A DNA stretch of 64,000 bases from Christiangramia sp. OXR-203. Lineage in GTDB: Bacteria; Bacteroidota; Bacteroidia; Flavobacteriales; Flavobacteriaceae. The translations under genes were made by a program, and so were the position numbers. Where the stretch lies: contig NZ_CP139698.1 of NCBI RefSeq assembly GCF_034372165.1, positions 806,001-870,000 on the forward strand, read 5' to 3'. Numbering within the stretch: the first letter of the stretch is position 1; each line of letters begins with the position of its first letter. Under the pieces are notes generated by a model. That model was not told where the DNA came from, did no database searches, and was given only the letters and a program-made list of their open reading frames with translations. Shown in pieces: positions 1 through 64,000 of this stretch.

Positions 1-1618
1 TTTTATTTTCATTCTTAACATTACGCTTCTGTACAATTTCAGAAACGATCTCTTCATAATTCTTCATCTGCTTTTCGGACTTCTTTTCTTCCATTTGCTC
101 AAGATCTTCCTTCAGTCCTTTGTATAAAGAATAGCACATGACCATAAGAATAATGGCGAAGGGAAGCCCGGTGACAATGGTTGCGGTCTGTAATGCCTGC
201 AAACCACCTCCAATAAGAAGCACGGCTGCCACAGCACCTTCAGTCACTGCCCAGAAAATTCTTTGTCCTACCGGAGCATCTATTTTTCCACCGGTGGTTA
301 AACTATCGATCACCAATGATCCAGAATCTGAAGACGTGATAAAGAAACCTGCAATAAGTAAAATCGCGACTACATTAATTACCATGGATAATGGGTAGTC
401 CTGGAAAAATACAAATAGGGCAGTAGCAATATCTGCATTCACTGCTTCGCTTAAAACATTATTACCAGACATGATCTGTTCAATAGCTACACTTCCAAAG
501 GCTGACATCCAGAAGAAGGTGACAATTGCCGGTACCAGTAACACACCTAGAATGAACTCGCGAATCGTTCTACCTTTAGAAATTCTGGCGATGAACATTC
601 CTACGAAAGGAGACCATCCAATCCACCAACCCCAGTAGAACACGGTCCAGTCATTTTGCCATGTTCCATTGGTATAGGTTTCACTCCACGTGGAAATTTC
701 AAGGAAGTTATATAAGTAGCTTCCTGTGTTCTCTACAAAACTTCTGAATATAAATAATGTAGGTCCTAATATAAGTGCAAGTACTAACAGAACGACCGCA
801 ATTCTCATATTCCATTCACTCAGAATTTTTACTCCTTTATCCACGCCCAGAACTACGGAAGTAGTGGCGATTAATGTAACTATACCTATTATTATAACCT
901 GAGTAGTAATGCCATCTGGTAGTCCAAATACGTGGTTTAAACCTGATGCGATCTGCTGTACTCCAAAACCTAGCGAGGTCGCCAGGCCAAATAAAGTGGC
1001 GAGAACAGCGAAAATATCGATCACATCCCCAATTCTACCATAGATCCTGTCTCCAAGAAATGGATAGAAAATAGATCTAATGGTAAGTGGTAATCCACGA
1101 GAATAAGTGAAATAAGCCAGCGATAAACCTACAAGTGCATAAACTGCCCAGGCATGGAATCCCCAGTGCAAAAACGTAAAGTTCATCGCTTCCTGTGCTG
1201 CGGCGGCAGTCCCCGCTACTTCAGTAGGCGGACTATTAAAGTGCATCACAGGTTCACCTACTCCAAAGAAAAGAAGTCCAATTCCCATCCCTGCGCTAAA
1301 TAACATAGCAAACCAGGAACCGGTTTTAAATTCTGGTTTCGCGCCCTGTCCACCAATTCTCATATTTCCAAACTTTGATGCTGCCAGATAAATAAGGAAC
1401 ACCAGGAAAATATTAATGGAAAGAATAAAAAACCAGTCGGCATTTTCAGCAACTCCAAGCTGGAGATCACTGAAAAAACTTTCTGCTTGTTTATTGAAAA
1501 TAAGCGTGAGCGTAATAATTGCAATAATAATAGCGGTAGAAGTAAAAAATACCGGACCGTTCACTTCAAGTCCAAATATTGATTTCTTTTCGTCGCTTCT
1601 GGTAACTTTTTTAGCCAT
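1..1618 (-). CDS. BCCT-family betaine/choline/carnitine transporter (3' end outside window)
   Basis: About 539 codons are visible, starting MAKKVTRSDEKK and running off the left edge in a charged cytoplasmic tail (…YEEIVSEIVQKRNV…), so little should be missing. Family hallmarks seen: the glycine-rich MGIGLLFFGVGEP stretch near residue 110, WGWWIGWSPFVGMFIARISKG near residue 325 (the aromatic substrate box and following loop), FFWMSAFGSVAIEQ, and ITSSDSGSLVIDSL. The family imports quaternary ammonium compatible solutes (glycine betaine, choline, carnitine) with Na+ or H+ across the inner membrane. It starts 18 nt after the stop of the second porin, so the porins and this permease are probably cotranscribed. 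Exact substrate cannot be read from sequence. Confidence 0.93.
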   Translation of the reverse strand, partial: MAKKVTRSDEKKSIFGLEVNGPVFFTSTAIIIAIITLTLIFNKQAESFFSDLQLGVAENADWFFILSINIFLVFLIYLAASKFGNMRIGGQGAKPEFKTGSWFAMLFSAGMGIGLLFFGVGEPVMHFNSPPTEVAGTAAAAQEAMNFTFLHWGFHAWAVYALVGLSLAYFTYSRGLPLTIRSIFYPFLGDRIYGRIGDVIDIFAVLATLFGLATSLGFGVQQIASGLNHVFGLPDGITTQVIIIGIVTLIATTSVVLGVDKGVKILSEWNMRIAVVLLVLALILGPTLFIFRSFVENTGSYLYNFLEISTWSETYTNGTWQNDWTVFYWGWWIGWSPFVGMFIARISKGRTIREFILGVLLVPAIVTFFWMSAFGSVAIEQIMSGNNVLSEAVNADIATALFVFFQDYPLSMVINVVAILLIAGFFITSSDSGSLVIDSLTTGGKIDAPVGQRIFWAVTEGAVAAVLLIGGGLQALQTATIVTGLPFAIILMVMCYSLYKGLKEDLEQMEEKKSEKQMKNYEEIVSEIVQKRNVKNENK

Positions 1619-1636
1619 AAATTAATTTAAGTCTGA

Positions 1637-2776
1637 TTAAAAGTAATATCCTATGTTAATATTAAATCGGGCTTCCCATTTTGCATCGGGACTCCCTGTG
1701 GAAAAGTCATCTACAAAATTTCCTCCCAGCCAGGATTGATTATAACCGGCGGCGTAATCTACATACGTATAGACCTGTCCTGCGGTGATAAGCATTCCTG
1801 TAACATTCATAAATGAATCTTCAAAACTATCTACTTTTTTATCCTGGTATCCAAAATCATTATAGAACTGGATATTGCTAATGGGTCCAAGTTCTACCGG
1901 AATGCTTTTAGAAACCGCAATCGTGTAAATATTAAAGTCTGATGCTACTTCATAAGGAAAGCCGTAGGCTCCCATTTTGATGATCTCTCTAGATTCACCT
2001 GGTAAATTTTCAGGATCATGGTCTATGTTCATCGCCTGTAGCTTCAGGTTCCAGTTCTTATAGAACATTTCGTAATGTAAAGCTAACCCGTAATGAGATC
2101 CTGTTTTTTCTGTGTCAAGATTATATAAACCTCCATATTGAACGGAAGTTCCCAGTCTATTCTTGATGGAATCACCTAATTTATAGATTAGCTTTCCGTT
2201 GAATTGATTTACCTCTTTATTTCTACCAACTACATCATAAGAATATCTATCTGGAGAAACTTCAGAAGTTCCACCAAAACGTAATTCTTCAGCATTTTTA
2301 AAGAAAGCCAGATTATATTCGAACTTATCATCAATATGAACATATTTCACTCCCATGTCGTGGTCGTCTTCTAATCCGAAGTAATAGGTAAGGTTGAAAA
2401 ACCAGTTGTGAGAATTATATTGCTGTATTCCGAAGGGAACCTGTGTTAATCCAACCTGAATTTCCTCTTTTTCATTAAAACGGTATCCAAGCCAACCTTG
2501 CTTCAGAAAACCTCCACCAAAGGACCGGGAATACAATCTATATTCAGCATCCACATAAATTCCCTGGTAAGATCCGTTTACGTTAACTCGGAACATGTCA
2601 TACCCAAAATCACCACCACGGTCTTTCTGTCCTTCTTTCCATGAGGATAGATTATAATTAAATCTAAGCGCACCTCCAATCTTCAATTCCGGATCTTCCT
2701 GAGCATAAAATAGCTCGCTGCTTAGGAATGCAAATAGCATCATGAATAGAAAGCTCGAAGAAGTAGTTTTTAACAT
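1637..2776 (-). CDS. Outer-membrane porin, copy B of a tandem pair
   Basis: 379 aa with a signal peptide ending around ELFYAQ and a C-terminal aromatic residue (IGYYF) typical of beta-barrel outer-membrane proteins. The sequence has alternating polar/apolar strands and resembles phosphate-selective porin O/P-type barrels, but I cannot assign a substrate. It is clearly paralogous to the upstream gene at 2815-3951: they share the N-terminal block starting IGGALRFNYNLSSWKEGQ, the YQGIYVDAEYR strand and the final WEARFNINIGYYF. The gap to the upstream porin is 38 nt and to the downstream BCCT transporter 18 nt. A role in bringing quaternary amines across the outer membrane is an inference from this order only. 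Confidence 0.85.
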   Translation of the reverse strand: MLKTTSSSFLFMMLFAFLSSELFYAQEDPELKIGGALRFNYNLSSWKEGQKDRGGDFGYDMFRVNVNGSYQGIYVDAEYRLYSRSFGGGFLKQGWLGYRFNEKEEIQVGLTQVPFGIQQYNSHNWFFNLTYYFGLEDDHDMGVKYVHIDDKFEYNLAFFKNAEELRFGGTSEVSPDRYSYDVVGRNKEVNQFNGKLIYKLGDSIKNRLGTSVQYGGLYNLDTEKTGSHYGLALHYEMFYKNWNLKLQAMNIDHDPENLPGESREIIKMGAYGFPYEVASDFNIYTIAVSKSIPVELGPISNIQFYNDFGYQDKKVDSFEDSFMNVTGMLITAGQVYTYVDYAAGYNQSWLGGNFVDDFSTGSPDAKWEARFNINIGYYF

Positions 2777-2814
2777 TCTGTAATGGTTATATCTTAATAG
2801 TTAATTCTGATATT

Positions 2815-3951
2815 CTAGAAGTAATATCCAATGTTGATATTGAATCGCGCTTCCCATTTAGCATCAGGATCTCCAACCCCAAAATCATCGACGAAATTTC
2901 CTCCCAGCCACGAATGATTGTAACCTGCGGCGTAGTCAACAAAGCAATAAATAGGACCGGAGCTGAATAATACACCTGTGACATTCATAAAGGAATCTGT
3001 GAAACCTTTTTCTCTTTTATCCATGAAGCCGAAATCATTATAAATTTCCAGGTGTTTAAAAAGCTTTGTGTCGATGTCTATATATCTGGAAATCCCGAGA
3101 GTGTAGATCTCGAATTTGGCTGCAGTATCATAAGGGACACCATAAGCTCCAAGTAATAGCTTATTTCTTGGTTCACCGGGTGCATTAATCGGATTGAATC
3201 CGGCAGTTAAAATTTGCGTTTTTATAAGCCAGTCTTCAGTATGATACTGGTGATGGATCGCAAAGGCATACCGGTCACCAATTTCTTCGGTATCCAGATT
3301 ATAGATGCCACCATATTTTGCAGAAGCACCAACCCGGTGTGTTTTGTTACCTAAAGGTTTCCAGATGAATTTACCATTTACCTGGTTGATCTCTTTATTT
3401 CTACCAACGATGTCATAAGAATACCTGTTTGAAGAATTTTCAGAATTACTTCCAAATCGCAATTCTTCAGAATTTTTGAAGAATCCAAGATGATACTCAT
3501 AGTCATCATTCTCATAGGTATAGGTGATTCCCATATCGTAATCATCTTCCAGACCCACATAATATGGTAGATTCAGAAAGAAGTTGTTGGAATTATAGCG
3601 TTCGATTCCAAAAGGAACTTTAGCAAGACCTGCTTCTATCTTACTATTTTCATTCAATTCATAGCCAACGACTCCGTGTTTCAGGAAATCTCCTCCGAAG
3701 GCTTCAGAATAAAATCTGTATTCAGCGTCCACATAAATTCCCTGATATGCTCCATTGACATTTAATCTGAAAAGGTCATATCCAAAATCTCCGCCTCGAT
3801 CTTTCTGTCCTTCTTTCCAGGAAGAGAGGTTGTAATTAAAGCGTAATGCCCCACCAATATCAACTTCAAGTTTTTCCTGTGAATAACCTGAGCTGAAAAA
3901 ACATAAGGTAAGTGCTACCAGCAAACTCTGATAGAATTTCGTGTAAACCAT
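2815..3951 (-). CDS. Outer-membrane porin, copy A of a tandem pair
   Basis: 378 aa, signal peptide ending FFSSGYSQ, mature barrel with C-terminal F. It is the first gene of the apparent porin-porin-BCCT operon. Similarity with the next gene runs over the full length, with the most divergence in stretches that would be surface loops (for example SNSENSSNRYS against TSEVSPDRYS). This is a local tandem duplication followed by loop divergence. No canonical TAnnTTTG box was found immediately upstream; the 100-nt gap to kdsA contains the kdsA terminator. Confidence 0.85.
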   Translation of the reverse strand: MVYTKFYQSLLVALTLCFFSSGYSQEKLEVDIGGALRFNYNLSSWKEGQKDRGGDFGYDLFRLNVNGAYQGIYVDAEYRFYSEAFGGDFLKHGVVGYELNENSKIEAGLAKVPFGIERYNSNNFFLNLPYYVGLEDDYDMGITYTYENDDYEYHLGFFKNSEELRFGSNSENSSNRYSYDIVGRNKEINQVNGKFIWKPLGNKTHRVGASAKYGGIYNLDTEEIGDRYAFAIHHQYHTEDWLIKTQILTAGFNPINAPGEPRNKLLLGAYGVPYDTAAKFEIYTLGISRYIDIDTKLFKHLEIYNDFGFMDKREKGFTDSFMNVTGVLFSSGPIYCFVDYAAGYNHSWLGGNFVDDFGVGDPDAKWEARFNINIGYYF

Positions 3952-4013
3952 TGATCTATATTTATTAGGCTATCCTAAGTTACAGGAATATCTGAAGATT
4001 TTCCGCTTATGAT

Positions 4014-4045
4014 TTAAAAAAAAGAAACCGCTGTAGGGCGGTTTT
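4014..4045 (-). terminator. Rho-independent terminator of kdsA
   Basis: On the minus strand an AAACCGC/GCGGTTT stem with a 6-nt loop is followed by a run of eight T residues; it lies just after the kdsA stop codon. Confidence 0.75.
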
Positions 4046-4052
4046 CAAAGTT

Positions 4053-4871
4053 TTAGAATGAATTAATGGTTTTTCGAATACTTACCAGATTGCTCAAAAG
4101 ATTCTCCAGGTAAGCCAGATCAAGCATATTCGCACCATCGCTTTTTGCATTTGCAGGATCAAAATGAGTTTCGATGAAAAGTCCGTCAACATGATTCACC
4201 ACTCCGGCACGAGCGATCGTTTCGATCATATCTGGTCGGCCTCCGGTTACACCACTGGTTTGATTTGGTTGTTGTAAGGAATGGGTAACATCAAGAACTG
4301 TTGGAGCAAATTCTCTCATGGTAGGAATTCCTCGAAAATCCACGATCATATCCTGATAACCGAACATGGTTCCACGATCTGTGACCATCACCTGCCCATT
4401 ATTACAATCGGTTACCTTGGTAACGGCATGCTTCATGGATTCCGGACTCATAAACTGTCCTTTCTTTAAGTTCACCACTTTGCCGGTTTCTGCCGCTGCA
4501 ACTACCAGATCTGTCTGTCTAACCAGAAATGCAGGAATTTGTAGTACATCCACATATTCTGCAGCCATCTGGGCATCGCTTACTTCGTGAATATCGGTAA
4601 CTGTAGGGATCTCAAAAGTTTCAGAAACCTTGCGTAAGATCTTCAAAGCCTTCTCATCTCCAATTCCGGTAAAACTATCTATTCGACTCCGGTTTGCCTT
4701 TTTAAAAGAACCTTTAAATATATAAGGGATCTCCAGTTTAGAAGTGATCTCCACCACCTTTTCGGCAATTCGTAAAGCCATTTCTTCTCCTTCGATCGCA
4801 CACGGACCTGCAAGTAGAAAGAAATTGTTAGAATCACTATGTTTTATCTGCGGAATTTTACTCAGTTCCAT
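4053..4871 (-). CDS. kdsA: 3-deoxy-8-phosphooctulonate synthase
   Basis: Condenses phosphoenolpyruvate and arabinose 5-phosphate to KDO 8-phosphate for lipopolysaccharide inner core, in the cytoplasm. 272 aa from the chosen start MELSKIPQ. Motifs: LLAGPCAIEGEEMA near the N-terminus, FKGSFKKANRSRIDSF, VLQIPAFLVRQTDL, NLKKGQFMSPESM and VTDRGTMFGYQ. The frame is open to 4943, but that upstream part contains the promoter box TATCTTTG (4887-4894) and would give an unusual N-terminal extension, so the start at 4871 is preferred. Divergent from the DinB gene. Confidence 0.95.
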   Translation of the reverse strand: MELSKIPQIKHSDSNNFFLLAGPCAIEGEEMALRIAEKVVEITSKLEIPYIFKGSFKKANRSRIDSFTGIGDEKALKILRKVSETFEIPTVTDIHEVSDAQMAAEYVDVLQIPAFLVRQTDLVVAAAETGKVVNLKKGQFMSPESMKHAVTKVTDCNNGQVMVTDRGTMFGYQDMIVDFRGIPTMREFAPTVLDVTHSLQQPNQTSGVTGGRPDMIETIARAGVVNHVDGLFIETHFDPANAKSDGANMLDLAYLENLLSNLVSIRKTINSF

Positions 4872-4886
4872 TTCGTTGGTTTTTTG

Positions 4887-4915
4887 CAAAGATAGTTCAA
4901 TTAATTCCGCATCAA
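4887..4915 (-). promoter_or_regulatory. Bacteroidetes-type promoter of kdsA
   Basis: Read on the minus strand: TTG (4913-4915), an 18-nt spacer, then TATCTTTG (4887-4894), matching the -33/-7 consensus TTG…TAnnTTTG. It leaves a leader of only about 10 nt before the ATG at 4871. Confidence 0.75.
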
Positions 4916-4995
4916 AAAATTGGGAGAACCCGATTTTGCTCAATCTTAGCCGGAAAAGCTTTAATTTAGAAAGAATTAACTATTAAATTAAGCAT

Positions 4996-5481
4996 ATGAA
5001 GATCCATGAATTTCTCATTCCGCAGTTAAAACAGGAAACGGCACTTACACTAAAATTTCTTAAGCGCATTCCAGAAGATAAAATGAACTGGAAACCTCAT
5101 GACAAATCTATGAGCATCAATGCGCTCGCAAACCATCTAGCGGAAATCCCGACCTGGATTAGCGGTACTATGGATCATGGCAGTATGGATCTTTCAGGAT
5201 ATAAAGCACCTTCAGAATCTACCGTTTCAGAAATCATCGCGACCCTTCAGCAAAATTCCGAAGAAGCTATAAAAGCTTTACAGAAACCAGACGAAGCTTA
5301 TCAGGAGAACTGGAAAATGACCAAGGATGGTGCGACTTTGATGGAGATGCCAAAGTTTAATGTGTTGCAAACTATCGTGATGAATCAATTCCCGCATCAC
5401 AGGGCGCAACTGGGTGTTTATTTTCGACTACTAGACTTGCCGGTACCATCCACATATGGACCTTCTGCAGATGAGCAGTAA
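4996..5481 (+). CDS. DinB-family protein
   Basis: 161 aa, predicted four-helix bundle of the DinB/DUF664 superfamily, which holds a metal with a His triad. Candidate ligands seen are His47 (ANHLAE) and the His134-His135 pair (FPHHRAQLG), the usual positions. Family members include metal-dependent thiol transferases and hydrolases; the substrate here is unknown. Single gene, divergent from kdsA and upstream of typA with about 185 nt between them. A second, different DinB-superfamily gene is at 19545. Confidence 0.82.
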   Translation: MKIHEFLIPQLKQETALTLKFLKRIPEDKMNWKPHDKSMSINALANHLAEIPTWISGTMDHGSMDLSGYKAPSESTVSEIIATLQQNSEEAIKALQKPDEAYQENWKMTKDGATLMEMPKFNVLQTIVMNQFPHHRAQLGVYFRLLDLPVPSTYGPSADEQ

Positions 5482-5666
5482 ACTGAATGAATTTTGCCTG
5501 AAATTGTCATTTCTGGAATATTTATGCTTTTTCCATATTTCAGAAGAAGAAATTCAGAATAGTATACTGATTAAAATAATTGATAATCAGCAAATTAAAA
5601 TCTTCTAAAGATACGATGTATTCGCGAAAAATAGACGTACATTTGCAGCCTTAAAAATAAGGCTTC

Positions 5667-7469
5667 ATGACAGCTATTAGAAATATCGCGATTATCGCAC
5701 ACGTTGACCACGGTAAGACGACCCTGGTTGATAAAATAATGTATCACTGTGAATTGTTCCGTGATAACCAATCTACAGGTGATCTTATCCTGGATAACAA
5801 TGATCTTGAAAGAGAACGTGGAATCACGATTACTTCCAAGAACGTTTCTGTTGTTTATAAAGACACGAAGATCAATATCATTGATACTCCTGGTCACGCC
5901 GATTTTGGTGGTGAGGTAGAACGTGTTTTAAACATGGCAGATGGTGTTCTTCTATTAGTAGATGCCTTTGAAGGTCCTATGCCACAGACAAGATTCGTTT
6001 TGCAAAAAGCGATCGATCTTGGTTTAAAACCTTGCGTGGTTGTAAACAAAGTGGACAAAGAAAATTGTACTCCGGAGGAAGTTCATGAGAAAGTTTTTGA
6101 TCTAATGTTCGAACTTGGTGCTGAAGAGTGGCAGTTGGATTTCCCAACGGTTTACGGATCTGCCAAGAACAACTGGATGAGTGACGACTGGAGAAATGAA
6201 ACTGAAAATATCGAGCCGCTGCTTGATATGGTAATGGAACATATTCCTGCACCTAAAGTAGATCTTGAAGGTTCTCCTCAAATGTTGATCACTTCTCTGG
6301 ATTTCTCTTCATTTACAGGTCGTATTGCGATTGGTAGATTGCAAAGAGGAACTTTGAAAGAAGGTCAGCAGGTTTCTTTAGTGAAGCGTGATGGAAGCAT
6401 TAAAAAAACAAGAATTAAAGAATTACATACTTTCGAAGGTTTAGGCCGTAGAAAGATCGAAGAAGTGCAGGCCGGTGATATTTGTGCTATCGTTGGACTG
6501 GAAGGATTTGAAATTGGTGATACTGTTGCTGATCTTGAAAATCCTGAAGGACTTAAGACGATCGCTATCGATGAGCCTACAATGAGTATGCTTTTCACAA
6601 TTAATGATTCTCCTTTCTTCGGAAAAGACGGAAAGTTTGTGACTTCAAGACATATCAAGGAAAGACTTTTCAAGGAACTTGAAAAAAACCTTGCGCTTCG
6701 TGTTCAGGAAACTGATAGTGCAGATAAATTCATGGTTTTTGGTAGAGGTGTACTTCACTTATCTGTTCTTATTGAGACAATGAGACGTGAAGGTTATGAG
6801 TTGCAAATTGGTCAGCCACAGGTAATTATCAAAGAAATTGACGGAGTGAAATGTGAGCCAATTGAAGAGCTTACGATCGATCTTCCGGAAGATGTTTCTG
6901 GAAAAGCCGTGGAAATGGTAACAATGAGAAAAGGAGAGATGCTTTCTATGGAATCAAAAGGAGAGCGAATGAATATTCAATTCCTTATTCCTTCCAGAGG
7001 TATTATTGGTCTTAGAAACCAGTTGCTTACTGCTACTGCAGGTGAGGCGATCATGGCGCACAGATATAAAGAATATCAGCCGCTTAAAGGTGGAATTCCT
7101 GAAAGACAGAACGGATCTTTAGTTTCTATGGAGAAAGGAAAAGCAATTCCTTATTCTATCGATAAACTTCAGGACCGAGGTAAATTCTTCGTAGATCCAG
7201 GAGAGGATATTTACGAAGGTCAGGTAATTGGTGAGAACTCACGTCAGGATGATATGGCGGTGAATATCACTAAAACGAAAAAGCTTTCTAACGTACGATC
7301 TTCAGGAGCAGACGATAAAGCGAAGATCGTTCCTGCGATTAAGTTCTCTTTAGAAGAAGCTTTAGAATATATTCAGAAGGATGAGTATGTTGAGGTTACT
7401 CCACAGCACTTAAGACTTAGAAAGATCTACCTTACTGAAAACGAACGTAAGAGAAATAAGATCGTATAA
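5667..7469 (+). CDS. typA: Ribosome-associated translational GTPase TypA/BipA
   Basis: 600 aa, the normal length. G domain at the N-terminus: [14 protein letters not shown] (G1, about residues 11-24), RERGITI (G2), [12 protein letters not shown] (G3), VVNKVDK (G4). Domain II, an EF-G-like domain with [15 protein letters not shown], and the TypA-specific C-terminal domain ending near the C-terminus follow. It binds the 70S ribosome in an EF-G-like way and is needed under cold or stress conditions in other bacteria. A TACATTTG box (5638-5645) precedes the ATG by about 20 nt, with no clear TTG upstream of it. Confidence 0.97.
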
Positions 7470-7489
7470 TCTTATCAACTATATTTTTG

Positions 7490-7516
7490 AAAAGCCTGCC
7501 GTAAGGTGGGCTTTTT
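7490..7516 (+). terminator. Terminator of typA
   Basis: AAAAGCCTGCC pairs with GGTGGGCTTTT (two G-T pairs) around a GTAA loop and ends in T residues. Confidence 0.8.
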
Positions 7517-7610
7517 CATGCAAAATTTTCGCCTGAAGTTTAAAATGAGCTGTCTGCGGGAGTTTTCTGCGAACTATGGAATGCACTAAACTTTATTGTT
7601 TAAAAAACAC

Positions 7611-8516
7611 ATGGATAAATCTGTACTAAAAGGATCAATTCTGGTAGCGCTTGGAGCCTGTAGCTATGGGATGCTTACCACTTTCGTAAAATTAGCCTAT
7701 GAAGATGGTTATACTTCTCATGAAGTTACATTTTCACAAATGGCACTTGGTCTACTGGGGCTTTTACTTATAAATCTTTTTGTACGCAAGAAGGCTAATG
7801 CTGAAACCGGAACATCCAGGAAACGCAGTAAATTGAAATTGATCGCGGCAGGGACAACATTAGGCCTAACCAGTTTTTTCTATTATCTCGCGGTAAAATA
7901 TATACCGGTTTCTATCGGGATCGTGATGTTGATGCAAAGTGTGTGGATGGGTGTTGTACTGGAAGCCATCATGAAACGGAAAAGGCCAGGTACTAAAAAG
8001 ATTCTTGCAGTTGTAGCGATTCTTGCAGGGACGCTACTAGCTACAAATGTTTTCAAGGATTCATTCGAGATAGACTGGAGAGGAATAGGCTGGGGAGTTC
8101 TGGCTGCGATGTCCTACACAGGAACGATCTATTGCTCTAACACAGTTTCTTTGGAAATGCATTCCCTGAAACGAAGTTTATGGATGATGCTAGGTGGTTT
8201 TATCGTAGTAAGTATCATTACGCTGCCGTACCTGATTGTTGAGTTCAATACCAGTATCTTCCTGAACTGGGGATTAGTATTAGCCTTGTTTGGAACTATC
8301 CTGCCTCCATTATTATATACCGCAGGAATGCCGAAAATTGATGTTGGCCTTGGAGCTATAATTTCTTCTATCGAATTGCCTGCTGCTGTTTTAATGGCAT
8401 ATTTTTTACTGAATGAGCAGGTTGATCTAGTACAATGGCTGGGAATTGGTTTGATTTTACTTGCTGTAGTTCAAATGAATTTAAAGAAGAGTCAGCACGC
8501 AAAGGCAACGGAGTAA
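7611..8516 (+). CDS. EamA/DMT-family permease
   Basis: 301 aa from ATG 7611; the frame also reads from a TTG at 7596, which I reject because an ATG is available five codons later. About ten hydrophobic segments in two homologous halves (first half LVALGACSYGMLTTFVKLAY…, second half GIGWGVLAAMSYTGTIYCSN…), the arrangement of drug/metabolite transporters of the EamA type. The second half ends LPAAVLMAYFLLNEQVDLVQWLGIGLI, the typical conserved end. Probably a metabolite or amino-acid exporter in the inner membrane; substrate unknown. Monocistronic after the typA terminator. Confidence 0.88.
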   Translation: MDKSVLKGSILVALGACSYGMLTTFVKLAYEDGYTSHEVTFSQMALGLLGLLLINLFVRKKANAETGTSRKRSKLKLIAAGTTLGLTSFFYYLAVKYIPVSIGIVMLMQSVWMGVVLEAIMKRKRPGTKKILAVVAILAGTLLATNVFKDSFEIDWRGIGWGVLAAMSYTGTIYCSNTVSLEMHSLKRSLWMMLGGFIVVSIITLPYLIVEFNTSIFLNWGLVLALFGTILPPLLYTAGMPKIDVGLGAIISSIELPAAVLMAYFLLNEQVDLVQWLGIGLILLAVVQMNLKKSQHAKATE

Positions 8517-8601
8517 TCTTTCTTCGGAATTAAATAAAAATCTTCTTTTTCTCCTGAAGTTTTTGAAATTAGCAAGATTTCGAAATATTGCCGAAAGAGA
8601 T

Positions 8602-9348
8602 TTACCTCGCGTATTTCAGATATGCTGCGAGTGCTGCACCCAGAATACCGGAATCATTTCGAAGTTCAGCGGGGATCAGAGGGACTGCGATCTTTAGGTG
8701 ATCTTTGAACTTATCCCAGTCATTTGAAATTCCGCCACCAATAATAATCGTGTCTGGATTAAGGATCTTTTCGACGTATTCCAGAAAGGTATTAAATCTT
8801 TCACCCCATTCCTGGTAGCTAAGTCCTTCTTCGGTCTTAATGGAAGAAGCCGCCCACTGCTCAATTTTCTCGAATTCTTTATAAGGGATCTGCCCCAGTT
8901 CAAAATTTGGAATGAGTTCGCCTCGCAGGTATGCACCACTGCCCAGGCCTGTTCCTATGGTAATCATTAAAACAAATCCATCAAGATCTTTTCCTGCACC
9001 AAAATTGATTTCAGCCAGTCCGGCGGCATCCGCGTCGTTGATCACACTAAATTCAAGTCCTGTAGCACTCTCAAATAAACGATCCACATCTTTTTCTACC
9101 CAGTCGGGGTGTAGATTTCCTTCGTGTTGACAAATACCTTTTTTGACTATGGTAGGAAAACCACAGCCTACAGGTCCTTTATGTTTGAAATAAGAAACCA
9201 TTTGAGAAACGGCATTTACAATACCTTCCGGTTTGCGGTCCTTTGGAGTCGGAATTTTGTGAACAGCAGTTTTCAAAGATCCGGTTTGCATGTCTACAAT
9301 GGCTCCTTTTAAACTGGAACCGCCAATATCTATTCCTAAAATATCCAT
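8602..9348 (-). CDS. ROK-family sugar kinase, probably polyphosphate/ATP glucokinase
   Basis: 248 aa. The N-terminal phosphate-binding loop GIDIGGSSLKGAIVD and the second loop ITIGTGLGSGAYLRGELIPNFELGQIPY are those of ROK/ASKHA kinases, with FSVINDADAAGLAEINFGAG as the catalytic Asp region. IDIGGSSLKGAIVDMQTG and the short length resemble polyphosphate glucokinases more than typical ROK kinases, which carry a CXCGXXGC zinc motif that is absent here. Likely reaction: glucose to glucose 6-phosphate. No operon partner. Confidence 0.82.
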   Translation of the reverse strand: MDILGIDIGGSSLKGAIVDMQTGSLKTAVHKIPTPKDRKPEGIVNAVSQMVSYFKHKGPVGCGFPTIVKKGICQHEGNLHPDWVEKDVDRLFESATGLEFSVINDADAAGLAEINFGAGKDLDGFVLMITIGTGLGSGAYLRGELIPNFELGQIPYKEFEKIEQWAASSIKTEEGLSYQEWGERFNTFLEYVEKILNPDTIIIGGGISNDWDKFKDHLKIAVPLIPAELRNDSGILGAALAAYLKYAR

Positions 9349-9510
9349 GAATTTATTTGAGAGGATACAAGTTAATAAAAATGAAGTTTTTACTCAGCTC
9401 TTTCCTGAAAATTATAATCTCTGAAATTCTTATGGACGATGTCTAATTCTGAGTCAGTTGAATTTATGCTCTATATCTTAAATTTGGAGTTGATCTGAAA
9501 TGTAAAAATA

Positions 9511-9535
9511 AAAAAGCCACCCTAAGGTGACTTTT
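9511..9535 (-). terminator. Terminator of the fasciclin gene
   Basis: On the minus strand AAAAGTCACC pairs with GGTGGCTTTT (one A-C mismatch) around a TTAG loop, followed by T residues. Confidence 0.65.
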
Positions 9536-9559
9536 AAAATATGGTAGATTTTATGAGCT

Positions 9560-10150
9560 TTATAATTCGGGAACCAGTACTTCATCGATCACGTGAATCA
9601 CTCCATTGCTAGCTGGAATATCGAATAAGCCAGCACCTACAAGAATTGAAGCGTCTGTATCCATATCACTATCGTTAGTATCAATTCCAGCAGAGCTGTT
9701 GACATAGATTGAAGGACCTAGCAAAGTCTCAATTTCTCTTGGTTTATTCTTTGGCACCACAATATTGCTGAAACGTCTCCCTTCAGTAACATGATAAGAA
9801 AGAATTGCAGCGACCTGTTCTGGTGTAAAGTCTGTTAAACTATTATCTCCCAGAAACCTCTCAAAAGCAGCATCGGTAGGAGCGAAGACTGTATATTGAT
9901 CAGATTCTGCGAAAAGGGAAGTGATTCCAGCGTAATTCAAGGCAGCTAAAAGCAGGGTGAACTGTGCGTCCTCTTCAGCTGAAGCAAACTGTACTACGAT
10001 AGCGGCAATGCTTTCGTCACTTTTCTGAGCAGCAACAGAAGCTTTTGCACTTGCATCTGCGGTGTTCAGTTCATCTGAAACTGGATCCTGTTGGCAGGAA
10101 ATGAAAAGAATCATTAGTAGGGCAATTCCGAAGGAAGATAAAATTCTCAT
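9560..10150 (-). CDS. Fasciclin (FAS1)-domain lipoprotein
   Basis: 196 aa. Lipoprotein signal peptide MRILSSFGIALLMILFISC with Cys19 as the lipid-anchored residue. One FAS1 domain from about residue 60: FTLLLAALNYAGI, YTVFAPTDAAFERF (the conserved FAPTNxAF motif), ILSYHVTEG, then NGVIHVIDEVLVP (the H2 motif). FAS1 domains mediate adhesion or protein interaction at the cell surface. An inverted repeat containing TAAACAAA lies about 70-85 nt upstream (10217-10236); the same octamer is repeated in front of the carotenoid regulator. Confidence 0.9.
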   Translation of the reverse strand: MRILSSFGIALLMILFISCQQDPVSDELNTADASAKASVAAQKSDESIAAIVVQFASAEEDAQFTLLLAALNYAGITSLFAESDQYTVFAPTDAAFERFLGDNSLTDFTPEQVAAILSYHVTEGRRFSNIVVPKNKPREIETLLGPSIYVNSSAGIDTNDSDMDTDASILVGAGLFDIPASNGVIHVIDEVLVPEL

Positions 10151-10216
10151 AATATTTAAGTTTTTGATTATGAGATAAATATAGAGTCAAAAACAATATC
10201 GTCTAACGTTGCTAAC

Positions 10217-10236
10217 TAAACTTTAAACAAAGTTTA
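10217..10236. repeat. Inverted repeat upstream of the fasciclin gene
   Basis: TAAACTTT, loop AAAC, AAAGTTTA: an 8-bp perfect inverted repeat. It contains TAAACAAA (10224-10231), the octamer found three times upstream of the MerR-type regulator at 61202. Could be an operator; no T-run, so not a terminator. Confidence 0.4.
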
Positions 10237-10346
10237 ATCTATTGATAATGAAGGTTTTATGCTTAAGGGTTATATATGGCTATATTAGTAAAGCTTAGGG
10301 TGAACAAGGGGTATTGGTGAAATTGCAATTCTAAAATCTGGTTCCA

Positions 10347-10518
10347 TCAGCCCTGTTTTTTCCGCTTCCTGATGCTAATATTGGATGTAATTAGAATAAA
10401 CAGATTCGATATGGTAAGCAGGTAATAAACAATATCAAAACTATCGGGGTAAGCGAGCCAGAAGTTTGCCGCTATCAAAATCACTGCAAGTACAGCAAGT
10501 ATATATTCCTAATTTCAT
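10347..10518 (-). pseudogene. Small two-helix membrane protein gene, probably frameshifted near its start
   Basis: The 367 nt between ftsE and the fasciclin gene hold this only. An ATG (10516-10518) overlaps the ftsE stop (TAATG), but its frame ends after 25 codons. One base out of register, from 10508 down to a stop at 10347-10349, the sequence encodes a convincing membrane protein: EYILAVLAVILIAANFW…YYLLTISNLFILI followed by basic RKRKK. Removing one G from the GG at about 10507-10508 would join ATG AAA TTA to this frame as one 56-aa protein. Alternatively, translation begins at GTG 10484 (45 aa). Either a recent inactivation, a sequencing error, or an alternative start. Confidence 0.45.
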
Positions 10519-11201
10519 TAAACCGATTTCTGAACTACTTCGAAGACTCTCTGGCCATCGCATTTCAGGGTTTTGGAAGGATACTTCAGCAATAAGGCGT
10601 AATCGTGAGTAGCCATAAGGATGGTATTACCATTCTTGCTAATTTCCTGTAAAACTTCCATTACTTCTACAGAAGTTTGTGGATCCAGGTTTCCGGTAGG
10701 CTCATCTGCAAGGATCAGTTCAGGATCGTTCAACAATGCGCGGGCAATGGCTACACGCTGCTGTTCTCCGCCAGATAGCTGGTAAGGATATTTAAATCCC
10801 TTAGTTTTCATACCCACTTTGTCCAGTACTTCATCGATCTTACTATCCATTGCTTTTTTGTCTTTCCAGCCAGTAGCCTTCAGTACAAAAAGCAGATTGT
10901 CTTTTATATTACGATCTGTCAGCAATTTAAAATCCTGAAAGACAACTCCCAGTTTACGTCTCAAAAACGGAATATCCTTCTCCTTTAATGTTCGAAGATT
11001 ATAATCTACAATGCTTCCTTCACCTTCAGTTAAAGGCAGGTCTCCGTACAATGTCTTCATAAAGCTACTTTTACCAGTACCTGTTTTTCCTATCAGGTAA
11101 ACGAAATCACCTTTGTAGACGGTGACATCCACTTCAGATAAAATAAGACTTTCGCGTTGATAGATCGCGGCGTTTTTTAGTTCAAGTACAGTTTGAGACA
11201 T
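10518..11201 (-). CDS. ftsE: Cell-division ABC ATPase FtsE
   Basis: 227 aa cytoplasmic ABC ATPase. Walker [10 protein letters not shown] (about residues 37-45), Q-loop VFQDFKLL, signature [16 protein letters not shown], Walker [14 protein letters not shown]-loop MATHDYALL. The DEPTGNLD and FKLLTDR-like sequence match FtsE, which with FtsX couples ATP hydrolysis to peptidoglycan hydrolase activation at the septum. ftsX is not adjacent here. A promoter with TTG and TATATTTG lies just upstream. Confidence 0.92.
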
Positions 11202-11238
11202 GGGTTGCTAACGTTGAATATTCGGGTAAAATTATGCT

Positions 11239-11266
11239 CAAATATACATTTTTCAAGGTGCAGCAA
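11239..11266 (-). promoter_or_regulatory. Promoter of ftsE
   Basis: Minus strand: TTG (11264-11266), 17-nt spacer, TATATTTG (11239-11246), about 38 nt before the ATG. Confidence 0.6.
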
Positions 11267-11362
11267 CATACTTTTTTTACCATTAACATAATTATAGAAG
11301 TTAAACAACGTTATAGAATCAAGCTTTAAATTATCTTTGATTTCCAATCTAAAACATCATAA

Positions 11363-14300
11363 ATGACACTGAAAAAAGCTTACCTGCTAGTCGTTTTCAT
11401 ATCCTTCTCATTTTCCGGTATTTGTCAGCAATCTGCTGCCTATACGCATGACCTGGTTGACTTCAATCGGGCTCTGGAATTGTATAATAATGAGCAATAT
11501 CTCGCCGCTCAGAATCTATTTGATGAGGTGATGGACGAGACCGATGATGAAAAGATCAAGGGAGATGCTGCGTATTATATCGCTAATGCTGCCGTGAGAC
11601 TTAATCAACCGGGAGCCGACAGGCTTATGGAAAATTTCGTGACCAGGTATCCTACCAGCACAAAAACGAATTCGGCTTACCTTGATGTAGCCGATTATTA
11701 TTTCCAAACCGGTAAATATGCACTTTCGAGAAAGTGGTACGACCGAGTGGATGAAAATGCCATGAGCAAAAAAGACAGGGAGAGATATTACTTCAATAAT
11801 GGGTATACATACTTTCGCTCCAATCAATTCGAGGAGGCTCAAACTTACCTGAACCGCGTTCGTGATTCCAAAGAATATGGAGCTCAGGCTAAATATTACC
11901 TTGGTTATATCGCCTATGAAGGGGATGACTATGAGGAAGCGAACGAATATTTCGAAGAAGTAAAAGGGAACGATCGGTACACTGAAGATCTATCTTATTT
12001 CCAGGCAGATATGAACTTCAAACTTGGAAACTTCGAAAAAGCAATTGAACAAGGACTTCAGCAGTTGCCGAAAGCTAACCGACAGGAGATTCCGCAGTTG
12101 AATAAAATAATAGGAGAAAGCTATTTTAATCTAGGGAACTACCAGGAAGCAATTCCTTACTTAAAAGGTTATAATGGCCTTCAAGGTAAATGGAATAACA
12201 CAGATTATTACCAGCTTGGTTACGCTTATTACAAACAGGGTGATTATGAAGCGGCGATCAGTGAATTTAATAAGATCGTTGATGGTAAAAATGCGATCGC
12301 ACAGAACGCTTACTACCACCTTGCGCAATCATACCTTGAGAGTGACCAGAAGCAACAGGCTTTAAACGCTTTCAAAAATGCTTCTGAAATGGAGTTTGAT
12401 GCGAAGATCAAAGAAGATGCTCTTTCCAACTACGCTAAACTTAGTTACGAGATCGGGAATTCTTATGAGAGTCCGTCGCAGGTTCTAATCAATTACCTGA
12501 ACGCCTATCCAGCATCAGAACACAAGTCTGAAATGGAATCACTGCTTATTGATTCCTTTATTACTTCAAAAAATTACGAAGAAGCGATGAGATTGCTGGA
12601 AAATAACAGAAACTTCAGCGACAAGCAGGCTTATCAGAAAGTTGCTTATTTCTACGGACTGGAACTTTTCGAAGAAGCTGAGTATTACGAAGCGATCAAG
12701 AATTTTGATAAGGCTTTAAAAGAACCTAGAAACCAGGATATCACTGCGAAAGCTACTTACTGGAAAGCTGAAAGTGAGTATAATATTAATAGAATGGATG
12801 ACGCCATTCTTGGATATCGTGAATTTAAAGGAATGAGTGCAGCACGAAATACTCCGGAATACGAAGATCTGGACTATAACATTGGGTACGCATATTTCAA
12901 GAAGAACGATTATACCCAGGCGGTGAACTACTTTAAATCATTTGCCTCTTCAGCTTCTGCGGAAGGAGCTAAGAAGAACGATGCACTTTTAAGACTTGGG
13001 GATACCTATTATGTAACCAGCCAGTACTGGCCAGCGATGGAAGCTTATCAAAAAGCTATTGATAACGGAGTGAGCAATGCAGACTATGCTGCTTTTCAGA
13101 AATCCATAAGCTACGGTTTCGTGAATAGAAATGATACCAAACTGGAAGAATTGAATGGGTTCATTAATCGTTACCCGCGCTCACCATATCGTGATGATGC
13201 GATGTATGAGTTAGGAAATACGTATGTAGCTGCAAATAATACAGACCAGGCGATACAATCCTATAATAGACTTATTCGTGATGTGCCGGAAAGTGCACTG
13301 GTTCCAAAAGCGATGCTAAGACAGGGGCTTATTTATTACAACAATAATGATGGGAATAGAGCTTTGGAGAGACTGAGAAAAGTGGTTGCTGAATTTCCTA
13401 ATACACCGGAAGCTAAGCAAGCAGTATCTACCGCAAGAAATGTATATGTAGATTTAGGTAGAACTGATGAGTATGCAGATTGGGTTAGAAATATTGACTT
13501 TGTGGAAGTAAGTGATTCAGATCTTGATAATGCTACTTATGAGGCAGCAGAAAATCAATATCTGAACAACAATACTGCGAAGGCAATGGCGAATTTTGAA
13601 AAGTATGTTCAGAATTTCCCGAACGGGATTCACTCGATTAATGCTAATTTCTACCTCGCTCAGCTATATTATCGTGATGGAAAAGTGGACAGATCGATTG
13701 CTAATTATCGATATGTGACTTCCAAACCTAAAAACGAATTCAGCGAACAGGCACTTACTCGTTTATCTGAAATTTACCTGGAGAAGAAGGATTATGCACA
13801 GGCACTTCCTCTGCTGGAAAAACTTGAAACACAGGCAGATAATAACAAAAATGTAGTGTTTGCTCAGCAAAACCTGATGAAGTCTTATTATGAGACTGGA
13901 AACTTTGCAAAAGCCAATGTTTATGCTGAAAAAGTTTTAAGTAATGCTACAGCAGATACTGAAGCTAGAAACGATGCGAGAATTATGGTTGCGAGAGCAG
14001 CTATTAAATCGGGTGATGAATCAAAAGCAAGATCTGCTTACAAAGAGGTTCAGAAAACTGCCACAGGAGAACTTGGTGCGGAAGCATTGTATTATGATGC
14101 TTATTTCAAGAACAGGGATAAGAACTTTGAAGCTTCGAATGCTGCTGTACAGATCCTGGCAAAAGACTTTTCAGGATACAAAATGTGGGGAGCAAAAGGC
14201 CTCGTATTAATGGCTAAAAACTTCTACGCGCTAGGAGATGCTTACCAGGCAACTTACATTCTGGAAAATGTGATCAAGAACTTTCAGAAGTACCCGGATA

Positions 14301-14383
14301 TTGTTTCTGAAGCAAAAGCTGAACTAAGTAAGATCAAAGCTCAGGAAGCAAAAACGAATTCTTCAGTAGAAACCAACAACTAA
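11363..14383 (+). CDS. Large secreted tetratricopeptide-repeat protein
   Basis: 1006 aa with an N-terminal signal peptide (MTLKKAYLLVVFISFSFSGICQ). Nearly the whole mature protein consists of TPR/Sel1-like helical repeats, for example YNNEQYLAAQNLFDEVM, YLGYIAYEGDDYEEANEYF, YNIGYAYFKKNDYTQAVNYF and YELGNTYVAANNTDQAIQSY, roughly 20 or more units. Such periplasmic solenoids act as scaffolds. It is followed after 26 nt by a beta-barrel protein, so the two probably work together at the outer membrane. TATCTTTG at 11332-11339 is a likely -7 box. No enzymatic motif seen; function unknown. Confidence 0.88.
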   Translation: MTLKKAYLLVVFISFSFSGICQQSAAYTHDLVDFNRALELYNNEQYLAAQNLFDEVMDETDDEKIKGDAAYYIANAAVRLNQPGADRLMENFVTRYPTSTKTNSAYLDVADYYFQTGKYALSRKWYDRVDENAMSKKDRERYYFNNGYTYFRSNQFEEAQTYLNRVRDSKEYGAQAKYYLGYIAYEGDDYEEANEYFEEVKGNDRYTEDLSYFQADMNFKLGNFEKAIEQGLQQLPKANRQEIPQLNKIIGESYFNLGNYQEAIPYLKGYNGLQGKWNNTDYYQLGYAYYKQGDYEAAISEFNKIVDGKNAIAQNAYYHLAQSYLESDQKQQALNAFKNASEMEFDAKIKEDALSNYAKLSYEIGNSYESPSQVLINYLNAYPASEHKSEMESLLIDSFITSKNYEEAMRLLENNRNFSDKQAYQKVAYFYGLELFEEAEYYEAIKNFDKALKEPRNQDITAKATYWKAESEYNINRMDDAILGYREFKGMSAARNTPEYEDLDYNIGYAYFKKNDYTQAVNYFKSFASSASAEGAKKNDALLRLGDTYYVTSQYWPAMEAYQKAIDNGVSNADYAAFQKSISYGFVNRNDTKLEELNGFINRYPRSPYRDDAMYELGNTYVAANNTDQAIQSYNRLIRDVPESALVPKAMLRQGLIYYNNNDGNRALERLRKVVAEFPNTPEAKQAVSTARNVYVDLGRTDEYADWVRNIDFVEVSDSDLDNATYEAAENQYLNNNTAKAMANFEKYVQNFPNGIHSINANFYLAQLYYRDGKVDRSIANYRYVTSKPKNEFSEQALTRLSEIYLEKKDYAQALPLLEKLETQADNNKNVVFAQQNLMKSYYETGNFAKANVYAEKVLSNATADTEARNDARIMVARAAIKSGDESKARSAYKEVQKTATGELGAEALYYDAYFKNRDKNFEASNAAVQILAKDFSGYKMWGAKGLVLMAKNFYALGDAYQATYILENVIKNFQKYPDIVSEAKAELSKIKAQEAKTNSSVETNN

Positions 14384-14409
14384 AAATAATCTATTAGATT
14401 CACTGCTAT

Positions 14410-16146
14410 ATGCGATTTCAAGCAATTAAGAAAAAACTGTTTTTCGGTCTAATCCTTTTTGGTGGGATATTATATGCCCAGGACCCTTTAGGTAGCGAAA
14501 CGGTAACCGTAGTTAAACCTTATACACCATCTGTTCGCGATGCAAGTAAAATAAAGGCCAGTCCGGTTAGAAATGACTCGGTGACCTTGCAAAAAAAGCC
14601 CGTACGATATTCTATATTTTCTGTTCCGGTAGCATCAACATTTACTCCGGTAAAAGGTCGGGCGGCCACCGTGGAGCGCGTTAGACCTCCAAAGGTCTAC
14701 GATAATTATGCAACTCTTGGATTTGGAAACTACTCCAATGTTCTGGCGGAGTTCTACTCTAATATCGAAATTGATCGTAGTAAGAACTTTGGTGTTTTCC
14801 TAACTCATAATTCATCTCAGGGTGGTATCGATGATGTTTACCTGGATGATAAATTCTACGATACCGAGTTAAACTTAAATTATAATACGAGGAATCGTGA
14901 TCTTTCCTGGATTGCCGAGTTTGGAGCTGAGCATCAATTGTTCAACTGGTACGGACTTCCGGAATACAATGTACCGGCAAATCCTGATACTTCTCAATTT
15001 CTGGCTAATCTGGATCCTCAGCAAAACTACTATTCGGTATATGTTGGAAGTGAGATCGAACTATATGATAGCTTCTTCGAAAAGGCGAAGGCCAAATTCA
15101 GACATTCCGGAGATGCATTTTCCACTGCCGAAAATCATTTTAATGTAGATGGTCTTTTTGAAGTGGAGATCGCTGAAGAGTTGATCACCACCAAAGCTGG
15201 AGCAGATATTCTAAATGGGAAGTTCGAGCAACGTTATGACTCTAATGAAGGGTATGATTATACTTATATGATCTTCAATGCAAACCCAAGTTTATTGATA
15301 CTGAGAGATGATCTTAGTATTAATCTGGGTGTGAATTTCGTGTATGGTTCAGATGTGGAGAACAGCGATGGGGACATTTATATCTATCCTACCGTGAATG
15401 CGAGTTATAAACTTGCCGGAGATTACTTTACGGCCTATGCTGGTCTGGATGGTGATCTTGAACAGAATACGTATTATAATTTCTATCAGGCGAATCCATA
15501 TATTTCACCAACGCTTACGATCAGGCCAACCGATAGTAAGTATAAAGGTTATGTAGGTGGAAAAGGAAAGTTATCCAACACGATCTCTTACAATCTAAAA
15601 GCTAGTTATCAATCTCAGTTTGACAAACCATTGTTCCGAAGAAATTACGATGCGATGGTACTTGATGGGGAACCATATACTAATGGAAACAGTTTTGATG
15701 TGGTGTATGATGATGTAAAAACTCTCGCTTTTGCTGCGGAATTAAATGTGGATATAAACAGAAACTTCAGACTGGGGATCAATGCTGAATTTTTAAATTA
15801 TAACACAGATGATCAGGCAGAAGCATGGAATTTGCCAAATATGACGGCTAGTCTGAATGCAGATTATCAAATCACTGAAAAATGGTATTCTGGAGCGAAT
15901 CTGTTTTTTGTAGGGGAGCGTAAAGACGAAAACAGGTCTCTAAGCCTAACATTTGCAGATCCAATAGTTACTCTAGATAGTTATTTTGATGCCAACGCTC
16001 ATGTTGGTTATAGATTTAATGATCAATTATCTGCTTTTGTAAAAGGAAGTAACCTGCTGCACAATAATTACCAGAAATGGATGGACTACAACGTTCAGGG
16101 TATTCAAGTTCTGGGAGGAGTGACCTATAAGTTCGATTTTAATTAG
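14410..16146 (+). CDS. Plug-less TonB-receptor-like outer-membrane beta-barrel protein
   Basis: 578 aa, signal peptide MRFQAIKKKLFFGLILFGGILYAQ. After a Pro/Arg-rich N-terminal segment (about residues 28-100) come strands typical of a TonB-dependent receptor barrel, ending GVTYKFDFN. I see neither a carboxypeptidase-like regulatory domain nor the plug domain motifs, so it is a barrel only. It is the second gene of a pair with the TPR protein (26-nt gap). Probably a structural or secretion-related barrel rather than a transporter energised by TonB; this is inference. Confidence 0.78.
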   Translation: MRFQAIKKKLFFGLILFGGILYAQDPLGSETVTVVKPYTPSVRDASKIKASPVRNDSVTLQKKPVRYSIFSVPVASTFTPVKGRAATVERVRPPKVYDNYATLGFGNYSNVLAEFYSNIEIDRSKNFGVFLTHNSSQGGIDDVYLDDKFYDTELNLNYNTRNRDLSWIAEFGAEHQLFNWYGLPEYNVPANPDTSQFLANLDPQQNYYSVYVGSEIELYDSFFEKAKAKFRHSGDAFSTAENHFNVDGLFEVEIAEELITTKAGADILNGKFEQRYDSNEGYDYTYMIFNANPSLLILRDDLSINLGVNFVYGSDVENSDGDIYIYPTVNASYKLAGDYFTAYAGLDGDLEQNTYYNFYQANPYISPTLTIRPTDSKYKGYVGGKGKLSNTISYNLKASYQSQFDKPLFRRNYDAMVLDGEPYTNGNSFDVVYDDVKTLAFAAELNVDINRNFRLGINAEFLNYNTDDQAEAWNLPNMTASLNADYQITEKWYSGANLFFVGERKDENRSLSLTFADPIVTLDSYFDANAHVGYRFNDQLSAFVKGSNLLHNNYQKWMDYNVQGIQVLGGVTYKFDFN

Positions 16147-16166
16147 AAATTAATCTAAATACAAGC

Positions 16167-16196
16167 AAAAGGAACCTAAAAAGGTTCCTTTTTTTA
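16167..16196. terminator. Bidirectional terminator between the barrel gene and the convergent hypothetical gene
   Basis: AAAAGGAACC, six-nt loop, GGTTCCTTTT followed by more T; A residues on the left arm make it usable in both directions. It touches the stop of the minus-strand gene. Confidence 0.85.
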
Positions 16197-16763
16197 TTCT
16201 ACTGTAAATCTAAACAAATCGGGTTCATCTGAATTTTTGAAAGTGGTGAGTAGATAAACTATTACTCCGTTATTGGTATCTACATAAAGGTTGAGAGGTT
16301 GCTGATAGTAACTGCTAATAAAAAACTCCCCAGGCTGTTTTAGAACAATACCAAATTCACTTTGAAAGTTCTGTCCGTTTAAAAAAGCGGTAGCAATAAG
16401 CGCACTACTGGTAGAAACTTCCCCTTCACGAATTATTACTTCATTTTGGCTAAGGCTCAGTAGCGTAGGATTCTCAAATCCTGTTTGCTGGTATAGATCC
16501 AGATATGCATATAGCCTGTCTGAATTTCCAGCTACTTCAGAAATATCAAGGAGCTCACCATTATGTTCCAGATTCACGGGAACTTCAGTTTTGATCCATA
16601 TCGTATCGTTCAATGCATAGCTCGTCCTTGAATCTTTAATTTCAATAAGGCCCGGAATTTCTAAAGTGTAGGTGGCGGGTTCGATATAATCATCTTCTTC
16701 AGGACAGCAGAAACCTGCGCAAAGAAAAACAAGTGACCAGCTAAATGTGCTTAATTTTATCAT
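16194..16763 (-). CDS. Hypothetical exported protein
   Basis: 189 aa, not recognised. The N-terminus MIKLSTFSWSLVFLCAGFCC is hydrophobic and ends in a Cys pair followed by acidic PEEDD, as in many Bacteroidetes lipoproteins, but the residue before either Cys (Phe or Cys) does not fit a clean lipobox, so anchoring is uncertain. The mature part looks beta-rich (TYTLEIPGLIEI, IWIKTEVPVNL, GEFFISSYYQQPLNLYVD). Convergent with the barrel gene and sharing its terminator; about 120 nt separates it from the divergent amidohydrolase gene. Confidence 0.7.
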   Translation of the reverse strand: MIKLSTFSWSLVFLCAGFCCPEEDDYIEPATYTLEIPGLIEIKDSRTSYALNDTIWIKTEVPVNLEHNGELLDISEVAGNSDRLYAYLDLYQQTGFENPTLLSLSQNEVIIREGEVSTSSALIATAFLNGQNFQSEFGIVLKQPGEFFISSYYQQPLNLYVDTNNGVIVYLLTTFKNSDEPDLFRFTVE

Positions 16764-16885
16764 AGTAGTAGGAAGATACAGATTTATATATTTGGTTGCG
16801 TGCTGCTACTTGCATTTCCTTAATTTTCCGTGAATTACACTTCAGGCTTATGCTTCTTTGATTATTTTAGTTGAAAATTTAAAAT

Positions 16886-18514
16886 ATGAGAAGATTATTA
16901 CTGGTTTTTGCCATTTTTCTTACGTTTTCCAGCGTAGCACAAAAACAGAAGGCAGATCTATTAGTGTTCAATGGCGTAGTTTATACCGTCGATGCTGAAT
17001 TTAATACTACGGAAGCTTTTGCCGTCAAAGATGGTAAGTTCCTTAAATTTGGAACTGAAGCAGCCTTAAGAGAAGAATTCGATTTTTCTGAAGAATTAGA
17101 TGCTAAAGGAAAGGCAGTATATCCAGGCCTTATCGATGCTCATGCACATTTCTACGGTCTTGGGATGCAGCAGCAGCGTGTGGATCTTACCGAAACTAAA
17201 AGCTTTACTGAGGTTGTTGCCAGAATTGAGGAATTTCAGAAAGAAAATAAAACAGAATTTATCGTAGGTCGTGGATGGGATCAAAATGACTGGGAAGTAA
17301 AGGAATTTCCTGTAAAAGACACCCTTGACCAATTATTTCCTGATACACCAATTGCAATCACCAGGATAGATGGTCATGCGATGCTGGTAAATCAGGCGGC
17401 ACTTGATAAAGCTGGAATCACTACGAATACAGAATTTGATGGTGGCGATATCGAGCAGAAAAACGGGAAACTAACTGGGATCCTTGTCGATAATCCAATG
17501 ATGCTTGTTGAAGAGATCACCGAACGCGCAGATATTGAAACCCAGAAGAAAGCATTACTGGATGCTCAGGAAATCTCATTTTCTTATGGATTAACTACAG
17601 TGGATGATGCAGGACTGGACAAGCAGGTAATTGAGCTTATTGATAGTCTTAATAAAACCGGGGAATTGAAAATTCGTTTGTACGCGATGCTGAGTAACAG
17701 CGATAAGAATCTTGATTATTATCTGGAAAGGGGACCTTATAAAACTGATCTACTTAACGTGCGTTCAGTAAAATTCTACGGAGATGGAGCACTTGGTTCT
17801 CGTGGAGCAGCTTTGAAAGAACCGTATGCAGATCGTGATGGTCATTACGGTGCATTGCTTTCACCGGTTTCAGAATTTAAAGCCACAGCTGAACGTATTG
17901 CGAAAACAGGTTTTCAGATGAATACGCATGCCATTGGTGATTCTGCTAATTATATGGTTCTTAAAACCTATGATTCACTTTTAAGTGATTCTGAAGACAG
18001 AAGATGGAGAGTGGAGCATTCGCAGGTGATCGATGCAGATGATTTTAAATATTTCAGTAAAAATATCCTTCCATCTATCCAACCCACTCATGCAACCAGC
18101 GATATGTACTGGGCTGAAGAAAGACTTGGGGAAGAAAGGATCAAAGGTGCCTATGCATATAAAAAACTTTTAAACCAGGCGGGAATGGTAGCTCTTGGAA
18201 CAGATTTTCCTGTAGAACAGGTTAATCCATTTCTTACTTTCTACGCTGCTGTAGACAGGCAGGATACCAAAAACTTTCCTGAAGGAGGATTTATGAGGGA
18301 AGAAGCGCTAAGTAGGGAAGAGACCTTACGCGGTATGACCATCTGGGCGGCTTATTCAAATTTTGAAGAAGACGAAAAAGGAAGTATAGAAGCAGGTAAA
18401 TTTGCAGATTTCGTGATTCTGGATCGTGATCTTATGAAAGTAGAGATCGATAAAGTTCCAGATACGAAAGTGATCTCAACTTTTGTAGCAGGGGAGCAGG
18501 TCTATAAGAACTAA
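16886..18514 (+). CDS. Exported amidohydrolase (YtcJ-like, amidohydrolase family 3)
   Basis: 542 aa with a signal peptide MRRLLLVFAIFLTFSSVAQ, so it acts in the periplasm or beyond. TIM-barrel metal hydrolase motifs: YPGLIDAHAHFYGLG (HxH, near residue 90), VKFYGDGALGSRGAAL (the usual metal-bridging region), MNTHAIGDSANYM, RVEHSQVI and VALGTDFPVEQVNP (terminal Asp). The C-terminal GSIEAGKFADFVILDRDLMKV is the small beta domain that closes the barrel. Family members hydrolyse N-substituted amides or formamides; the substrate here is unknown. 36 nt upstream of the peptidyl-prolyl isomerase gene, which has its own TATCTTTG box. Confidence 0.9.
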   Translation: MRRLLLVFAIFLTFSSVAQKQKADLLVFNGVVYTVDAEFNTTEAFAVKDGKFLKFGTEAALREEFDFSEELDAKGKAVYPGLIDAHAHFYGLGMQQQRVDLTETKSFTEVVARIEEFQKENKTEFIVGRGWDQNDWEVKEFPVKDTLDQLFPDTPIAITRIDGHAMLVNQAALDKAGITTNTEFDGGDIEQKNGKLTGILVDNPMMLVEEITERADIETQKKALLDAQEISFSYGLTTVDDAGLDKQVIELIDSLNKTGELKIRLYAMLSNSDKNLDYYLERGPYKTDLLNVRSVKFYGDGALGSRGAALKEPYADRDGHYGALLSPVSEFKATAERIAKTGFQMNTHAIGDSANYMVLKTYDSLLSDSEDRRWRVEHSQVIDADDFKYFSKNILPSIQPTHATSDMYWAEERLGEERIKGAYAYKKLLNQAGMVALGTDFPVEQVNPFLTFYAAVDRQDTKNFPEGGFMREEALSREETLRGMTIWAAYSNFEEDEKGSIEAGKFADFVILDRDLMKVEIDKVPDTKVISTFVAGEQVYKN

Positions 18515-18550
18515 AGCAATTATCTTTGTAGCTTATTAAAATTTAAAACA

Positions 18551-19483
18551 ATGAACGACGGATTATACGCAAAATTCCATACTTCTAAAGGAGAAATCCT
18601 CGCTGAACTGGAATTTCAAAAAACACCTGGAACTGTAGGGAACTTTGTAGGTCTTGCAGAAGGGAAGATAGAAAATGACCCGAAAGATAAGGGAGTTCCT
18701 TATTACGACGGACTTAAATTCCACAGAGTGATTCCAGATTTTATGATTCAGGGAGGAGATCCTCAGGGAACCGGAGCTGGTGGACCTGGTTACAATTTCG
18801 ATGATGAGATCCATGCAGATCTTAGACACGATGCGCCAGGGAAATTATCTATGGCAAATGCCGGACCGGGTACTAATGGGAGTCAGTTTTTTATCACCCA
18901 CGTGGAAACGCCTTGGTTAGACGGTAAGCATACAGTCTTCGGAAGTGTGGTTGAAGGACAGGATGTAGTGAATGAGATTCAGCAGAACGATACGATCGAA
19001 AAGTTGGAGATTGTAAGAGTTGGTGCAGAAGCTGAAGGATTCGACGCTGCTGAGGCATTTAATTCTTTCAATGCTCAAAAGCAGGAAAAAGAAGCTGAAG
19101 CAAAGAAAAAAGCTGCTGCTGAATTAGATAAGCTTGCTGCAGGTTTTAAATCTACAGAAAGTGGTTTGCGATACCAGATCATTCAGAAGGGTGATGGTGT
19201 GCAGGCTGAAAAAGGTAAGAACGTATCGGTACATTATAAAGGTCAGTTAGCAGATGGTACTGTTTTCGATTCTTCTTATAAAAGAAATCAGCCTTTGGAA
19301 TTTCCAGTAGGTGTAGGCCATGTGATCCCGGGATGGGATGAAGGTATACAATTGCTACAGGTTGGAGATAAAGCGAGAATGGTAATACCATCAGACCTTG
19401 CTTACGGAGAGCGTGGTGCAGGTGGTGTAATTCCACCAAACGCTGTACTTATTTTCGATGTGGAATTGATGGATGTAAAATAA
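18551..19483 (+). CDS. Cyclophilin-FKBP fusion peptidyl-prolyl isomerase
   Basis: 310 aa with two unrelated proline-isomerase folds. Residues ~1-155 are a cyclophilin ([42 protein letters not shown]). A Lys/Ala/Glu-rich linker, probably a charged helix (about 175-198), follows. Residues ~203-310 are an FKBP domain ([64 protein letters not shown]). No signal peptide, so probably cytoplasmic. Dual cyclophilin-FKBP proteins have been described in Flavobacterium. TATCTTTG at 18521-18528 is a likely -7 box. Confidence 0.95.
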
Positions 19484-19503
19484 TATAGACTTATATATTT
19501 CTT

Positions 19504-19533
19504 AAAAACGCCCTGATTCTTCGGGGCGTTTTC
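19504..19533 (+). terminator. Terminator of the cyclophilin-FKBP gene
   Basis: AAACGCCC pairs with GGGCGTTT over a 10-nt loop, followed by TTCTATTTTT. Confidence 0.75.
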
Positions 19534-19544
19534 TATTTTTAGAT

Positions 19545-20093
19545 ATGAGTACAGAAGAAGAGATAGAAAATTTGAAATTTCCTATCGGGGAATTTCAAAT
19601 TCCGGAACAGGTTTCCGTAGAAAACATAAGAAATTATATTGATGAAGTGGCGAGATTACCACAAGCATTGATCGAGGAAGTCGAACATCTTGATCAGGAT
19701 CAATTACAAATGGTCTATCGTCCTGAAGGCTGGAACATCCGGCAATTAGTGCATCACATTGCCGATAGCCATATGAGTGCATTTATGCGCTTTAAATGGG
19801 CGCTTACTGAAGATGAACCAACCATCAAGGCATTCAATGAGAAAGGTTTTGCAGAACTGGCAGATTCAAAATTCACACCGGTAACGCTATCCCTAGGGTT
19901 CCTTAAAGCTTTGCATGCGAAATGGATCATCCTGCTGGAAAATATGAGCACAGAGGATTTCGAGAGAACTTTTATACATCCGGAATCTGGCTTTCGTTAT
20001 AGTTTAAAACAAAGCCTGGCGAATTATGCCTGGCATGGGAAACATCACCTGGAGCATATCATAGAACTTAAAAAAAGAAAAGGCTGGGATTAA
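19545..20093 (+). CDS. YfiT-like metal-dependent hydrolase (DinB superfamily)
   Basis: 182 aa. It resembles the Bacillus YfiT/BstA group: GEFQIPEQVS at the N-terminus, YRPEGWNIRQLVHHIADSHMSAFMRFKWALTED (metal His70 or His71) and NYAWHGKHHLEHI near the C-terminus with the other metal-binding His residues. Four-helix bundle, nickel or zinc in relatives; reaction unknown, with thiol transfer or hydrolysis suggested for the family. The last codons form the left arm of its own terminator. Confidence 0.87.
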   Translation: MSTEEEIENLKFPIGEFQIPEQVSVENIRNYIDEVARLPQALIEEVEHLDQDQLQMVYRPEGWNIRQLVHHIADSHMSAFMRFKWALTEDEPTIKAFNEKGFAELADSKFTPVTLSLGFLKALHAKWIILLENMSTEDFERTFIHPESGFRYSLKQSLANYAWHGKHHLEHIIELKKRKGWD

Positions 20094-20110
20094 CCAGCCT
20101 TTTCTTTTTT
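20078..20110 (+). terminator. Terminator embedded in the 3' end of the YfiT-like gene
   Basis: AAAAGGCTGG (20078-20087, coding for the end of the protein), loop GATTAA containing the stop codon, CCAGCCTTTT and a T-rich tract reaching the convergent peroxiredoxin gene. Confidence 0.85.
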
Positions 20111-20123
20111 ATAAATCGGAATA

Positions 20124-20768
20124 TTACTTTTTTAGTTCCGGTTGAGCAGTTGTTCTCAGGTAAGGTTTTACCGTTTTGTAGCCTTTTGGGAACATTTTAT
20201 CTGCTTCCTCATTGCTTACCGATGGACTAATTACTACGTCATCTCCATGTTTCCAGTTCGCTGGCGTTGCTACTTTATTATAAGCAGTAAGTTGTAAAGA
20301 GTCAATTACTCTAAGTAATTCTTCAAAATTTCTACCTGTACTCGCGGGGTATGTAAGCGTCATTTTAATCGACTTATCTGGCGCGATCACGAATACAGAG
20401 CGTACGGTAAGGGTACTATCAGCTTTGGGATGGATCATACCGTATAGATCTGAGACCTTTTTGTCCTCATCTGCAATGATCGGAAAGTTCACCGTGGTAT
20501 TCTGAGTTTCATTAATGTCCTTGATCCAGTCTTTGTGAGACTTTACTCCGTCAACACTAAGTGCCAGTACTTTGACATCTCTTTTCTTAAATTCTTCGGC
20601 GTAATTCGCGGCAGCTCCCAATTCAGTTGTGCAAACTGGGGTATAATCTGCAGGGTGAGAGAATAGGATTCCCCAGCTATCGCCTAGAAATTCATGAAAA
20701 CTAATTTTACCTTCAGATGTATCTGCAGTAAAGTCTGGTGCTATATCGCCTAATTTTAAATCACTCAT
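20124..20768 (-). CDS. 1-Cys peroxiredoxin (Prx6 type)
   Basis: 214 aa. The active-site motif SHPADYTPVCTTE places the peroxidatic Cys at residue 46; it is the only Cys in the protein, so this is a 1-Cys enzyme needing an external thiol. The long C-terminal domain (WKHGDDVVISPSVSNEEADKMFPKGY) is that of the Prx6 branch. It reduces H2O2 and organic peroxides in the cytoplasm. Its leader contains an exact inverted repeat (20795-20811) just after a TAAATTTG box (20817-20824). The thioredoxin-like gene 94 nt upstream may be functionally related. Confidence 0.94.
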   Translation of the reverse strand: MSDLKLGDIAPDFTADTSEGKISFHEFLGDSWGILFSHPADYTPVCTTELGAAANYAEEFKKRDVKVLALSVDGVKSHKDWIKDINETQNTTVNFPIIADEDKKVSDLYGMIHPKADSTLTVRSVFVIAPDKSIKMTLTYPASTGRNFEELLRVIDSLQLTAYNKVATPANWKHGDDVVISPSVSNEEADKMFPKGYKTVKPYLRTTAQPELKK

Positions 20769-20794
20769 AATCAGTCTGTTTTATATTGTTAAAT

Positions 20795-20811
20795 CCTACT
20801 GAAATAGTAGG
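20795..20811 (-). promoter_or_regulatory. Inverted repeat at the peroxiredoxin promoter
   Basis: CCTACT, GAAAT, AGTAGG: 6-bp perfect inverted repeat between a TAAATTTG -7 box (20817-20824, minus) and the ATG at 20768, about where transcription should begin. Could be an operator or a 5' mRNA hairpin. No TTG at the expected -33 distance. Confidence 0.4.
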
Positions 20812-20862
20812 TTATTCAAATTTAAAAAATTGCAGGGAGTCAGATGAAAAGATCAAGTTAAA

Positions 20863-21420
20863 TTAAGTTTTCCATTTGATATTACAACCAATCGATGGCT
20901 TTTGATCTTTATTGACCTTACGATTATTCAGCACCGCATCCATCGCTTCCCTGATGTCTCTTCCATTGGAATGTAGTCCATTATTTGGTCTGCTGTCATC
21001 CAACTGTCCACGATATATCAATTTAAGTTCTGCATCAAAAAGGAAAAAATCTGGAGTGCAGGCTGCCTGGTATTTTCTGGCGATCTCCTGAGTGCCATCG
21101 AATAAATAAGGAAATGAATATTGATTTTTCGATGCAACTTCTGTCATCAGGTCTGGATGGTCTTCTGGGTAACTTTCGGGATCATTACTACTTATACCCG
21201 CGAAGCCAAAGCCCAGTTGCCTGTATTCATTAGCGAGTCTCACAATTTCACCGTTTACATGCTTTACAAAAGGACAGTGATTAGAAAGAAACATGATAAG
21301 CGTTCCTTTTTCGCCTTTGATATTCTTAAGATCCAGCAGATGTCCGGTTCTGGTATCCATCAGTTTAAAGTCTGGGGCATCGCTTCCAAGCGGAAGCATT
21401 TTTGAGGATGTAAGTGACAT
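20863..21420 (-). CDS. Thioredoxin-like AhpC/TSA-family protein
   Basis: 185 aa, thioredoxin fold without signal peptide. The usual CxxC is replaced by a single Cys49 (FLSNHCPFVKH); other cysteines are Cys121 (AACTPDFFLFD, before the cis-Pro) and Cys179 (IGCNIKW). This NHCPFV/ACTPDFF pattern belongs to a widespread family of redoxins or peroxiredoxin-like proteins of unproven function. An unusual C-terminal tail KPSIGCNIKWK is also typical of that family. Upstream of peroxiredoxin, same strand. Confidence 0.87.
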   Translation of the reverse strand: MSLTSSKMLPLGSDAPDFKLMDTRTGHLLDLKNIKGEKGTLIMFLSNHCPFVKHVNGEIVRLANEYRQLGFGFAGISSNDPESYPEDHPDLMTEVASKNQYSFPYLFDGTQEIARKYQAACTPDFFLFDAELKLIYRGQLDDSRPNNGLHSNGRDIREAMDAVLNNRKVNKDQKPSIGCNIKWKT

Positions 21421-21485
21421 CTTTTTCTTTAAAATTAATTATTAATGCTCAATATTCTCTATTTTTCCATCTTTAAATTCTGAAT

Positions 21486-21827
21486 ATGATGAGTGAAATT
21501 AGCTGGGAGGATTTCGAGAAAGTTGATATGCGTGTAGGAACAATTCTGGAAGTTGAGGAACTTCCGAAGGCTAAAAAGCCAGCCTACAAGATGCTGATAG
21601 ATTTTGGAGAAGAAATTGGTACGAAGCGAACATCTGCACAGATCACCAGAAGATATACCAAGGAAGAACTTCCAGGGAGACAGGTCATCGCGGTTGTAAA
21701 TTTTCCGGTTAAAAGAATTGCCGGCTTTAAAAGCGAATGCCTGGTGATGGGAGTGGTAGGTGATGAAACTGATGTTGTATTGCTCTCACCAGATCAAAAA
21801 GTACCAAACGGACTCAGGATCGCTTAA
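21486..21827 (+). CDS. csaA: CsaA-type tRNA-binding protein
   Basis: 113 aa OB-fold protein: FEKVDMRVGTILEVEELPKAKKPAYKMLIDFG, RTSAQITRRY, GRQVIAVVNFPVKRIAGFKSECLVMG. It matches the small stand-alone tRNA-binding/export-chaperone-like CsaA, related to the C-terminal domain of methionyl-tRNA synthetase. Starts at ATG 21486 or the adjacent ATG 21489. Its stop overlaps the convergent ktrA stop in a shared TTAA. Confidence 0.92.
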   Translation: MMSEISWEDFEKVDMRVGTILEVEELPKAKKPAYKMLIDFGEEIGTKRTSAQITRRYTKEELPGRQVIAVVNFPVKRIAGFKSECLVMGVVGDETDVVLLSPDQKVPNGLRIA

Positions 21828-22534
21828 CTCTGGGCTTCTTTAAACTTTTTATGCTGATCCAGTAACTTGCGGATGTCTTTATTGTGGCCATACAGCACCA
21901 TGATATCGTCTTTATATAATTTGGTATCTGCATGTACAATTCCCTGTACGGTATTTCTTTCAGTTGTAGCTCCAAGTTCATTTTTACCTTCAGAAACATT
22001 CATGGTCGTAAGTATAAGAATATTGAATTCTCCTTTGATGTCCAGTTCCTTTACGGTTTTGTCATGATACTCTTCAGGTATTTTAGTTTCAACAATGCTA
22101 AAATTACTGTCCAGCTCAAAACTATCCACCACGCCTTCAAGATTTAATCTTTGTGCCCAGCGGTGAGCAGTTTCTTCTTCAGGGTGAATAATTTCTGTAA
22201 TACCCATCGTTTGCAACACCGTTCGCTGTAGTGGATCTATTGCGCGGCTAATGATTCTTCTCACCTTCATTTGCTTCATAAGCGCCGCGGCCATGATATT
22301 TGCACCTTTATCTTCTCCAATCCCAACGATCACCACGTCGCAATCCTTCAGCGGTAAGTTCTTTACTGCTTCCATATCTGTCGCATCTAGACTAATAGCA
22401 TGAGTTATTTTCTCCTTCATGCTCTCAACCTTGCTCATACTAATATCCACACCAATAACTTCGTTGCCCATTTCTGTAAGCTGTTCTGCAATGGACGATC
22501 CAAAGTTTCCAAGACCAATTACGATATATTTCAT
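21824..22534 (-). CDS. ktrA: Potassium-uptake regulatory subunit, TrkA/KtrA type
   Basis: 236 aa cytoplasmic protein with an RCK_N nucleotide-binding domain at the N-terminus (YIVIGLGNFGSSIAEQLTEMG, GxGxxG; acidic residue after strand 2, VIGVD) and an RCK_C domain from about residue 150 (FSIVETKIPEEYHDKTVKELDIKGEFNILI). A single RCK unit is the KtrA form; it assembles as a ring that gates the membrane subunit in response to ATP/ADP or NAD(H). Three nt after the membrane subunit gene, same operon. Confidence 0.93.
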   Translation of the reverse strand: MKYIVIGLGNFGSSIAEQLTEMGNEVIGVDISMSKVESMKEKITHAISLDATDMEAVKNLPLKDCDVVIVGIGEDKGANIMAAALMKQMKVRRIISRAIDPLQRTVLQTMGITEIIHPEEETAHRWAQRLNLEGVVDSFELDSNFSIVETKIPEEYHDKTVKELDIKGEFNILILTTMNVSEGKNELGATTERNTVQGIVHADTKLYKDDIMVLYGHNKDIRKLLDQHKKFKEAQS

Positions 22535-22537
22535 GTT

Positions 22538-24328
22538 TTAGTTTATTAAAATTTCATCTGTAGGGACTCTGTAATTAAGATGTTTAGCCTTCCGAAGCAT
22601 AGCAATTAAAAGGGTGAGCATGCTAACTCTTCCAATAAACATCGTAAAGATAAGGATGATTTTAGACGAGGATGAAAGGCTGGAAGTAATTCCTGTGGAA
22701 AGTCCCACGGTACTATAAGCCGAAAATGCTTCAAAAGCAATATCTATGATCGCGATATCTTTTTCGAAGATCGTCATCAGGAATATAGCGATGCTAATCA
22801 CCATCAGGGAGAGCGATATAATGGCAAATGCCCGGCGAATGGAATTACTTGATACTTCTCTTTTATATACCTCGATACGATCCTTGCCTTTTCCAAGACT
22901 TACAAAATTTAATGCGGCAATGGCAATGGTACTCGTCTTAATCCCACCACCAGTAGATGCAGGAGAGGCTCCAATCCACATGAGCATAAAAATAAGCATA
23001 AGCGTACTTACATTTAATGCCTGCATGTCTACGGTATTAAAACCGGCTGTACGCGGCGTAGCAGCTCCAAAGAATGCAGTGACGATCTTTCCAAACCAGT
23101 TATGCTCTGCCAAAGTGTTGTTGTATTCCAGAATATAGAAACCTAAAGTTCCTAGACTTAAGAGAATTATTGTGGTTACAATGACGATTCGTGTATTGAG
23201 ATTGATCACCCATGGTGAGTAAGGTAAAGGCCTTTTATTATTGAGCTTGAGCAGTAGATTTGAAAAAGTATATTTCAGATATTTATAAATATTCAGAACA
23301 ATAGGAAAACCGATACCTCCAAGAATGAATAATACTGCAATTACCAGATGTAGCGGATAATTAAATCTGAAAATTGGTTCATAAAGACTGCTTTCAAGGG
23401 TAGAGAATCCTGCATTGCAAAAGCCGCTTATCGCATGAAATACTGAGAAGAATATACGATCACTAATATGGCTCAATTCATTTTCGCTTAAACTGAAATA
23501 TATAAATATCGCTCCCAGCAGTTCAGTAACAAAAGTGATGGAAAGAATTTTTTTAAGTACGCCGAAAACTTCACCAATACGTTCTGAATTGGTAGCATCT
23601 TTAAGTAAAAGCTGATTCTCGAAACTGGTCTGTCCCCGAAAAAAATAGCTAAAATAACTGGCAAAGGTCATGATCCCGAGTCCGCCCAACTGCATTAAAA
23701 GTAGAAGGATGGACTGCCCGAAAGTGGTGAAATAAGAACCGGTATCTACAACGATAAGACCGGTTACGCAAACTGCGCTGGTAGAAGTGAAAAGTGCATC
23801 CAGAAGTCCGATTCCCTCATGTGTGGCTTTAGGTAGCATCAGTAAACCAGTGCCGACTAATATAATTCCCAGGAAACTGCTTATAAATAGCTGAGCTGGA
23901 TTTAAGTATGCTTTATTAAACCTGAAATTGATGGTGGCAAGCTCGCGTATAAAGTAAACGAGCGATGCGAAATACATGTAAGCCATCTTATTGAGGAATT
24001 GCAAACCAGGAAAATTCTCCATAAGAACATCAGTCTTCACGATACTTAACAGGAGAATAAGAGTCCCAAGGATGGCATCGAGGATCCGTATTTTTGCAGG
24101 AACCTTGACCTTGAGAACAAAATACCGACACAGGATCGCAGCGATCCCTATCAATAAGACTACATAATAAAAACTGTTTAACTGGGCTTCCTGGGAATCT
24201 TCCTGTTTGAATCCCAGATCGTAAAGAGCTACGAGCAATGCGATGCAACTGGCAAAAAAGGAGAGCCGGTTGAGGTAACTTAAAAACCTCTCGTTCCTTA
24301 ACCATGATTTAAATCCGGAGAATTTCAA
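22538..24328 (-). CDS. ktrB: Potassium-uptake membrane subunit, TrkH/KtrB family
   Basis: 596 aa. Four selectivity-filter repeats are visible: TSAVCVTGL, SGFCNAGFS, PRTAGFN and YSTVGLSTG, the signature of the SKT superfamily. Compared with usual KtrB (about 450 aa) there are roughly 150 additional N-terminal residues with four extra hydrophobic segments (LNRLSFFASCIALLVALYDL…FYYVVLLIGIAAILCRYFVL…). First gene of the ktrBA operon. A possible -7 box TAACTTTG (24420-24427, minus) would place the hairpin at 24366-24401 in its leader. Confidence 0.93.
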   Translation of the reverse strand: MKFSGFKSWLRNERFLSYLNRLSFFASCIALLVALYDLGFKQEDSQEAQLNSFYYVVLLIGIAAILCRYFVLKVKVPAKIRILDAILGTLILLLSIVKTDVLMENFPGLQFLNKMAYMYFASLVYFIRELATINFRFNKAYLNPAQLFISSFLGIILVGTGLLMLPKATHEGIGLLDALFTSTSAVCVTGLIVVDTGSYFTTFGQSILLLLMQLGGLGIMTFASYFSYFFRGQTSFENQLLLKDATNSERIGEVFGVLKKILSITFVTELLGAIFIYFSLSENELSHISDRIFFSVFHAISGFCNAGFSTLESSLYEPIFRFNYPLHLVIAVLFILGGIGFPIVLNIYKYLKYTFSNLLLKLNNKRPLPYSPWVINLNTRIVIVTTIILLSLGTLGFYILEYNNTLAEHNWFGKIVTAFFGAATPRTAGFNTVDMQALNVSTLMLIFMLMWIGASPASTGGGIKTSTIAIAALNFVSLGKGKDRIEVYKREVSSNSIRRAFAIISLSLMVISIAIFLMTIFEKDIAIIDIAFEAFSAYSTVGLSTGITSSLSSSSKIILIFTMFIGRVSMLTLLIAMLRKAKHLNYRVPTDEILIN

Positions 24329-24365
24329 TAATTGGAATTTAGAAGCATGAATACTGGATTAAAAT

Positions 24366-24401
24366 AATAGGTCCGGTAAGTTTGAAACTACCGGACCTAT
24401 T
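24366..24401 (-). terminator. Strong hairpin between the M14 peptidase and ktrB
   Basis: AATAGGTCCGGTA and TACCGGACCTATT form a 13-bp perfect stem, extended inside by GTTT/AAAC. On the minus strand it follows the peptidase stop by about 70 nt and is followed by ATTATTTTAAT, so it can be a terminator. Because a possible -7 box lies upstream at 24420-24427, it could also sit in the ktrB leader. Confidence 0.65.
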
Positions 24402-24427
24402 TTCCTTAACAAACCGGTACAAAGTTA

Positions 24428-24478
24428 TGTAACCGACTATATAAGATTGCTAAAATTTACCCAAACTATCGGTTACAT
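24428..24478. repeat. Widely spaced 10-bp inverted repeat at the end of the M14 peptidase gene
   Basis: ATGTAACCGA (24428-24437) and TCGGTTACAT (24469-24478) are exact reverse complements separated by 31 nt; the right arm overlaps the peptidase stop codon. Purpose unknown. Confidence 0.5.
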
Positions 24479-26986
24479 TTCTGTTCCGAAGAAGATAGCG
24501 TTCATCAGTAATTTATTAGTACCGTACCAGAATGCTCTAAAGTTTGTGTTGTCTGTAAATAGCATTACTTCCCCGCGGCCCAGTCTGTCATGTTTAAACG
24601 GAACTGTTCCGGCAAGAGAATCCAGGTTTGGTTTGCTTATATATCCACTCAGTAAAGGTTTTTCAGTATAGCGAATAGGATTTTTGTAGCTCTGCTTATC
24701 TGCTTCCATAAAAATAGTCGTGTTTCTGAAAATCGCGATTTTATCTCTATTGTATCCAAAAGCGATTGGATGAGTTCTGTCCAGATCTGCTTCAAAAATC
24801 GCTCCTCCAATTACCTGTGCACCACGAAAGTCACCACGTTCTCCAAAACTGACGTCCTTTGCGGTATTTTCGGTTTTTTTAGTCTCAAAGTCTATAAAAT
24901 CATTACTTTTTAGCCAGTTTACTGCACTTCTAAACCCTATGATGGTTCCTCCGTTTTTAGTCCAATCCTTCAGCTGAGTCGCAATTCCATCGTTCAATCC
25001 ACCGCCCCAGGTACTTGGTACGATGATATCGGTATATCTGCTCAAGTCACTTCCGGAGAGGTCCTTGAGATCAAGTTTGGTAATTTTCATGTCGTAACGT
25101 TGGTCGAATAAATGCCAGATCTCCCCGGCATCATAGGAAGATATGGATCCACCCACCAGAATAGCAACCTTTTGAGGTTCGATTGCTCGAAACTGGTTGC
25201 TTCCAAGATTAATTCCACCAGTCATTCCAGTTGGAATTCCTTTAATGGCAATATGACTTGTTTCAGAAACTTCACTAATAAAATTAAATAGCTCATCCTG
25301 TTCTAGTTTTTGATTCTGAACTGGGATCATGATCGTTCCGGCAGCAAACTCATCTCCTTCGAAGGTAAATGCTTCCATGGAAACTTTTGCTCGAAGCCCT
25401 TTCTCCAGGATCATATTCAGAGCTTTTGGAGCCAGGTAATTGTGCCAGTCCAGTAAATAGGCATAAGAACTTTTCTCAGGTTGCTCTGGTGCAGGTATTT
25501 CCAGTTCCTGGATCTTCTCTCCGGCATTTTTCATCGCAATATCTTCAGAAAAATCAAGATTGAACGCTAAAGGGAATGTCCATGCAGATATATCGTAAAA
25601 CAGGCTATCCTGAAACTCAGTTCTACGTTCGAACATGGCTTTTAATAGTCGGTGTTGCCTTTGATTCTTAGGTACTACATAAGAATTACCTTTTTTGAAT
25701 GTCAGGCCCGCTTCCGTAAAATCTTCATCCACTTTGTGAACTTCGATCTGGTGGCGTTTCAATATTTTTGCAAGTTCATAAGCCTTAATTGGATCATGTT
25801 CGCTACCAAAAGCATAGGCACCGTTAGAGGCACTATTTCGAGACTCTTTGAAGAAATCACGTTGATAGTTTAGCAATCTTTCACGCATGTTTTCAGCAGC
25901 TTTTAAGGTTGAAAGTGCCGCTGTGAATTGATTGCGGATCGTAAATGGAAATGTAAGAATGCCATTATCAGTTTCCTGCGCGTGGCCCCGAGAACTTCCC
26001 TGTTCGAAAAGAATTCCTATACTTCCATTAATATCTGGGAAGGTAGAGCCTTTTCCGTAGTAGAAATCGTCGTAATTTTCTTCGGTATAATACAGAGATC
26101 CAATTTCATCGAATGCCTGAGCATGATAAGTTCCAATTTCTTTAGTCAGATCCTGGTTTAGCTGCGGAGTAAGTGGGTGTGTACGTGAAGGAATTCCAGG
26201 CTGAAAGAAGAAGGATGAATTTGATCCCATCTCATGATGATCTGTTAGAACATTAGGATACCAGTCATGAAATGTTTTGATTCTTGCCTGGGACTCCGGT
26301 AATTGCACAGGTAGCCAGTCACGATTCATATCGAACCAGTAATGATTGGTTCTGCCGCCCGGCCAGATCTCGCTGTATTCCCTGTCCTGTGGATCTGGAT
26401 TGATGTTTTTGCTCTTATTCGTATTTGCCCAGTAAGCAAATCGTTGAAGCCCATCTGGGTTGAAGGCGGGATCCAACAGAATTACTGTGTTCTTTAATGT
26501 TTCTTCAATTCCGGGACCTTCAGCTGCGGCAAGATAATAAGCGTAAAGGAGGGCAGCATTGGATCCACTGGCTTCATTCCCATGGATGGAGAATCCCTGG
26601 TTGATCACAACGGGCATGTTCGACAGGTCTTCCGAAGAATTTTCAGAGACTAAACCAATATGTTTTTTTCTGATTTCTTCAAGATTAGCAATATTTTCTT
26701 CTGATGAAACAGTAAGCAGTATCAAAGGCCTACCTTCATAAGTAGTTCCACGGTTTTCAATTTTCATTCGGGGAGAGGCCGCTGCCAGGGTATGCATATA
26801 TGAAACCAGGCGGTCGTGGCTTACATGCCATTCGCCGGGAATAAAACCGATATTCTCCTCAGGCGTAGGAATAGATTGGTTATATGAAATATCAGCAGGT
26901 AAATAGTAGCTCATAGACAGATCATCCTCCTGAGCGAGGCTTATCTGGAATACTAGAAAAAGAGAAAAAAGTAATAGTTTGCGCAT
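24473..26986 (-). CDS. Exported M14-family zinc carboxypeptidase
   Basis: 837 aa, signal peptide MRKLLLFSLFLVFQISLAQ. The zinc motif HxxE is His135-Glu138 (GFSIHGNEASGSNAALL); DHHEMGSNSSFFFQPG and GILFEQGSSRGHAQE later in the domain fit the substrate-binding and catalytic Glu regions. The C-terminal half (from about residue 560) is an additional domain with a glutamine-amidotransferase-like look (VAILVGGSISSYDAGEIW, DIIVPSTWGGGLN, GGTIIGFRSAVNWL) but without a catalytic Cys that I can place. Secreted peptidase for external protein degradation is likely. Confidence 0.9.
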   Translation of the reverse strand: MRKLLLFSLFLVFQISLAQEDDLSMSYYLPADISYNQSIPTPEENIGFIPGEWHVSHDRLVSYMHTLAAASPRMKIENRGTTYEGRPLILLTVSSEENIANLEEIRKKHIGLVSENSSEDLSNMPVVINQGFSIHGNEASGSNAALLYAYYLAAAEGPGIEETLKNTVILLDPAFNPDGLQRFAYWANTNKSKNINPDPQDREYSEIWPGGRTNHYWFDMNRDWLPVQLPESQARIKTFHDWYPNVLTDHHEMGSNSSFFFQPGIPSRTHPLTPQLNQDLTKEIGTYHAQAFDEIGSLYYTEENYDDFYYGKGSTFPDINGSIGILFEQGSSRGHAQETDNGILTFPFTIRNQFTAALSTLKAAENMRERLLNYQRDFFKESRNSASNGAYAFGSEHDPIKAYELAKILKRHQIEVHKVDEDFTEAGLTFKKGNSYVVPKNQRQHRLLKAMFERRTEFQDSLFYDISAWTFPLAFNLDFSEDIAMKNAGEKIQELEIPAPEQPEKSSYAYLLDWHNYLAPKALNMILEKGLRAKVSMEAFTFEGDEFAAGTIMIPVQNQKLEQDELFNFISEVSETSHIAIKGIPTGMTGGINLGSNQFRAIEPQKVAILVGGSISSYDAGEIWHLFDQRYDMKITKLDLKDLSGSDLSRYTDIIVPSTWGGGLNDGIATQLKDWTKNGGTIIGFRSAVNWLKSNDFIDFETKKTENTAKDVSFGERGDFRGAQVIGGAIFEADLDRTHPIAFGYNRDKIAIFRNTTIFMEADKQSYKNPIRYTEKPLLSGYISKPNLDSLAGTVPFKHDRLGRGEVMLFTDNTNFRAFWYGTNKLLMNAIFFGTEM

Positions 26987-27013
26987 TGGTTTATTTTTGA
27001 AAAGCCCTAATAT

Positions 27014-27042
27014 AAAAAAAACCGTCCTGATAGGGACGGTTT
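27014..27042 (-). terminator. Terminator of the PUR-family gene
   Basis: Minus strand: AAACCGTCC/GGACGGTTT stem and an eight-T run; located directly after the gene at 27065. Confidence 0.85.
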
Positions 27043-27064
27043 GTATAGTGTATAGACGTTTTAT

Positions 27065-27445
27065 CTAGATATCATCAAAACTTACATCTGTAAATTTCTC
27101 TGCTGCCGGAGATGCTGTTTGCTCAACTGGCTGCTCATCATATTCCTTTTTGAAATCTTTCTGGTGACGTTCGCTGATCACTTCCTCACCTTTTTCATTA
27201 ACGATAAAGTTCGTCATTTCCTCAAGGATCTCTCTAAATCCATCAAAATCTTCTTTGTATAGGTAGATCTTGTGTTTTTTGTAGTAGAAAGAACCATCGT
27301 CGTTCGTGAACTTCTTACTCTCTGTAATCGTAAGATAATAATCATCTGCACGGGTACTTCTTACATCGAAAAAATAAGTTCTTCTACCTGCTCTTAAAAC
27401 TTTAGAGAATATTTCCTCTTTCTCCATCATTCCCTTGTCGCTCAT
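27065..27445 (-). CDS. PUR-family (DUF3276) nucleic-acid-binding protein
   Basis: 126 aa. The single PUR-alpha-like repeat is seen as EEIFSKVLRAGRRTYFFDVRSTRADDYYLTITESKKF…FYYKKHKIYLYKEDFDGFREILEEM. The tail (from about residue 95) is acidic and disordered. Relatives include Borrelia BpuR, which binds RNA and DNA and acts post-transcriptionally. Well conserved in Bacteroidetes; the role here is unknown. Single gene with its own terminator. Confidence 0.88.
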   Translation of the reverse strand: MSDKGMMEKEEIFSKVLRAGRRTYFFDVRSTRADDYYLTITESKKFTNDDGSFYYKKHKIYLYKEDFDGFREILEEMTNFIVNEKGEEVISERHQKDFKKEYDEQPVEQTASPAAEKFTDVSFDDI

Positions 27446-27518
27446 AAAATAGATTCTTTAATGGTTGTTATTAACGAGCTCAAAAATCTAAAAATTTTTA
27501 ACATCTAGCAAAAAATTT

Positions 27519-29276
27519 TCACATTTCTTTTTCATTTAGTTGTTTAGCGTAGAGTTCTTTGTAGTATCCTTCAGTAGTAATCAGTTGCTCATGACTGCCT
27601 TCCTGTACTACCAGTCCGTCTTCAAGGATAATGATCCTGTCAGCATTTTTAGCTGAAGAAATTCTATGACTCACGATGATCGTAGTTTTCTCCTTCGTTA
27701 TTTCGAAGAGATTATTCAGAATTTCTTCTTCGGTTTCAGTATCAACTGCAGATAAACAATCATCAAATAAGAGAATTTCGGGATCATGTATAATTGCCCT
27801 CGCAATAGACACCCGTTGCTTTTGTCCGCCAGAAAGGGTAATTCCTCGTTCACCTAGAACAGTGTCGTAACCTTTGCTGAAAGCCTGAATATTTTTATGT
27901 ACTGATGCATTTTTTGCCGCTGTAATAATTTCTTCCTCGGAAGCGTCTGTTTTTCCGAATTTGATATTATTTCTAATACTGTCACTAAATAGGAAAGCAT
28001 CCTGTGGGACGTAACCAATATTTTCCCGAAGACTTTCCAGGTTCACAGTATCTATTTTGCGACCATCAACTAACAACTCACCCTGATCAATATCGTAAAG
28101 ACGACCAATCAATTCCAGAATGGTCGATTTACCAGAACCAGTCTTTCCAATCACTGCCAGTGTTTCCCCTTTTTCAACTTTAAAACTTACATTCTTAAGA
28201 GCAGTAATATTAGTATCATCGTAAGTAAAGCTCACATTCTTAAATTCAATACTACCATTGATCGTATCCTGTTCGGCCTTGGGATTGGTAATTTCAGGTT
28301 TCTCACTAAGAAATTCATTGATCCGTTCCTGGGATGCTTCCGCCTGCTGAACCAGGGAGGTTACCCATCCAATAGCTGCAACCGGCCAGGTTAGCATATT
28401 TACATAAAGTATGAATTCTACGAGCACGTCGATATTCTCGATCTCTCCGGAAATGATCTGCCTACCTCCAATATAGATCACGATAATATTACTAATCCCG
28501 ATTAAAAGGATCATAAGCGGGAAGAAAAATGCCTGTACCTTTACCAGGTCAATATTCTTATCTCTGCTACCGTTAGAGAGCTCTGTAAAGTTGTTGTTGG
28601 TTTGAGGTTCCAGCCCATAAGATTTAATAACAGCGATCCCGCTAAAACTTTCCTGGGTGAACGTATTAAGTTTTGAAAGATATTGCTGTACAACCGTACT
28701 TCTTTTATGGATCGCGACGCTTAACTTATAAATAGAGAAGGCCAGGACCGGTAGTGGGATTACCGTGTATAAAGTAAGTAAAGGAGCGGCCTGGATCATA
28801 AAGATCAAAACCACGACCGTAGAGGTGAATGTCGTTACACTATACATGATAGCCGGACCTAAATATAGCCTCACTTTAGAGACATCTTCGCTAATCCTGT
28901 TCATAAGATCTCCGGTTCTGTTCTTCTTGTAGAAGTTTAAAGAGAGATCCTGGTAATGACGATAAACTTCGTTCTTAAGATCATATTCCATATGCCTCGA
29001 AACCACGATAAAAGTTTGCCTCATCAGGAAAGTAAGGAAGGCAGATATAAGTGTAGTTCCTATTATAAGCAGGATATTGTAAAGAAGTTCATCTTTGAGC
29101 ACAGAGACATCGGTCACTTCGCCATTGATATATTCTTCAATAATAACCGTACTTTCACCAATTAAAGGAATATAGTAGATCCCAAAAATTCTGGCGGCAA
29201 TCGTAATAACCAATCCAATAAGTAGTTTCCATTTGTATTTGTAGAAATATTTATTGAGATGCTGAAGGTTCTTCAT
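27519..29276 (-). CDS. ABC exporter (fused membrane and ATPase domains, MsbA/multidrug type)
   Basis: 585 aa half-transporter. N-terminal six-helix domain to about residue 320, then the ATPase: Walker A GKTGSGKST, Q-loop YVPQDAFLFSDSI, signature LSGGQKQRVSIARAI, Walker B ILLFDDCLSAVD, H-loop IVSHRIS. The D of the Walker B is followed by D rather than the usual catalytic E (FDDCLSAVD), as in one site of asymmetric heterodimeric exporters. No partner half is adjacent, so a partner elsewhere or a homodimer remains possible. Confidence 0.93.
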   Translation of the reverse strand: MKNLQHLNKYFYKYKWKLLIGLVITIAARIFGIYYIPLIGESTVIIEEYINGEVTDVSVLKDELLYNILLIIGTTLISAFLTFLMRQTFIVVSRHMEYDLKNEVYRHYQDLSLNFYKKNRTGDLMNRISEDVSKVRLYLGPAIMYSVTTFTSTVVVLIFMIQAAPLLTLYTVIPLPVLAFSIYKLSVAIHKRSTVVQQYLSKLNTFTQESFSGIAVIKSYGLEPQTNNNFTELSNGSRDKNIDLVKVQAFFFPLMILLIGISNIIVIYIGGRQIISGEIENIDVLVEFILYVNMLTWPVAAIGWVTSLVQQAEASQERINEFLSEKPEITNPKAEQDTINGSIEFKNVSFTYDDTNITALKNVSFKVEKGETLAVIGKTGSGKSTILELIGRLYDIDQGELLVDGRKIDTVNLESLRENIGYVPQDAFLFSDSIRNNIKFGKTDASEEEIITAAKNASVHKNIQAFSKGYDTVLGERGITLSGGQKQRVSIARAIIHDPEILLFDDCLSAVDTETEEEILNNLFEITKEKTTIIVSHRISSAKNADRIIILEDGLVVQEGSHEQLITTEGYYKELYAKQLNEKEM

Positions 29277-29409
29277 TCAGTGAAATTCTATAAAGTTGAG
29301 GATTCTGTAATTTAACACGTTTAGAATCCGTGCTTTTTAAATAATTATTATTTTTGCGGCGGATTTTTGACCAAATTCAAAATCTGAATAATTTAAAAAT
29401 CAACAAATT

Positions 29410-30513
29410 ATGCAAGTTGACGTTCTAAATGCAAATGAACTAAAAAAAGCTGCTCCGGTTTTTGGACAGGTGTCTTTTGACGAACACGAACAAATCGTTT
29501 TTTGCAACGACAAAGATACAGGTTTAAAGGCAATAATTGGTATCCATAATACGGTTTTAGGACCAGCTCTGGGAGGAACCAGAATGTGGAATTACACCAG
29601 TGAATGGGAGGCTGTAAACGATGTATTGCGTCTTTCTCGTGGTATGACCTTTAAGAGTGCGATCACCGGTCTAAATCTTGGTGGTGGGAAAGCTGTTATC
29701 ATAGGTGATGCTAAAACAGATAAAACTCCTGCGCTCATGAAGCGTTTTGGAGAATTTGTACATTCTTTGGGTGGTAAGTATATCACTGCAGAAGATGTAG
29801 GTATGGAAACTTCAGATATGGATACTGTACGTGAAGTGACCCCTTATGTGACAGGTATCTCAGAATCTCAGGGTGGAGCAGGGAATCCTTCTCCAATTAC
29901 TGCCTATGGTGTATTCATGGGGATCAAAGCTTCAGCTAAGTTCAAGTATGGAACAGATGATCTTGAAGGTAAAAAAGTACTGGTTCAGGGAATTGGTCAT
30001 GTTGGAGAAACTCTGGTAGAATATCTAACCGGTGATGGGGCTGAAGTTTATATCACAGATATCAACGAGGACAGGCTTGCAGAAGTAAGTAAGAAATACG
30101 GAGCACATGTATTTACAGATAGAGATATTTATGCTGCTGATGTAGATATCTATGCACCTTGTGCACTTGGAGCGACGATTAATGATGATACCATAGACAG
30201 ACTGAAAGTTGATATAATTGCAGGGGCTGCGAACAATCAACTTGCAGATGAGGTAGCTCACGGGCAGATCCTACAAAACAGAGGTATTGTTTACGCACCA
30301 GATTTCCTTATCAACGCAGGTGGAATTATTAATGTGTATGCTGAATTGGAGAATTATGACAAGCAGGAGATCATGCGCAAGACGGAGAATATCTATAATA
30401 CAACTTTGAGAATTCTTGAAAAAGCTTCTAAAGACGATATTACTACGCACTTCGCAGCTTTACAAATAGCGAAGCAACGTATTGCCGACAGAAAAAAACA
30501 GAATTTAAATTAG
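29410..30513 (+). CDS. Leucine/glutamate-family amino-acid dehydrogenase
   Basis: 367 aa, NAD-dependent oxidative deamination of a branched-chain or related amino acid. N-terminal catalytic domain: LGGTRMWNY, GMTFKSAITGLNLGGGKAVI (catalytic Lys region), YITAEDVGMETSDMD. The Rossmann domain GKKVLVQGIGHVGETLVEYL starts near residue 185. Length and GPALGGTRMW favour leucine dehydrogenase over hexameric GDH (about 450 aa). TATTTTTG at 29349-29356 is a likely -7 box. Ends in a strong terminator. Confidence 0.9.
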   Translation: MQVDVLNANELKKAAPVFGQVSFDEHEQIVFCNDKDTGLKAIIGIHNTVLGPALGGTRMWNYTSEWEAVNDVLRLSRGMTFKSAITGLNLGGGKAVIIGDAKTDKTPALMKRFGEFVHSLGGKYITAEDVGMETSDMDTVREVTPYVTGISESQGGAGNPSPITAYGVFMGIKASAKFKYGTDDLEGKKVLVQGIGHVGETLVEYLTGDGAEVYITDINEDRLAEVSKKYGAHVFTDRDIYAADVDIYAPCALGATINDDTIDRLKVDIIAGAANNQLADEVAHGQILQNRGIVYAPDFLINAGGIINVYAELENYDKQEIMRKTENIYNTTLRILEKASKDDITTHFAALQIAKQRIADRKKQNLN

Positions 30514-30531
30514 TCAGTTCTAATTTATTAA

Positions 30532-30570
30532 TATTTTTGCAGGGCGAAAGCGAAAAGCTTTCGCCCTTTC
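30532..30570 (+). terminator. Terminator of the dehydrogenase gene, overlapped by a promoter box for nusB
   Basis: GGGCGAAAGC, loop GAAAA, GCTTTCGCCC, then TTTC (30542-30569): a 10-bp perfect stem. The octamer TATTTTTG at 30532-30539, a good -7 box, sits immediately before the stem, so nusB transcription would start inside the hairpin. No TTG at the -33 distance. Confidence 0.75.
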
Positions 30571-30597
30571 TAATTCCTAAAAAGTTCTTTTACAATT

Positions 30598-31542
30598 ATG
30601 TTGACAAGAAGACATATCAGGGTTAAAGTAATGCAGTCACTGTATGCATTTAACCAAAGCCAGAATGACAACCTTGCCACTGAAGAGAAATTCCTGCTGA
30701 AGAGTATGCAGGAAATGTATGACCTTTTTCTGCTTCAGTTGAGTTTGATCACCGAGATAAGAGAACATGCTGAAGTGTACCTGGAGAAATCTCAGCAAAA
30801 ACACCTTGCTACAAACGAGGAAAAAGATCCCAATAGAAAATTTATCGATAACCAGATCTTCCAGATCCTGAATGAAAACGAAAGTATTCAGAAGGCATTA
30901 GAAGACCACAAAATTAATCACTGGAAACAGGATGATGAATATGTGGCGATCATCTGGAATGAGATTAGAAACAGCGAGCTTTATTCAGAATATATGAATA
31001 CTCGTGAAGGTAGTTTTAAAGATGATAAAGAGCTTATTATCCAGATCTTCAAGGAGATTATAGCTCCTAACGAGAAATTATACGATTATCTTGAGGATAA
31101 AAAGTTAACCTGGGTAGATGATCTTCCGTTGGTAAATACCGCCGCTCTTAAATTTCTTCAGAAGTTAAAAGAATCTACCGGTAGAGAAAAGCAGATCGCT
31201 CGTTTGTTCAAAAACGATGAGGATAGAGAATTCGCCTTAAAATTATTTCAGAAGACCTATCTTAATGATGAGGATCTTTCCGAAGAGATGCTGGGGAAAA
31301 CTCCGAACTGGGATAAAGACAGGATTGCCGAAGTAGATATGGTTCTTATAAAGATGGCGATCTGTGAGTTTTTAAAATTTAGTAGTATCCCTGTAAAGGT
31401 TACTATCAATGAATACCTGGAGATCGCAAAGGAATATAGTACTCCAAAAAGTAGCATTTTTATTAATGGTGTGCTGGATAAACTTTCTAAGGAATACCAG
31501 GCAGAAGGCAAGCTAAATAAAATGGGCAGGGGCCTGATGTAG
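30598..31542 (+). CDS. nusB: Transcription antitermination factor NusB, long form
   Basis: 314 aa, more than twice the E. coli length; long NusB proteins are usual in Bacteroidetes. The N-terminus LTRRHIRVKVMQSLYAFNQS is the classic NusB start (RR-x6-LYA). The usual C-terminal bundle is seen late, at NWDKDRIAEVDMVLIKMAICEFL…PVKVTINEYLEIAKEYSTPKSSIFINGVLDKL, which matches the NusB consensus. Residues ~40-215 form a helical insertion rich in charged residues. With NusE it binds boxA RNA in ribosomal leaders. First gene of a nusB-DUF1573-yajC cluster. Confidence 0.94.
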   Translation: MLTRRHIRVKVMQSLYAFNQSQNDNLATEEKFLLKSMQEMYDLFLLQLSLITEIREHAEVYLEKSQQKHLATNEEKDPNRKFIDNQIFQILNENESIQKALEDHKINHWKQDDEYVAIIWNEIRNSELYSEYMNTREGSFKDDKELIIQIFKEIIAPNEKLYDYLEDKKLTWVDDLPLVNTAALKFLQKLKESTGREKQIARLFKNDEDREFALKLFQKTYLNDEDLSEEMLGKTPNWDKDRIAEVDMVLIKMAICEFLKFSSIPVKVTINEYLEIAKEYSTPKSSIFINGVLDKLSKEYQAEGKLNKMGRGLM

Positions 31543-31595
31543 TAAAGATTTTTTAGTATTTTTACCTATTAGAAATTAAACAAAATAACTTCGTC

Positions 31596-32060
31596 ATGAA
31601 AAGAACAATTTTGATGTTTGCAGCTGCAGGGGCTATGCTGTTAACCGGATGTCAAGACAACGCCTCAGATAAAGTAAAAGCAGAGAACGTAGAAGCTTCA
31701 GCTGAACGTGATGCGCAGGCGACTGTTTATCCTGAAATCTCTTTCGAAGAAACTGAATTTGATTTCGGAAATATTGCTAAGGGAACAAACGTTGAGCACG
31801 TATTTAAATTCACGAACACAGGAAAAGCTCCTTTAGTGATCACCAATGCTTCAAGTTCTTGTGGATGTACGGTACCAACCTATCCTAAGAATGAAACTAT
31901 CCAACCGGGCGAATCTGGAGAGATGCTTGTAAAGTTCAACGGTTCTGGTAATGGACAGGTAACTAAGACTGTAACAGTATCTGCAAATACTGAAGCTGGA
32001 AAAGAACAATTAAAAATCAAAGCTTTTGTAGAAGCTGCGGAAACAGAAACAGCTAGCTAA
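31596..32060 (+). CDS. DUF1573 lipoprotein
   Basis: 154 aa with lipobox LLTGC (Cys19) followed by an acidic linker. One DUF1573 domain, an immunoglobulin-like fold: FEETEFDFGNIAKGTNVEHVFKFTNTGKAPLVITNASSSCGCTVPTYPKNETIQPGESGEMLVKFN. The SSCGCTVP motif with Cys-x-Cys is the family mark. Function unknown; found next to yajC in many Bacteroidetes. Located between nusB (53-nt gap) and yajC (8-nt gap). Confidence 0.92.
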   Translation: MKRTILMFAAAGAMLLTGCQDNASDKVKAENVEASAERDAQATVYPEISFEETEFDFGNIAKGTNVEHVFKFTNTGKAPLVITNASSSCGCTVPTYPKNETIQPGESGEMLVKFNGSGNGQVTKTVTVSANTEAGKEQLKIKAFVEAAETETAS

Positions 32061-32068
32061 AAGCATAT

Positions 32069-32362
32069 ATGGATCAATTAACCCAGTTTGCACCGATTAT
32101 ATTGATGTTTGTGGTTGTGTATTTTTTTATGATACGACCACAAATGAAAAAAGCGAAACAGGAAAAAACATTTGCCGCTGAACTTAAAAAAGGAGATCGC
32201 ATCATTACCAAAAGTGGAATGCACGGTAAGATTATTGATTTCAGCGAAAAGAATAATTCGGTAATTATTGAAACAGGCGCCGGTAAGATCACTTTTGATC
32301 GTTCATCCATTTCTATGGAAATGAGTCAGAAACTGAATGCTCCGGTTGTAGAGAAGAAATAA
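32069..32362 (+). CDS. yajC: Preprotein translocase accessory subunit YajC
   Basis: 97 aa. One N-terminal membrane helix (FAPIILMFVVVYFFMIRPQMKKAKQEK, with the conserved FMIRPQxKK after the helix) and a small beta-rich cytoplasmic domain (LKKGDRIITKSGMHGKIIDFSEKNNSVIIETGAGKITFDRSSI). It associates with SecDF-YidC. Third gene of the nusB cluster. Confidence 0.96.
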   Translation: MDQLTQFAPIILMFVVVYFFMIRPQMKKAKQEKTFAAELKKGDRIITKSGMHGKIIDFSEKNNSVIIETGAGKITFDRSSISMEMSQKLNAPVVEKK

Positions 32363-32384
32363 TTTTCGAAGACATATCAAACGA

Positions 32385-32413
32385 AAAAGCAGCTCATTGA
32401 GCTGCTTTTTTAT
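32385..32413. terminator. Bidirectional terminator between yajC and the YdeI-like gene
   Basis: AAAAGCAGC…GCTGCTTTT with an inner TCA/TGA extension and flanking A and T tracts. Confidence 0.85.
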
Positions 32414-33000
32414 TTTCTATAGCGATCATTAAGTCCTTTTCCCTGTAAAATTAGAGGTTCGATCTTTTTAATTCTATTTGTTCGAGTTGCTTGTTTTTTA
32501 GCCTCAGCAATATATTGAGCGTACTCTTTCTGTTTCCCAGGGCTTAGATCATAAAATGCTGTTTTTAGCAACTTATTGCCATTTAATATAGCTGCAAGTT
32601 CTTCAGGAATTTCAAGCGACTTTAATTTCGCTTTTAATTCCAAACCCGCTTTTTGGTTAGCTATCGCTTCTTCTATATAAGGAATAATCGCATCATTGTT
32701 TATACTATCATTTTGCCCAAACTTGATCTGCCTGAGGGCTTTTGTCTTGCCTTCCTGAGCATTGACCAGCAGCGCTTTGTTCTTCTTGAGAAATATGCCC
32801 TGAAAAAACCAGATGGCAATATGGTTTTTAAAAGCTCCAAGACCAATGACATTTTTGCCATCCAGGCTATATACCGGTGCTCCCCATTTGATGGAAGCTG
32901 TTAAACCAGTTTGTTCCATTACGCCTATAAGTTGCCTGAGTTGTGCATCCCATTCGGCGTGCAGTAGTACATATTCTTTAATGGAACTTATCTTACTCAA
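32410..33000 (-). CDS. YdeI/DUF1801-type protein
   Basis: 196 aa. N-terminal DUF1801 domain: ASIKWGAPVYSLDGKNVIGLGAFKNHIAIWFFQG. C-terminal YdeI-type helical tail: SLEIPEELAAIL…NKLLKTAFYDLSPGKQKEYAQYIAEAKKQATRTNRIKKIEPLILQGKGLND. The latter matches the OmdA/YdeI C-terminal domain (bacteriocin-protection, OmpD-associated). Biochemical function unproven. Five nt after pepT, same strand, probably one transcript. Confidence 0.85.
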   Translation of the reverse strand: MSKISSIKEYVLLHAEWDAQLRQLIGVMEQTGLTASIKWGAPVYSLDGKNVIGLGAFKNHIAIWFFQGIFLKKNKALLVNAQEGKTKALRQIKFGQNDSINNDAIIPYIEEAIANQKAGLELKAKLKSLEIPEELAAILNGNKLLKTAFYDLSPGKQKEYAQYIAEAKKQATRTNRIKKIEPLILQGKGLNDRYRK

Positions 33001-33005
33001 TTCTT

Positions 33006-34247
33006 CTATTCGTATTTCTTAGCGGTAAGTTCCGCAAGTTTTACGATCACTTCTGCGGCTTTCTGCATACTCTCTACCGGTACATATTCATATTTTCCGT
33101 GGAAATTGTGACCACCTGCAAAGATGTTAGGGCAGGGAAGTCCCATAAAGCTCAGTTGAGCGCCATCGGTCCCGCCACGAATTGGTTTGATAATAGGTTC
33201 GATATCCACTGCTTCCATCGCATCACGAGCGAGGTCTACGATATGCATTACCGGTTCTACTTTTTCACGCATGTTCCGGTACTGGTCAGTAATTTCAATA
33301 GTAATAAGATCCCGGTCGTATTGTGAACAGATCTCACTGGCCAGATCCTGCATCATTTCCTTACGCGCCTGGAAGTGCCCGAGGTCATGATCTCTTATAA
33401 TATATTCCAGAACAGTTTCTTCCACATCTCCCTTAATGCTACTCAAATGGAAAAAACCCTGCCTGTCTTCAGTATGCTCCGGGGTTTCCATTCTTGGTAA
33501 GGAATTGATGAAATCCTGAGCGATATACATACTATTCACCATTTTATCTTTGGCATAACCAGGATGTACGCTTTTCCCTTCAACTTTTACAACTGCGCGA
33601 GCGGCATTGAAATTCTCGTATTCGAGTTCTCCAATCTGGCTACCATCCATGGTGTATGCCCATTCTGCTCCAAACTTTTCTACATCAAATTTATGTGCTC
33701 CACGACCAATTTCTTCATCTGGTGTAAAACAGACTCTTATTTTTCCATGCGGAATTTCAGGATTATTAACAAGGTATTCCATAGCTGTCATGATCTCTGT
33801 GATCCCTGCTTTATCATCTGCGCCCAGTAGGGTTGTACCATCTGTAGTGATAATCGTCTTGCCTTTATATTGTAATAAGTCGTCAAAGTATTCCGGAGAA
33901 AGAATAATGTTTTTCTCTTTATTAAGAACAATGTCCTTACCATCATAATTTTCGATGATCTGCGGATTCACATTTGTACCGGAGAAATCTGGAGTTGTAT
34001 CAAAGTGTGAGACAAAACCGATCACAGGAACTTCATGTGGAACATTTGCAGGCAGACTTGCCATAACATAAGCATGCTCATCTATGGTTACATCCTGCAT
34101 CCCAATAGCTTTCAATTCATCTACAAGCTTATTCGCCAGGTCCCATTGTTTCATGGTACTGGGTGTCGAAGTACTTTCAGGATCACTTTGTGTGTCTATC
34201 CTTACGTAGCTTAAAAATCTGTCTATGATATGTTGTTTGTTGGTCAT
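33006..34247 (-). CDS. pepT: Peptidase T (tripeptide aminopeptidase)
   Basis: 413 aa, M20 dizinc aminopeptidase releasing the N-terminal residue of tripeptides in the cytoplasm. Motifs: [14 protein letters not shown] (metal His and catalytic Asp), [15 protein letters not shown] (bridging Asp), [18 protein letters not shown] (catalytic and metal Glu), [21 protein letters not shown], and [19 protein letters not shown] (final metal His). A TATATTTG box lies at 34291-34298 on the minus strand, about 43 nt before the ATG. Confidence 0.96.
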
Positions 34248-34477
34248 CTTAACTTAATGATTAGGTAAATCTATAATTTGTAGAATGTTGCAAATATAAT
34301 TTTCGAATATCTCTTTTTTCTTAATCTTTTTAAAATAATATGGAAAATCCTGCTGGTTCGTCTTCAGTTTAATTGTAGCCTTTGTATAGTTTAATTTTAA
34401 AATTCAGGCTATATGTCTTGAGCTTAAAATGCTAATTATAAATGAGTTATATTTAATGAAACCAAAAAACCATTATT

Positions 34478-37351
34478 ATGAAGAACTATTACTTTTTAAT
34501 TTTATCGTTTTTTATATGTTCGGTCTTGCAGGCACAGGAGCGGACTATTGAAGGATTAGTAATGGACGAAAATTCCCAGCCGCTCGGCGGAGTTTCTGTT
34601 GCTATTAAGGATACCAACAAGGGGACTATTACAGATTTTGATGGAAAATTCATGTTGGAGGCTGAATTTGGTCAAACCTTAGTTTTCACCTTCGTAGGGT
34701 ATGATGCTCGCGAAGTATTAATTGATCAGGAGCAAATTAATGTCACCATGGTGTCCGGTATGGCGCTAGGAGAGGTAGTTCTTGTAGGTTCGAGAAACCG
34801 AAGCCGTACTGTTGTTGAAAGTACAGTTCCTATAGATGTACTCGATGTAAAAGAGATGGCTACCGCAGGACCACAGGTTAATCTTAATCAAATGCTTAAT
34901 TACGTAGCGCCATCCTTTACTTCTAATACTCAAACTATTTCTGATGGAACAGACCATATAGATCCGGCTTCTCTTCGAGGTCTTGGTCCAGATCAGGTGC
35001 TTGTATTAATTAATGGAAAGCGTAGACATAACTCTTCCCTGGTAAACGTAAATGGTACTTTTGGTAGAGGTAGTGTGGGAACCGATCTTAATGCGATTCC
35101 GGCTTCAGCCATCAAAAGAATTGAAGTTCTACGGGACGGGGCAGCAGCTCAGTATGGGTCTGATGCCATTGCAGGGGTGATTAATATAGTTCTTGAAAAT
35201 CAAACAGATCAACTAAATTTGAACCTTACCACCGGTGCCAATTTTTCTAAGAATGCCAATGAGCAAACTGGTGGGGTAGATGGTGAGACCGTAAACGTAG
35301 CAGCAAGTTATGGAATAGGTTTAGGAGATAAAGGTGGTTATCTCACATTCTCTGGTGATTTCGATTACCGGGAAGATTATAACCGGATGAAAGAATGGGA
35401 AGGGTCTATTTTTAATGCATATAATGCAATTGAAAACCGTGCCGCTAACTCAGGAGCCAACATTGCCAATCTTTCTGATGATCAAATAAAGGATTTTGCT
35501 CAGCAGGTTTCTTACTTTACCAACGATTTTCAGGATGATATTAGTAATGCTCCAGATAGAGCTACACTACAGTCACTTCTTAGCCTTGATGTCACAGAAA
35601 ATGAACTGGATGCACGTGGTTTGGAGAGAACAGACTTTAATATGAGAGTTGGTCAATCTGGTCTAAGAGGAGGTAGATTTTTCGCAAATATGTCTTTGCC
35701 ACTAGATGAAGAGGGAACTGAACTATATTCGTTTGCAGGTATAAGTTCCCGTAGAGGAAATTCTGCTGGTTTCTATAGGCTGCCAAACCAGAGTCGTACA
35801 TACACTCCAATATATATCAATGGTTTCCTTCCCGAAATCAATTCCAAGATCAAGGATCAGTCTTTTGCAGTAGGAGTTAAAGGAGAAATTAGTGATTGGG
35901 GAGTTGACTTTAGTAATACCTGGGGACAGAATGAATTCCAGTATTTTATTTCAAATACTGCCAACGCATCTTTACAGAGAGCAAGTCCAACAGCATTTGA
36001 TGCCGGTGGATTCTCCTTTATGCAAAACACTACTAATTTAGATGTAAGCAGATTATTTGAAGATGTTTTTATGGGAATGAACGTTGCATTTGGAGCAGAA
36101 CATCGATTTGAAAATTATGAGATTATGGCAGGTGAAAAAGGGTCATATGAACAGTACACCGCTAATGGTGATGTAGTAGTGAGATCAGATCAGGAGCCGG
36201 CTACCGACTTTTTTGGAAGTGCAAGACCAGGTGGTTCGCAGGTGTTCCCTGGATTTAGTCCAAAGAATGAGCTTTCCAGAGAGCGAAGCAGTATCGCAGG
36301 ATATTTCGATGTTGAAATAGATTTCAGTGAAAAAATGCTGGTTACCTTCGCATCGAGATTTGAGAATTACTCCGACTTTGGTTCTACTCTCAACTTTAAA
36401 TTATCTTCCCGATATAAGCTCACCGATAATATCAATATTAGAGGTGCTGCGAATACAGGATTCAGAGCTCCATCTTTGCACCAGCTTTATTTTAATTCTA
36501 CATCAACAATTTTTGATAATGCCGGGAATCCACAGGAAGTTGGTACTTTTTCAAACGATAGCCGTCCAGCACAATTACTGGGGATTCCTCAGCTAAATGA
36601 AGAAACTTCCAGAAGTATAAGTTTAGGTTTCACAGCTAAAATTCCTGATGCGAACCTTTCACTTACTTTAGATGGCTATTTGGTAGCGATAGACGATCGT
36701 ATTGTTTATACCGGGCAATTTCAAGGCCCTGGAACAGGAACTGAACTTGACAACCTTCTGGCTCAGGCAAATGCTACTGCAGCTTCTTTCTTTGCAAATG
36801 CAATTGATACAGAATCTAAAGGTTTGGATATTGTATTAACGCACAGTGCGATCTTCAATGATGATGTAAGTCTTAAATCTGATCTTGCAGCAACTTTGTC
36901 CAAGACCAAACAAGTTGGAGATATAAATGCTTCTGATGTTCTAGAAAGAGCTGGTTTAGTAGATACTTATTTTCCGGAAGATAGCCGTGTGTATCTTGAA
37001 GAAGCAGTGCCAAGAACTAAAGTGAATCTAACTAACAGTTTGACAGCCGGGGACTTTAATGTATTTCTAAGAAACGTTTATTTTGGTGAAGTGACAGAAG
37101 CTTCAACAACATTGGCAAATCAGCAGGTTTTTAGTTCAAAAGTGGTGACAGACCTTTCTGTTGGATATAAGGTCACAGATGCTCTTACCTTTACAATTGG
37201 AGCAAACAACCTGTTCGATATTTATCCTGATAGAGCAGAAGAGGCATTCAACAACCGTAGTTCAGGAAGATTTGACTGGTCTCGTAGAGCTCAGCAATTT
37301 GGAATTGGAGGACGATTTATGTTTGCGAGAATGAGTATAACTCTTGATTAA
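34478..37351 (+). CDS. TonB-dependent receptor with carboxypeptidase-like N-terminal domain
   Basis: 957 aa, signal peptide MKNYYFLILSFFICSVLQAQ. CarboxypepD_reg-like domain at ~22-105 (IEGLVMDENSQPLGGVSVAIKDTNKGTITDFDGKF), plug domain ~115-235 (LRGLGPDQVLVLINGKRRHNSS, IKRIEVLRDGAAAQYGSDAIAGVINIVL), then a long 22-strand-type barrel. No SusD-like partner follows; the next gene is pyrD after a terminator. The plug resembles vitamin- or siderophore-type receptors, but the ligand cannot be told. Preceded by a 230-nt AT-rich gap where I found no full promoter match. Confidence 0.93.
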   Translation: MKNYYFLILSFFICSVLQAQERTIEGLVMDENSQPLGGVSVAIKDTNKGTITDFDGKFMLEAEFGQTLVFTFVGYDAREVLIDQEQINVTMVSGMALGEVVLVGSRNRSRTVVESTVPIDVLDVKEMATAGPQVNLNQMLNYVAPSFTSNTQTISDGTDHIDPASLRGLGPDQVLVLINGKRRHNSSLVNVNGTFGRGSVGTDLNAIPASAIKRIEVLRDGAAAQYGSDAIAGVINIVLENQTDQLNLNLTTGANFSKNANEQTGGVDGETVNVAASYGIGLGDKGGYLTFSGDFDYREDYNRMKEWEGSIFNAYNAIENRAANSGANIANLSDDQIKDFAQQVSYFTNDFQDDISNAPDRATLQSLLSLDVTENELDARGLERTDFNMRVGQSGLRGGRFFANMSLPLDEEGTELYSFAGISSRRGNSAGFYRLPNQSRTYTPIYINGFLPEINSKIKDQSFAVGVKGEISDWGVDFSNTWGQNEFQYFISNTANASLQRASPTAFDAGGFSFMQNTTNLDVSRLFEDVFMGMNVAFGAEHRFENYEIMAGEKGSYEQYTANGDVVVRSDQEPATDFFGSARPGGSQVFPGFSPKNELSRERSSIAGYFDVEIDFSEKMLVTFASRFENYSDFGSTLNFKLSSRYKLTDNINIRGAANTGFRAPSLHQLYFNSTSTIFDNAGNPQEVGTFSNDSRPAQLLGIPQLNEETSRSISLGFTAKIPDANLSLTLDGYLVAIDDRIVYTGQFQGPGTGTELDNLLAQANATAASFFANAIDTESKGLDIVLTHSAIFNDDVSLKSDLAATLSKTKQVGDINASDVLERAGLVDTYFPEDSRVYLEEAVPRTKVNLTNSLTAGDFNVFLRNVYFGEVTEASTTLANQQVFSSKVVTDLSVGYKVTDALTFTIGANNLFDIYPDRAEEAFNNRSSGRFDWSRRAQQFGIGGRFMFARMSITLD

Positions 37352-37374
37352 ATAATTCGATTTAAGGCGTAATA

Positions 37375-37398
37375 GGCAGCCAGATGGCTGCCTTTTTT
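37375..37398 (+). terminator. Terminator of the TonB receptor
   Basis: GGCAGCC, AGAT, GGCTGCC, TTTTTTATTTT: strong canonical terminator. Confidence 0.92.
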
Positions 37399-37432
37399 AT
37401 TTTCGATAGCATAGAAGTAACCCGATTGAGGT

Positions 37433-37461
37433 TTGCTTTTATAGAATTTCAATTACTTTTG
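37433..37461 (+). promoter_or_regulatory. Promoter of pyrD
   Basis: TTG (37433-37435), 18-nt spacer, TACTTTTG (37454-37461); ATG follows 15 nt later at 37477. Confidence 0.72.
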
Positions 37462-37476
37462 CATAAACCTACCTAG

Positions 37477-38499
37477 ATGTATAAGTCACTCATAAGACCA
37501 GCGCTTTTCAAGTACGATCCTGAGCAGATTCATTATTTCACTTTTAATTTTCTTCGGAAATTTTGCAGGATCCCTGGAGCATTATCCTTCCTAAGATCAA
37601 GATTTAATATTTCTGATAAACGTTTGGAACGGGAAGTCTTCGGACTGAAGTTTAAGAATCCTGTAGGTCTGGCCGCAGGTTTTGATAAAGATGCAAAACT
37701 TTACAAAGAACTTTCAGCTTTAGGTTTTGGTTTCGTGGAAGTAGGAACTGTAACACCAAAGCCTCAGCCAGGAAATGAGAAAACCAGGTTATTCAGGTTG
37801 CCCGAAGATTCAGCCATTATAAACCGTATGGGTTTCAATAATGAAGGGGTGGAGCAGATGGTCGCCAGATTAAAGGAAAATACGAACGTTCTTATTGGTG
37901 GTAATATTGGAAAGAACAAGCTTACTCCAAATGATAAAGCGGTAGATGATTATGTTTATTCTTTTAATGCACTCTTTAATTATGTAGATTATTTTGTGGT
38001 GAATGTAAGCTCGCCAAATACTCCGAATCTAAGGGAACTTCAGGATAAAGAACCACTAAAATTACTGCTGAACACTCTTCAGAAGAAAAATGAACTTAAA
38101 GATACTTCGAAGCCTATCTTATTGAAAATCGCACCGGATCTTACAGACGAGCAACTTTTGGATATTATTGAGATCGTTCAGGAAACCGGAATCGCCGGGG
38201 TGATTGCTACTAATACCACAATTTCACGTGAAGGACTGCAGTCTGAGAACAAAAGCGAAATGGGCGGACTTAGTGGAAAACCTCTCACTAAAAGGGCTAC
38301 AGAAGTGATACGTTTTCTTTCTGAAAAAAGCGGTCGTTCCTTTCCTATTATTGGTGTTGGAGGAATACATTCTGCAGAAGATGCTCTGGAAAAACTCGAA
38401 GCCGGAGCAAGCCTGGTTCAGCTATACACAGGTTTTATTTATGAAGGTCCTCAGCTAATAAAAGATATTAATAAGAAGATTCTGGAGAAAGGATTATAG
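37477..38499 (+). CDS. pyrD: Dihydroorotate dehydrogenase (quinone), class 2
   Basis: 340 aa. FMN-dependent, membrane-associated oxidation of dihydroorotate to orotate with quinone as acceptor. Class 2 features: an N-terminal amphipathic extension ([25 protein letters not shown]), [61 protein letters not shown], and [16 protein letters not shown] with the catalytic Ser. FMN phosphate site: [29 protein letters not shown]. Five nt upstream of the LysE gene. Confidence 0.97.
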
Positions 38500-38504
38500 T
38501 TAAG

Positions 38505-39119
38505 ATGCTCGAACAACTAATTCCATTTCTTACAGCTTCCATACTACTTACATTTTCACCGGGACCAGATATCATCTATGTGCTGGTAAGATCGATCGCA
38601 TATGGAGCAAAACAGGGAATAGCTACGGCGTTCGGACTTGTTTCTGGAATAATTATTCATACCAGCCTCGTTGCTTTTGGAGTTTCAGCGATCATTCGGC
38701 AATCTAATACTACTTTCCTCATCATAAAAATACTCGGAGCTTTGTATTTGTTATACCTCGCTTACCAGGTATACAGATCTAATCCTGAAATTGCCTTTTC
38801 TTCGGAAGGAATTAAACATAAAAGTCTGTGGTCATTATTCCGACAGGGATTCATCATGAACGTCCTAAATCCAAAAGTTGGAATTTTTTTCCTCGCATTC
38901 TTTCCTGGATTTCTGTGGGAACCTGATGGCGATACCGTTTGGCAATTTTATGTTCTTGGTTTTGTTTTCATGTTACAGGCACTGGTCATTTTCTGTCTGG
39001 TGGCTTTTGCCGCAAACAGGATTTCCGGCTGGGTAAGATCTCATCCTTCTTCTGGTATATTTCTGAAATGGTTACAGGTGGTCATATTTATTCTTATAGC
39101 GATTCTAATTCTTATCTAA
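38505..39119 (+). CDS. LysE/RhtB-family amino-acid exporter
   Basis: 204 aa integral membrane protein with about six helices. The family motif FSPGPDIIYVLVRSIAYGAKQGIATAFGLVSG is near the N-terminus, followed by KILGALYLLYLAYQ and FIMNVLNPKVGIFFLAFFPGF. Members export lysine, threonine or homoserine lactones. Gap of 5 nt after pyrD suggests cotranscription. Substrate unknown. Confidence 0.92.
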   Translation: MLEQLIPFLTASILLTFSPGPDIIYVLVRSIAYGAKQGIATAFGLVSGIIIHTSLVAFGVSAIIRQSNTTFLIIKILGALYLLYLAYQVYRSNPEIAFSSEGIKHKSLWSLFRQGFIMNVLNPKVGIFFLAFFPGFLWEPDGDTVWQFYVLGFVFMLQALVIFCLVAFAANRISGWVRSHPSSGIFLKWLQVVIFILIAILILI

Positions 39120-39224
39120 TTGTAGAATCCTTAGCTATCCTGGGAATAATTGATTCTGAAATTTCAGATTATCAATGAAACTATATTCTTTTTAAATTTT
39201 CTTTAAAATACTATCTTTGACCAT

Positions 39225-40088
39225 ATGGCTCAAGTGAAACTAATCGAATGTCCCCGCGATGCGATGCAGGGAATTAAAGAATTCATTCCTACAGAGAAAA
39301 AGGCGCAGTATATTCAGTCCCTTTTAAGATGCGGATTTGATACTATCGACTTTGGAAGTTTTGTTTCACCCAAGGCTATCCCCCAAATGAAAGATACGGC
39401 AGATCTGCTTTCAAGATTGGATCTTTCTAAAACGCAGTCCAAATTACTTGCCATCGTAGCCAATACTCGCGGAGCACAGGATGCTTCAGAATTTGAAGAA
39501 ATTGATTACCTGGGATATCCATTTTCGATTTCTGAAAATTTTCAAATGCGGAATACTCATAAAACCATTGCTGAATCTGTAGAAGTGTTGCAGGAGATCC
39601 TTGATATTGCAAACTCTTGCAATAAAGAAGTAGTCGCTTACCTGAGCATGGGCTTTGGGAATCCATATGGAGATCCATGGAACGTGGAAATCGTTGGAGA
39701 ATGGACAGAAAAGCTGGCGGGAATGGGAGTAAAGATCCTGAGCCTTTCAGATACTGTTGGAACATCTTCGCCAGATATCATTGAATATTTGTTTTCAAAC
39801 CTTATTCCCAAATATCCTGAGGTGGAATTTGGAGCCCATTTACATACAACTCCGGCAAAATGGCATGAAAAGATCGACGCTGCCTACAAGGCTGGATGTA
39901 GAAGGTTTGATGGTGCAATTCAGGGATTTGGCGGTTGCCCTATGGCTAAAGATGAACTAACAGGGAACATGCCTTCAGAAAAAATGCTTTCCTATTTCAA
40001 TGCTGCCAAAGTAGATAGTAATATTAAAATGACCAGTTTCGAGTCATCTTATAACGAGGCTTCAAAGATCTTCAACGCCTACCATTAA
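39225..40088 (+). CDS. Hydroxymethylglutaryl-CoA lyase
   Basis: 287 aa, HMGL-like TIM barrel cleaving HMG-CoA to acetoacetate and acetyl-CoA, the last step of leucine breakdown. Active-site features match: ECPRDAMQG (Arg and metal Asp), FGSFVSPKAIPQM, GAHLHTTP (metal His-x-His) and FGGCPMAKDELTGNMPSE (catalytic Cys on the mobile loop). The bound metal and CoA site are expected as in human HMGCL. TATCTTTG (39212-39219) precedes the ATG by only 6 nt, implying a very short leader if used. Confidence 0.9.
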   Translation: MAQVKLIECPRDAMQGIKEFIPTEKKAQYIQSLLRCGFDTIDFGSFVSPKAIPQMKDTADLLSRLDLSKTQSKLLAIVANTRGAQDASEFEEIDYLGYPFSISENFQMRNTHKTIAESVEVLQEILDIANSCNKEVVAYLSMGFGNPYGDPWNVEIVGEWTEKLAGMGVKILSLSDTVGTSSPDIIEYLFSNLIPKYPEVEFGAHLHTTPAKWHEKIDAAYKAGCRRFDGAIQGFGGCPMAKDELTGNMPSEKMLSYFNAAKVDSNIKMTSFESSYNEASKIFNAYH

Positions 40089-40127
40089 TACTCTTTATTG
40101 ATTTCTAAAGAGGTATTAATAAAACCT

Positions 40128-40146
40128 ATTTAAAATTAATCTAAAT
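40128..40146. promoter_or_regulatory. Palindrome-like site 1 upstream of the DUF4856-imelysin operon
   Basis: ATTTAAAATTAATCTAAAT: imperfect palindrome with TTTAAA and TCTAAA half-sites 5 nt apart. It ends 5 nt before the -33 TTG, where a repressor or activator could act. A second copy is at 40198. Confidence 0.45.
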
Positions 40147-40150
40147 AAAC

Positions 40151-40181
40151 TTGCGGTAATTACAACCTCATATTATATTTG
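40151..40181 (+). promoter_or_regulatory. Promoter of the DUF4856-imelysin-carboxylase-receptor operon
   Basis: TTG (40151-40153), 20-nt spacer, TATATTTG (40174-40181); the ATG is at 40223. Confidence 0.65.
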
Positions 40182-40197
40182 CGCTGGAATTAGTTAT

Positions 40198-40213
40198 TTT
40201 AAACCAGTCTAAA
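40198..40213. promoter_or_regulatory. Palindrome-like site 2 in the leader of the same operon
   Basis: TTTAAACCAGTCTAAA: same TTTAAA/TCTAAA half-sites with a 4-nt centre, in 12 of 16 positions self-complementary. It lies between the promoter and the ATG. Together with site 1 it brackets the promoter, as operators of metal-responsive repressors often do; the regulator is not identified. Confidence 0.45.
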
Positions 40214-40222
40214 TAAAACTAT

Positions 40223-41434
40223 ATGAAAAAGCTGTTCGTTTCAGCCTTTGTTGCAGCCCTTACTTTAAGCTCATGTTCATCTGATGATGATGCTGATATT
40301 CTAAACGAGAAAAATATTGAAGTTCCGGTTTCTTACGATTTTACGAGAAACGGTGAATCTACTGTAAACTTTGAAGGACAAACTACCAGACTACAAATGT
40401 CTGCTGAACTTCTATCAAACTTTACCGATTTTGACAACGCTTCAGAAGAAATGTTGCTGAATATGTTCGCGAATGAAAATTCACCTTTCGATAATGAAGA
40501 TCTTAATGCTTCCAGTAAAAGTATCAAATCCAAAGTAGCAGCTTCAAACTTGTATTTTTCTACCAATAATGTAGAAGCCAGTGAGATCAAATCTGATTTT
40601 GAATCCTGGATCACCGAGCAAATGACTACTGTTAAAGCTAATAAAGATATGCTTGCAGAAGCAGGTCAGGCAGGACAGATTGCACAGGGAACGCGTGTAA
40701 GATACGTGAACGGAAAAGGTCTGGAATTGAATCAGGCATTTGCAAAGTCACTTATTGGTGGTCTTCTTGCAGATCAAATTCTTAATAATTACCTATCTCA
40801 GCCAGTTCTTGACGAAGCAGATAATAGGTTGAATAATGATGATGAGCTTCCGGAAGAGGGTAAAAATTACACTACAATGGAGCATAAGTGGGATGAAGCT
40901 TATGGTTACTTATATGGTGATCCATCAATTCCTGCTTCCAATCCAAATTCTATCCTGAATGAAAGCGATGACAGATTATTGTTCAGCTATTTAGGACAGG
41001 TTGATGAAGATGAAGATTTCGCCGGAATAGCTGAAGAAACTTTTGAAGCCTTTAAAACTGGTAGAGCAGCAATCGTTGCAGGGAATTACGTAGTACGTGA
41101 TGAGCAGGTTGCTATTATTCGTGAGAATATTTCCAAAACTATCGCGGTAAGAGCAGTTTACTATCTGCAGGATGGTAAGAACCTTCTTGCAAATGGTGAG
41201 TTTGGAGCAGCATTCCATGCGCTATCTGAAGGTTATGGTTTCCTTTATAGCTTAAGATTCACCAATGATCCTATGACGAATATGCCTTATGTAAGCGTGT
41301 CTGATATCAATAATTTTAAAGATCAATTATTAAGCGGAAATGGTTTCTGGGAAGTAAGTCCTGATACTCTGGACAGTATTTCAGAAAAGATCGCTGCAGA
41401 ATTTGATTTTAGTGTAGCTGAAGCAGCAGAATAA
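40223..41434 (+). CDS. DUF4856 lipoprotein, first gene of a putative metal-uptake operon
   Basis: 403 aa. Lipobox LTLSSC with Cys18, then SSDDD. The start of the domain reads IEVPVSYDFTRNGESTVNFEGQTTRLQMSAELL, which I recognise as DUF4856, a Bacteroidetes family with no known biochemistry. The rest is mostly helical and acidic (EEMLLNMFANENSPFDNEDL, GQVDEDEDFAGIAEETFEAF), reminiscent of imelysin-like folds. Followed by an intra-operon hairpin (41441-41461) and the imelysin-like gene 43 nt downstream. Acidic surface and operon context suggest binding of a metal or metal complex; this is inference. Confidence 0.85.
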   Translation: MKKLFVSAFVAALTLSSCSSDDDADILNEKNIEVPVSYDFTRNGESTVNFEGQTTRLQMSAELLSNFTDFDNASEEMLLNMFANENSPFDNEDLNASSKSIKSKVAASNLYFSTNNVEASEIKSDFESWITEQMTTVKANKDMLAEAGQAGQIAQGTRVRYVNGKGLELNQAFAKSLIGGLLADQILNNYLSQPVLDEADNRLNNDDELPEEGKNYTTMEHKWDEAYGYLYGDPSIPASNPNSILNESDDRLLFSYLGQVDEDEDFAGIAEETFEAFKTGRAAIVAGNYVVRDEQVAIIRENISKTIAVRAVYYLQDGKNLLANGEFGAAFHALSEGYGFLYSLRFTNDPMTNMPYVSVSDINNFKDQLLSGNGFWEVSPDTLDSISEKIAAEFDFSVAEAAE

Positions 41435-41440
41435 TAATTT

Positions 41441-41467
41441 ACCGGAGTCTTGTGCTCCGGTTTCTCA
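41441..41467 (+). terminator. Attenuating hairpin between the first two genes of the operon
   Basis: ACCGGAG, 7-nt loop, CTCCGGT followed by TTCTCAATT. The T-run is interrupted, so this should only reduce transcription into the following genes and raise the relative dose of the first lipoprotein. Confidence 0.55.
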
Positions 41468-41477
41468 ATTAAACGAT

Positions 41478-42596
41478 ATGATTAAATTTTCAAGACTATT
41501 CATTGTATTTGCACTGATCTTCGCTGCTTGTTCTTCTGAAGATGACGGCACAGAGACAGGTGGGGAAACTGGAGGAACAGATTCTTTTGATCGTGGCGCA
41601 ATGCTTGTAAACTGGGCAGATAATATCATTGTCCCTGCTTACAATAACATGGCTGCTAAGACGCAGAATGTGGAAACGGCAGCTACTGCTTTTACCACAG
41701 CTCCAGATGCTGCAGGTTTGCAGCAACTTCGTGAGGCTTATGTAGATGCATACAAGAGCTTCCAGTCGGTTTCTATGTTCCAGGTTGGAAAGGCAGAGGA
41801 AATTAACTATCGTAGTTATCTAAATACATATCCGGCAAATACCTCGAATATCGATTCTAAAATAAGTTCAGGTTCTTTCAATCTGGAATTACCTTCCAGT
41901 TTTGCAGAACAGGGACTGCCAGCTTTGGATTACCTTTTATTCGGTATGGGAACTTCGGAAGAAATCGTTGCTATATATAGCTCAAACGAGAACTACCGTA
42001 CCTATTTAAATGCTGTAGCCTCAAGAATGAATGCTCTTACTACTGAGGTTTCAAATTCATGGAATGGAGACTACAGAGATACTTTTGTAAGCAATACTTC
42101 TTCATCAAGCACAGGATCTGTTGATAAATTTACGAATGACTATGTAATGTACTTCGAGAAGATTCTTAGATCTGGAAAGATAGGATTTCCGGCAGGTGCA
42201 TTTACAGGGACTGCGTCTCCTTCTAATGTAGAAGCGCGTTTCAATGCTGAGATTTCAAGAGAACTTTATCTGGAAGCGGTACAAAGCTTTGAAGACTTTT
42301 TCTACGGAAGACATTTTTCAGGAAATGGAACTGGAAGCAGCTACAAACAGTATCTTGAGTATCTGGATAGTATGAAAGACGGAGCAGATCTGGCTAGTTT
42401 AATTGAGGATCAATTAGATGCCATCCAATCTCAAAGTTCATCTCTGGAAACGAATCTGAAATCACAGGTAGAAAAAGATAACACTAAAATGCTGGAAGCT
42501 TATGACGAATTGCAGAAGGCTGTGATTCTACTAAAAGTTGATATGATGCAGGCATTATCGATTAGTGTGGATTATGTAGATTCAGATGGGGATTAA
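41478..42596 (+). CDS. Imelysin-family lipoprotein with altered GxHxxE motif
   Basis: 372 aa. Lipobox IFAAC with Cys18. Imelysin/peptidase M75 two-bundle helical fold: MLVNWADNIIVPAYNNM near the start, LREAYVDAYKSFQSVSMFQVGKAEE, and a second half with YFEKILRSGKIGFPAGAF and DFFYGRHF. At the place of the family's GxHxxE motif the sequence reads G146-L-P-A-L-D151 (GLPALDYLLFG): His is Pro and Glu is Asp. It is therefore unlikely to be a metallopeptidase; imelysin-like proteins are often iron-regulated periplasmic or surface proteins of iron transport. Seven nt separate it from the next gene. Confidence 0.9.
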   Translation: MIKFSRLFIVFALIFAACSSEDDGTETGGETGGTDSFDRGAMLVNWADNIIVPAYNNMAAKTQNVETAATAFTTAPDAAGLQQLREAYVDAYKSFQSVSMFQVGKAEEINYRSYLNTYPANTSNIDSKISSGSFNLELPSSFAEQGLPALDYLLFGMGTSEEIVAIYSSNENYRTYLNAVASRMNALTTEVSNSWNGDYRDTFVSNTSSSSTGSVDKFTNDYVMYFEKILRSGKIGFPAGAFTGTASPSNVEARFNAEISRELYLEAVQSFEDFFYGRHFSGNGTGSSYKQYLEYLDSMKDGADLASLIEDQLDAIQSQSSSLETNLKSQVEKDNTKMLEAYDELQKAVILLKVDMMQALSISVDYVDSDGD

Positions 42597-42603
42597 TATC
42601 TGA

Positions 42604-43968
42604 ATGCTGTTTTCTGCAAATAAATATCTAAAAAAGTATACGGAAGCTGCCCCTTTGGCGGCTTTTCGTTTATTTTTTGGTTTGATGATGTTTGCCAGTA
42701 TCGTGCGTTTCTGGGCCAACGGCTGGATCGAGAAACTTTATATTGCCCCAAAATTTTTCTTCTCTTATTATGGATTTGAATGGGTACAGCCAATAGGTGA
42801 GTATACCTATCTAATATTTATCATCTGTGGGCTTTCTGCCCTGGCTGTCGCAGCAGGTTTCAAATACCGACTATCTATCATCGTGTTTTTCCTGAGTTTC
42901 ACTTATATCGAGCTCATGGATAAGACAACGTATTTGAACCACTATTATTTTATTAGTATCCTGAGCTTTTTGATGATCTTTCTTCCCGCGAATGTCTATT
43001 TTTCTATAGATGCCTGGAGAGATAAAAAGAAATCCTTTCAAAAAGTACCGGCCTGGTGCGTGGATTCTTTAAAACTGCTTCTAGCGATCGTATATTTCTA
43101 TGCGGGACTGGCAAAACTAAATTCAGATTGGTTGTTGAGAGCCATGCCTTTGAAAATCTGGCTACCCTCCAAATATGATCTGCCGTGGCTGGGCGACATC
43201 ATGCAGCAGGAATGGTTGCATTACGCCTTTAGCTGGAGCGGGATGTTATACGATCTTTTCATACCATTTCTATTACTGTGGCGTCGCACAAGATTTGTAG
43301 CTTTTATCATGGTGATCATTTTTCATGTACTCACCCGTGTACTTTTTCCTATCGGAATGTTCCCTTACATCATGATCGTAAGCGCCTTGATATTTTTTAG
43401 TCCGAAGCTGCACCACAGGATCCTGAAGTTTATTGCTGAAATATTTAAGATCGATAAATCAAAATTCGATACTTCTGAAGTATACCAATTTCCTGATATT
43501 ACTGGTAAGATCGTGAGAACTGTCGTAGTGATATTCTTTACAGTTCAGCTTTTACTACCATGGAGATATTTAGCATACCCGGGAGAATTATTCTGGACTG
43601 AAGAAGGTTTTAGATTCAGCTGGCGGGTGATGCTTATGGAAAAAGCTGGTTACGCTCAGTTTAAGATAGTAGATGCTGAAACCGGAAATCGTTTTTACGT
43701 TAATAATTCAGATTTTCTGACTCCTTTCCAGGAAAAACAGATGTCCTTCCAACCAGATTTTATTTTGCAATACGCGAAATTTCTTGAAGATCATTTCAGC
43801 AAAGATGGTCATAAGAATATAGAGATTTACGTAGAGAACTACGTGGCGCTTAACGGCAGAAAGAGTGCGCCTTACATCGATCCTGATGTAAATTTGCTTA
43901 ATTTTGCCGACTCGTTTGAACACAAAGAATTCATATTACCATTCCAGGATGAAATTAAAGGTCTTTAG
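42604..43968 (+). CDS. Bacterial homologue of vitamin K-dependent gamma-carboxylase (HTTM family, full-length type)
   Basis: 454 aa. Residues ~13-320 are the HTTM membrane domain with about seven to eight helices (APLAAFRLFFGLMMF, YRLSIIVFFLSF, VYFYAGLAKLNSDW, FHVLTRVLFPIGMFPYIM). From memory of human GGCX, colinear blocks are conserved: DKTxxxNH (here D106-K107-T108 and His113, the human His160 region), AGxxKLxxDW (Lys171 aligns with the catalytic base Lys218), FHx5LFxIGMFxYxM (His241). The 130-residue soluble end (SWRVMLMEKAGYAQFKI…QYAKFLEDHF…IDPDVNLL) also aligns with the human lumenal region, whereas the human C-terminal third is absent. Human enzyme oxidises reduced vitamin K and carboxylates Glu. 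The substrate here is unknown. Confidence 0.85.
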   Translation: MLFSANKYLKKYTEAAPLAAFRLFFGLMMFASIVRFWANGWIEKLYIAPKFFFSYYGFEWVQPIGEYTYLIFIICGLSALAVAAGFKYRLSIIVFFLSFTYIELMDKTTYLNHYYFISILSFLMIFLPANVYFSIDAWRDKKKSFQKVPAWCVDSLKLLLAIVYFYAGLAKLNSDWLLRAMPLKIWLPSKYDLPWLGDIMQQEWLHYAFSWSGMLYDLFIPFLLLWRRTRFVAFIMVIIFHVLTRVLFPIGMFPYIMIVSALIFFSPKLHHRILKFIAEIFKIDKSKFDTSEVYQFPDITGKIVRTVVVIFFTVQLLLPWRYLAYPGELFWTEEGFRFSWRVMLMEKAGYAQFKIVDAETGNRFYVNNSDFLTPFQEKQMSFQPDFILQYAKFLEDHFSKDGHKNIEIYVENYVALNGRKSAPYIDPDVNLLNFADSFEHKEFILPFQDEIKGL

Positions 43969-46381
43969 TATCATATTCTTGTTTACTTCACTGGCTCAGG
44001 CTCAGTTCACGGTTAGTGGAACGGTTACTTCAGTTGAAGACGGTTCTGCTATTGCTAATGCTGAAGTATGGAACAAAACAGTTTCAGAAATGGTACTTAC
44101 CAATGAAGATGGGATTTTCAGAATAGAGAATCTTCAGGAGGGTAATTACGAATTTGCAGTTTTCAGTTTTGAATATGCGATCGCAGATAAAGAGATCTTT
44201 ATAAATGCTGATACCCAAGTGAATTTTGAGCTTGCAAAACTTTCCAATAACCTTAGTGAAGTAATGATCACTAATCGCAGGGAAGAGGTATTCGCGCTAA
44301 GAAAACTACGTAAGGTAGAAGGAACTGCAATTTATGCAGGTAAGAAAAGTGAGGTGGTTCTGCTTGATAAAACAGTAGGAAACCTGGCGGCTAATAATGC
44401 CAGACAGATCTACAATCAGGTGGTAGGACTCAATATCTATGATAATGGCGATGCTGGATTGCAATTAAATATTGGAGGTCGCGGGCTTGATCCTAACCGA
44501 ACCCAGAATTTTAATACCAGGCAAAACGGTTACGATATTTCAGCAGATGTTTTGGGATATCCTGAAAGCTACTACACACCTCCTGCAGAAGCTCTTAAAG
44601 AGATTCAGGTGGTTCGTGGAGCCGCATCCTTGCAATACGGGACACAGTTTGGCGGGATGATCAACTTCAAATTCAAAGAACCGGTAAAGGATAAAAAGAT
44701 AGAGCTTATTTCCAGGCAGAGTGTAGGCTCGTATGATCTTTTTACCAGTTTCAACAGCCTTAGTGGAACTGTAGGTAAATTGAGTTATTACACTTATTTT
44801 CATTATAAAGGCGGGGAAGGTTTTCGGCCAAATTCTGGTTACGATTCCAGGAATGTATTCGCTCATCTTGGTTACCAGTTAAGTGATCGCACCAATATTA
44901 GTTTTGAGTATACGTACCTGGATTACCTTGCACAACAACCGGGAGGGCTTTCAGATTTTCAATTCTATGAAGATCCGGATTTTAGCAATCGGGAAAGAAA
45001 CTGGTTCGATGTTAACTGGAATCTTTATGCCTTCAAACTACAACACAAACTTACAGACAGAACAGATGTTAGCGTTAATTTCTTCGGGCTGGATGCGACA
45101 AGAAAAGCGCTTGGATTTAGAGTAGATAGAGTTTCCCAGGTAGATGATCTGGATGCACCAAGAGAATTGCTGGTAGACAATTTTTCAAATTGGGGAATCG
45201 AAACGAGGTTTTTAACAAGGTACGACCTGCTTAATGATCAGTCGGTTTTCCTAATTGGAGCAAAGTATTATGATGCCAATAATGACCAAAGACAAGGACC
45301 TGGCAGTAATACGACCGGTCCCGATTTCTCCTTTGCAGATGCAACATATCCAGATTACGCGAGACAGGCTGAGTTTAACTTCCCAAATAAGAACCTTGCA
45401 ATTTTTGGAGAGAACATTTTTAATATTTCTGAAAGATTATCGGTTACTCCCGGCTTTAGATTTGAATATATAAACACTGCTTCTGAAGGGTCTTACAAAA
45501 ATATTATTTTGGATCTGGCAGGAAATCCACTTCAGAATGAAACTGTAGAAGATAGTCGTGATTTCGAGCGTTCTTTCGTCTTACTTGGTGTTGGATCCAG
45601 TTATTCCCTGAATCCTAAGAACGAACTCTACGCAAATATCTCCCAGAATTACAGGTCTGTTACCTTTAATGATATTAGAGTTGTGAATCCCAATCTTGTC
45701 ATAGATCCTGAAATTACCGATGAAGAAGGTTTCACTGCAGATGTTGGTGTGCGTGGAAGACTTGCCGATAAGGTTTCTTATGATGTAAGCGTTTTTGGAT
45801 TAAGGTATAATGACAGGATAGGGGTTGTGGACGTGGCTACAGCTACAGATTATTACCGATATAAATCCAATATTGGTGATGCCTTTATATACGGTTTGGA
45901 AACATTCGCTGACTGGGATCTGAAGAATACTTTTTTTGAAGCTTCTGAAGATCATAAGCTCAACTATTTTGTGAATGCTGCCTTTACGAGTTCTGAATAT
46001 GTGGATTCTAATGAGATCAATGTAGAAGGAAATGAGGTTGAATTTATTCCAAAGGTAAACCTGAAAACCGGTCTTAACTTTGGTTATAAAAACTTTCTCG
46101 CAGGTCTTCAATATACCTATTTATCTGAACAGTTCTCAGACGCTACGAATGCTCCTCAGGATGTAGATGATAGGATCAATGGAATTCGAGGTTCCATTCC
46201 ATCTTATGGAATTATGGATGTATCTGCTAGCTATACCCTTGGCAAATTTAAGCTGGAAGCAGGGATCAATAATCTGTTGGATAATAGTTACTTTACACGT
46301 AGGGCCACAGGATATCCCGGGCCTGGGATCATTCCCGCACAGCCGCTTACCTGGTATTCAAGTCTGCAGATAAAATTATAG
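43949..46381 (+). CDS. FecA-like TonB-dependent receptor, last gene of the operon
   Basis: 810 aa from ATG 43949 (signal peptide MKLKVFSIIFLFTSLAQAQ). The frame extends upstream to 43904, but those codons precede the signal peptide and are rejected. The start overlaps the end of the carboxylase-like gene by 20 nt, a sign of translational coupling. Domains: carboxypeptidase-like regulatory domain (~20-105), plug (~130-245, NARQIYNQVVGLNIYDNGDAGLQLNIGGRG, IQVVRGAASLQYGTQFGGMINF), and a barrel whose nearest named relatives are ferric-citrate receptors of FecA type. Transports a metal complex or other large ligand across the outer membrane. Confidence 0.93.
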   Translation: MKLKVFSIIFLFTSLAQAQFTVSGTVTSVEDGSAIANAEVWNKTVSEMVLTNEDGIFRIENLQEGNYEFAVFSFEYAIADKEIFINADTQVNFELAKLSNNLSEVMITNRREEVFALRKLRKVEGTAIYAGKKSEVVLLDKTVGNLAANNARQIYNQVVGLNIYDNGDAGLQLNIGGRGLDPNRTQNFNTRQNGYDISADVLGYPESYYTPPAEALKEIQVVRGAASLQYGTQFGGMINFKFKEPVKDKKIELISRQSVGSYDLFTSFNSLSGTVGKLSYYTYFHYKGGEGFRPNSGYDSRNVFAHLGYQLSDRTNISFEYTYLDYLAQQPGGLSDFQFYEDPDFSNRERNWFDVNWNLYAFKLQHKLTDRTDVSVNFFGLDATRKALGFRVDRVSQVDDLDAPRELLVDNFSNWGIETRFLTRYDLLNDQSVFLIGAKYYDANNDQRQGPGSNTTGPDFSFADATYPDYARQAEFNFPNKNLAIFGENIFNISERLSVTPGFRFEYINTASEGSYKNIILDLAGNPLQNETVEDSRDFERSFVLLGVGSSYSLNPKNELYANISQNYRSVTFNDIRVVNPNLVIDPEITDEEGFTADVGVRGRLADKVSYDVSVFGLRYNDRIGVVDVATATDYYRYKSNIGDAFIYGLETFADWDLKNTFFEASEDHKLNYFVNAAFTSSEYVDSNEINVEGNEVEFIPKVNLKTGLNFGYKNFLAGLQYTYLSEQFSDATNAPQDVDDRINGIRGSIPSYGIMDVSASYTLGKFKLEAGINNLLDNSYFTRRATGYPGPGIIPAQPLTWYSSLQIKL

Positions 46382-46382
46382 A

Positions 46383-46625
46383 TCACGCAGTAGCTTGCGG
46401 TGCCCAGTGACTGCATAACATTCCTGGTGCTGCTTTTTGGGGATTCGCACAGGTTGGACTTTCATATCTGGCACAATTAAGGCAGTTCTTCTCATTTTTG
46501 ATAGCCGCTTTCATTTCAAAACTGTCGCATGTATGCTGAACGTTTACCGCGGTTTCATGTTTAGTGCAAAAGTTATTCTGAAAATTGTCGCAATTAGTGC
46601 AGCTGTTTCCTAGTCTAATACTCAT
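46383..46625 (-). CDS. Small protein with two tandem four-cysteine modules
   Basis: 80 aa, not recognised. Cysteines occur in two similar units: C9-x2-C12-x7-C20-x12-C33 and C48-x2-C51-x7-C59-x11-C71. Each unit also shares CxNC, then F/Y two residues on, and an aromatic near the end (CDSF, CSHW). This looks like an internal duplication of a metal-binding (zinc or iron) or disulfide-linked knuckle. No signal peptide, so metal binding in the cytoplasm is more likely than disulfides. Convergent with the TonB receptor; stops are 1 nt apart. Confidence 0.78.
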   Translation of the reverse strand: MSIRLGNSCTNCDNFQNNFCTKHETAVNVQHTCDSFEMKAAIKNEKNCLNCARYESPTCANPQKAAPGMLCSHWAPQATA

Positions 46626-46773
46626 AATCGATTCATTTTAAACTAAAGATAATACGCTATTCATTAAGAATGAATTTAAATACCTGCAGACCATGTGATT
46701 AGATGAAGGTTTAAACTTTTGCGGTTTCCTATTTCAAAAAGGATATTTATGTTTTGTTAAGTGGAATACTTCA

Positions 46774-48299
<1,526 letters not shown>

Positions 48300-48315
48300 T
48301 CTAAGAAATTGAAAT

Positions 48316-48350
48316 AAAAAAAAGCCCTGCAATTTGTAGGGCTTTTTTGT
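48316..48350. terminator. Bidirectional terminator between guaB and the Skp-like gene
   Basis: AAAGCCCTGC, AATTT, GTAGGGCTTT with flanking A8 and T6 tracts. Confidence 0.9.
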
Positions 48351-48368
48351 TTGAAATAACTGGAGTTT

Positions 48369-48920
48369 CTAGTTTTCTGTGGTAGTAGATCCAGCAGCCT
48401 GTTGAGTAGTTTTAGGTTTTACTTCTATACCCATTTTTTCCATCACTTTAAGCGTGATATCATCCTGTTCTCTTGAGAATGCAAGTCCGCCAGAACCAGA
48501 ATGAAAAATCTGAGTGTAACCTTCTTCCTGGATCACTTCTTTCATTGCTGTATCGATCTTTGCATAAAGCGGGCCGGTTAGTTCACTTCTTTTCATTTGA
48601 AGCATTACAGATGCTTTCTGTCTGAAGCCTTTGATCTCATTCTCCATTCCAATGATCTCGTTTTCCTTTTCTTTTTTAACATCATCGGTAAGACCTACAT
48701 TGGTTTCCTGGTATTCCTTTACCGCTGTTTCGTATTTTCCAATAGTGTTCTTAAGGTCGCCCTGAAGCTCTTCGTTGTAAACTTCCAGAGATTTATTTAC
48801 TTCAGCATTTTCTGGCATTTGAGCCAGAATATATTCTGCATCAATAGTTCCAATTTTTGATTGTGCGTTTGCAGAAATTACTACAAATAGCATTAAAATG
48901 GCAATACTTAATCGTTTCAT
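48369..48920 (-). CDS. OmpH/Skp-family periplasmic chaperone
   Basis: 183 aa with signal peptide MKRLSIAILMLFVVISANAQ. Long central coiled coil (about 40-125: ENAEVNKSLEVYNEELQGDLKNTIGKYETAVKEY…KKEKENEIIGMENEIKGFRQKA) flanked by beta strands IGTIDAEYILAQMP and GYTQIFHSGSGGLAFSREQDDITLKVMEKMGI, the trimeric jellyfish fold of Skp. It protects unfolded outer-membrane proteins on the way to BamA. TATATTTG at 48937-48944 (minus) is a likely -7 box. Confidence 0.92.
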   Translation of the reverse strand: MKRLSIAILMLFVVISANAQSKIGTIDAEYILAQMPENAEVNKSLEVYNEELQGDLKNTIGKYETAVKEYQETNVGLTDDVKKEKENEIIGMENEIKGFRQKASVMLQMKRSELTGPLYAKIDTAMKEVIQEEGYTQIFHSGSGGLAFSREQDDITLKVMEKMGIEVKPKTTQQAAGSTTTEN

Positions 48921-48984
48921 TCTAAATATTTTTTCGCAAATATAACAGGCTGAGGAAAATATCAGCTATTCTACAGAAAATTAA

Positions 48985-49437
48985 TTATTTATCGAGCACA
49001 CTTTTACCTTCTTCAGCAAAAGCTTTGAAATCTGTCATGAATTGTTTTGATTGTTTCTTGAACGCTCCGGGCATCAACATTCCAATAGCTTTCATAAACC
49101 CTGAGAATCTGAACTCATTATGCGCACGCCACAGCGTTTTCCCAGGTTCGATCTCCTCGAAATAATTAGCCTGTTGGTTAAATACTCCTTTAGCAATATA
49201 AGTAGCTTCATATTTTAGAGGAAGTTCGTTGGCAAGTATGGTCTCGGTCATTTCGATCTCACGACCATTCATCTTGAACTTCAGAAGATTTTGAGAGCCT
49301 TTTTCTCCAAGTACTCCGTTTATGGGTTTCATGAAAATAAAACCTTCCTGCCAGTGTTTAAGACTTTCCGGATCTGAAAATTTTTCTATGACCTCATTAA
49401 GAGGTTTGTTTATCACAATTTTCTGTTCGTATTTCAT
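48985..49437 (-). CDS. SRPBCC-family protein
   Basis: 150 aa, START/Bet v 1-like helix-grip fold: KIVINKPLNEVIEKFSDPESLKHWQEGFIFMKPINGVLGEKGSQNLLKFKMNGREIEMTETILANELP, and LWRAHNEFRFSGFMKAIGMLMPGAFKKQSKQFMTDFKAFAE. The hydrophobic cavity binds lipids or other ligands; function unknown. Single gene between ompH-like and the PpiC-SurA operon. Confidence 0.88.
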   Translation of the reverse strand: MKYEQKIVINKPLNEVIEKFSDPESLKHWQEGFIFMKPINGVLGEKGSQNLLKFKMNGREIEMTETILANELPLKYEATYIAKGVFNQQANYFEEIEPGKTLWRAHNEFRFSGFMKAIGMLMPGAFKKQSKQFMTDFKAFAEEGKSVLDK

Positions 49438-49533
49438 ATGATGTTGCTTTAGCTTCAGTCTAAAGATACTACGGAAATAAAAATCTTTCAGAATTTATAA
49501 TTTCGTAGGTTGCTTATTCGTTATGCCTTTAGC

Positions 49534-49563
49534 TTGCAGAACCTCAAGTAATTGTTATTTTTG
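49534..49563 (+). promoter_or_regulatory. Promoter of the PpiC-SurA-MoxR operon
   Basis: TTG (49534-49536), 19-nt spacer, TATTTTTG (49556-49563), about 54 nt upstream of the first start codon. Confidence 0.72.
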
Positions 49564-49616
49564 CGCGGATAGTAAGTTTAGTAAGAGCTGAAGGTGTTTT
49601 CAGCTTAATAAAAGAG

Positions 49617-50495
49617 GTGCTTAAACGATTGATTTTGAATAGACGTTTTTATTGGTTTTACCTTGGATTGTGCTCCTTGCTTTTTGGCAGTTGTGAGTAT
49701 TTTCAGCAAACCGATAACAGGGTACAGGTAGTAAGAGTCAATGATTCTTATTTGTACGAGGAGGATATACAGTCTCTTATTGATGAAGATACCTCTCCAG
49801 AAGACAGTGCGATTATTGTTGGTAATTATGTGACTCGTTGGGCTACTCAGCAATTATTGATCGACCGGGCTAAGCTTAATTTACCCGGAGAACAACAGGC
49901 AGAATTCAATGCCCTGGTGGAGAACTATAAGAATGAGTTGTATACCAATGCTTATACAGATGCCATTGTCACCCGGGATCTTGATACCTCCCTCAACAAG
50001 AACGAGATCGAGGCTTATTATGAGAAGAATGGGGAAAATTTTATTCTGAATGAGGACCTTGTAAAGCTCAGGTATATTAATCTTCCGAAGAATACGAACA
50101 ACCTTGATGAAATAAGAACTAAATTTCGCCGCTTTGATGCTGAAGATCAGGAAGCATTAAGCAATATGGCGATTCAGTTTAAAAATTATAGCATGAACGA
50201 TTCTGTTTGGGTTAAAACAAAATCTGTTTATGATAAAATTGGTCCGCTTTCTGTTGAGGATCGGTCCAAGCTATTGCGAAAATCAAATTTCCTGGAGTTA
50301 AAGGATTCATTAAATGTGTACCTTGTATATGTGAATGATGTACTGGCAAGAAATGAACAGGCTCCTTTAGATTATGCTTCAGCAACCATTCGCGAGATTT
50401 TGCTGAATAAGAGAAAGCAATCGCTTATTAAAGAATTAGAAAAGGATATTACTAAAGATGCAATTAAAAATAATGAATTTGAAATCTACAATTAA
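49617..50495 (+). CDS. PpiC/SurA-N-like lipoprotein
   Basis: 292 aa beginning with GTG; no ATG is available between the promoter and the signal sequence. Lipobox LLFGSC with Cys26. The body resembles the N-terminal chaperone part of parvulin-type foldases (VNDSYLYEEDIQSLI, VGNYVTRWATQQLLIDRAKLNL…ALVENYKNELYTNAYTDAIV, NEIEAYYEKNGENFILNEDLVKLRYI), without a recognisable parvulin active site. It probably assists folding of outer-membrane proteins beside SurA, whose gene starts inside its 3' end. Confidence 0.8.
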   Translation: MLKRLILNRRFYWFYLGLCSLLFGSCEYFQQTDNRVQVVRVNDSYLYEEDIQSLIDEDTSPEDSAIIVGNYVTRWATQQLLIDRAKLNLPGEQQAEFNALVENYKNELYTNAYTDAIVTRDLDTSLNKNEIEAYYEKNGENFILNEDLVKLRYINLPKNTNNLDEIRTKFRRFDAEDQEALSNMAIQFKNYSMNDSVWVKTKSVYDKIGPLSVEDRSKLLRKSNFLELKDSLNVYLVYVNDVLARNEQAPLDYASATIREILLNKRKQSLIKELEKDITKDAIKNNEFEIYN

Positions 50496-51906
50496 ACCGC
50501 TATTTTCAGGAGTGTGCATGATGTTCACGGCTCTTGGTTTTTCACAGGAAGTGATCGTAACAGATAGTACGTCGATCCAGCCAGATGCTGAGGTGAAGCA
50601 AGTGGAAAACGAAATGCAGGGGAAACAGCGTATGAAGGTTGATGGTATCGCTGCAGTAGTTGGAGAATATATCATTCTTGAAAGTGATATCGACTTGATG
50701 TATAAAGATATGCAGTCACAGGGGATGACTACGGCAGAGGTGAATGATTGTAAACTGGCAGGTTCTCTAATGGAGAACAAATTGTACGCCCATCATGCGA
50801 TACAGGATAGTATCATTATTAACGACAACCAGATTAATGGAATTGTTGATCAACAGATACAGGGATTGCAGCAACAGGCTGGTTCTATGGAGAAAGTGCT
50901 TGAATTCTACAAAAAAGATAGCGAAGCTGAGTTAAGAGATGAGATCTTTACTCTTACCAAGCAAAGACAGCTTGCGCAGCAAATGCAGGAAAAGATCATC
51001 GAGGATCTGGAAGTTACTCCGGAAGAAGTAAGACAGTATTACGTGCAAATGGAGGAAAAACCAATGTTTGGTACTGAAATTGAACTTTCTCAAATCGTGA
51101 TCGAACCTGAAATTCCTCAGGAAGAAAGTCAGAAAGTTATAGATAGACTGAAAGGTTTTAAAGCTGATATTGAAGAGAATGGTTCAAGTTTTTCTACCAA
51201 AGCAGTTTTATATTCACAGGATCCTGGGACTGCTCCAGATGGTGGTAGAATTACACTTACCAGAAAAGATGCCTTTGTAAAAGAATTTAAGGATGTAGCC
51301 TTTAGTCTCCAGGAAGGTGAGGTTAGTGAACCTTTTGAAACTGAATTTGGTTACCATATTATCCAGATCGACAAAATTCGTGGGCAAACCGTAGAACTTA
51401 GACATATATTGTTGATCCCAGATGTAACAAATGCATCTGTGCAGGCAGCGAAAGCCGAAATCGATACTTTAAGAAGTAAGATCGTAAAAGGAGACTTAGA
51501 GTTTGCGGCGGCTGCTCGAGAAGCTTCAGATGAAGAAGAAACTAAAACTGAAGGTGGGAAATTGATCAATCCAAGAACCGGTGACACCAGATTTGAACTG
51601 ACCAAGATCGATCCTAAATTATTTGAGCAGGTGGAATCTTTAGATGAAGGTGAAGTTTCCCTTGTTCTTACACAACAGGACAGAACAGGAAGACCGCAAT
51701 TCAAGATTATCAAGGTTACTAAGAAAATTGAGGAGCATGAAGCAGATTATGCAACAGATTACCTTAAGATCAAGGAACTTGCATTAAGAGATAAACAACT
51801 CGACGTTATCGAAAAGTGGCAAAAAGAGAAGATCGCAGATACTTACATTAAAGTGAACGGAAAATACCGTGATTGTGATTATGCTAACGACTGGTTAAAA
51901 CAATAA
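50473..51906 (+). CDS. surA: Periplasmic peptidyl-prolyl isomerase and chaperone SurA
   Basis: 477 aa from ATG 50473, chosen so that the signal peptide reads MNLKSTIKPLFSGVCMMFTALGFSQ; an ATG five codons earlier (50458) is possible. It overlaps the preceding gene by 23 nt. SurA N-terminal helical domain (DGIAAVVGEYIILESDIDLMYKDMQSQG…LENKLYAHHAI) followed by two parvulin domains at about 200-300 and 308-420 (DPGTAPDGGRITLTRKDAFVKEFKDVAFSLQEGEVSEPFETEFGYHIIQI; ELRHILLIPDVT…EGGKLINPRTGDTRFELTKIDPKLFEQVESLDEGEVS). Chaperone for outer-membrane proteins. Confidence 0.93.
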   Translation: MNLKSTIKPLFSGVCMMFTALGFSQEVIVTDSTSIQPDAEVKQVENEMQGKQRMKVDGIAAVVGEYIILESDIDLMYKDMQSQGMTTAEVNDCKLAGSLMENKLYAHHAIQDSIIINDNQINGIVDQQIQGLQQQAGSMEKVLEFYKKDSEAELRDEIFTLTKQRQLAQQMQEKIIEDLEVTPEEVRQYYVQMEEKPMFGTEIELSQIVIEPEIPQEESQKVIDRLKGFKADIEENGSSFSTKAVLYSQDPGTAPDGGRITLTRKDAFVKEFKDVAFSLQEGEVSEPFETEFGYHIIQIDKIRGQTVELRHILLIPDVTNASVQAAKAEIDTLRSKIVKGDLEFAAAAREASDEEETKTEGGKLINPRTGDTRFELTKIDPKLFEQVESLDEGEVSLVLTQQDRTGRPQFKIIKVTKKIEEHEADYATDYLKIKELALRDKQLDVIEKWQKEKIADTYIKVNGKYRDCDYANDWLKQ

Positions 51907-51909
51907 TGA

Positions 51910-52860
51910 ATGTCTGACGTTGCCCTGATAGCAAACCTGGTAAAGAAACACGCCGAACTAAGAACAGAGATCGCGAAAGTGATCGTTGGTCAGGATGAGG
52001 TTGTGCAACAGGTTCTACTTTCTATATTTTCGGGGGGACACTCGTTATTAATCGGAGTTCCAGGCCTTGCTAAAACATTGATGGTCAATACCATCGCAAA
52101 AGCGCTTGGTCTGGATTTCAAAAGAATACAATTCACCCCAGATCTTATGCCCAGCGATATTCTGGGATCTGAGATCCTAGATGAAAATCGCAAATTCAAG
52201 TTCATAAAGGGTCCGGTTTTCACCAATATACTACTCGCAGATGAGATCAACCGTACTCCTCCAAAAACACAGGCAGCATTACTTGAAGCCATGCAGGAAC
52301 GAGCTGTAACGGTAGCCGGTCATCATTACAAGCTAGATAAACCCTATTTTGTTCTGGCTACGCAAAACCCGATTGAGCAGGAGGGAACCTATCCATTGCC
52401 TGAAGCTCAGCTTGACAGGTTTATGTTTGCAATAAATCTTGAATATCCAAGTTTTCAGGAAGAAGTGGATGTTGTGAAATCTACGACCACAGATGTTCAG
52501 AAAACAGTGAATCCATTATTTAATGCTGCAGAAATATCAGAAATTCAACAAGTGATTCGGCGTATCCCTGTGCCAGATAATGTTATTGAATACGCTGTGA
52601 GACTGGTAGGGAAAACTAGACCTGAGAAAGAAGCTTCAGATTTTGTTCAGAATTATATTGATTGGGGTGCTGGACCTAGAGCTTCTCAGAATTTAATTCT
52701 GGCTGCAAAAACTCATGCCGCAGTTCATGGTAAATTCTCACCAGATATTGAAAATGTTCAGGCGGTTGCCATTGGAATTTTAAGACATCGAATCATCAGG
52801 AATTACAAGGCAGAAGCTGAAGGTATTTCTGCTGAACAAATCATCAAAAATTTATTCTAG
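51910..52860 (+). CDS. MoxR-family AAA+ ATPase
   Basis: 316 aa. Walker A GVPGLAKT (about residues 45-52), Walker B ILLADEINRTPPKTQAALLEAM, sensor 1 LATQNPIEQEGTYPLPEAQLDRF, sensor 2 GAGPRASQNLILAAK. MoxR proteins act as chaperones for VWA-domain or metal-containing partners and normally sit before DUF58 and VWA genes; here they are absent and the gene instead follows surA by 3 nt. Its stop codon overlaps the GTG of the next gene. Confidence 0.95.
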   Translation: MSDVALIANLVKKHAELRTEIAKVIVGQDEVVQQVLLSIFSGGHSLLIGVPGLAKTLMVNTIAKALGLDFKRIQFTPDLMPSDILGSEILDENRKFKFIKGPVFTNILLADEINRTPPKTQAALLEAMQERAVTVAGHHYKLDKPYFVLATQNPIEQEGTYPLPEAQLDRFMFAINLEYPSFQEEVDVVKSTTTDVQKTVNPLFNAAEISEIQQVIRRIPVPDNVIEYAVRLVGKTRPEKEASDFVQNYIDWGAGPRASQNLILAAKTHAAVHGKFSPDIENVQAVAIGILRHRIIRNYKAEAEGISAEQIIKNLF

Positions 52861-53162
52861 TGATCAATTTTCTAGAGCGTTATAAAATTCTCTTTTCCAT
52901 ACTTTTCTATCTCGCTTTTGGTAATAAGTTTCTTGCGAACATGGCAGGACTGGATGAATCTTCAGCTTTTATATTAAAATTTATATCCTCTGTATTTTTA
53001 TTTGGATTTTGGGTTATCGTTCTGCTGGATATGATACTGAATAAACTTCGCGACAAAACATTCTGGATCCTATCCATGTTTTTTATTGCTTTTATGGCTC
53101 CTGTAGTTTATTTATTCCGAAGACAAAAGACACTCCGTGAACCTGCCAGATATTCGATATAG
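52860..53162 (+). CDS. Small hypothetical membrane protein
   Basis: 100 aa, starts with GTG overlapping the moxR stop by one base (TAGTG), so translation is probably coupled. Three hydrophobic segments (YKILFSILFYLAFG, FILKFISSVFLFGFWVIVLLDMIL, FWILSMFFIAFMAPVVYLFRR) and a basic C-terminus. I do not recognise a family. As the last gene of a folding-related operon it may belong to envelope quality control. Confidence 0.72.
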   Translation: MINFLERYKILFSILFYLAFGNKFLANMAGLDESSAFILKFISSVFLFGFWVIVLLDMILNKLRDKTFWILSMFFIAFMAPVVYLFRRQKTLREPARYSI

Positions 53163-53346
53163 ACTTCAAAGATTATCGAATTCTTAGAAATCGAACCTAA
53201 AATTCATTTTTATTGAATTTTCTATCGTAAAAATTACAATTTCAGAAATAATTTACAGTGATTTCTGACTATTGCTCCTTATTTTTAAAATCGGTCTAAA
53301 TTTCCTATTTTTGCAAGACTTTTTTAGAATAAAAACAAAACAGAAT

Positions 53347-55614
53347 ATGGCATACGATATTGATATGATTAAGAAGGTGTATAGCCACATGGCGGAACGT
53401 GTGAATACAGCACGTGAAGTTGTTGGTAAACCTTTGACGCTTTCAGAAAAGATCCTTTATTCTCACTTATGGGATGGGAGTGCTAAAGAAGCATTCCAAA
53501 GAGGTAAGGATTATGTAGAATTTTCACCGGATAGAATTGCTTGTCAGGATGCGACCGCGCAAATGGCATTATTGCAATTTATGCAGGCAGGTAAGAAGCA
53601 GGTAGCTGTTCCTACAACTGTACATTGTGATCACCTTATTCAGGCGAAAATGGGAGCTGCGATAGATTTGCAATCTGCAAACAAAAGTAGTAGTGAGGTC
53701 TTTGATTTTCTGGAATCAGTATCAAATAAATACGGAATTGGATTCTGGAAACCAGGTGCAGGTATTATTCACCAGGTTGTTCTTGAAAACTACGCTTTTC
53801 CAGGTGGAATGATGATTGGAACCGATTCTCACACGGTGAACGCCGGTGGATTAGGAATGGTTGCTATTGGAGTAGGTGGAGCAGATGCTGTAGATGTTAT
53901 GGCGGGAATGCCGTGGGAACTTAAATTTCCAAAACTTATTGGAGTGAAGTTAACCGGAAAACTTTCTGGATGGACTTCTTCTAAAGATGTGATCTTAAAA
54001 GTTGCAGGTATTCTTACTGTAAAAGGTGGGACCGGAGCAATCATAGAATATTTTGGTGAAGGTGCGCGTAACCTGTCCTGTACAGGTAAAGGTACTATTT
54101 GTAATATGGGTGCTGAAGTAGGAGCAACTACTTCTACATTTGGTTATGATGACTCAATGGAGCGTTACCTGAGAGCTACGAACCGTGCAGATGTTGCAGA
54201 TGCAGCTAATGAAGTACGCGAGCACTTAACTGGTGATGATGAAGTATACGCAAATCCAGAGCAGTATTTTGATGAATTGATCGAGATCAATTTAGATGAA
54301 TTGAAGCCTCACTTAAACGGACCGTTTACTCCAGACCTTGCAACTCCTATTTCTGAAATGGGAGCGAAGGCTAAGGAGCATGACTGGCCAATCAATGTTG
54401 ATTGGGGACTAATTGGTTCCTGTACGAACTCTTCTTATGAAGATTTGACCAGAGCGGCTTCTATCGCAAAACAGGCGGTGGATAAAAAAGTAAAAGCTAA
54501 GTCCGACTTCGGAATCAACCCGGGATCTGAACAAATTAGATTTACTGCTGAAAGAGATGGATTACTTCAGATCTTTGAAGATCTTGACGCAACGATATTT
54601 ACCAATGCCTGTGGACCATGTATTGGTCAGTGGGATCGTTCAGATAGAAAAGGTGAAGAGAAGAACACGATTGTTCATTCTTTCAACCGTAACTTCTCTA
54701 AACGTGCAGATGGAAACCCAAATACACACGCTTTTGTAGGTTCTCCCGAAATGGTTGCAGCAATTGCAATTTCTGGTAGACTGGATTTCGATCCAACCCG
54801 TGATAAGTTGATAAATGAGGAAGGTGAGGAAGTAATGCTGGACGAACCTCAGGGAATTGAACTTCCTACTAAAGGATTTGCTGTTGAGGATGCTGGATAT
54901 GTTGCTCCAAATGAAGATGGAAGCAGTGTAGAAGTTAAAGTAGCAGAAGATAGTGAAAGACTTCAATTGCTTACACCTTTCGAGCCTTGGGATGGTAAAA
55001 ATCTTACTGGCGCTAAATTATTGATCAAAGCATGGGGTAAATGTACTACCGACCATATTTCTATGGCAGGACCATGGTTGAGATATAGAGGACATTTAGA
55101 TAATATTTCTAATAACTGTCTTATTGGAGCTATTAATGCTTACAACGAGAAGACTAATTTTGTAAAGAATCAGCTTACTGGTGAATACGATGGTGTACCG
55201 GCAGTACAGAGAGAATACAAAAAAGCAGGAATTCCAACAGTTGTAGTAGGAGATCATAACTACGGTGAAGGTTCTTCAAGAGAGCATGCAGCTATGGAGC
55301 CAAGACATTTAGGTGTTAAGGTGGTACTTGTGAAGTCTTTTGCTCGTATCCATGAGACAAACCTTAAGAAACAGGGAATGTTAGGTCTTACTTTCGCCAA
55401 TGAAAGTGATTACGATCTAATTCAGGAAGATGATACTTTTAACTTTATAGATCTTGAAAACTTTGCACCAGATACGCCTCTTACTATAGAGATCGTTCAT
55501 GCAGATGGAAGTAAGGATACCATTAAAGCTAATCATACTTATAATCAGCCACAGATAGAGTGGTATAAGCATGGATCTGCATTAAACCTTATTAAAAAGG
55601 AAAACGCAGCTTAA
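53347..55614 (+). CDS. acnA: Aconitate hydratase
   Basis: 755 aa from ATG 53347 ([19 protein letters not shown]). The frame stays open to 53272, but TATTTTTG (53306-53313), a -7 box, lies in that stretch. Isomerises citrate to isocitrate in the TCA cycle. 4Fe-4S ligands: SCTNSSYED, and ACGPCIGQW with two Cys. Swivel domain [19 protein letters not shown]. It is the mitochondrial-like aconitase common in Bacteroidetes. Ends in a strong terminator. Confidence 0.96.
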
Positions 55615-55624
55615 GTGATTAATT

Positions 55625-55659
55625 ATATAGTTCTAAAAAACCTCAGGAGTGATCCTGAG
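55625..55659 (+). terminator. Terminator of acnA
   Basis: AACCTCAGGA, GTGA, TCCTGAGGTT, TTTTTAA. Confidence 0.92.
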
Positions 55660-55810
55660 GTTTTTTTAATTTTAGAATATTTGTATTGGGATTAAATCAA
55701 TAATCAAATGATTTTTAGGTTAGAATTTTCAGCTTCTATTCAAATTGATTTAAAATGATCACTGTCCAAAATTGTAATTTTTCCGTTCTTTGCAGGACTT
55801 AAGCAATGCT

Positions 55811-56371
55811 ATGAAATTATTCAAAAATCAGTGGTCAAATATTATCATCATCGTGATAATTCTGGTGATGGTGATTCCTCAAACCAGGAAGCCGGTTCAG
55901 ATCTTTGTGAACAAACTTATTTCCTTCGCGCCCTCTGTAAATGATGAAGAGAACCAGGAAAAACTAGCCAGTTATGATTGGATACTGGAAGATAAGAGAG
56001 GTAAGAGAATAGAATTTTCTGAATTTCAAAATGAAGTTATCGTAGTCAATTTTTGGGCAACCTGGTGTCCGCCATGTATTGCCGAAATGCCAAGCTTCCA
56101 GGAAGTCTATGAGGATTATGGTGAAAAGGTGCGTTTTGTATTTGTTTCCGGAGAACAACATCAAACCACTGATAATTATATAAAGCGTAAACGCTTTACC
56201 TTACCTTCCTATAAGATGCGCACAAAAGCACCGGAGCCAATGCTGGGTAAAACATTGCCAACTACTTATGTGATCTCAAAATCTGGAAACATCGTTATAG
56301 ACAAGGTTGGTTCTGCCGACTGGAACTCGGACAGCTTCCGAAGCACTCTTGATAAATTGCTGCAAGAGTAA
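55811..56371 (+). CDS. Membrane-anchored TlpA-like thioredoxin
   Basis: 186 aa from ATG 55811; the in-frame TTG at 55790 lies in the upstream region and is rejected. N-terminal membrane anchor (WSNIIIIVIILVMVIPQ), then a TlpA/ResA-type thioredoxin domain facing the periplasm with active site WC86PPC89 (VVNFWATWCPPCIAEMPSF) and cis-Pro loop TLPTTYVISKSG. Likely disulfide reductase for cytochrome c or other exported proteins. Its stop codon directly abuts that of crtY (TAATTA), with no room for a terminator. Confidence 0.92.
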   Translation: MKLFKNQWSNIIIIVIILVMVIPQTRKPVQIFVNKLISFAPSVNDEENQEKLASYDWILEDKRGKRIEFSEFQNEVIVVNFWATWCPPCIAEMPSFQEVYEDYGEKVRFVFVSGEQHQTTDNYIKRKRFTLPSYKMRTKAPEPMLGKTLPTTYVISKSGNIVIDKVGSADWNSDSFRSTLDKLLQE

Positions 56372-57508
56372 TTATAATTTATTGAAGAAAGATTGCAGGA
56401 ACTGCGGGTGAAACATACTTTGCATGATCTTGATCTCTTCGGAAAATGTGGTTTCTTCATCCAGAAATTTGAATATATTCTGAATACTGTTTTTAGTATA
56501 GAACTTAGTGAACAATGATTCACCAAGATCATTCCGTTTTTCCAGAACATCCAGAAATATAGCATCATACCGCTGAAATCTCTTGCTGAACAAACCTTGC
56601 GACGGCCTCTTACCACTTTTGATATTTGCCAGCAGTTTGCTTACTTTTCGTTCAGTACTCTTAAATGAATACCCTGAAGATGCCTTTACCCAACCGCCGG
56701 CCGTTCCTATCTTCGTAATATGTTTAGAATTGTGCTTATGGAAAGGGTAGTCGGTCATTGGGATAATGCCAGTTTCACTTTCAGCAATTTTATAATTATC
56801 GATTTTTAAAACTTCTCGAATATATTTTTCCAGTTGCTCATCATATACTTTTCCTTCAGTTAGGAAGGGAGTAAAAAAGGTGAACTCTATAAGAGCGGAT
56901 TTAGTAGATACGGGCAGAACATAAGTGAAACAAGTACTGTTCCTGTACTTGACCCGATAATCCATCATAGTAAAGCGTTCAGGGTCAAATCGAGCTTCCT
57001 GCGTTTCAATACTAATACCTTTAAAATGCTGGTATATTTTAGCACATCCAGAATCATCTCTGTATGAATCTGGTGGTCTGCTATCAAAAAAATGCGTGGC
57101 AGTGTAAGAGTCCTTTATACCTAAAGCTGTTCGTGTAACTTCATCGATCCTGCTAATCTTATCCTGGATGAAGTACGTGTCAGGATCCTTTGTTAATTCG
57201 CTTTTCGCATATTCATAAAAGTCGATGGACCTTAGCATCTTATAGGAATAAGGTGCAAAATCCAGTTCTTTCTCTACGGAATCTGCTATAAATGATCCTT
57301 GCTGCCATTCCTTCTGAATAAGCTCGTCCCATTTACCTGAACCTTCTTCCCAGAAGCACCAGGTTTTGTCGTTATCATTTTTAAGTGAAGGGTCAATAAT
57401 TGCAATCTTTTTTCCTTTAAAAAAAATGTCCTTCCTGATTTCTAGAGCAAGCTGTAGCCCAGCCAGTCCACCACCAACGATGATGTAGTAATAGTCTGGC
57501 GTGATCAT
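56372..57508 (-). CDS. crtY: Lycopene beta-cyclase
   Basis: 378 aa flavoprotein that closes both ends of lycopene to beta-rings, giving beta-carotene. Dinucleotide-binding motif YIIVGGGLAGLQLALEI at residues 8-24; FFDSRPP, the conserved D-x-R-P motif of the family; PMTDYPFHKHNSKHITKIGTAGGWVKASSGYSF. Last gene of the carotenoid operon, 13 nt after crtZ. Length and motifs are typical of Flavobacteriaceae CrtY, not the CrtL or heterodimeric types. Confidence 0.93.
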   Translation of the reverse strand: MITPDYYYIIVGGGLAGLQLALEIRKDIFFKGKKIAIIDPSLKNDNDKTWCFWEEGSGKWDELIQKEWQQGSFIADSVEKELDFAPYSYKMLRSIDFYEYAKSELTKDPDTYFIQDKISRIDEVTRTALGIKDSYTATHFFDSRPPDSYRDDSGCAKIYQHFKGISIETQEARFDPERFTMMDYRVKYRNSTCFTYVLPVSTKSALIEFTFFTPFLTEGKVYDEQLEKYIREVLKIDNYKIAESETGIIPMTDYPFHKHNSKHITKIGTAGGWVKASSGYSFKSTERKVSKLLANIKSGKRPSQGLFSKRFQRYDAIFLDVLEKRNDLGESLFTKFYTKNSIQNIFKFLDEETTFSEEIKIMQSMFHPQFLQSFFNKL

Positions 57509-57521
57509 TTAGGGGTAGATT

Positions 57522-57977
57522 TTATTTTCTGAAATATTTAAAAGGTACGAATAACATTCCGAAGCATTCGCCGTCATCTTTTCCAAGATGTTTATGGTGC
57601 ATTTTATGCGCTCGTCTTATACCCTTTGCGTATTTATTATTCGCATTTCTAAAGATCTTAAACCTTTGATGTATAAAAATATCGTGGACTGTAAAATATG
57701 TGATCCCGTAAGCGAGAATCCCAAGTCCAATAGGAAGGCCAAACCATACATCTTCATACCTCCAGAGCAGGAAACATCCAATACTTACAAGAGCGTAAAA
57801 AACGAAAAAAAGATCGTTTCGTTCCCACCAACTACTATGGTCTTTGTGGTGGTGATCCTTATGTAATTTCCACAAGAAACCGTGCATCACATATTTGTGC
57901 GTGAACCACGCCATTCCCTCCATTATCATAAAGGTTCCAAAAAATACTAAAAGCCATAATATCACTTGCATCATCAT
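57522..57977 (-). CDS. crtZ: Beta-carotene 3-hydroxylase
   Basis: About 151 aa. Integral membrane di-iron hydroxylase adding 3-OH to both beta-rings, giving zeaxanthin. All four histidine motifs are visible: HKYVMH, HKDHH, HDIFIH and HKMHH. Four hydrophobic segments. Three ATG codons in a row (57977, 57974, 57971) follow the crtB stop after only three bases, TAATTGATGATGATG; a TTG just before them could also be used, so the exact start is uncertain by two or three residues. Confidence 0.95.
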   Translation of the reverse strand: MMMQVILWLLVFFGTFMIMEGMAWFTHKYVMHGFLWKLHKDHHHKDHSSWWERNDLFFVFYALVSIGCFLLWRYEDVWFGLPIGLGILAYGITYFTVHDIFIHQRFKIFRNANNKYAKGIRRAHKMHHKHLGKDDGECFGMLFVPFKYFRK

Positions 57978-57980
57978 CAA

Positions 57981-58820
57981 TTATATTAAATTCAATCTAT
58001 AAGAAATATAAGATTTTGCCAGTAGTCCTGCTTTTTGATAATTCGGAACCCGAACCCGGCAATTTTTAATCTCCAAAGATGGGACGTTTTTAAGTTTCTG
58101 AAGTAATTTTCTGTAATATATATAAGCAGTATACACACCAAACTTAGCTTCAACCGGAAGATGAGCGATCCCGCTTAAGCCTTTACTGAAGTCTTCTTCA
58201 ATTTCAGCAACGATCTGTTGTTTATTTACTTCGTCTAATTTTGAAAGGTCCACATTTGGGAAGTAGGATCTACTAAGATCTTCATAATCTGCTTTTAGAT
58301 CCCGTAAGAAATTCACTTTTTGGAAAGCCGAACCGAGACTCATGGCGGAAGATTTTAATTCCTCGTACTTCGCCTGATCACCTTTTACAAAAACTTTTAA
58401 ACACATAAGACCAACAACATCTGCGCTACCATAGATATATTGGCGGTACTCTTCCATGCTCAGATATTCAGATTTATGAAGATCCAGTCGCATGCTATCC
58501 ATAAATGCCTTGTAAAGTTGAGGTTCTATTTCGTAACGGTGTACCGTTTCCTGAAAAGCATTCAGAATAGGATTAAGAGATATCCTTTGATCCAGCGCTT
58601 TATATAGATCGGCTTCAAAATCTTTAAACAATAGTTCCTTGTCATAATCATGAAAGCTATCCACGATCTCATCTGCAAATCTTACAAATCCGTAAATATT
58701 ATAAATATCCTGCCTGATAGAGGGGGCCAGCATCTTAGTGGCCAGACTAAAAGAAGTACTGTAGCTATTGGTAACAGTTTTGCTACAGGACCGGGATACC
58801 GTATCAAAAATCGCTTTCAT
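57981..58820 (-). CDS. crtB: Phytoene synthase
   Basis: 279 aa. Head-to-head condensation of two geranylgeranyl diphosphates to phytoene. First Asp-rich region FVRFADEIVDSFHDYDKELL (DxxxD) and second NFLRDLKADYEDLSRSYFP. The N-terminal YSTSFSLATKMLAP is the class signature. Three nt after crtI; the stop touches the crtZ start region. No GGPP synthase gene is in this window. Confidence 0.95.
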   Translation of the reverse strand: MKAIFDTVSRSCSKTVTNSYSTSFSLATKMLAPSIRQDIYNIYGFVRFADEIVDSFHDYDKELLFKDFEADLYKALDQRISLNPILNAFQETVHRYEIEPQLYKAFMDSMRLDLHKSEYLSMEEYRQYIYGSADVVGLMCLKVFVKGDQAKYEELKSSAMSLGSAFQKVNFLRDLKADYEDLSRSYFPNVDLSKLDEVNKQQIVAEIEEDFSKGLSGIAHLPVEAKFGVYTAYIYYRKLLQKLKNVPSLEIKNCRVRVPNYQKAGLLAKSYISYRLNLI

Positions 58821-58823
58821 AAA

Positions 58824-60290
58824 TTAGTTTTGTTCATTTTGTTGTATCAGTCCAGCTGCAAGTTTCCCAGATATAAGGGATGGTGGCACACCTGGTCCGG
58901 GAACGGTTAACTGCCCGGTAAAATATAATTTTTCCACCTTTTTACTTCTAATTTTAGGTCTTAAAAATGCTGTCTGGAAAAGTGTATTTGCCATTCCATA
59001 GGCATTCCCTTTATAGGAATTATAGGCTTCCTTAAAGTCCTTTACGCAGAAGGATTCTTTAAATATAATATTTCCTTTAATTTCCTGCCCTGTAAGAGCC
59101 TGAAAACGTTCAATTATCATATTAAAGTAGCGCTCCCTAATTTCATCGGTATCTTCAAGGTCTGGGGCAAGCGGAATTAAGAAAATTCCTGCTTCCATGC
59201 CTTCCGGAGCAACTGTAATATCAGTTTTTGAAGGGAAACTGGCATAGAATAGTGGATCTTCTGGCCAGGCAGCTTCATCATAGATGGCTTTAGCATGATC
59301 CTTAAAACTACTGTCAAAGAATAAGGTGTGGTGAGATACATTCTTCAGTTTTTTGTCAAAGCCTACATAAAAGAGTAGGGATGAAGGTGCAAAGGTTTTC
59401 TTCTTCCAGTACTTTTCAGAATATTGTCTATCGAATTCCGGAAGCAAAGTTTCTGTATGGTGATAATCTGCTCCAGAAAGTATAATATCAGCGGGATAAA
59501 GTTTCCCATCTATTTTTAGCGCTTTTGCTGCACGATCTTCAGTAGTAATAGCCTCGACATTAGCATTCAGGTGAAACTTAACGGCTAAGGACTCTGCAAG
59601 CTCTGTAATTCCTTCAATAACCTTGTACATGCCTCCGTGAGGATGCCAGGTGCCCAATCCAAAGTCGGCATAATTCATAAAACTATAGAAAGCCGGAGTA
59701 TCACTAGGCTTTGCTCCCAGGAACAACACCGGGAACTCGAGGATCTGTCTTAATTTCTCATTAGAAAACTCTTTTCGAACATCTCCACTAATATTTGTAA
59801 AAAAGCGGCCTAATCTTGTTGCGGTCGCAGTTGTAACGAGTTCCATAGGGGAAACGCCAGGACGATAAACCAGGTCTTTAATGGCTATATCATAATTGTC
59901 GCGTGCTTTCGCAATGAACTTTTTTAGTTTTTCTGAGCTTCCTTTTTCAACCTCTTCAAAGGTTTCATAGATTTCTTGCAGGCTACCAGGAATTATAACA
60001 GAATCATCTTTACCGAAGTAAACTTCATAAGCTGGATCTAATTTGTTCAATTGGAAATAATCTGAAGCTGATTTTCCGAAGTCAGAAAAGAAACGTTCAA
60101 AAACATCTGGCATCCAGTACCAGGTAGGACCAATATCGAAAGTAAATCCGTCACGTTTTAATTGACGGGCTCTACCACCTACAGTATCATTTTTCTCGAA
60201 TACTTCTACATCATAACCGGCCTGAGCCAGATAACAGGAAGCTGCGAGAGATGAAAAACCAGATCCTATGATATTTATCTTTTTTGGCAT
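58824..60290 (-). CDS. crtI: Phytoene desaturase (CrtI type)
   Basis: 488 aa FAD enzyme converting phytoene to lycopene. N-terminal FAD motif IIGSGFSSLAASCYLAQAGYDVEVFEKND followed by VGGRARQLKRDGFTFDIGPTWYWMPDVFE. C-terminal motif LYFTGQLTVPGPGVPPSLISGKLAAGLI, the bacterial-type desaturase signature. Nine nt after the regulator gene. Because no other desaturase is present, four desaturations by this enzyme are assumed. Confidence 0.95.
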   Translation of the reverse strand: MPKKINIIGSGFSSLAASCYLAQAGYDVEVFEKNDTVGGRARQLKRDGFTFDIGPTWYWMPDVFERFFSDFGKSASDYFQLNKLDPAYEVYFGKDDSVIIPGSLQEIYETFEEVEKGSSEKLKKFIAKARDNYDIAIKDLVYRPGVSPMELVTTATATRLGRFFTNISGDVRKEFSNEKLRQILEFPVLFLGAKPSDTPAFYSFMNYADFGLGTWHPHGGMYKVIEGITELAESLAVKFHLNANVEAITTEDRAAKALKIDGKLYPADIILSGADYHHTETLLPEFDRQYSEKYWKKKTFAPSSLLFYVGFDKKLKNVSHHTLFFDSSFKDHAKAIYDEAAWPEDPLFYASFPSKTDITVAPEGMEAGIFLIPLAPDLEDTDEIRERYFNMIIERFQALTGQEIKGNIIFKESFCVKDFKEAYNSYKGNAYGMANTLFQTAFLRPKIRSKKVEKLYFTGQLTVPGPGVPPSLISGKLAAGLIQQNEQN

Positions 60291-60299
60291 TGGGGAATT

Positions 60300-61202
60300 T
60301 TAGAGACTATTTATAAAATCTTTAATTGATGTCTGTACTTTAATATTTTCAGGAAGAGCAGCCTGATCAATTTCTTTCGTTCTTTGTCCAAATAGCAAGA
60401 ATTCTCTTGGCTTATCCTGGCATAACTTCTCCTGAAAATCATTTACAAATTCTGAAACATCTGTATTCACGGGAGAGATGGTAAGATAACTTACGAATAC
60501 CGGATCATTATGGATTTTCATGAGGTAGTCCATGTTGTCTAATGGTAAACTTGGACCAACGTAAATAACATTTTTACCTGCGTTTAAAAGCTCATAATTT
60601 AGATACAAAATCCCAATGTCATGGATTTCATTGTAAGGGAGAAAAAGGACGTATAATTTGTCATTATTCTCTTCCTCGCCATTGGATTTTAATTCGGCAA
60701 TATTAATGTAGATCTTTTGTTTAATAAGTTCTATGATATAATGCTCATGAATTGGTTTGATGGTATCAGTCTGCCATAGCAAACCAATTTCTTCAAGCAG
60801 CGGAATAAAAACATCGTAGAAAACATCTCTAAAGGATAATTTAGAGACCAGATCATTATAAGTCTTTTGAAACAGCCTGTCATCAAAATTCATCATGGCC
60901 AGCTTGAAAGCATTTTTAGCTCTGTTCTCTACACTTGAAGAAGCTGAAATTCTTCTTACAAGCGCATGAACTTCATCTTCTTTCATTTTGGAGATACGTG
61001 ATATCTTATACCCATGAATATTCAAAAAGGAAATATTAAGGAGCTTCTGTAAGTCTTCACCATCATAAGTACGAATATTGGTATCTGTTCGCTCAGGATC
61101 GAGAATTTTATATCTCTTCTCCCAGATTCTAATGGTGTGAGCTTTAATTCCACTTAAGTGCTCCAGGTCCTTGATGCTAAAATTTTGTTTGATATGTTCC
61201 AT
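60300..61202 (-). CDS. CarH-type B12-binding MerR regulator of the carotenoid operon
   Basis: 300 aa. MerR helix-turn-helix at the N-terminus (FSIKDLEHLSGIKAHTIRIWEKRY, ~8-31). Residues ~95-175 form the helical cap and ~183-300 a Rossmann cobalamin-binding domain. Both CarH hallmarks are present: W143-x9-E153-H154 (WQTDTIKPIHEH), and E192-x-H194-x2-G197 (NEIHDIG), whose His is the lower cobalt ligand. These fit an adenosylcobalamin-dependent repressor released by light. The residue after the Trp, which I recall as His132 in Thermus CarH, is Gln144 here. First gene of regulator-crtI-crtB-crtZ-crtY. Confidence 0.9.
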   Translation of the reverse strand: MEHIKQNFSIKDLEHLSGIKAHTIRIWEKRYKILDPERTDTNIRTYDGEDLQKLLNISFLNIHGYKISRISKMKEDEVHALVRRISASSSVENRAKNAFKLAMMNFDDRLFQKTYNDLVSKLSFRDVFYDVFIPLLEEIGLLWQTDTIKPIHEHYIIELIKQKIYINIAELKSNGEEENNDKLYVLFLPYNEIHDIGILYLNYELLNAGKNVIYVGPSLPLDNMDYLMKIHNDPVFVSYLTISPVNTDVSEFVNDFQEKLCQDKPREFLLFGQRTKEIDQAALPENIKVQTSIKDFINSL

Positions 61203-61218
61203 ACTTCTTATAAGCTAT

Positions 61219-61301
61219 TAAACAAATCTAAACAAAATTTAGAGTGAAAGTGATAGAGAAAAGTTAAAATGTTTAATAAAACATAAGTTACATTAAACAA
61301 A
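61219..61301 (-). promoter_or_regulatory. Repeated TAAACAAA boxes upstream of the carotenoid operon
   Basis: TAAACAAA occurs on the plus strand at 61219-61226, 61229-61236 and 61294-61301; the first two are exactly 10 bp apart. A TAGATTTG -7 box (61223-61230, minus) overlaps the first two, and TCTAAA-n5-TTTAGA (61227-61243) is a perfect inverted repeat over the second. This is what operator repeats of a CarH/LitR-type repressor bound over its own promoter would look like. No TTG was found at the -33 distance. Confidence 0.6.
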
Positions 61302-61315
61302 ATTGAGATAGGGTA

Positions 61316-61337
61316 TAAAAAAAAGCCTCAGCGGCTA
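61316..61337 (-). terminator. Terminator of the tRNA operon
   Basis: Minus strand: AGCC, GCTGA, GGCT followed by eight T residues; short stem but a clean T-run right after tRNA-Leu. Confidence 0.55.
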
Positions 61338-61360
61338 ATTGTATATTGTCTTTAAAGTAG

Positions 61361-61444
61361 TACCCGAGGCGGGACTTGAACCCGCACGCCCTAATGGACA
61401 CATGGCCCTCAACCATGCCTGTCTACCAATTCCAGCACTCGGGT
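61361..61444 (-). tRNA. tRNA-Leu (anticodon GAG)
   Basis: 84 nt. Acceptor ACCCGAG/CTCGGGT with discriminator A, anticodon stem CATGG/CCATG around loop TTGAGGG, long class II variable arm, T-arm GCGGGTTCAAGTCCCGC. CCA is not encoded. Last gene of the Lys-Lys-Leu operon. Confidence 0.95.
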
Positions 61445-61514
61445 ATGAGTTTATGGAATGTCTCCATAGGGCTGGTCACCAAGTTTCGATTAAAAATCGA
61501 ATCGAGTAAAATAG

Positions 61515-61587
61515 TGATCTGGCTGGGGCTCGAACCCAGGACCCTCTCCTTAAAAGGGAGATGCTCTACCAACTGAGCTACCAGATC
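61515..61587 (-). tRNA. tRNA-Lys (anticodon TTT), copy 2
   Basis: 73 nt. Acceptor GATCTGG/CCAGATC, discriminator A, anticodon stem TCTCC/GGAGA around loop CTTTTAA, T-loop TTCGAGC. CCA not encoded. Identical to the copy at 61615. Confidence 0.96.
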
Positions 61588-61614
61588 TTGAACAATAAAA
61601 TAAGAACTTATTTG

Positions 61615-61687
61615 TGATCTGGCTGGGGCTCGAACCCAGGACCCTCTCCTTAAAAGGGAGATGCTCTACCAACTGAGCTACCAGATC
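61615..61687 (-). tRNA. tRNA-Lys (anticodon TTT), copy 1
   Basis: 73 nt, identical in every base to the downstream copy; the spacer between them is 27 nt. First gene of the operon, about 35 nt after the promoter. Confidence 0.96.
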
Positions 61688-61722
61688 ATTAAAAAGCATC
61701 CGTCTTTTTGCGAATGCGGGTG

Positions 61723-61752
61723 CAAATATACATGCATTAATTTATTTTTCAA
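61723..61752 (-). promoter_or_regulatory. Promoter of the tRNA operon
   Basis: Minus strand: TTG (61750-61752), 19-nt spacer, TATATTTG (61723-61730). Confidence 0.8.
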
Positions 61753-61812
61753 GACATAATTGCTATAATTTTACCATAGTTTTGCCTTTTGCTCATTTTA
61801 AGTGATTTACAG

Positions 61813-62334
61813 ATGAAATTTTTTTTGATTGGATACATGGGAAGTGGTAAATCCACCGTTGGAAAACTGCTTTCTGAAGAGTTAAACCATAAATTTTATG
61901 ATCTTGATCAGGAGATCGAAAAAGAATACGGCTTGGCGATCTCAGAAATCTTCGCTAGAAGAGGAGAAATCTTCTTCAGAAAAGCTGAAAGAAAAATGCT
62001 GCAGAAATTAATTGCCCTTGATGAAGACGCTATAGTTTCACTTGGTGGTGGAACGCCGTGTTATGGTGACAATATGGAGCTTATAAAAAATGCAGATTCG
62101 GTACGATCTATTTATCTTAAGCTGAACATTCAAACTTTATTGCAGAGATTGAAACAAGGGAAAGAAGACAGGCCAATGATAAGTCATTTGGAAACCGAGG
62201 AGCTACTGGAAGAGTTTATTAGAAAGCATTTGTTCGAAAGAGGCTTTTATTACAATCAAAGTGAACTAATTTTAGATTGTAATGGTAAAGATCTTTCTGA
62301 AATCACACAAGAGTTAATGGAGACTTTAAGATAA
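61813..62334 (+). CDS. aroK: Shikimate kinase
   Basis: 173 aa from ATG 61813; the in-frame TTG at 61789 comes only 5 nt after a TAGTTTTG box (61777-61784) and is rejected. ATP-dependent phosphorylation of shikimate at the 3-OH. P-loop GYMGSGKST (7-15), FYDLDQEIEKEYGLAISEIFARRGEIFFRKAE with the shikimate-binding Asp and Arg, SLGGGTPCY, and the lid Arg in KEDRPMI. The end overlaps the convergent phosphoribosyltransferase by 9 nt. Confidence 0.96.
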   Translation: MKFFLIGYMGSGKSTVGKLLSEELNHKFYDLDQEIEKEYGLAISEIFARRGEIFFRKAERKMLQKLIALDEDAIVSLGGGTPCYGDNMELIKNADSVRSIYLKLNIQTLLQRLKQGKEDRPMISHLETEELLEEFIRKHLFERGFYYNQSELILDCNGKDLSEITQELMETLR

Positions 62335-62826
62335 CTCTACACGTTCATGATCTTTTTCAAATATAACTTTTACCGTTTCGCTTAGAGAGGTCGAAAGAGA
62401 GAGGCCTTTAAAATCAGCTTTCACCGGGTATCGTTTGTGATTCCGGTCCACAAGCACGGCAGTCTTGAAATTTTTAATTGGAACATCGAGAAAGTATCGT
62501 ACTCCATAAATTAGGGTGGAGCCAGAATTCAATACATCGTCCACCAGGATCAAAGATTTATTTTGATATTCTTCAGGCCTTAAGGAAACACTTATAGGAT
62601 CGAGCGGTGCTTTTTTGTTGATCACTACCTTACCCAAAGTAGTTTTTAAAGGTGAAATTTCATGAAGTTCCTTTTCAAGTTTCTGGGCTAGAATATATCC
62701 ATTATTGGCGATTCCTGCGATAATGATCTCCTTCTCATCTACATTGCTTTCATAGATCTGGTAGGCTATTCTCCTGATTTTATGCTTGATCTCTTCCTGG
62801 TTGAGAATTGAATGCTTGGCTTTCAT
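62326..62826 (-). CDS. Phosphoribosyltransferase-family protein (PyrR-like)
   Basis: 166 aa. PRPP-binding motif LILVDDVLNSGSTLIYGV (about residues 91-108) and an N-terminal region (LNQEEIKHKIRRIAYQIYE…IIIAGIANNGYILAQKL) like PyrR. PyrR regulates pyrimidine genes or has uracil phosphoribosyltransferase activity; no pyr leader or pyr cluster is next to it (pyrD is 24 kb away), so the specific role is open. Last gene of a three-gene operon after the methyltransferase (3-nt gap). Confidence 0.85.
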   Translation of the reverse strand: MKAKHSILNQEEIKHKIRRIAYQIYESNVDEKEIIIAGIANNGYILAQKLEKELHEISPLKTTLGKVVINKKAPLDPISVSLRPEEYQNKSLILVDDVLNSGSTLIYGVRYFLDVPIKNFKTAVLVDRNHKRYPVKADFKGLSLSTSLSETVKVIFEKDHERVELS

Positions 62827-62829
62827 AGA

Positions 62830-63405
62830 TTACTTTTTTCGGAATTTAAAGAATAGTTCATTCCCTAAACGTGGTTTTATGGAATTGTATGCTTTTTCCA
62901 GAATTTCAATATGATAATACGGACGAAAATAAGTTAAATATTCTTCACGACTGCCGCCATAAGGTGGACCGTCTTCCTTTAATTCAAAATCGAATAGTAA
63001 ACCTGCCAATATACCTCCAGGACTTAGAAGCTCACTGGTTTTATGTGCATACGCATTTCGTTTTGAAACTGGTAAGGCGCAGAAAAAGGTTTGTTCCAGA
63101 ATTAGATCGAAGGAATTTTCAATTTCAAAAAAATCCTGGTGCAGCATTTGTTGTCCAGGAAATTCAGGATTACGACGTGAAAATGAGTTTAAAGGAATTT
63201 CAGCAATATCACAGAGAAACACATTTTTGAAACCACTTTTGAAAAGATATTCAGCTTCATATGCATTGCCTGCGCCGGGAATCAGGATTTTTAGATCCCT
63301 GTCTTCAATACCGTCTGTAAATTCCATAATCGGCGGAGAAACAGCTCCAAGGTCCCATCCGGTTTGATTATTTATATATCTATCGTTCCAATAATCTTTA
63401 GTCAT
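62830..63405 (-). CDS. TPMT-like S-adenosylmethionine methyltransferase
   Basis: 191 aa. The start YWNDRYINNQTGWDLGAVSPPI matches the thiol/halide/thiopurine methyltransferase family (the W-x-x-R…GWDxGxxxP motif). SAM motif I LKILIPGAGNAYEAEYL, followed by FDLILEQTFFCALP and LLSPGGILAGLLF. Substrate is probably a thiol or halide; it cannot be determined further. Overlaps the end of the S4 gene by 8 nt. Confidence 0.9.
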   Translation of the reverse strand: MTKDYWNDRYINNQTGWDLGAVSPPIMEFTDGIEDRDLKILIPGAGNAYEAEYLFKSGFKNVFLCDIAEIPLNSFSRRNPEFPGQQMLHQDFFEIENSFDLILEQTFFCALPVSKRNAYAHKTSELLSPGGILAGLLFDFELKEDGPPYGGSREEYLTYFRPYYHIEILEKAYNSIKPRLGNELFFKFRKK

Positions 63406-63820
63406 CTGTTTTCTTCTCTATACCATCATCCTTTTTTTCGCCCAAGCCGTCATTTGTATTTTCAAACCAGTCATCAATATCACGACGGTCTTTCTTAGTA
63501 GGTCGGCCAGTACCTTTTTTTCGGTAATAGTCTTTGGAGTATTTTAAAAGATCCAGTTTCTCAAAGGCTTCTTTCGGGGTAATATCATGAACATAAATAT
63601 TCACAAGTTTCGCACCAACACGACTTTTGGGAAGATCGAGGATCTCCAGCTCATAATTGATCTGATTTTTACGAACTCTTAGTTTATCACCAGGAAATAC
63701 GTCTTTGCTAGGTTTCAGGATCTCATCGTTCAATCTTACCTTTCCTTGCTTGCAGGCAGTTGTTGCCAGACTTCGGGTTTTAAAATAGCGTACGCACCAT
63801 AAAAACTTATCAACTCTCAT
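63398..63820 (-). CDS. S4-domain RNA-binding protein (Hsp15-like)
   Basis: 140 aa from ATG 63820 (MRVDKFLWCVRYFKTRSLATTACKQGKVRLNDE). A longer frame to 63856 starts within the -7 box and is rejected. S4 domain at the N-terminus as in Hsp15, which rescues stalled 50S subunits with nascent chains; lysine-rich then acidic disordered C-terminus (KKGTGRPTKKDRRDIDDWF…). First gene of the operon S4-methyltransferase-PRTase. Confidence 0.9.
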   Translation of the reverse strand: MRVDKFLWCVRYFKTRSLATTACKQGKVRLNDEILKPSKDVFPGDKLRVRKNQINYELEILDLPKSRVGAKLVNIYVHDITPKEAFEKLDLLKYSKDYYRKKGTGRPTKKDRRDIDDWFENTNDGLGEKKDDGIEKKTDD

Positions 63821-63840
63821 ACTTATACCTTCAAATCGCC

Positions 63841-63879
63841 GTTCAATATTGAACAAAAATACAAGATTATTGTATCTTG
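63841..63879. promoter_or_regulatory. Two palindromes in the divergent promoter region
   Basis: GTTCAATATTGAAC (63841-63854) is a perfect 14-bp palindrome overlapping the end of the S4-gene -7 box TATTTTTG (63854-63861, minus). Next to it CAAGAT-n6-ATCTTG (63862-63879) is a perfect 6-bp inverted repeat upstream of the rightward gene. The intergenic region is only 80 bp. Confidence 0.5.
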
Positions 63880-63900
63880 CGGCTCCAAAATAAAATTCTG

Positions 63901-64000
63901 ATGAGAATAAACAAATTGATGCTGATTGGTCTTACGGCTTTTCTTGCATTTGCATGTAATAATGATGATGATGGTGGTCTCGCCCAGGTGGAAGTTCGTG
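63901..64000 (+). CDS. Lipoprotein, 5' end only (perhaps an FKBP-type isomerase)
   Basis: 33 codons before the window ends: MRINKLMLIGLTAFLAFAC (lipobox AFAC, Cys19), then NNDDDGGLAQVEVR. Acidic linker right after the lipid Cys is typical of Bacteroidetes surface or periplasmic lipoproteins. The VEVR end resembles FKBP-type isomerase lipoproteins of this family, but too little is present to be sure. Divergent from the S4 gene. Confidence 0.7.
   Translation, partial: MRINKLMLIGLTAFLAFACNNDDDGGLAQVEVR

Follow-up and report, generated by a model that had tools for sequence, protein, structure and literature searches.

What does a relative of the human clotting carboxylase do between lipoprotein genes and a TonB-dependent receptor gene? 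We know of no native role for bacterial relatives of this enzyme. The question is raised by four genes of Christiangramia sp. OXR-203 that lie in the window (the whole stretch of 64,000 nucleotides that was analysed). We place at about 0.6 the probability that they form a Fur-repressed iron-acquisition operon of the Bacteroidota, in which lipoproteins and a TonB receptor are joined by a membrane oxygenase step.

Locus and conservation

The features of the locus are as follows.

40128..40146, + strand: Fur box ATTTAAAATTAATCTAAAT, 17/19 against the Riemerella Fur consensus (PMC5609570)
40151..40181, + strand: predicted Bacteroidetes-type promoter, TTG at 40151-40153 and TATATTTG at 40174-40181
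40196..40214, + strand: additional Fur-like site ATTTTAAACCAGTCTAAAT, weaker than the first and lying between promoter and ATG, with a score (14/19) possibly due to chance
40223..41434, + strand: DUF4856 lipoprotein gene (gene 1), 403 aa
41441..41461, + strand: hairpin resembling a terminator, in the gap from gene 1 to gene 2, 7 pairs, -12.5 kcal/mol
41478..42596, + strand: imelysin-like lipoprotein gene (gene 2), 372 aa
42604..43968, + strand: vitamin K-dependent gamma-carboxylase (VKGC) homologue gene (gene 3), 454 aa
43114..43116, + strand: codon of Lys171 in the VKGC gene, equivalent to the human catalytic base Lys218
43949..46381, + strand, counted from the ATG: TonB-dependent receptor gene (gene 4), 810 aa

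The open reading frames, all on the + strand, agree with an earlier sequence-only reading of four colinear genes with gaps of 43, 7 and -20 nt. A promoter had also been placed ahead of the operon, and a predicted match was found at 40151..40181 to TTG and TATATTTG, which we take to be the Bacteroidetes promoter motif. The short hairpin proposed 3' of gene 1 is present as a terminator-like 7-bp stem, and a G+C-rich hairpin with altered stem letters was seen in the eight close relatives shown (L174-L177, L179-L182). It was ruled out as a general feature of the operon because the gap between genes 1 and 2 is mostly short (median 6 nt in 56 quartet operons, and 30 nt or less in 33 of them).

The four families were expected to co-occur in Bacteroidetes genomes, and they do. 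The unbroken order DUF4856, imelysin-like, VKGC, TonB receptor was found in 56 of 139 fetched neighbourhoods, representing 26 families and 43 genera of Bacteroidia, with DUF4856 and VKGC co-stranded in all 56. Among 80 named loci the quartet was present in at least 71; this is a lower count because L178, L237 and L247, for which the VKGC label is missing from the tally (presumably through an overlap filter), were fetched by their VKGC gene. In a quick analysis of a class sample of 295 genomes, 54 had both DUF4856 and VKGC, and in 47 of these the two were co-stranded, with DUF4856 leading at a distance of 1.9-2.45 kb; the gene order is therefore far beyond chance. A denser draw of family f13 gave only 10 genomes, all already in the sample. 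The four genes are confirmed as a real, correctly placed and deeply conserved single unit.

Probable iron control

The Fur box at 40128 is the top-scoring site in the 64-kb window. Using the Riemerella consensus with a threshold of 15/19, and with upstream stretches shorter than 150 nt dropped, Fur boxes were found ahead of 128 of 145 operons, compared with 34 of 696 other genes and 17 of 725 Markov sequences; they also preceded 11 of 13 operons without VKGC. In Riemerella anatipestifer, RAYM_09779-09794 are Fur/iron-regulated genes, raised without iron and in a fur mutant (PMC5609570). Like the quartet they comprise a TonB receptor, a 'Vitamin K-dependent gamma-carboxylase', a 'Putative lipoprotein Imelysin' and a hypothetical gene, under evenly spaced tags, but they were listed there without analysis and with no Fur box or binding test given (PMC5609570). 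The hypothetical gene would, from the order, be DUF4856. The connection to iron suggested from the sequence is thus borne out by the Fur boxes and the Riemerella list. Iron control of the operon is well supported, and the operon is probably switched on under iron shortage in many marine and soil bacteria.

The four genes had also been taken for a complete uptake route. This was not upheld: the route is incomplete because none of the four products is an inner-membrane permease. EfeU permease and EfeB peroxidase are absent from the four genes, and neither recurs as a neighbour at VKGC operons. HmuY-HmuR and their kin are lipoprotein and TonB-receptor pairs. They resemble the quartet in that a Fur-controlled lipoprotein adjoins a TonB receptor, whereas the quartet has two unrelated lipoproteins plus a putative membrane oxygenase. 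HmuYR appears in the same Riemerella list (PMC5609570).

Products of the operon

The gene 1 product has a lipobox Cys18 by direct reading and the DUF4856 domain PF16148 (E 6.8e-136). Its invariant or near-invariant residues E220-H221..D224-E225 and H332xxxE336 are a candidate metal motif, and many copies have an acidic stretch just behind the lipid-bearing Cys. The predicted model (pLDDT 89.9) had no match to solved structures at E<=0.001 using Foldseek, and its best structural match was a catenin helical bundle (Z 7.8); a sequence search of the PDB gave nothing clear. DUF4856 as a second imelysin was rejected, the profile comparison matching the signal peptide alone. Residues 219-345 weakly match the FEA1-related lipoprotein family NF038033 (E 1.2e-5), as was seen in 9 of 39 DUF4856 members. 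FEA1 proteins are iron-assimilation proteins of algae. DUF4856 is not a member of that family (24.2 bits against a cut-off of 250); none of 296 phylum genomes had a protein above this cut-off. At locus L252 a ferritin-like gene occupies the place of DUF4856.

The gene 2 product belongs to the imelysin-like superfamily (Peptidase_M75/imelysin PF09375, E 4.1e-34, 118.9 bits against a cut-off of 23.5) and matched the imelysin-like PDB entries 3pf0 and 3n8u by profile. Direct reading of the 41478-42596 product found no GxHxxE, with GLPALD at 146-151; judged by its sequence, it is an imelysin-like superfamily member, not a canonical imelysin/ICMP (GxHxxE). Imelysin relatives (Imelysin/EfeO/IrpA) occur in iron loci, which share with the quartet an imelysin-like lipoprotein and an iron-regulated operon (PMC3143127). 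The quartet differs from those loci in having no GxHxxE, EfeB-type peroxidase or EfeU, with a receptor and VKGC instead.

The gene 4 product has the barrel PF00593 and plug PF07715 of TonB-dependent receptors, both above cut-off, with CarboxypepD_reg PF13715 at the N-terminus and no STN domain listed. Its description as FecA-like stands at the superfamily level and fails for FecA itself (95.2 bits against a cut-off of 1100 for the NCBIfam FecA equivalog); TIGR01783 gave 125 bits, under the cut-off of 223.5.

The VKGC contains PF05090 (HTTM; E 8.9e-82, 275 bits, cut-offs 27.7) and PF22777 (VKGC_lumenal_dom; E 1.2e-60, 204 bits, cut-offs 27.7). It matched human GGCX at E 3.9e-42, and its predicted model superposed on the human enzyme with Z 32.7, 440 of its 454 residues being aligned. 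As this is a GGCX fold and not a transporter fold, VKGC was ruled out as the permease. Residues were counted in VKGCs of at least 400 aa. The Lys218 equivalent was kept in all of them, 60/60 operonic and 41/41 others, and the Glu-pocket Asn159 and His160 (H113 in the window) in 60/60 operonic copies. The menaquinol (vitamin K hydroquinone) pocket is likewise shared with the human naphthoquinone pocket (F286, F299, W223 and G259 60/60, F294 54/60). The M401 equivalent is Val in 60/60, and Tyr395 is Phe in the window VKGC, as in 10/60.

In contrast to human GGCX (758 aa), the VKGC of 454 aa has no PBD-2 or Arch; its model stops at human residue 508-517, where PBD-2 would begin, and the PBD-1/PBD-2 propeptide-binding claw was not found, the second lobe being missing. 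The Glu-backbone residues N158 and R436 are altered in all 60 operonic copies, and K217, Y425 and the C99-C450 disulfide are not conserved. Human-type propeptide recognition cannot work, because PBD-2, K217, N158, R436 and C99-C450 are lost. Operonic VKGCs cluster on the tree (3 changes, shuffled mean 32); trees were quick analyses from which short receptors, imelysins and DUF4856s were left out.

A hydroxylase-family protein in the VKGC slot

A PF04116 fatty-acid-hydroxylase family protein was sought in a quick analysis, using a model built from operon-adjacent copies. Among 86 imelysin-bearing genomes, 64 had VKGC alone and 15 the hydroxylase alone, while 2 had both and 5 had neither; the corresponding numbers in the order of G171, compiled by reading tables and not by script, were 7, 7, 0 and 1. 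The hydroxylase was found in none of the imelysin-less genomes (0/209 of the class and 0/31 of the order, two overlapping samples) and near no VKGC operon (0/56 and 0/80 neighbourhoods). VKGC was absent from 14/14 genomes whose hydroxylase gene is at the operon or no more than 6 kb away from it. The receptor and lipoproteins persist across the swap. The new observation is that a PF04116 hydroxylase-family protein usually replaces a missing VKGC, and for this reason the slot looks like one for an interchangeable membrane oxygenase.

Discussion

We propose that the two lipoproteins, probably located at the surface, and the TonB receptor would bind an iron complex and import it, the imelysin-like partner acting without a peptidase motif. 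VKGC would be an integral-membrane GGCX-type enzyme using O2 and menaquinol. Because the Lys base, menaquinol pocket and Asn/His are kept, it should oxidise menaquinol, giving a strong base, and modify a partner on the periplasmic side, most simply by carboxylation. A di-iron hydroxylase-type protein of PF04116 would substitute in several lineages; since these replaced VKGC, the pathway would need a membrane oxygenase step and not one chemistry. Two genomes with both enzymes, and operon-distant hydroxylases that have no Fur box, count against this proposal, as do the small number of independent switches, the lack of a VKGC-specific conserved Glu/Asp in the partners, the loss of human-type propeptide recognition, the Phe in place of Tyr395 in the window and the missing permease.

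It is possible, but not probable, that both enzymes modify a lipid, a lipid head group or a small metallophore, and not a protein. Enzymes of the PF04116 superfamily have membrane lipids as substrates, one slot has alternative occupants beside a persisting receptor and lipoproteins, and a protein Glu signature did not emerge. However, no metallophore biosynthesis genes recur beside VKGC operons, GGCX is to our knowledge known for protein Glu only, and two Roseivirga loci (L197, L198) have DUF4856 and VKGC alone, with no imelysin or receptor nearby.

Those two loci, whose Fur-like sites score 14/19 and 16/19, point to DUF4856 as the VKGC partner because they hold just this pair. They would suit a true gamma-carboxylase that forms Gla on DUF4856 or the imelysin-like protein as malonate-type metal ligands, hydroxylase lineages using another route, as would the acidic stretches behind the lipid-bearing Cys and the invariant N159/H160 and K218. 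Such Gla residues had been suggested from the sequence and may or may not be formed: the enzyme keeps the residues needed, but none of the three partners had an acidic column that is retained with VKGC+ and missing with VKGC- operons (90%/50%). Sequences compared, with short ones dropped, numbered 133/19 for DUF4856, 134/21 for imelysin and 132/13 for the receptor (VKGC+/VKGC-); this null is weak evidence, since the VKGC+ set is Flavobacteriaceae-heavy and flexible acidic linkers are unalignable. The missing PBD-2 and the altered N158 and R436 speak against a carboxylase, and we know of no Gla substrate for the bacterial VKGC here; we regard it as possible but not probable. Still more doubtful is the full chain in which a menaquinol-driven GGCX homologue adds carboxylate metal ligands to DUF4856 and/or the imelysin-like partner of the TonB receptor in iron-starved Bacteroidota, and an unrelated di-iron hydroxylase repeatedly took over with different chemistry.

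VKGC is unlikely to be mainly a menaquinol epoxidase/oxidase, handling redox or O2 at the site of iron import with no carboxylation. Conservation of F286, F299, W223 and G259 in 60/60 while substrate-recognition parts are lost agrees with that role, and a Leptospira relative reportedly has epoxidase and no carboxylase activity. Yet N159/H160, the pair that coordinates the Glu side chain in GGCX, is invariant (60/60), and a PF04116 protein would not perform menaquinol epoxidation.

Equally improbable is that lineage history produced the complementarity and that the hydroxylase is a bystander. Just five independent switches form supported pairs (median p 0.125), the search model came from operon-adjacent copies, and the 300 nt upstream of each of eight operon-distant hydroxylases (L298-L305) contain no Fur site of 15/19, so that one Fur box for hydroxylase and operon everywhere was rejected. 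Against this stand the 14/14 genomes without VKGC, the absence from imelysin-less genomes, a hydroxylase position that varies by lineage (upstream, downstream or divergent), and the interleaving of VKGC and hydroxylase species inside genus g16.

That the cargo is Mn, Zn, Ca or something other than a metal, with Fur control as co-regulation only, is very unlikely: iron is a predicted ligand of the four proteins, which leaves some room for another, but the Fur boxes, the Riemerella data (PMC5609570), imelysin relatives in iron loci (PMC3143127), the weak FEA1 likeness of 9/39 DUF4856 members and the ferritin-like gene at L252 argue for iron.

For the bacterial VKGC relatives, this operon provides a conserved context, that of iron, together with candidate partners and a naturally occurring substitute for comparison. 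The swap of VKGC and PF04116 in one operon hints that a single membrane oxygenation step is required, and would tie together two enzyme families not otherwise linked. If the carboxylate-ligand reading is true, bacterial vitamin K-dependent carboxylases would natively serve iron uptake.

Operon layout and conservation

The four ORFs of the sequence-only reading were recovered on re-reading of the window, with the same order, strand and gaps (43, 7 and −20 nt); the host genome is a single contig of 3.4 Mb. Pfam assigned gene 1 to DUF4856, gene 2 to Peptidase_M75 (the imelysin-like lipoprotein), gene 3 to HTTM and VKGC_lumenal_dom (a homologue of vitamin K-dependent gamma-carboxylase, VKGC) and gene 4, in which plug, barrel and CarboxypepD_reg domains were recognised, to the TonB receptors. 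The closest named relative by VKGC was Christiangramia portivictoriae (94%). The promoter expected ahead of the operon was found as a predicted TTG/TATATTTG promoter. The hairpin described after gene 1 is present, and hairpins of similar form were shown in close relatives, but it is not general among the operons. The features were:

40128-40146, 5' of the operon: Fur-box-like palindrome
40223-46381, + strand: the four operon genes
46383-46625, − strand: 80-aa Cys-rich ORF, convergent with the operon end
46663: Fur-like site (15/19, a score at which it may be chance), 38 nt ahead of the start of the Cys-rich ORF

In 8 named loci, a relative of the Cys-rich ORF lay a short way downstream of the receptor gene.

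Among 295 Bacteroidia genomes, DUF4856 was found in 76 and the VKGC lumenal domain in 80; both were present in 54, and in 47 of these the genes adjoined in unchanged order. A set of 139 neighbourhoods was fetched and annotated by means of models built up from the genes of the window. Co-occurrence of the four families in related genomes, proposed as a check on the system, was confirmed as a conserved, uninterrupted quartet in 56 neighbourhoods (26 families, 43 genera), while a VKGC-less version was found in 14. No further recurring neighbour beyond local synteny was found at the VKGC operons. The quartet was also present in 71 of 80 named loci, which are no blind linkage test because they were selected by VKGC similarity. 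Carriers included Salegentibacter, Aquimarina, Polaribacter, Tenacibaculum, Maribacter, Bizionia, Kordia and a Balneola MAG.

The carboxylase homologue

VKGC is no remote relative of the human enzyme (GGCX): the search matched GGCX at E 3.9e-42, and the VKGC model (pLDDT 87.5) aligned to its structure with Z 32.7 across 440 residues. Residues named in the GGCX cryo-EM paper (PMC12589487) were compared over 60 operonic VKGCs, using GGCX numbering. The base K218 and the Glu side-chain holders N159 and H160 were kept in 60/60, as were F286, F299 and W223 of the naphthoquinone pocket (F294 in 54/60); the tunnel residues G259 and A214 were kept in 60 and 59. Position 395 was Tyr in 50 and Phe in 10, including the window's VKGC. 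Replacements were K217 to Ala (59/60), N158 to Leu and M401 to Val (60/60 each), and R436 and C99-C450 were also changed. K217 links the membrane domain of GGCX with the second propeptide-binding lobe (PBD-2); bacterial VKGC, unlike GGCX, has no PBD-2, with which the loss of K217 fits.

Operonic VKGCs clustered on the tree (3 label changes against a shuffled mean of 32), mostly apart from 41 non-operonic copies. Among these 41 was a second VKGC of the host genome (L022:5532-6851; G000:C1, ~3291.5 kb), which retained Lys218; the genes on either side of it read as ribF and serS, and it is not close to iron genes. Orphan VKGCs resembling this copy occurred in further genomes.

Candidate lipoprotein partners

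Acidic stretches after the lipid-bearing Cys can mark surface export in Bacteroidetes. Both lipoproteins had a lipobox, and many copies carried acidic residues after the Cys. The imelysin-like protein lacks GxHxxE. The DUF4856 model was helical and confident (pLDDT 89.9), and fold searches gave no clear match to a known structure. Residues 219-345, holding the near-invariant D224 and H332 and the invariant E336, weakly resembled FEA1.

It is possible that the enzyme alters a lipid or metallophore, that it makes protein Gla, as the sequence-only reading speculated for the acidic lipoproteins, or that it performs menaquinol oxidation alone. The strongest hint that DUF4856 is the partner of the enzyme came from two Roseivirga loci (L197, L198), where these two genes alone stay together, imelysin and receptor being absent from the fetched DNA. 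The conserved acidic residues of DUF4856 were kept equally in operons with and without VKGC, which suggests a candidate metal site independent of carboxylation. In an Oceanihabitans locus (L252) a ferritin-like gene (5931-6506) occupied the usual DUF4856 place, followed by the imelysin-VKGC-receptor trio.

Elsewhere, a DUF4856 relative was seen in an apparent SusC/SusD-type locus without imelysin (L083), and a DUF4856-imelysin pair with no adjoining receptor or VKGC in four loci of one genus, g56 (L070, L097-L099).

Probable exchange of VKGC and hydroxylase

Beside 9 of the 14 VKGC-less operons lay a ~310-aa protein of the fatty-acid-hydroxylase family PF04116 (E 5.8e-22 to 2.6e-26 in the five scanned; conserved His clusters in 9/9), placed upstream, downstream or divergently. 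None was found near the 56 quartets or the 80 named loci. The hydroxylase was then searched genome-wide in the Bacteroidia sample, with a model built from copies adjoining the operon, and crossed with an imelysin search. The 86 imelysin genomes comprised 64 with VKGC only, 15 with hydroxylase only, two with both (G087, G005) and five with neither, three of them <90% complete; the hydroxylase was found in 0/209 genomes without imelysin (Fisher ~1e-10, kinship ignored). A second sample (46 genomes, order of genome G171; tally read by eye from search tables) gave 15 imelysin genomes: 7 VKGC, 7 hydroxylase, 0 both and 1 neither. Eight of these were new (5 hydroxylase, 2 VKGC, 1 neither).

When the hydroxylase label was traced on the receptor tree, 4 changes were needed, every one forced by supported branches, and both kinds were intermixed inside one genus. 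The pattern is clear yet rests on few events, as a strict kinship count left 5 supported pairs (mean opposite 4.0, alike 0.0; median p 0.125). Eight lower-scoring hydroxylases (250-433 bits) lay away from the operon, six in genomes without VKGC and two with it; no Fur box was found ahead of these eight. This is one weak point for the exchange, and the origin of the search model in operon-adjoining copies is another.

Two loci (L307, L309) each held one cluster of hydroxylase, a 362-aa gene, the VKGC-less operon and two extra imelysin-like genes flanking a lipoprotein-like gene, with 4 Fur-like sites of 16-18/19.

Iron and Fur

The only published description found, in a search outside the subscription literature, was a table of putative Fur-regulated genes of Riemerella anatipestifer (PMC5609570). 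The paper lists, with iron-starvation and fur-mutant values, RAYM_09779 (TonB receptor; 2.11, 1.90), RAYM_09784 (vitamin K-dependent gamma-carboxylase; 2.64, 1.39), RAYM_09789 (imelysin lipoprotein; 3.07, 1.93) and RAYM_09794 (hypothetical; 2.41, 1.36), and gives no Fur box for them. Using the Riemerella consensus ATTTAGAATTATTCTAAAT from that paper (at least 15/19 matches, at most 220 nt upstream of DUF4856), a predicted Fur box was located in 128/145 operons, against 34/696 further genes drawn from these loci and 17/725 Markov sequences. Of the VKGC-less operons, 11/13 had such a box. In Bizionia argentinensis, genes reported to respond to the iron regulator MliR include one of imelysin-like type and one for a TonB receptor (PMC9478572); this species carries the quartet (L222), to which the MliR-responsive genes may belong. 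The safest reading is of an operon for iron acquisition under Fur control, in which one slot is taken by a membrane oxygenase.

Follow-up and report, generated by a model that had tools for sequence, protein, structure and literature searches.

The third gene of a four-gene operon in the window (the whole stretch of DNA analyzed here, 64,000 nucleotides) encodes a protein that belongs to the VKGC/HTTM superfamily over its full 454 residues. The window comes from a marine flavobacterium, placed in Christiangramia on the basis of 94% identity to C. portivictoriae. We read it as an inner-membrane, menaquinol-using VKGC-family enzyme that may be dedicated to an IPPA-type imelysin within an iron-uptake unit under Fur control, an interpretation we regard as evenly poised. 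The quinone chemistry of the protein is likely like that of human GGCX. Features of the operon and of the region preceding it are collected in Table 1.

Table 1. Operon genes and candidate Fur boxes, in window coordinates.
Feature	Coordinates	Strand	Remarks
Fur box ATTTAAAATTAATCTAAAT	40128..40146	+	17/19 match; 76 bp before first operon start codon
Possible second, weaker Fur box ATTTTAAACCAGTCTAAAT	40196..40214	+	14/19 match
DUF4856 lipoprotein, first operon gene, weakly FEA1-related	40223..41434	+	PF16148, 453 bits
Imelysin-like lipoprotein, IPPA/PA4372 type, ends DSDGD-COOH	41478..42596	+	PF09375, 119 bits
VKGC/HTTM enzyme, GGCX homologue	42604..43968	+	ATG start, 454 aa; K171 = human K218, H113 = H160
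FecA-like TonB-dependent outer-membrane receptor	43952..46381	+	PF00593/PF07715; likely ATG overlaps VKGC stop

Fold and active site of the VKGC protein

The original prediction held that this protein is a full-length VKGC homologue that keeps the soluble region following the membrane helices, and both statements are borne out. PF05090 (HTTM) matched residues 13-267 with 275 bits and PF22777 (VKGC_lumenal_dom) matched residues 302-450, after the helices, with 204 bits, the cut-off being 27.7 for each. Among solved structures, only human GGCX chains were matched by phmmer (E 3.9e-42), with residues 9-447 aligned on human 55-505 and identity at 124/432 aligned residues. A Foldseek search with an AlphaFold model of the protein (mean pLDDT 94.6, pTM 0.92) had GGCX entries as its top 16 hits and nothing else below E 0.001. 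VIA-align superposed model residues 1-450 on GGCX 41-508 (Z 33.0, 439 residues, rmsd 3.0 A), and all non-GGCX rows fell below Z 5. The prediction had staked itself on this fold and on Lys171 and His113 matching GGCX Lys218 and His160; the model has the GGCX fold, and the two residues correspond to their human counterparts in the sequence alignment, as distinct from a structure superposition. As also anticipated, the animal C-terminal part is absent: the VKGC protein stops at the equivalent of human residue 508 and has no counterpart to human GGCX 509-758, a region that comprises the arch and the remainder of the propeptide clamp.

The translated reading frame contains DKTTYLNH (D106..H113), YAGLAKLNSDW (K171, W176) and FHVLTRVLFPIGMFPYIM at F240..M257, so that the predicted motifs DKTxxxNH, AGxxKLxxDW and FHx5LFxIGMFxYxM are each found in place. 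Active-site roles follow published cryo-EM work on human GGCX (PMC12589487). Most of the quinone head-group pocket is kept, with F240, F248, F253, V163 and W176 identical to human F286, F294, F299, V210 and W223 and with V342 in place of M401; also identical to human GGCX are N159 (N112 here), A214, G259, M402, D222, R476 and Y425. Conservation extends to other bacteria, as K171, W176 and F253 are present in 67/67 homologues and H113 and F240 in 66/67. The substrate side differs. Human K217, N158 and R436 are replaced by A170, L111 and Q379, respectively, the alignment being uncertain around R436, and further replacements in the protein are Y395 to F and H404 to M. Both positions of the human C99-C450 disulfide are Phe. 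In human GGCX, N158 and R436 grip the backbone of the substrate, and the K217A mutant binds its substrate protein less well although catalysis is unimpaired (PMC12589487). Thus, quinone-side residues are kept while those on the Glu-peptide side are replaced, indicating that conservation covers the chemistry side of the enzyme but not its substrate side.

We refrain from classing the protein as a gamma-glutamyl carboxylase, since the structural features that define GGCX sensu stricto were looked for and are lacking. These are the Glu-peptide residues N158, R436 and K217 and a two-lobed propeptide-binding domain with arch (to human residue 758); a VKOR in the same genome, a further mark of GGCX sensu stricto, is missing as well. 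No PF07884 (VKOR) match was obtained in the complete genome of this strain, and three control genomes did match. A reading of the protein as a plain carboxylase is weakened by the changes K217A, N158L and R436Q together with this lack of VKOR. Recycling by VKOR was considered and rejected, as the occurrence of VKOR across the family (6/60 genomes) also does not fit the distribution of VKGC. Flavobacteria contain menaquinone-6 (MK-6), proposed originally as the source of reduced quinone, and this part of the prediction is supported by a MenD in the genome (355 bits).

The same genome also encodes a full-length VKGC paralogue at about 3291.5 kb (L003:8532-9851, minus strand), between ribF and serS, which shares 36% identity with the protein of the operon. 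This stand-alone type adjoined ribF in 9/9 flavobacterial loci checked. Of the two types in this genome, the stand-alone one (275 bits) lies nearer to GGCX by profile score against the human segment than the operon type to which the window protein belongs (240 bits), whereas the order is reversed in a pairwise search against human GGCX (window protein, 148 bits; paralogue, 113 bits).

An iron-regulated operon with a probable imelysin partner

The operon order is DUF4856, imelysin, VKGC and TonB receptor. Among 80 loci from other genomes, these genes were found in 78, 77, 80 and 77, respectively, and the most conserved of the four was usually VKGC. The FecA and TonB-siderophor models matched the receptor below cut-off, and NCBIfam FEA1_rel_lipo scored 24 bits against the DUF4856 lipoprotein, far below its cut-off. 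A confident model of the latter (pLDDT 92.4) gave no convincing fold match among PDB structures. Its fold was rejected as a clue to metal binding, since the best hit (Z 7.6, alpha-catenin type, 175 residues) is of a strength that common helical arrangements also give. Converging on the receptor gene is a minus-strand gene for a Cys-rich protein of 80 residues (46383-46625), present near the operon in 10/80 relatives.

The operon had been described simply as one for metal uptake; this description is confirmed and can be narrowed to iron. Using the published Riemerella anatipestifer Fur box as the pattern (PMC5609570), the stronger box in Table 1 is the best plus-strand match in the 64-kb window. 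Of the orthologous operons, 77 had enough sequence upstream for this comparison, and all of them carry a box of 14/19 or better in the 200 bp before the operon; the mean best match was 16.0 upstream of these operons versus 12.5 in shuffled sequence and 10.6 inside genes. The R. anatipestifer operon with the same annotated genes is up-regulated on iron restriction by RNA-seq and is listed as Fur-regulated; its iron response persists in a fur mutant (PMC5609570).

The prediction had also tied the enzyme to a co-encoded lipoprotein, and the genomic link to imelysin is strong. In a phylum sample of 247 Bacteroidota genomes, which are related so that events are not independent, the VKGC lumenal domain occurs in 56, imelysin in 57 and both in 49. 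The seven genomes with VKGC only have the stand-alone type, and the eight with imelysin only have canonical imelysins. Operon-type VKGC is accompanied by imelysin in 49/49 genomes, directly upstream in 47, with a contig end in one and imelysin elsewhere in one.

The partner imelysin belongs to the IPPA/PA4372 type defined by Xu et al. (PMC3143127), being a PF09375 member in which GLPALD replaces GxHxxE with loss of the His; its profile match to the IPPA structure 3pf0 (7e-29) runs to the last residue. Imelysins of this type end exactly in DGD-COOH (42579-42593 for the tail in the window). The residues D370, G371 and D372 are invariant, among only nine invariant columns in 49 diverse members, and DGD is the ending of every VKGC-adjacent imelysin inspected, with a single exception (DND) among 78 close copies. 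A DGD-tailed imelysin precedes VKGC in 18/18 family operons checked, and the tail is absent from canonical imelysins. In crystal structure 3pf0, the last six residues are disordered (PMC3143127). We considered the tail as a VKGC-specific modification site and rejected this, as DGD is also found in 3pf0 and in Rhizobiaceae imelysins, which end in FADGD. A search of three chromosome-sized Rhizobiaceae records, run without a positive control, gave no VKGC match. Its presence in Rhizobiaceae lacking a detected VKGC means that the tail does not by itself establish where a substrate site lies, and we retain it as a lead only. A Glu specific to VKGC-associated imelysins was also sought as a candidate site, and none was found.

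Two observations were made alongside these comparisons. The Rhizobiaceae records (L178, L179 and L181; 3.5 to 4.6 Mb) are classed as plasmids in PLSDB despite their chromosome size. In Persicobacter (L176:5189-10302), a canonical imelysin, a DUF1111-like di-heme protein, an IPPA-type imelysin ending in DDNDGD and a VKGC follow one another, joining units of Proteobacteria style and Bacteroidota style in one operon.

Some genomes depart from the standard arrangement. Two Roseivirga genomes have a divided unit, with imelysin and receptor elsewhere in the genome and DUF4856 with them in one, while genome G167 carries VKGC and imelysin without DUF4856; the VKGC active site is intact in G167 and in the detached, imelysin-bearing Roseivirga genes. 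Genome G014 has neither imelysin nor DUF4856. Its operon-type VKGC (L150:7160-8548), identical to the window protein at 226/453 residues, has an intact frame and sits in the same place between HMG-CoA-lyase-like and IMP dehydrogenase genes. This gene has lost 19/58 residues invariant in the other 47 sequences (next worst, 4/62), including N112, H113, G213, F240, H241, M343, E333 and R337; K171 is kept. With its partners gone and its active site eroded, G014 suggests a link between the active site and the partner genes, as a single case of decay in one genome where the catalytic Lys is retained.

Possible functions of the enzyme-imelysin pair

As the dedicated partner of imelysin, the enzyme is envisaged to work as follows. 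Lys171 would deprotonate menaquinol, and reaction of the deprotonated menaquinol with O2 would give a strong base. The target of this base may be an acidic residue in a partner lipoprotein that faces the periplasm. Imelysin is the most likely partner and would be acted on prior to or in the course of export; addition of a carboxylate would tune metal binding. The fullest form of this scheme, in which iron-controlled, O2- and menaquinol-dependent carboxylation of an acidic imelysin residue builds or tunes an iron site, is one we consider doubtful. The product would be Gla if the residue is a Glu, or beta-carboxy-Asp if it is an Asp of the DxDGD tail at the C-terminus.

Because the genome lacks VKOR and the peptide-holding residues are altered, quinol oxidation without carboxylation is a serious rival and, in our estimate, a possible if somewhat unlikely one. 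The enzyme would be a quinol oxygenase that converts menaquinol to an epoxide or other product, with electrons or oxidizing equivalents serving iron redox beside imelysin; the di-heme DUF1111 protein that adjoins imelysins in other operons may offer a model for such a role. In its favor, residues on the quinone side are kept while those on the Glu-peptide side are replaced, and the lack of VKOR fits a product that VKOR does not recycle. Moreover, three operons (L152, L153 and L176) combine IPPA-type imelysin, DUF1111-like and VKGC genes. Set against this are the equivalents of N159 and H160, kept in at least 66/67 homologues. In human GGCX, this pair coordinates the side chain of the substrate Glu, and H160A compromises Glu carboxylation (PMC12589487); epoxidation by the human enzyme requires a Glu substrate (PMC9146348).

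A true protein carboxylase could instead act on the DUF4856 lipoprotein or another exported protein rather than on imelysin. DUF4856 is the neighbor in nearly all of the 80 close loci and lies beside VKGC in the Roseivirga loci L052 and L053 while imelysin lies elsewhere. This assignment is improbable, however, given that a recognizable DUF4856 occurs in 38 genomes of the phylum sample as compared with 57 for imelysin, that several VKGC-imelysin operons have a weak DUF4856 match or none, and that G167 does without it. Equally improbable is a non-enzymatic inner-membrane component, such as an iron permease or assembly factor reusing the VKGC fold. In its favor, no operon product apart from the VKGC protein is a multi-helix membrane protein, the others being a receptor and lipoproteins. 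A permease, however, would need neither the invariant Lys nor the nearly invariant quinone pocket, and stand-alone homologues that lie outside any uptake operon retain these residues too.

For the question of what role bacterial GGCX relatives play, the operon supplies a defined partner set and an inducing condition, low iron. Because partners, low-iron induction, a mutable catalytic Lys and a natural case of decay are all at hand, this question can be tested in a culturable aerobic bacterium. Imelysin in particular is a concrete partner protein on which to probe the function of bacterial relatives of GGCX, the human vitamin K enzyme that activates clotting factors. If protein carboxylation proves true, this chemistry of clotting and bone would also be one of iron uptake in bacteria.

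Comparison with known systems

Human GGCX (PDB 9wfc, 9bvk, 9l6q and others) shares with the window protein the fold, both catalytic residues (Lys and His) and the greater part of the quinone pocket. The human enzyme differs in its Glu-peptide residues, its C99-C450 disulfide and residues 509-758, which are without equivalent here. Among bacteria, the Leptospira homologue reportedly has epoxidase but not carboxylase activity. This glutamyl carboxylase homologue is likewise a bacterial relative of GGCX, and Leptospira has a VKOR homologue (PMC4555120), whereas the window genome has none.

Our literature search on bacterial HTTM-imelysin pairs returned only the R. anatipestifer transcriptome. In that species, RAYM_09779-09794 place a "Vitamin K-dependent gamma-carboxylase" beside an imelysin lipoprotein and a TonB receptor, a likeness that is one of annotation. 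Psychrobacter arcticus IPPA (PDB 3pf0) resembles the operon imelysin in having Pro for the GxHxxE His and a C-terminal DGD. Imelysin and DUF1111-type genes are the neighbors reported for IPPA, with no carboxylase mentioned (PMC3143127), whereas the operon imelysin adjoins VKGC.

Follow-up and report, generated by a model that had tools for sequence, protein, structure and literature searches.

The closest described counterpart of the regulator analysed here is CarH from Thermus thermophilus (PDB IDs: 5c8d/5c8e/5c8f and 3whp), with which it shares a MerR domain, a helix bundle with the Wx9EH motif, a Rossmann domain with ExHx2G, the half-site TnnACA, and adjacent carotenoid genes, at an identity of about 20%. 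Unlike Thermus CarH, however, it has Gln in place of His132, a degenerate GG motif, and an inverted pair of half-sites rather than tandem direct repeats, and it lies inside the crt operon and has many predicted targets. In PMC9304148, the CarH half-site is given in tandem 11-bp repeats (nnnnTnnACAn), and Myxococcus CarA and the Myxococcales CarH proteins are likewise crt regulators with TnnACA repeats in tandem. As described there, CarA works without B12 and does not have the Trp of Wx9EH that is invariant in the orthologs of our regulator. A further likeness is found in the class II LitR proteins of Pseudomonas (PplR/PmlR), whose light-inducible targets include PhrB, FolE, SDR, and CryB according to PMC9758184, although class II LitR comprises the helix bundle only and needs a LOV protein, whereas the present regulator has both B12 subdomains. 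Lastly, other lineages hold B12 photoreceptor domains without His132, and PMC11796333 gives the 132-equivalent as Gln in SasPcob (8j2w), Arg in Chloracidobacterium CtMerR (8jbs/8jbt), and Tyr in AbDPcob, with a Glu of CtMerR making a water-mediated cobalt contact. The modelled cobalamin domain of our regulator matches CtMerR and SasPcob structurally with a Z of about 18. To our knowledge, the photocobilin SasPcob is not a MerR regulator.

Our analysis covered a 64,000-nt stretch of the genome of Christiangramia sp. OXR-203 (hereafter the window), in which a 300-residue protein encoded on the minus strand (60300..61202) was characterised as a CarH-like regulator by its ORF, phmmer, Pfam, a profile search, an AF2 model, Foldseek, and profile–profile alignment. 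Its MerR_1 domain (PF13411; residues 8–74, 60981..61181, minus strand) carries the recognition helix RIWEKRY, and both MerR_1 and B12-binding_2 exceed their Pfam cut-offs, while PF02310 was not reached in the same search. In phmmer comparisons with PDB chains, W143, Q144, E153, H154, and H194 align with W131, H132, E141, H142, and H177 of Thermus CarH (3whp and 5c8d; E 2e-10), and a 46-sequence profile search returned Thermus CarH chains as the best relatives in the same register (E 1.5e-22). On the minus strand, and with phmmer, profile–profile, and ortholog alignments behind each assignment, W143 lies at 60774..60776, Gln144 (codon CAG) at 60771..60773, E153-H154 at 60741..60746, and the lower-ligand motif E192-I-H194-D-I-G197 at 60612..60629. 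Thus, as the sequence-only reading had described, W143-x9-E153-H154 and E192-x-H194-x2-G197 are both present, corresponding to Wx9EH and D/ExHx2G, and Gln144 faces His132 in three agreeing alignments (phmmer, profile search, and an independent profile–profile alignment). Modelled with AF2 from its own sequence and those of 43 named relatives, the protein reached a mean pLDDT of 85 and a pTM of 0.72; the model's top Foldseek matches are full-length CarH proteins (E 1e-13), and its cobalamin domain superposes on CarH with a Z of about 20 and a rmsd of 2.6 Å over 195 residues. Of the features by which CarH and class I LitR are recognised, a MerR domain with an RxWERRY-like recognition helix and (in the model) a four-helix bundle plus a Rossmann cobalamin domain are found here. 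At the SxT/V ... GG end of the B12 motif, S238 is aligned and the second Gly (272) is present, with Phe271 at the first Gly, a degeneracy absent from the earlier account. His at the 132 position, a frequent though not universal trait of CarH and class I LitR, is replaced by Gln144, and we did not take this His as defining, since photoreceptors with Arg, Gln, or Tyr are known (PMC11796333). Against the NCBIfam CarH equivalog (NF052513), the regulator scores 60.4 bits with a cut-off of 400, so we file it as CarH-like and not as an equivalog. On the best reading of these comparisons, it would belong to the CarH/LitR superfamily as a distinct Bacteroidota clade, set apart from known CarH by the missed equivalog score, the missing His132, the degenerate GG motif, and another operator layout.

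With a homolog threshold of E 1e-10, 120 of the 149 family genomes were positive, and 126 regulator ORFs, less five (four duplicates and one truncated), gave 121 aligned sequences from 122 distinct places. Residue 144 is Gln in 102 of the 107 closer orthologs (His in three, Leu in two), and Gly (8), Gln (4), Ser (1), or Thr (1) in 14 more distant family homologs. The 80 named relatives, each of them assigned to Flavobacteriaceae or carrying the label flavobacteria or Bacteroidetes, have Gln in 78 cases and His in two. Outside the family but within the class, 33 homologs have Leu (9), Gln (7), Met (5), or other residues (12), with His in none. We therefore rejected Gln144 as a peculiarity of the window protein. 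Thinning at 85% reduced 244 sequences to 208, and in the tree of these the flavobacterial His tips are single and sit within a Gln background, with deep support low and that of the flavobacterial clade at 0.14; the wide alignment excludes sequences L254 and L255. From these sequences, His132 is absent as a rule in the flavobacterial lineage, and the occasional His looks derived. Nor is the Gln substitution new, as a published B12 photoreceptor with Gln at this position exists, and in PMC9304148 the His occurs in many, not all, myxobacterial CarH proteins. According to PMC10442372, light brings Thermus H132A to a state with His177 and water on cobalt, in which it remains for the most part a tetramer, the loss of His132 impairing tetramer release. 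By analogy with this behaviour, the Gln144 substitution would matter for how DNA is let go. The faster-reversing photocycle that had been expected from Gln144 finds no support in the Thermus variant, whose mostly tetrameric light state turns the question to how DNA release is triggered. In six sampled genomes of a neighbouring family of the order (G160, G240, G351, G406, G417, and G420), no regulator was found at E 1e-12; since the carotenoids of Chryseobacterium lacus are described as inducible by light with neither car nor lit genes present (PMC7064467), another light regulator may exist in that family. The Bizionia protein MliR, another conceivable ortholog, was dismissed because it is 109 residues long and has no effector domain.

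As for cobalamin, the window's genome is equipped for AdoCbl, with a PduO-type adenosyltransferase, three B12-binding proteins that pass the cut-off, a fourth that falls short of it, and one cobalamin riboswitch. Of the 149 family genomes, 116 have both regulator and adenosyltransferase, four the regulator alone, 21 the adenosyltransferase alone, and eight neither (Fisher p 2e-4, ignoring phylogeny and incomplete genomes). Moreover, W143, E153, E192, and H194 are each invariant in the 107 family orthologs, which argues that the motif is not due to chance. This invariance and the co-occurrence speak against a regulator of the same operon that works independently of B12, binding DNA constitutively and being relieved by a partner protein or oxidative stress, for which Myxococcus CarA and class II LitR are precedents (PMC9304148 and PMC9758184). 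CarA is without the Trp (PMC9304148), and this mark of the CarA type was seen in none of our 107 orthologs. Such B12 independence would fit the degenerate GG motif, where residue 271 is Leu in 72, Phe in 12, and Met in 12 of the 107 orthologs (residue 272 is kept in 105), and the failure to reach PF02310; the GG motif counts against easy B12 binding. It would also fit the replacement of H154 in 13 of the 107 (His 94, Arg 11, Ser 2) and the four genomes with intact-motif regulators (G008, G048, G062, and G064), two of them 99% complete, in which neither a PF01923 adenosyltransferase nor PF02572 was found. Weighing these points, we regard a B12-independent regulator as unlikely, and AdoCbl sensing as likely from the sequence comparisons, though not settled. 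In the two 99% complete genomes G008 and G064 (L006 and L111), the intact-motif regulator is accompanied by palindromes of the kind described below; AdoCbl may be taken up there, or the protein may be used without it. The H154 replacements come from genera in the region of loci L029, L070, L080, L083, L086, L095, L105, and L113 (genomes G118, G090, G063, G042, G101, G105, G039, G074, G073, G114, G012, G076, and G078). All 13 have the adenosyltransferase (PF01923), so a tie between H154 loss and adenosyltransferase loss was rejected, and palindromes are present where examined.

The regulator leads a crt operon on the minus strand, just as had been proposed, with a CrtID-type phytoene desaturase CrtI starting 9 bp after it (58824..60290; above the NCBIfam NF058655 cut-off), the phytoene synthase CrtB (57981..58820; PF00494, SQS_PSY), a probable beta-carotene hydroxylase CrtZ of 152 residues (57522..57980), and the lycopene beta-cyclase CrtY (56372..57508; PF05834). 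The 152-residue protein has no Pfam or NCBIfam match; its assignment as CrtZ, and hence zeaxanthin as the product, is deduced from its His-rich sequence and synteny. The likely regulon is far wider than zeaxanthin, the regulated product of the earlier proposal. By synteny, the crt operon is the regulator's neighbour in nearly all ortholog loci, and the regulator abuts crtI in the window's own clade. Just upstream of the operon, 61360–61687 holds a tRNA-Leu(gag) and two near-identical tRNA-Lys(ttt) genes on the same strand, and in many relatives the sequence before the regulator is enriched in tRNA-like words.

Upstream of the orthologs, TTTGTTTAA is enriched (132 of 186 regions versus 1.8 expected from shuffles, which here are blocks of two-base units and not strict dinucleotide shuffles), and the conserved element is the inverted repeat TTGTTTAA-N16-TTAAACAA, the arms of which contain TnnACA, the published CarH half-site. 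In the window, pattern searches gave the candidate operator TTGTTTAA-N16-TTAAACAT (61270..61301, minus strand; 15 of 16 arm positions), the sole match without mismatch to the 31-base pattern, with a shuffled window averaging 0.48 matches at up to two mismatches. At 104 of 187 crt loci, a copy with at most one mismatch either precedes the regulator or falls in the gap to the following gene, as against none of 187 in shuffles. Two-base block shuffles also served as control for these crt-locus copies, for the inverted repeat, for the rhodopsin upstream regions, and for the half-site counts given below. The TnnACA core is present in the window mainly as this inverted pair; two more half-sites, direct and 10 bp apart (61218..61236, plus strand; half-site as given in PMC9304148), overlap TAGATTTG (61223..61230, minus strand), which by its sequence and by regular-expression distance fits the flavobacterial −7 box TAnnTTTG (PMC9723704). 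A simple sigma-70 scan was uninformative (14 found versus 15.5 expected). In most other genera, the palindrome lies between regulator and crtI and includes the −7 box, and TAnnTTTG is inside 70 of the 77 copies situated between regulator and next gene. In the window's clade, it lies upstream of the regulator, 39 nt above the −7 box and not on it. The analogy with CarH and the covering of the −7 box in most genera point to a repressor and not an activator, although with the main palindrome further up in the window's clade, activation is possible there.

Across the 149 genomes, an exact 31-base search found TTGTTTAA-N16-TTAAACA without mismatch in 106 of the 108 ortholog-bearing genomes, in five of the 12 with only a distant homolog, and in two of the 29 with no homolog found (Fisher p 5e-24 for palindrome versus ortholog presence, phylogeny ignored). 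Those two, G079 and G147, are 81% and 73% complete, and their regulator contig may have been lost from the assembly; the ortholog genomes without the exact palindrome, G092 and G020, have none before their rhodopsin either. In the 108 ortholog genomes, there are 552 exact hits (both strands can count) versus 13 for the reversed pattern used as control. The palindrome could in principle be the site of a different regulator, for instance the TetR-like protein encoded near some sites or one of Crp/Fnr type, whose presence alongside the CarH-like gene is incidental, as the link between site and protein consists of co-occurrence and proximity, which gain or loss by whole clades could also yield. 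Against this, the arms contain TnnACA, and the half-site co-varies with the recognition helix of the CarH-like protein itself. Where the helix is RKWE(S/T/E)RY, TTNGACAA is found at nine of nine crt loci, including one outside the family (L222), and TTAAACAA at three of the nine; where it is RIWEKRY, TTAAACAA is found in 176 and TTNGACAA in 19 of 187 orthologs. From this pairing, half-site and recognition helix change together, and R25, E28, R30, and Y31 of the helix are kept in all 107 family orthologs. We accordingly rate ownership by another factor as very unlikely. The second regulator clade (L036, L038–L040, L042–L045, and L222), with TTNGACAA half-sites in place of TTAAACAA, has mostly Gly at position 144 and is usually divergent from crtI.

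If the palindrome is the operator of the CarH-like regulator, its predicted targets go well past crt. In the window's own genome, eight distinct places match the pattern when one mismatch is allowed. A perfect palindrome lies 33 nt before an SRPBCC-SDR-photolyase operon (PF03441, PF00875), and others lie 17 nt before MsrA-FolE, 30 nt before a TetR-like gene with a UbiB/ABC1 kinase, 4 nt before a DUF2805 gene, and 25 nt before a 55-residue ORF. The site at CheB/CheR is weak and 270 nt away, and one near sodA has no gene start nearby; these two of the eight, being without a close gene start, count against our preferred interpretation. Neighbours were sampled at 71 loci in 27 genomes from among the matches listed, and target counts refer to this sample. 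A gene start lies no more than 300 nt from 75 of its 78 distinct sites and no more than 100 nt from 67 of them, and none of the sites is inside an ORF of at least 120 residues, as compared with 34%, 16%, and 80%, respectively, for random positions in 10-kb crt loci. Recurrent neighbours in the 27 genomes, again among the matches listed, are the TetR-like gene (13 genomes) and its kinase (12), a fasciclin protein (8), SRPBCC (6), and photolyase as second gene (4). These non-crt targets, along with the 552 exact sites, make it most improbable that the protein is an ordinary class I CarH, novel solely by its Gln and controlling carotenoids alone, which was the sequence-only view and which accords with the crt operon adjoining at nearly all loci. 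The predicted targets overlap with those of Pseudomonas LitR, though the organisms are far apart. Separately, a protein of about 142 residues, with no Pfam or NCBIfam match, follows the palindrome by about 29 nt in eight of the 27 sampled genomes, among the matches listed (L306, L314, L323, L326, L331, and L362).

Rhodopsin genes are present in 29 of the 149 genomes and absent from that of the window. In G034, a perfect palindrome lies between a rhodopsin (PF01036) and a beta-carotene 15,15'-dioxygenase (PF15461) gene, and further palindromes precede a desaturase-like protein and a GHMP kinase. We scored the best palindrome within 250 nt upstream at 27 of the 29 rhodopsin places (26 and G055), leaving out G067, which has no upstream sequence, and G104, a fragment. 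Among the 21 scored genomes bearing the ortholog, 14 have a palindrome with at most two mismatches before proteorhodopsin (none in seven, one in two, two in five), and the other seven have no such site (three mismatches in three, at least four in four). At the six scored loci without a regulator homolog, the mismatches are 0 (G147), 1 (G079), 2 with a spacer of 17 (G055), 4, 5, and 5, and the low values of G147 and G079 belong to incomplete, palindrome-rich genomes.

From the fold, the motifs, synteny, operator–regulator co-occurrence, operator–helix co-variation, and the sites before light-related genes, all computed here, we infer DNA binding, repression, cobalamin binding, and light release. 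Our preferred interpretation, which we hold to be probable, is that of a His132-less, CarH-like repressor that senses AdoCbl and governs a broad light-protection and phototrophy regulon via inverted CarH half-sites. Points that weigh against it, beside those on cobalamin and on the two remote palindromes, are the low equivalog score, the impaired tetramer release of Thermus CarH lacking His132, the distance of the window's crt palindrome from the −7 box, and the seven of 21 ortholog-bearing genomes with no site before proteorhodopsin. The MerR domain would bind the inverted half-site pair TTGTTTAA-N16-TTAAACAA, and in the dark the AdoCbl-bound oligomer would occupy the inverted TnnACA pair of the promoter, where, with the −7 box inside the pair in most genera, binding would block RNA polymerase. 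AdoCbl would most likely be the sensor, with H194 below and W143, E153, and H154 as the cap. Light would remove the adenosyl group, break the contact with W143/E153/H154, and so release the DNA; with Gln at residue 144, cobalt would take water or another ligand and not a second His. The regulator's own operon, the photolyase operon, MsrA-FolE, the TetR-UbiB kinase genes, and fasciclin would thereby be silenced in darkness and derepressed by light, and the dark repression may extend, in some genera, to proteorhodopsin and the beta-carotene dioxygenase Blh.

Proteorhodopsin expression in marine flavobacteria is reportedly light-induced, and flavobacterial light transcriptomes are reported by Kimura 2011 and Palovaara 2014. 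Among the papers searched on CarH/LitR with proteorhodopsin, flavobacteria, operators, and photolyase, and on proteorhodopsin with MerR or B12-binding proteins, a set with few subscription titles, no title or abstract shown proposes such a regulon. The present analysis gives a candidate regulator, a candidate operator, and a set of predicted targets open to gene-by-gene testing. In its widest form, a claim whose chances we see as evenly balanced, one AdoCbl photoreceptor without a bis-His state would be the master light switch across much of the Flavobacteriaceae, acting through a conserved inverted-repeat operator on carotenoids, photolyase, pterin synthesis, oxidative repair, and, in genomes that have them, proteorhodopsin and its retinal enzyme, and tying phototrophy to B12 supply. 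If true, this would constitute a natural large-scale experiment on CarH-type sensing without the second histidine. It would also name what switches proteorhodopsin on in light in marine flavobacteria, and would link proteorhodopsin to B12, a vitamin that many of these bacteria have to import.
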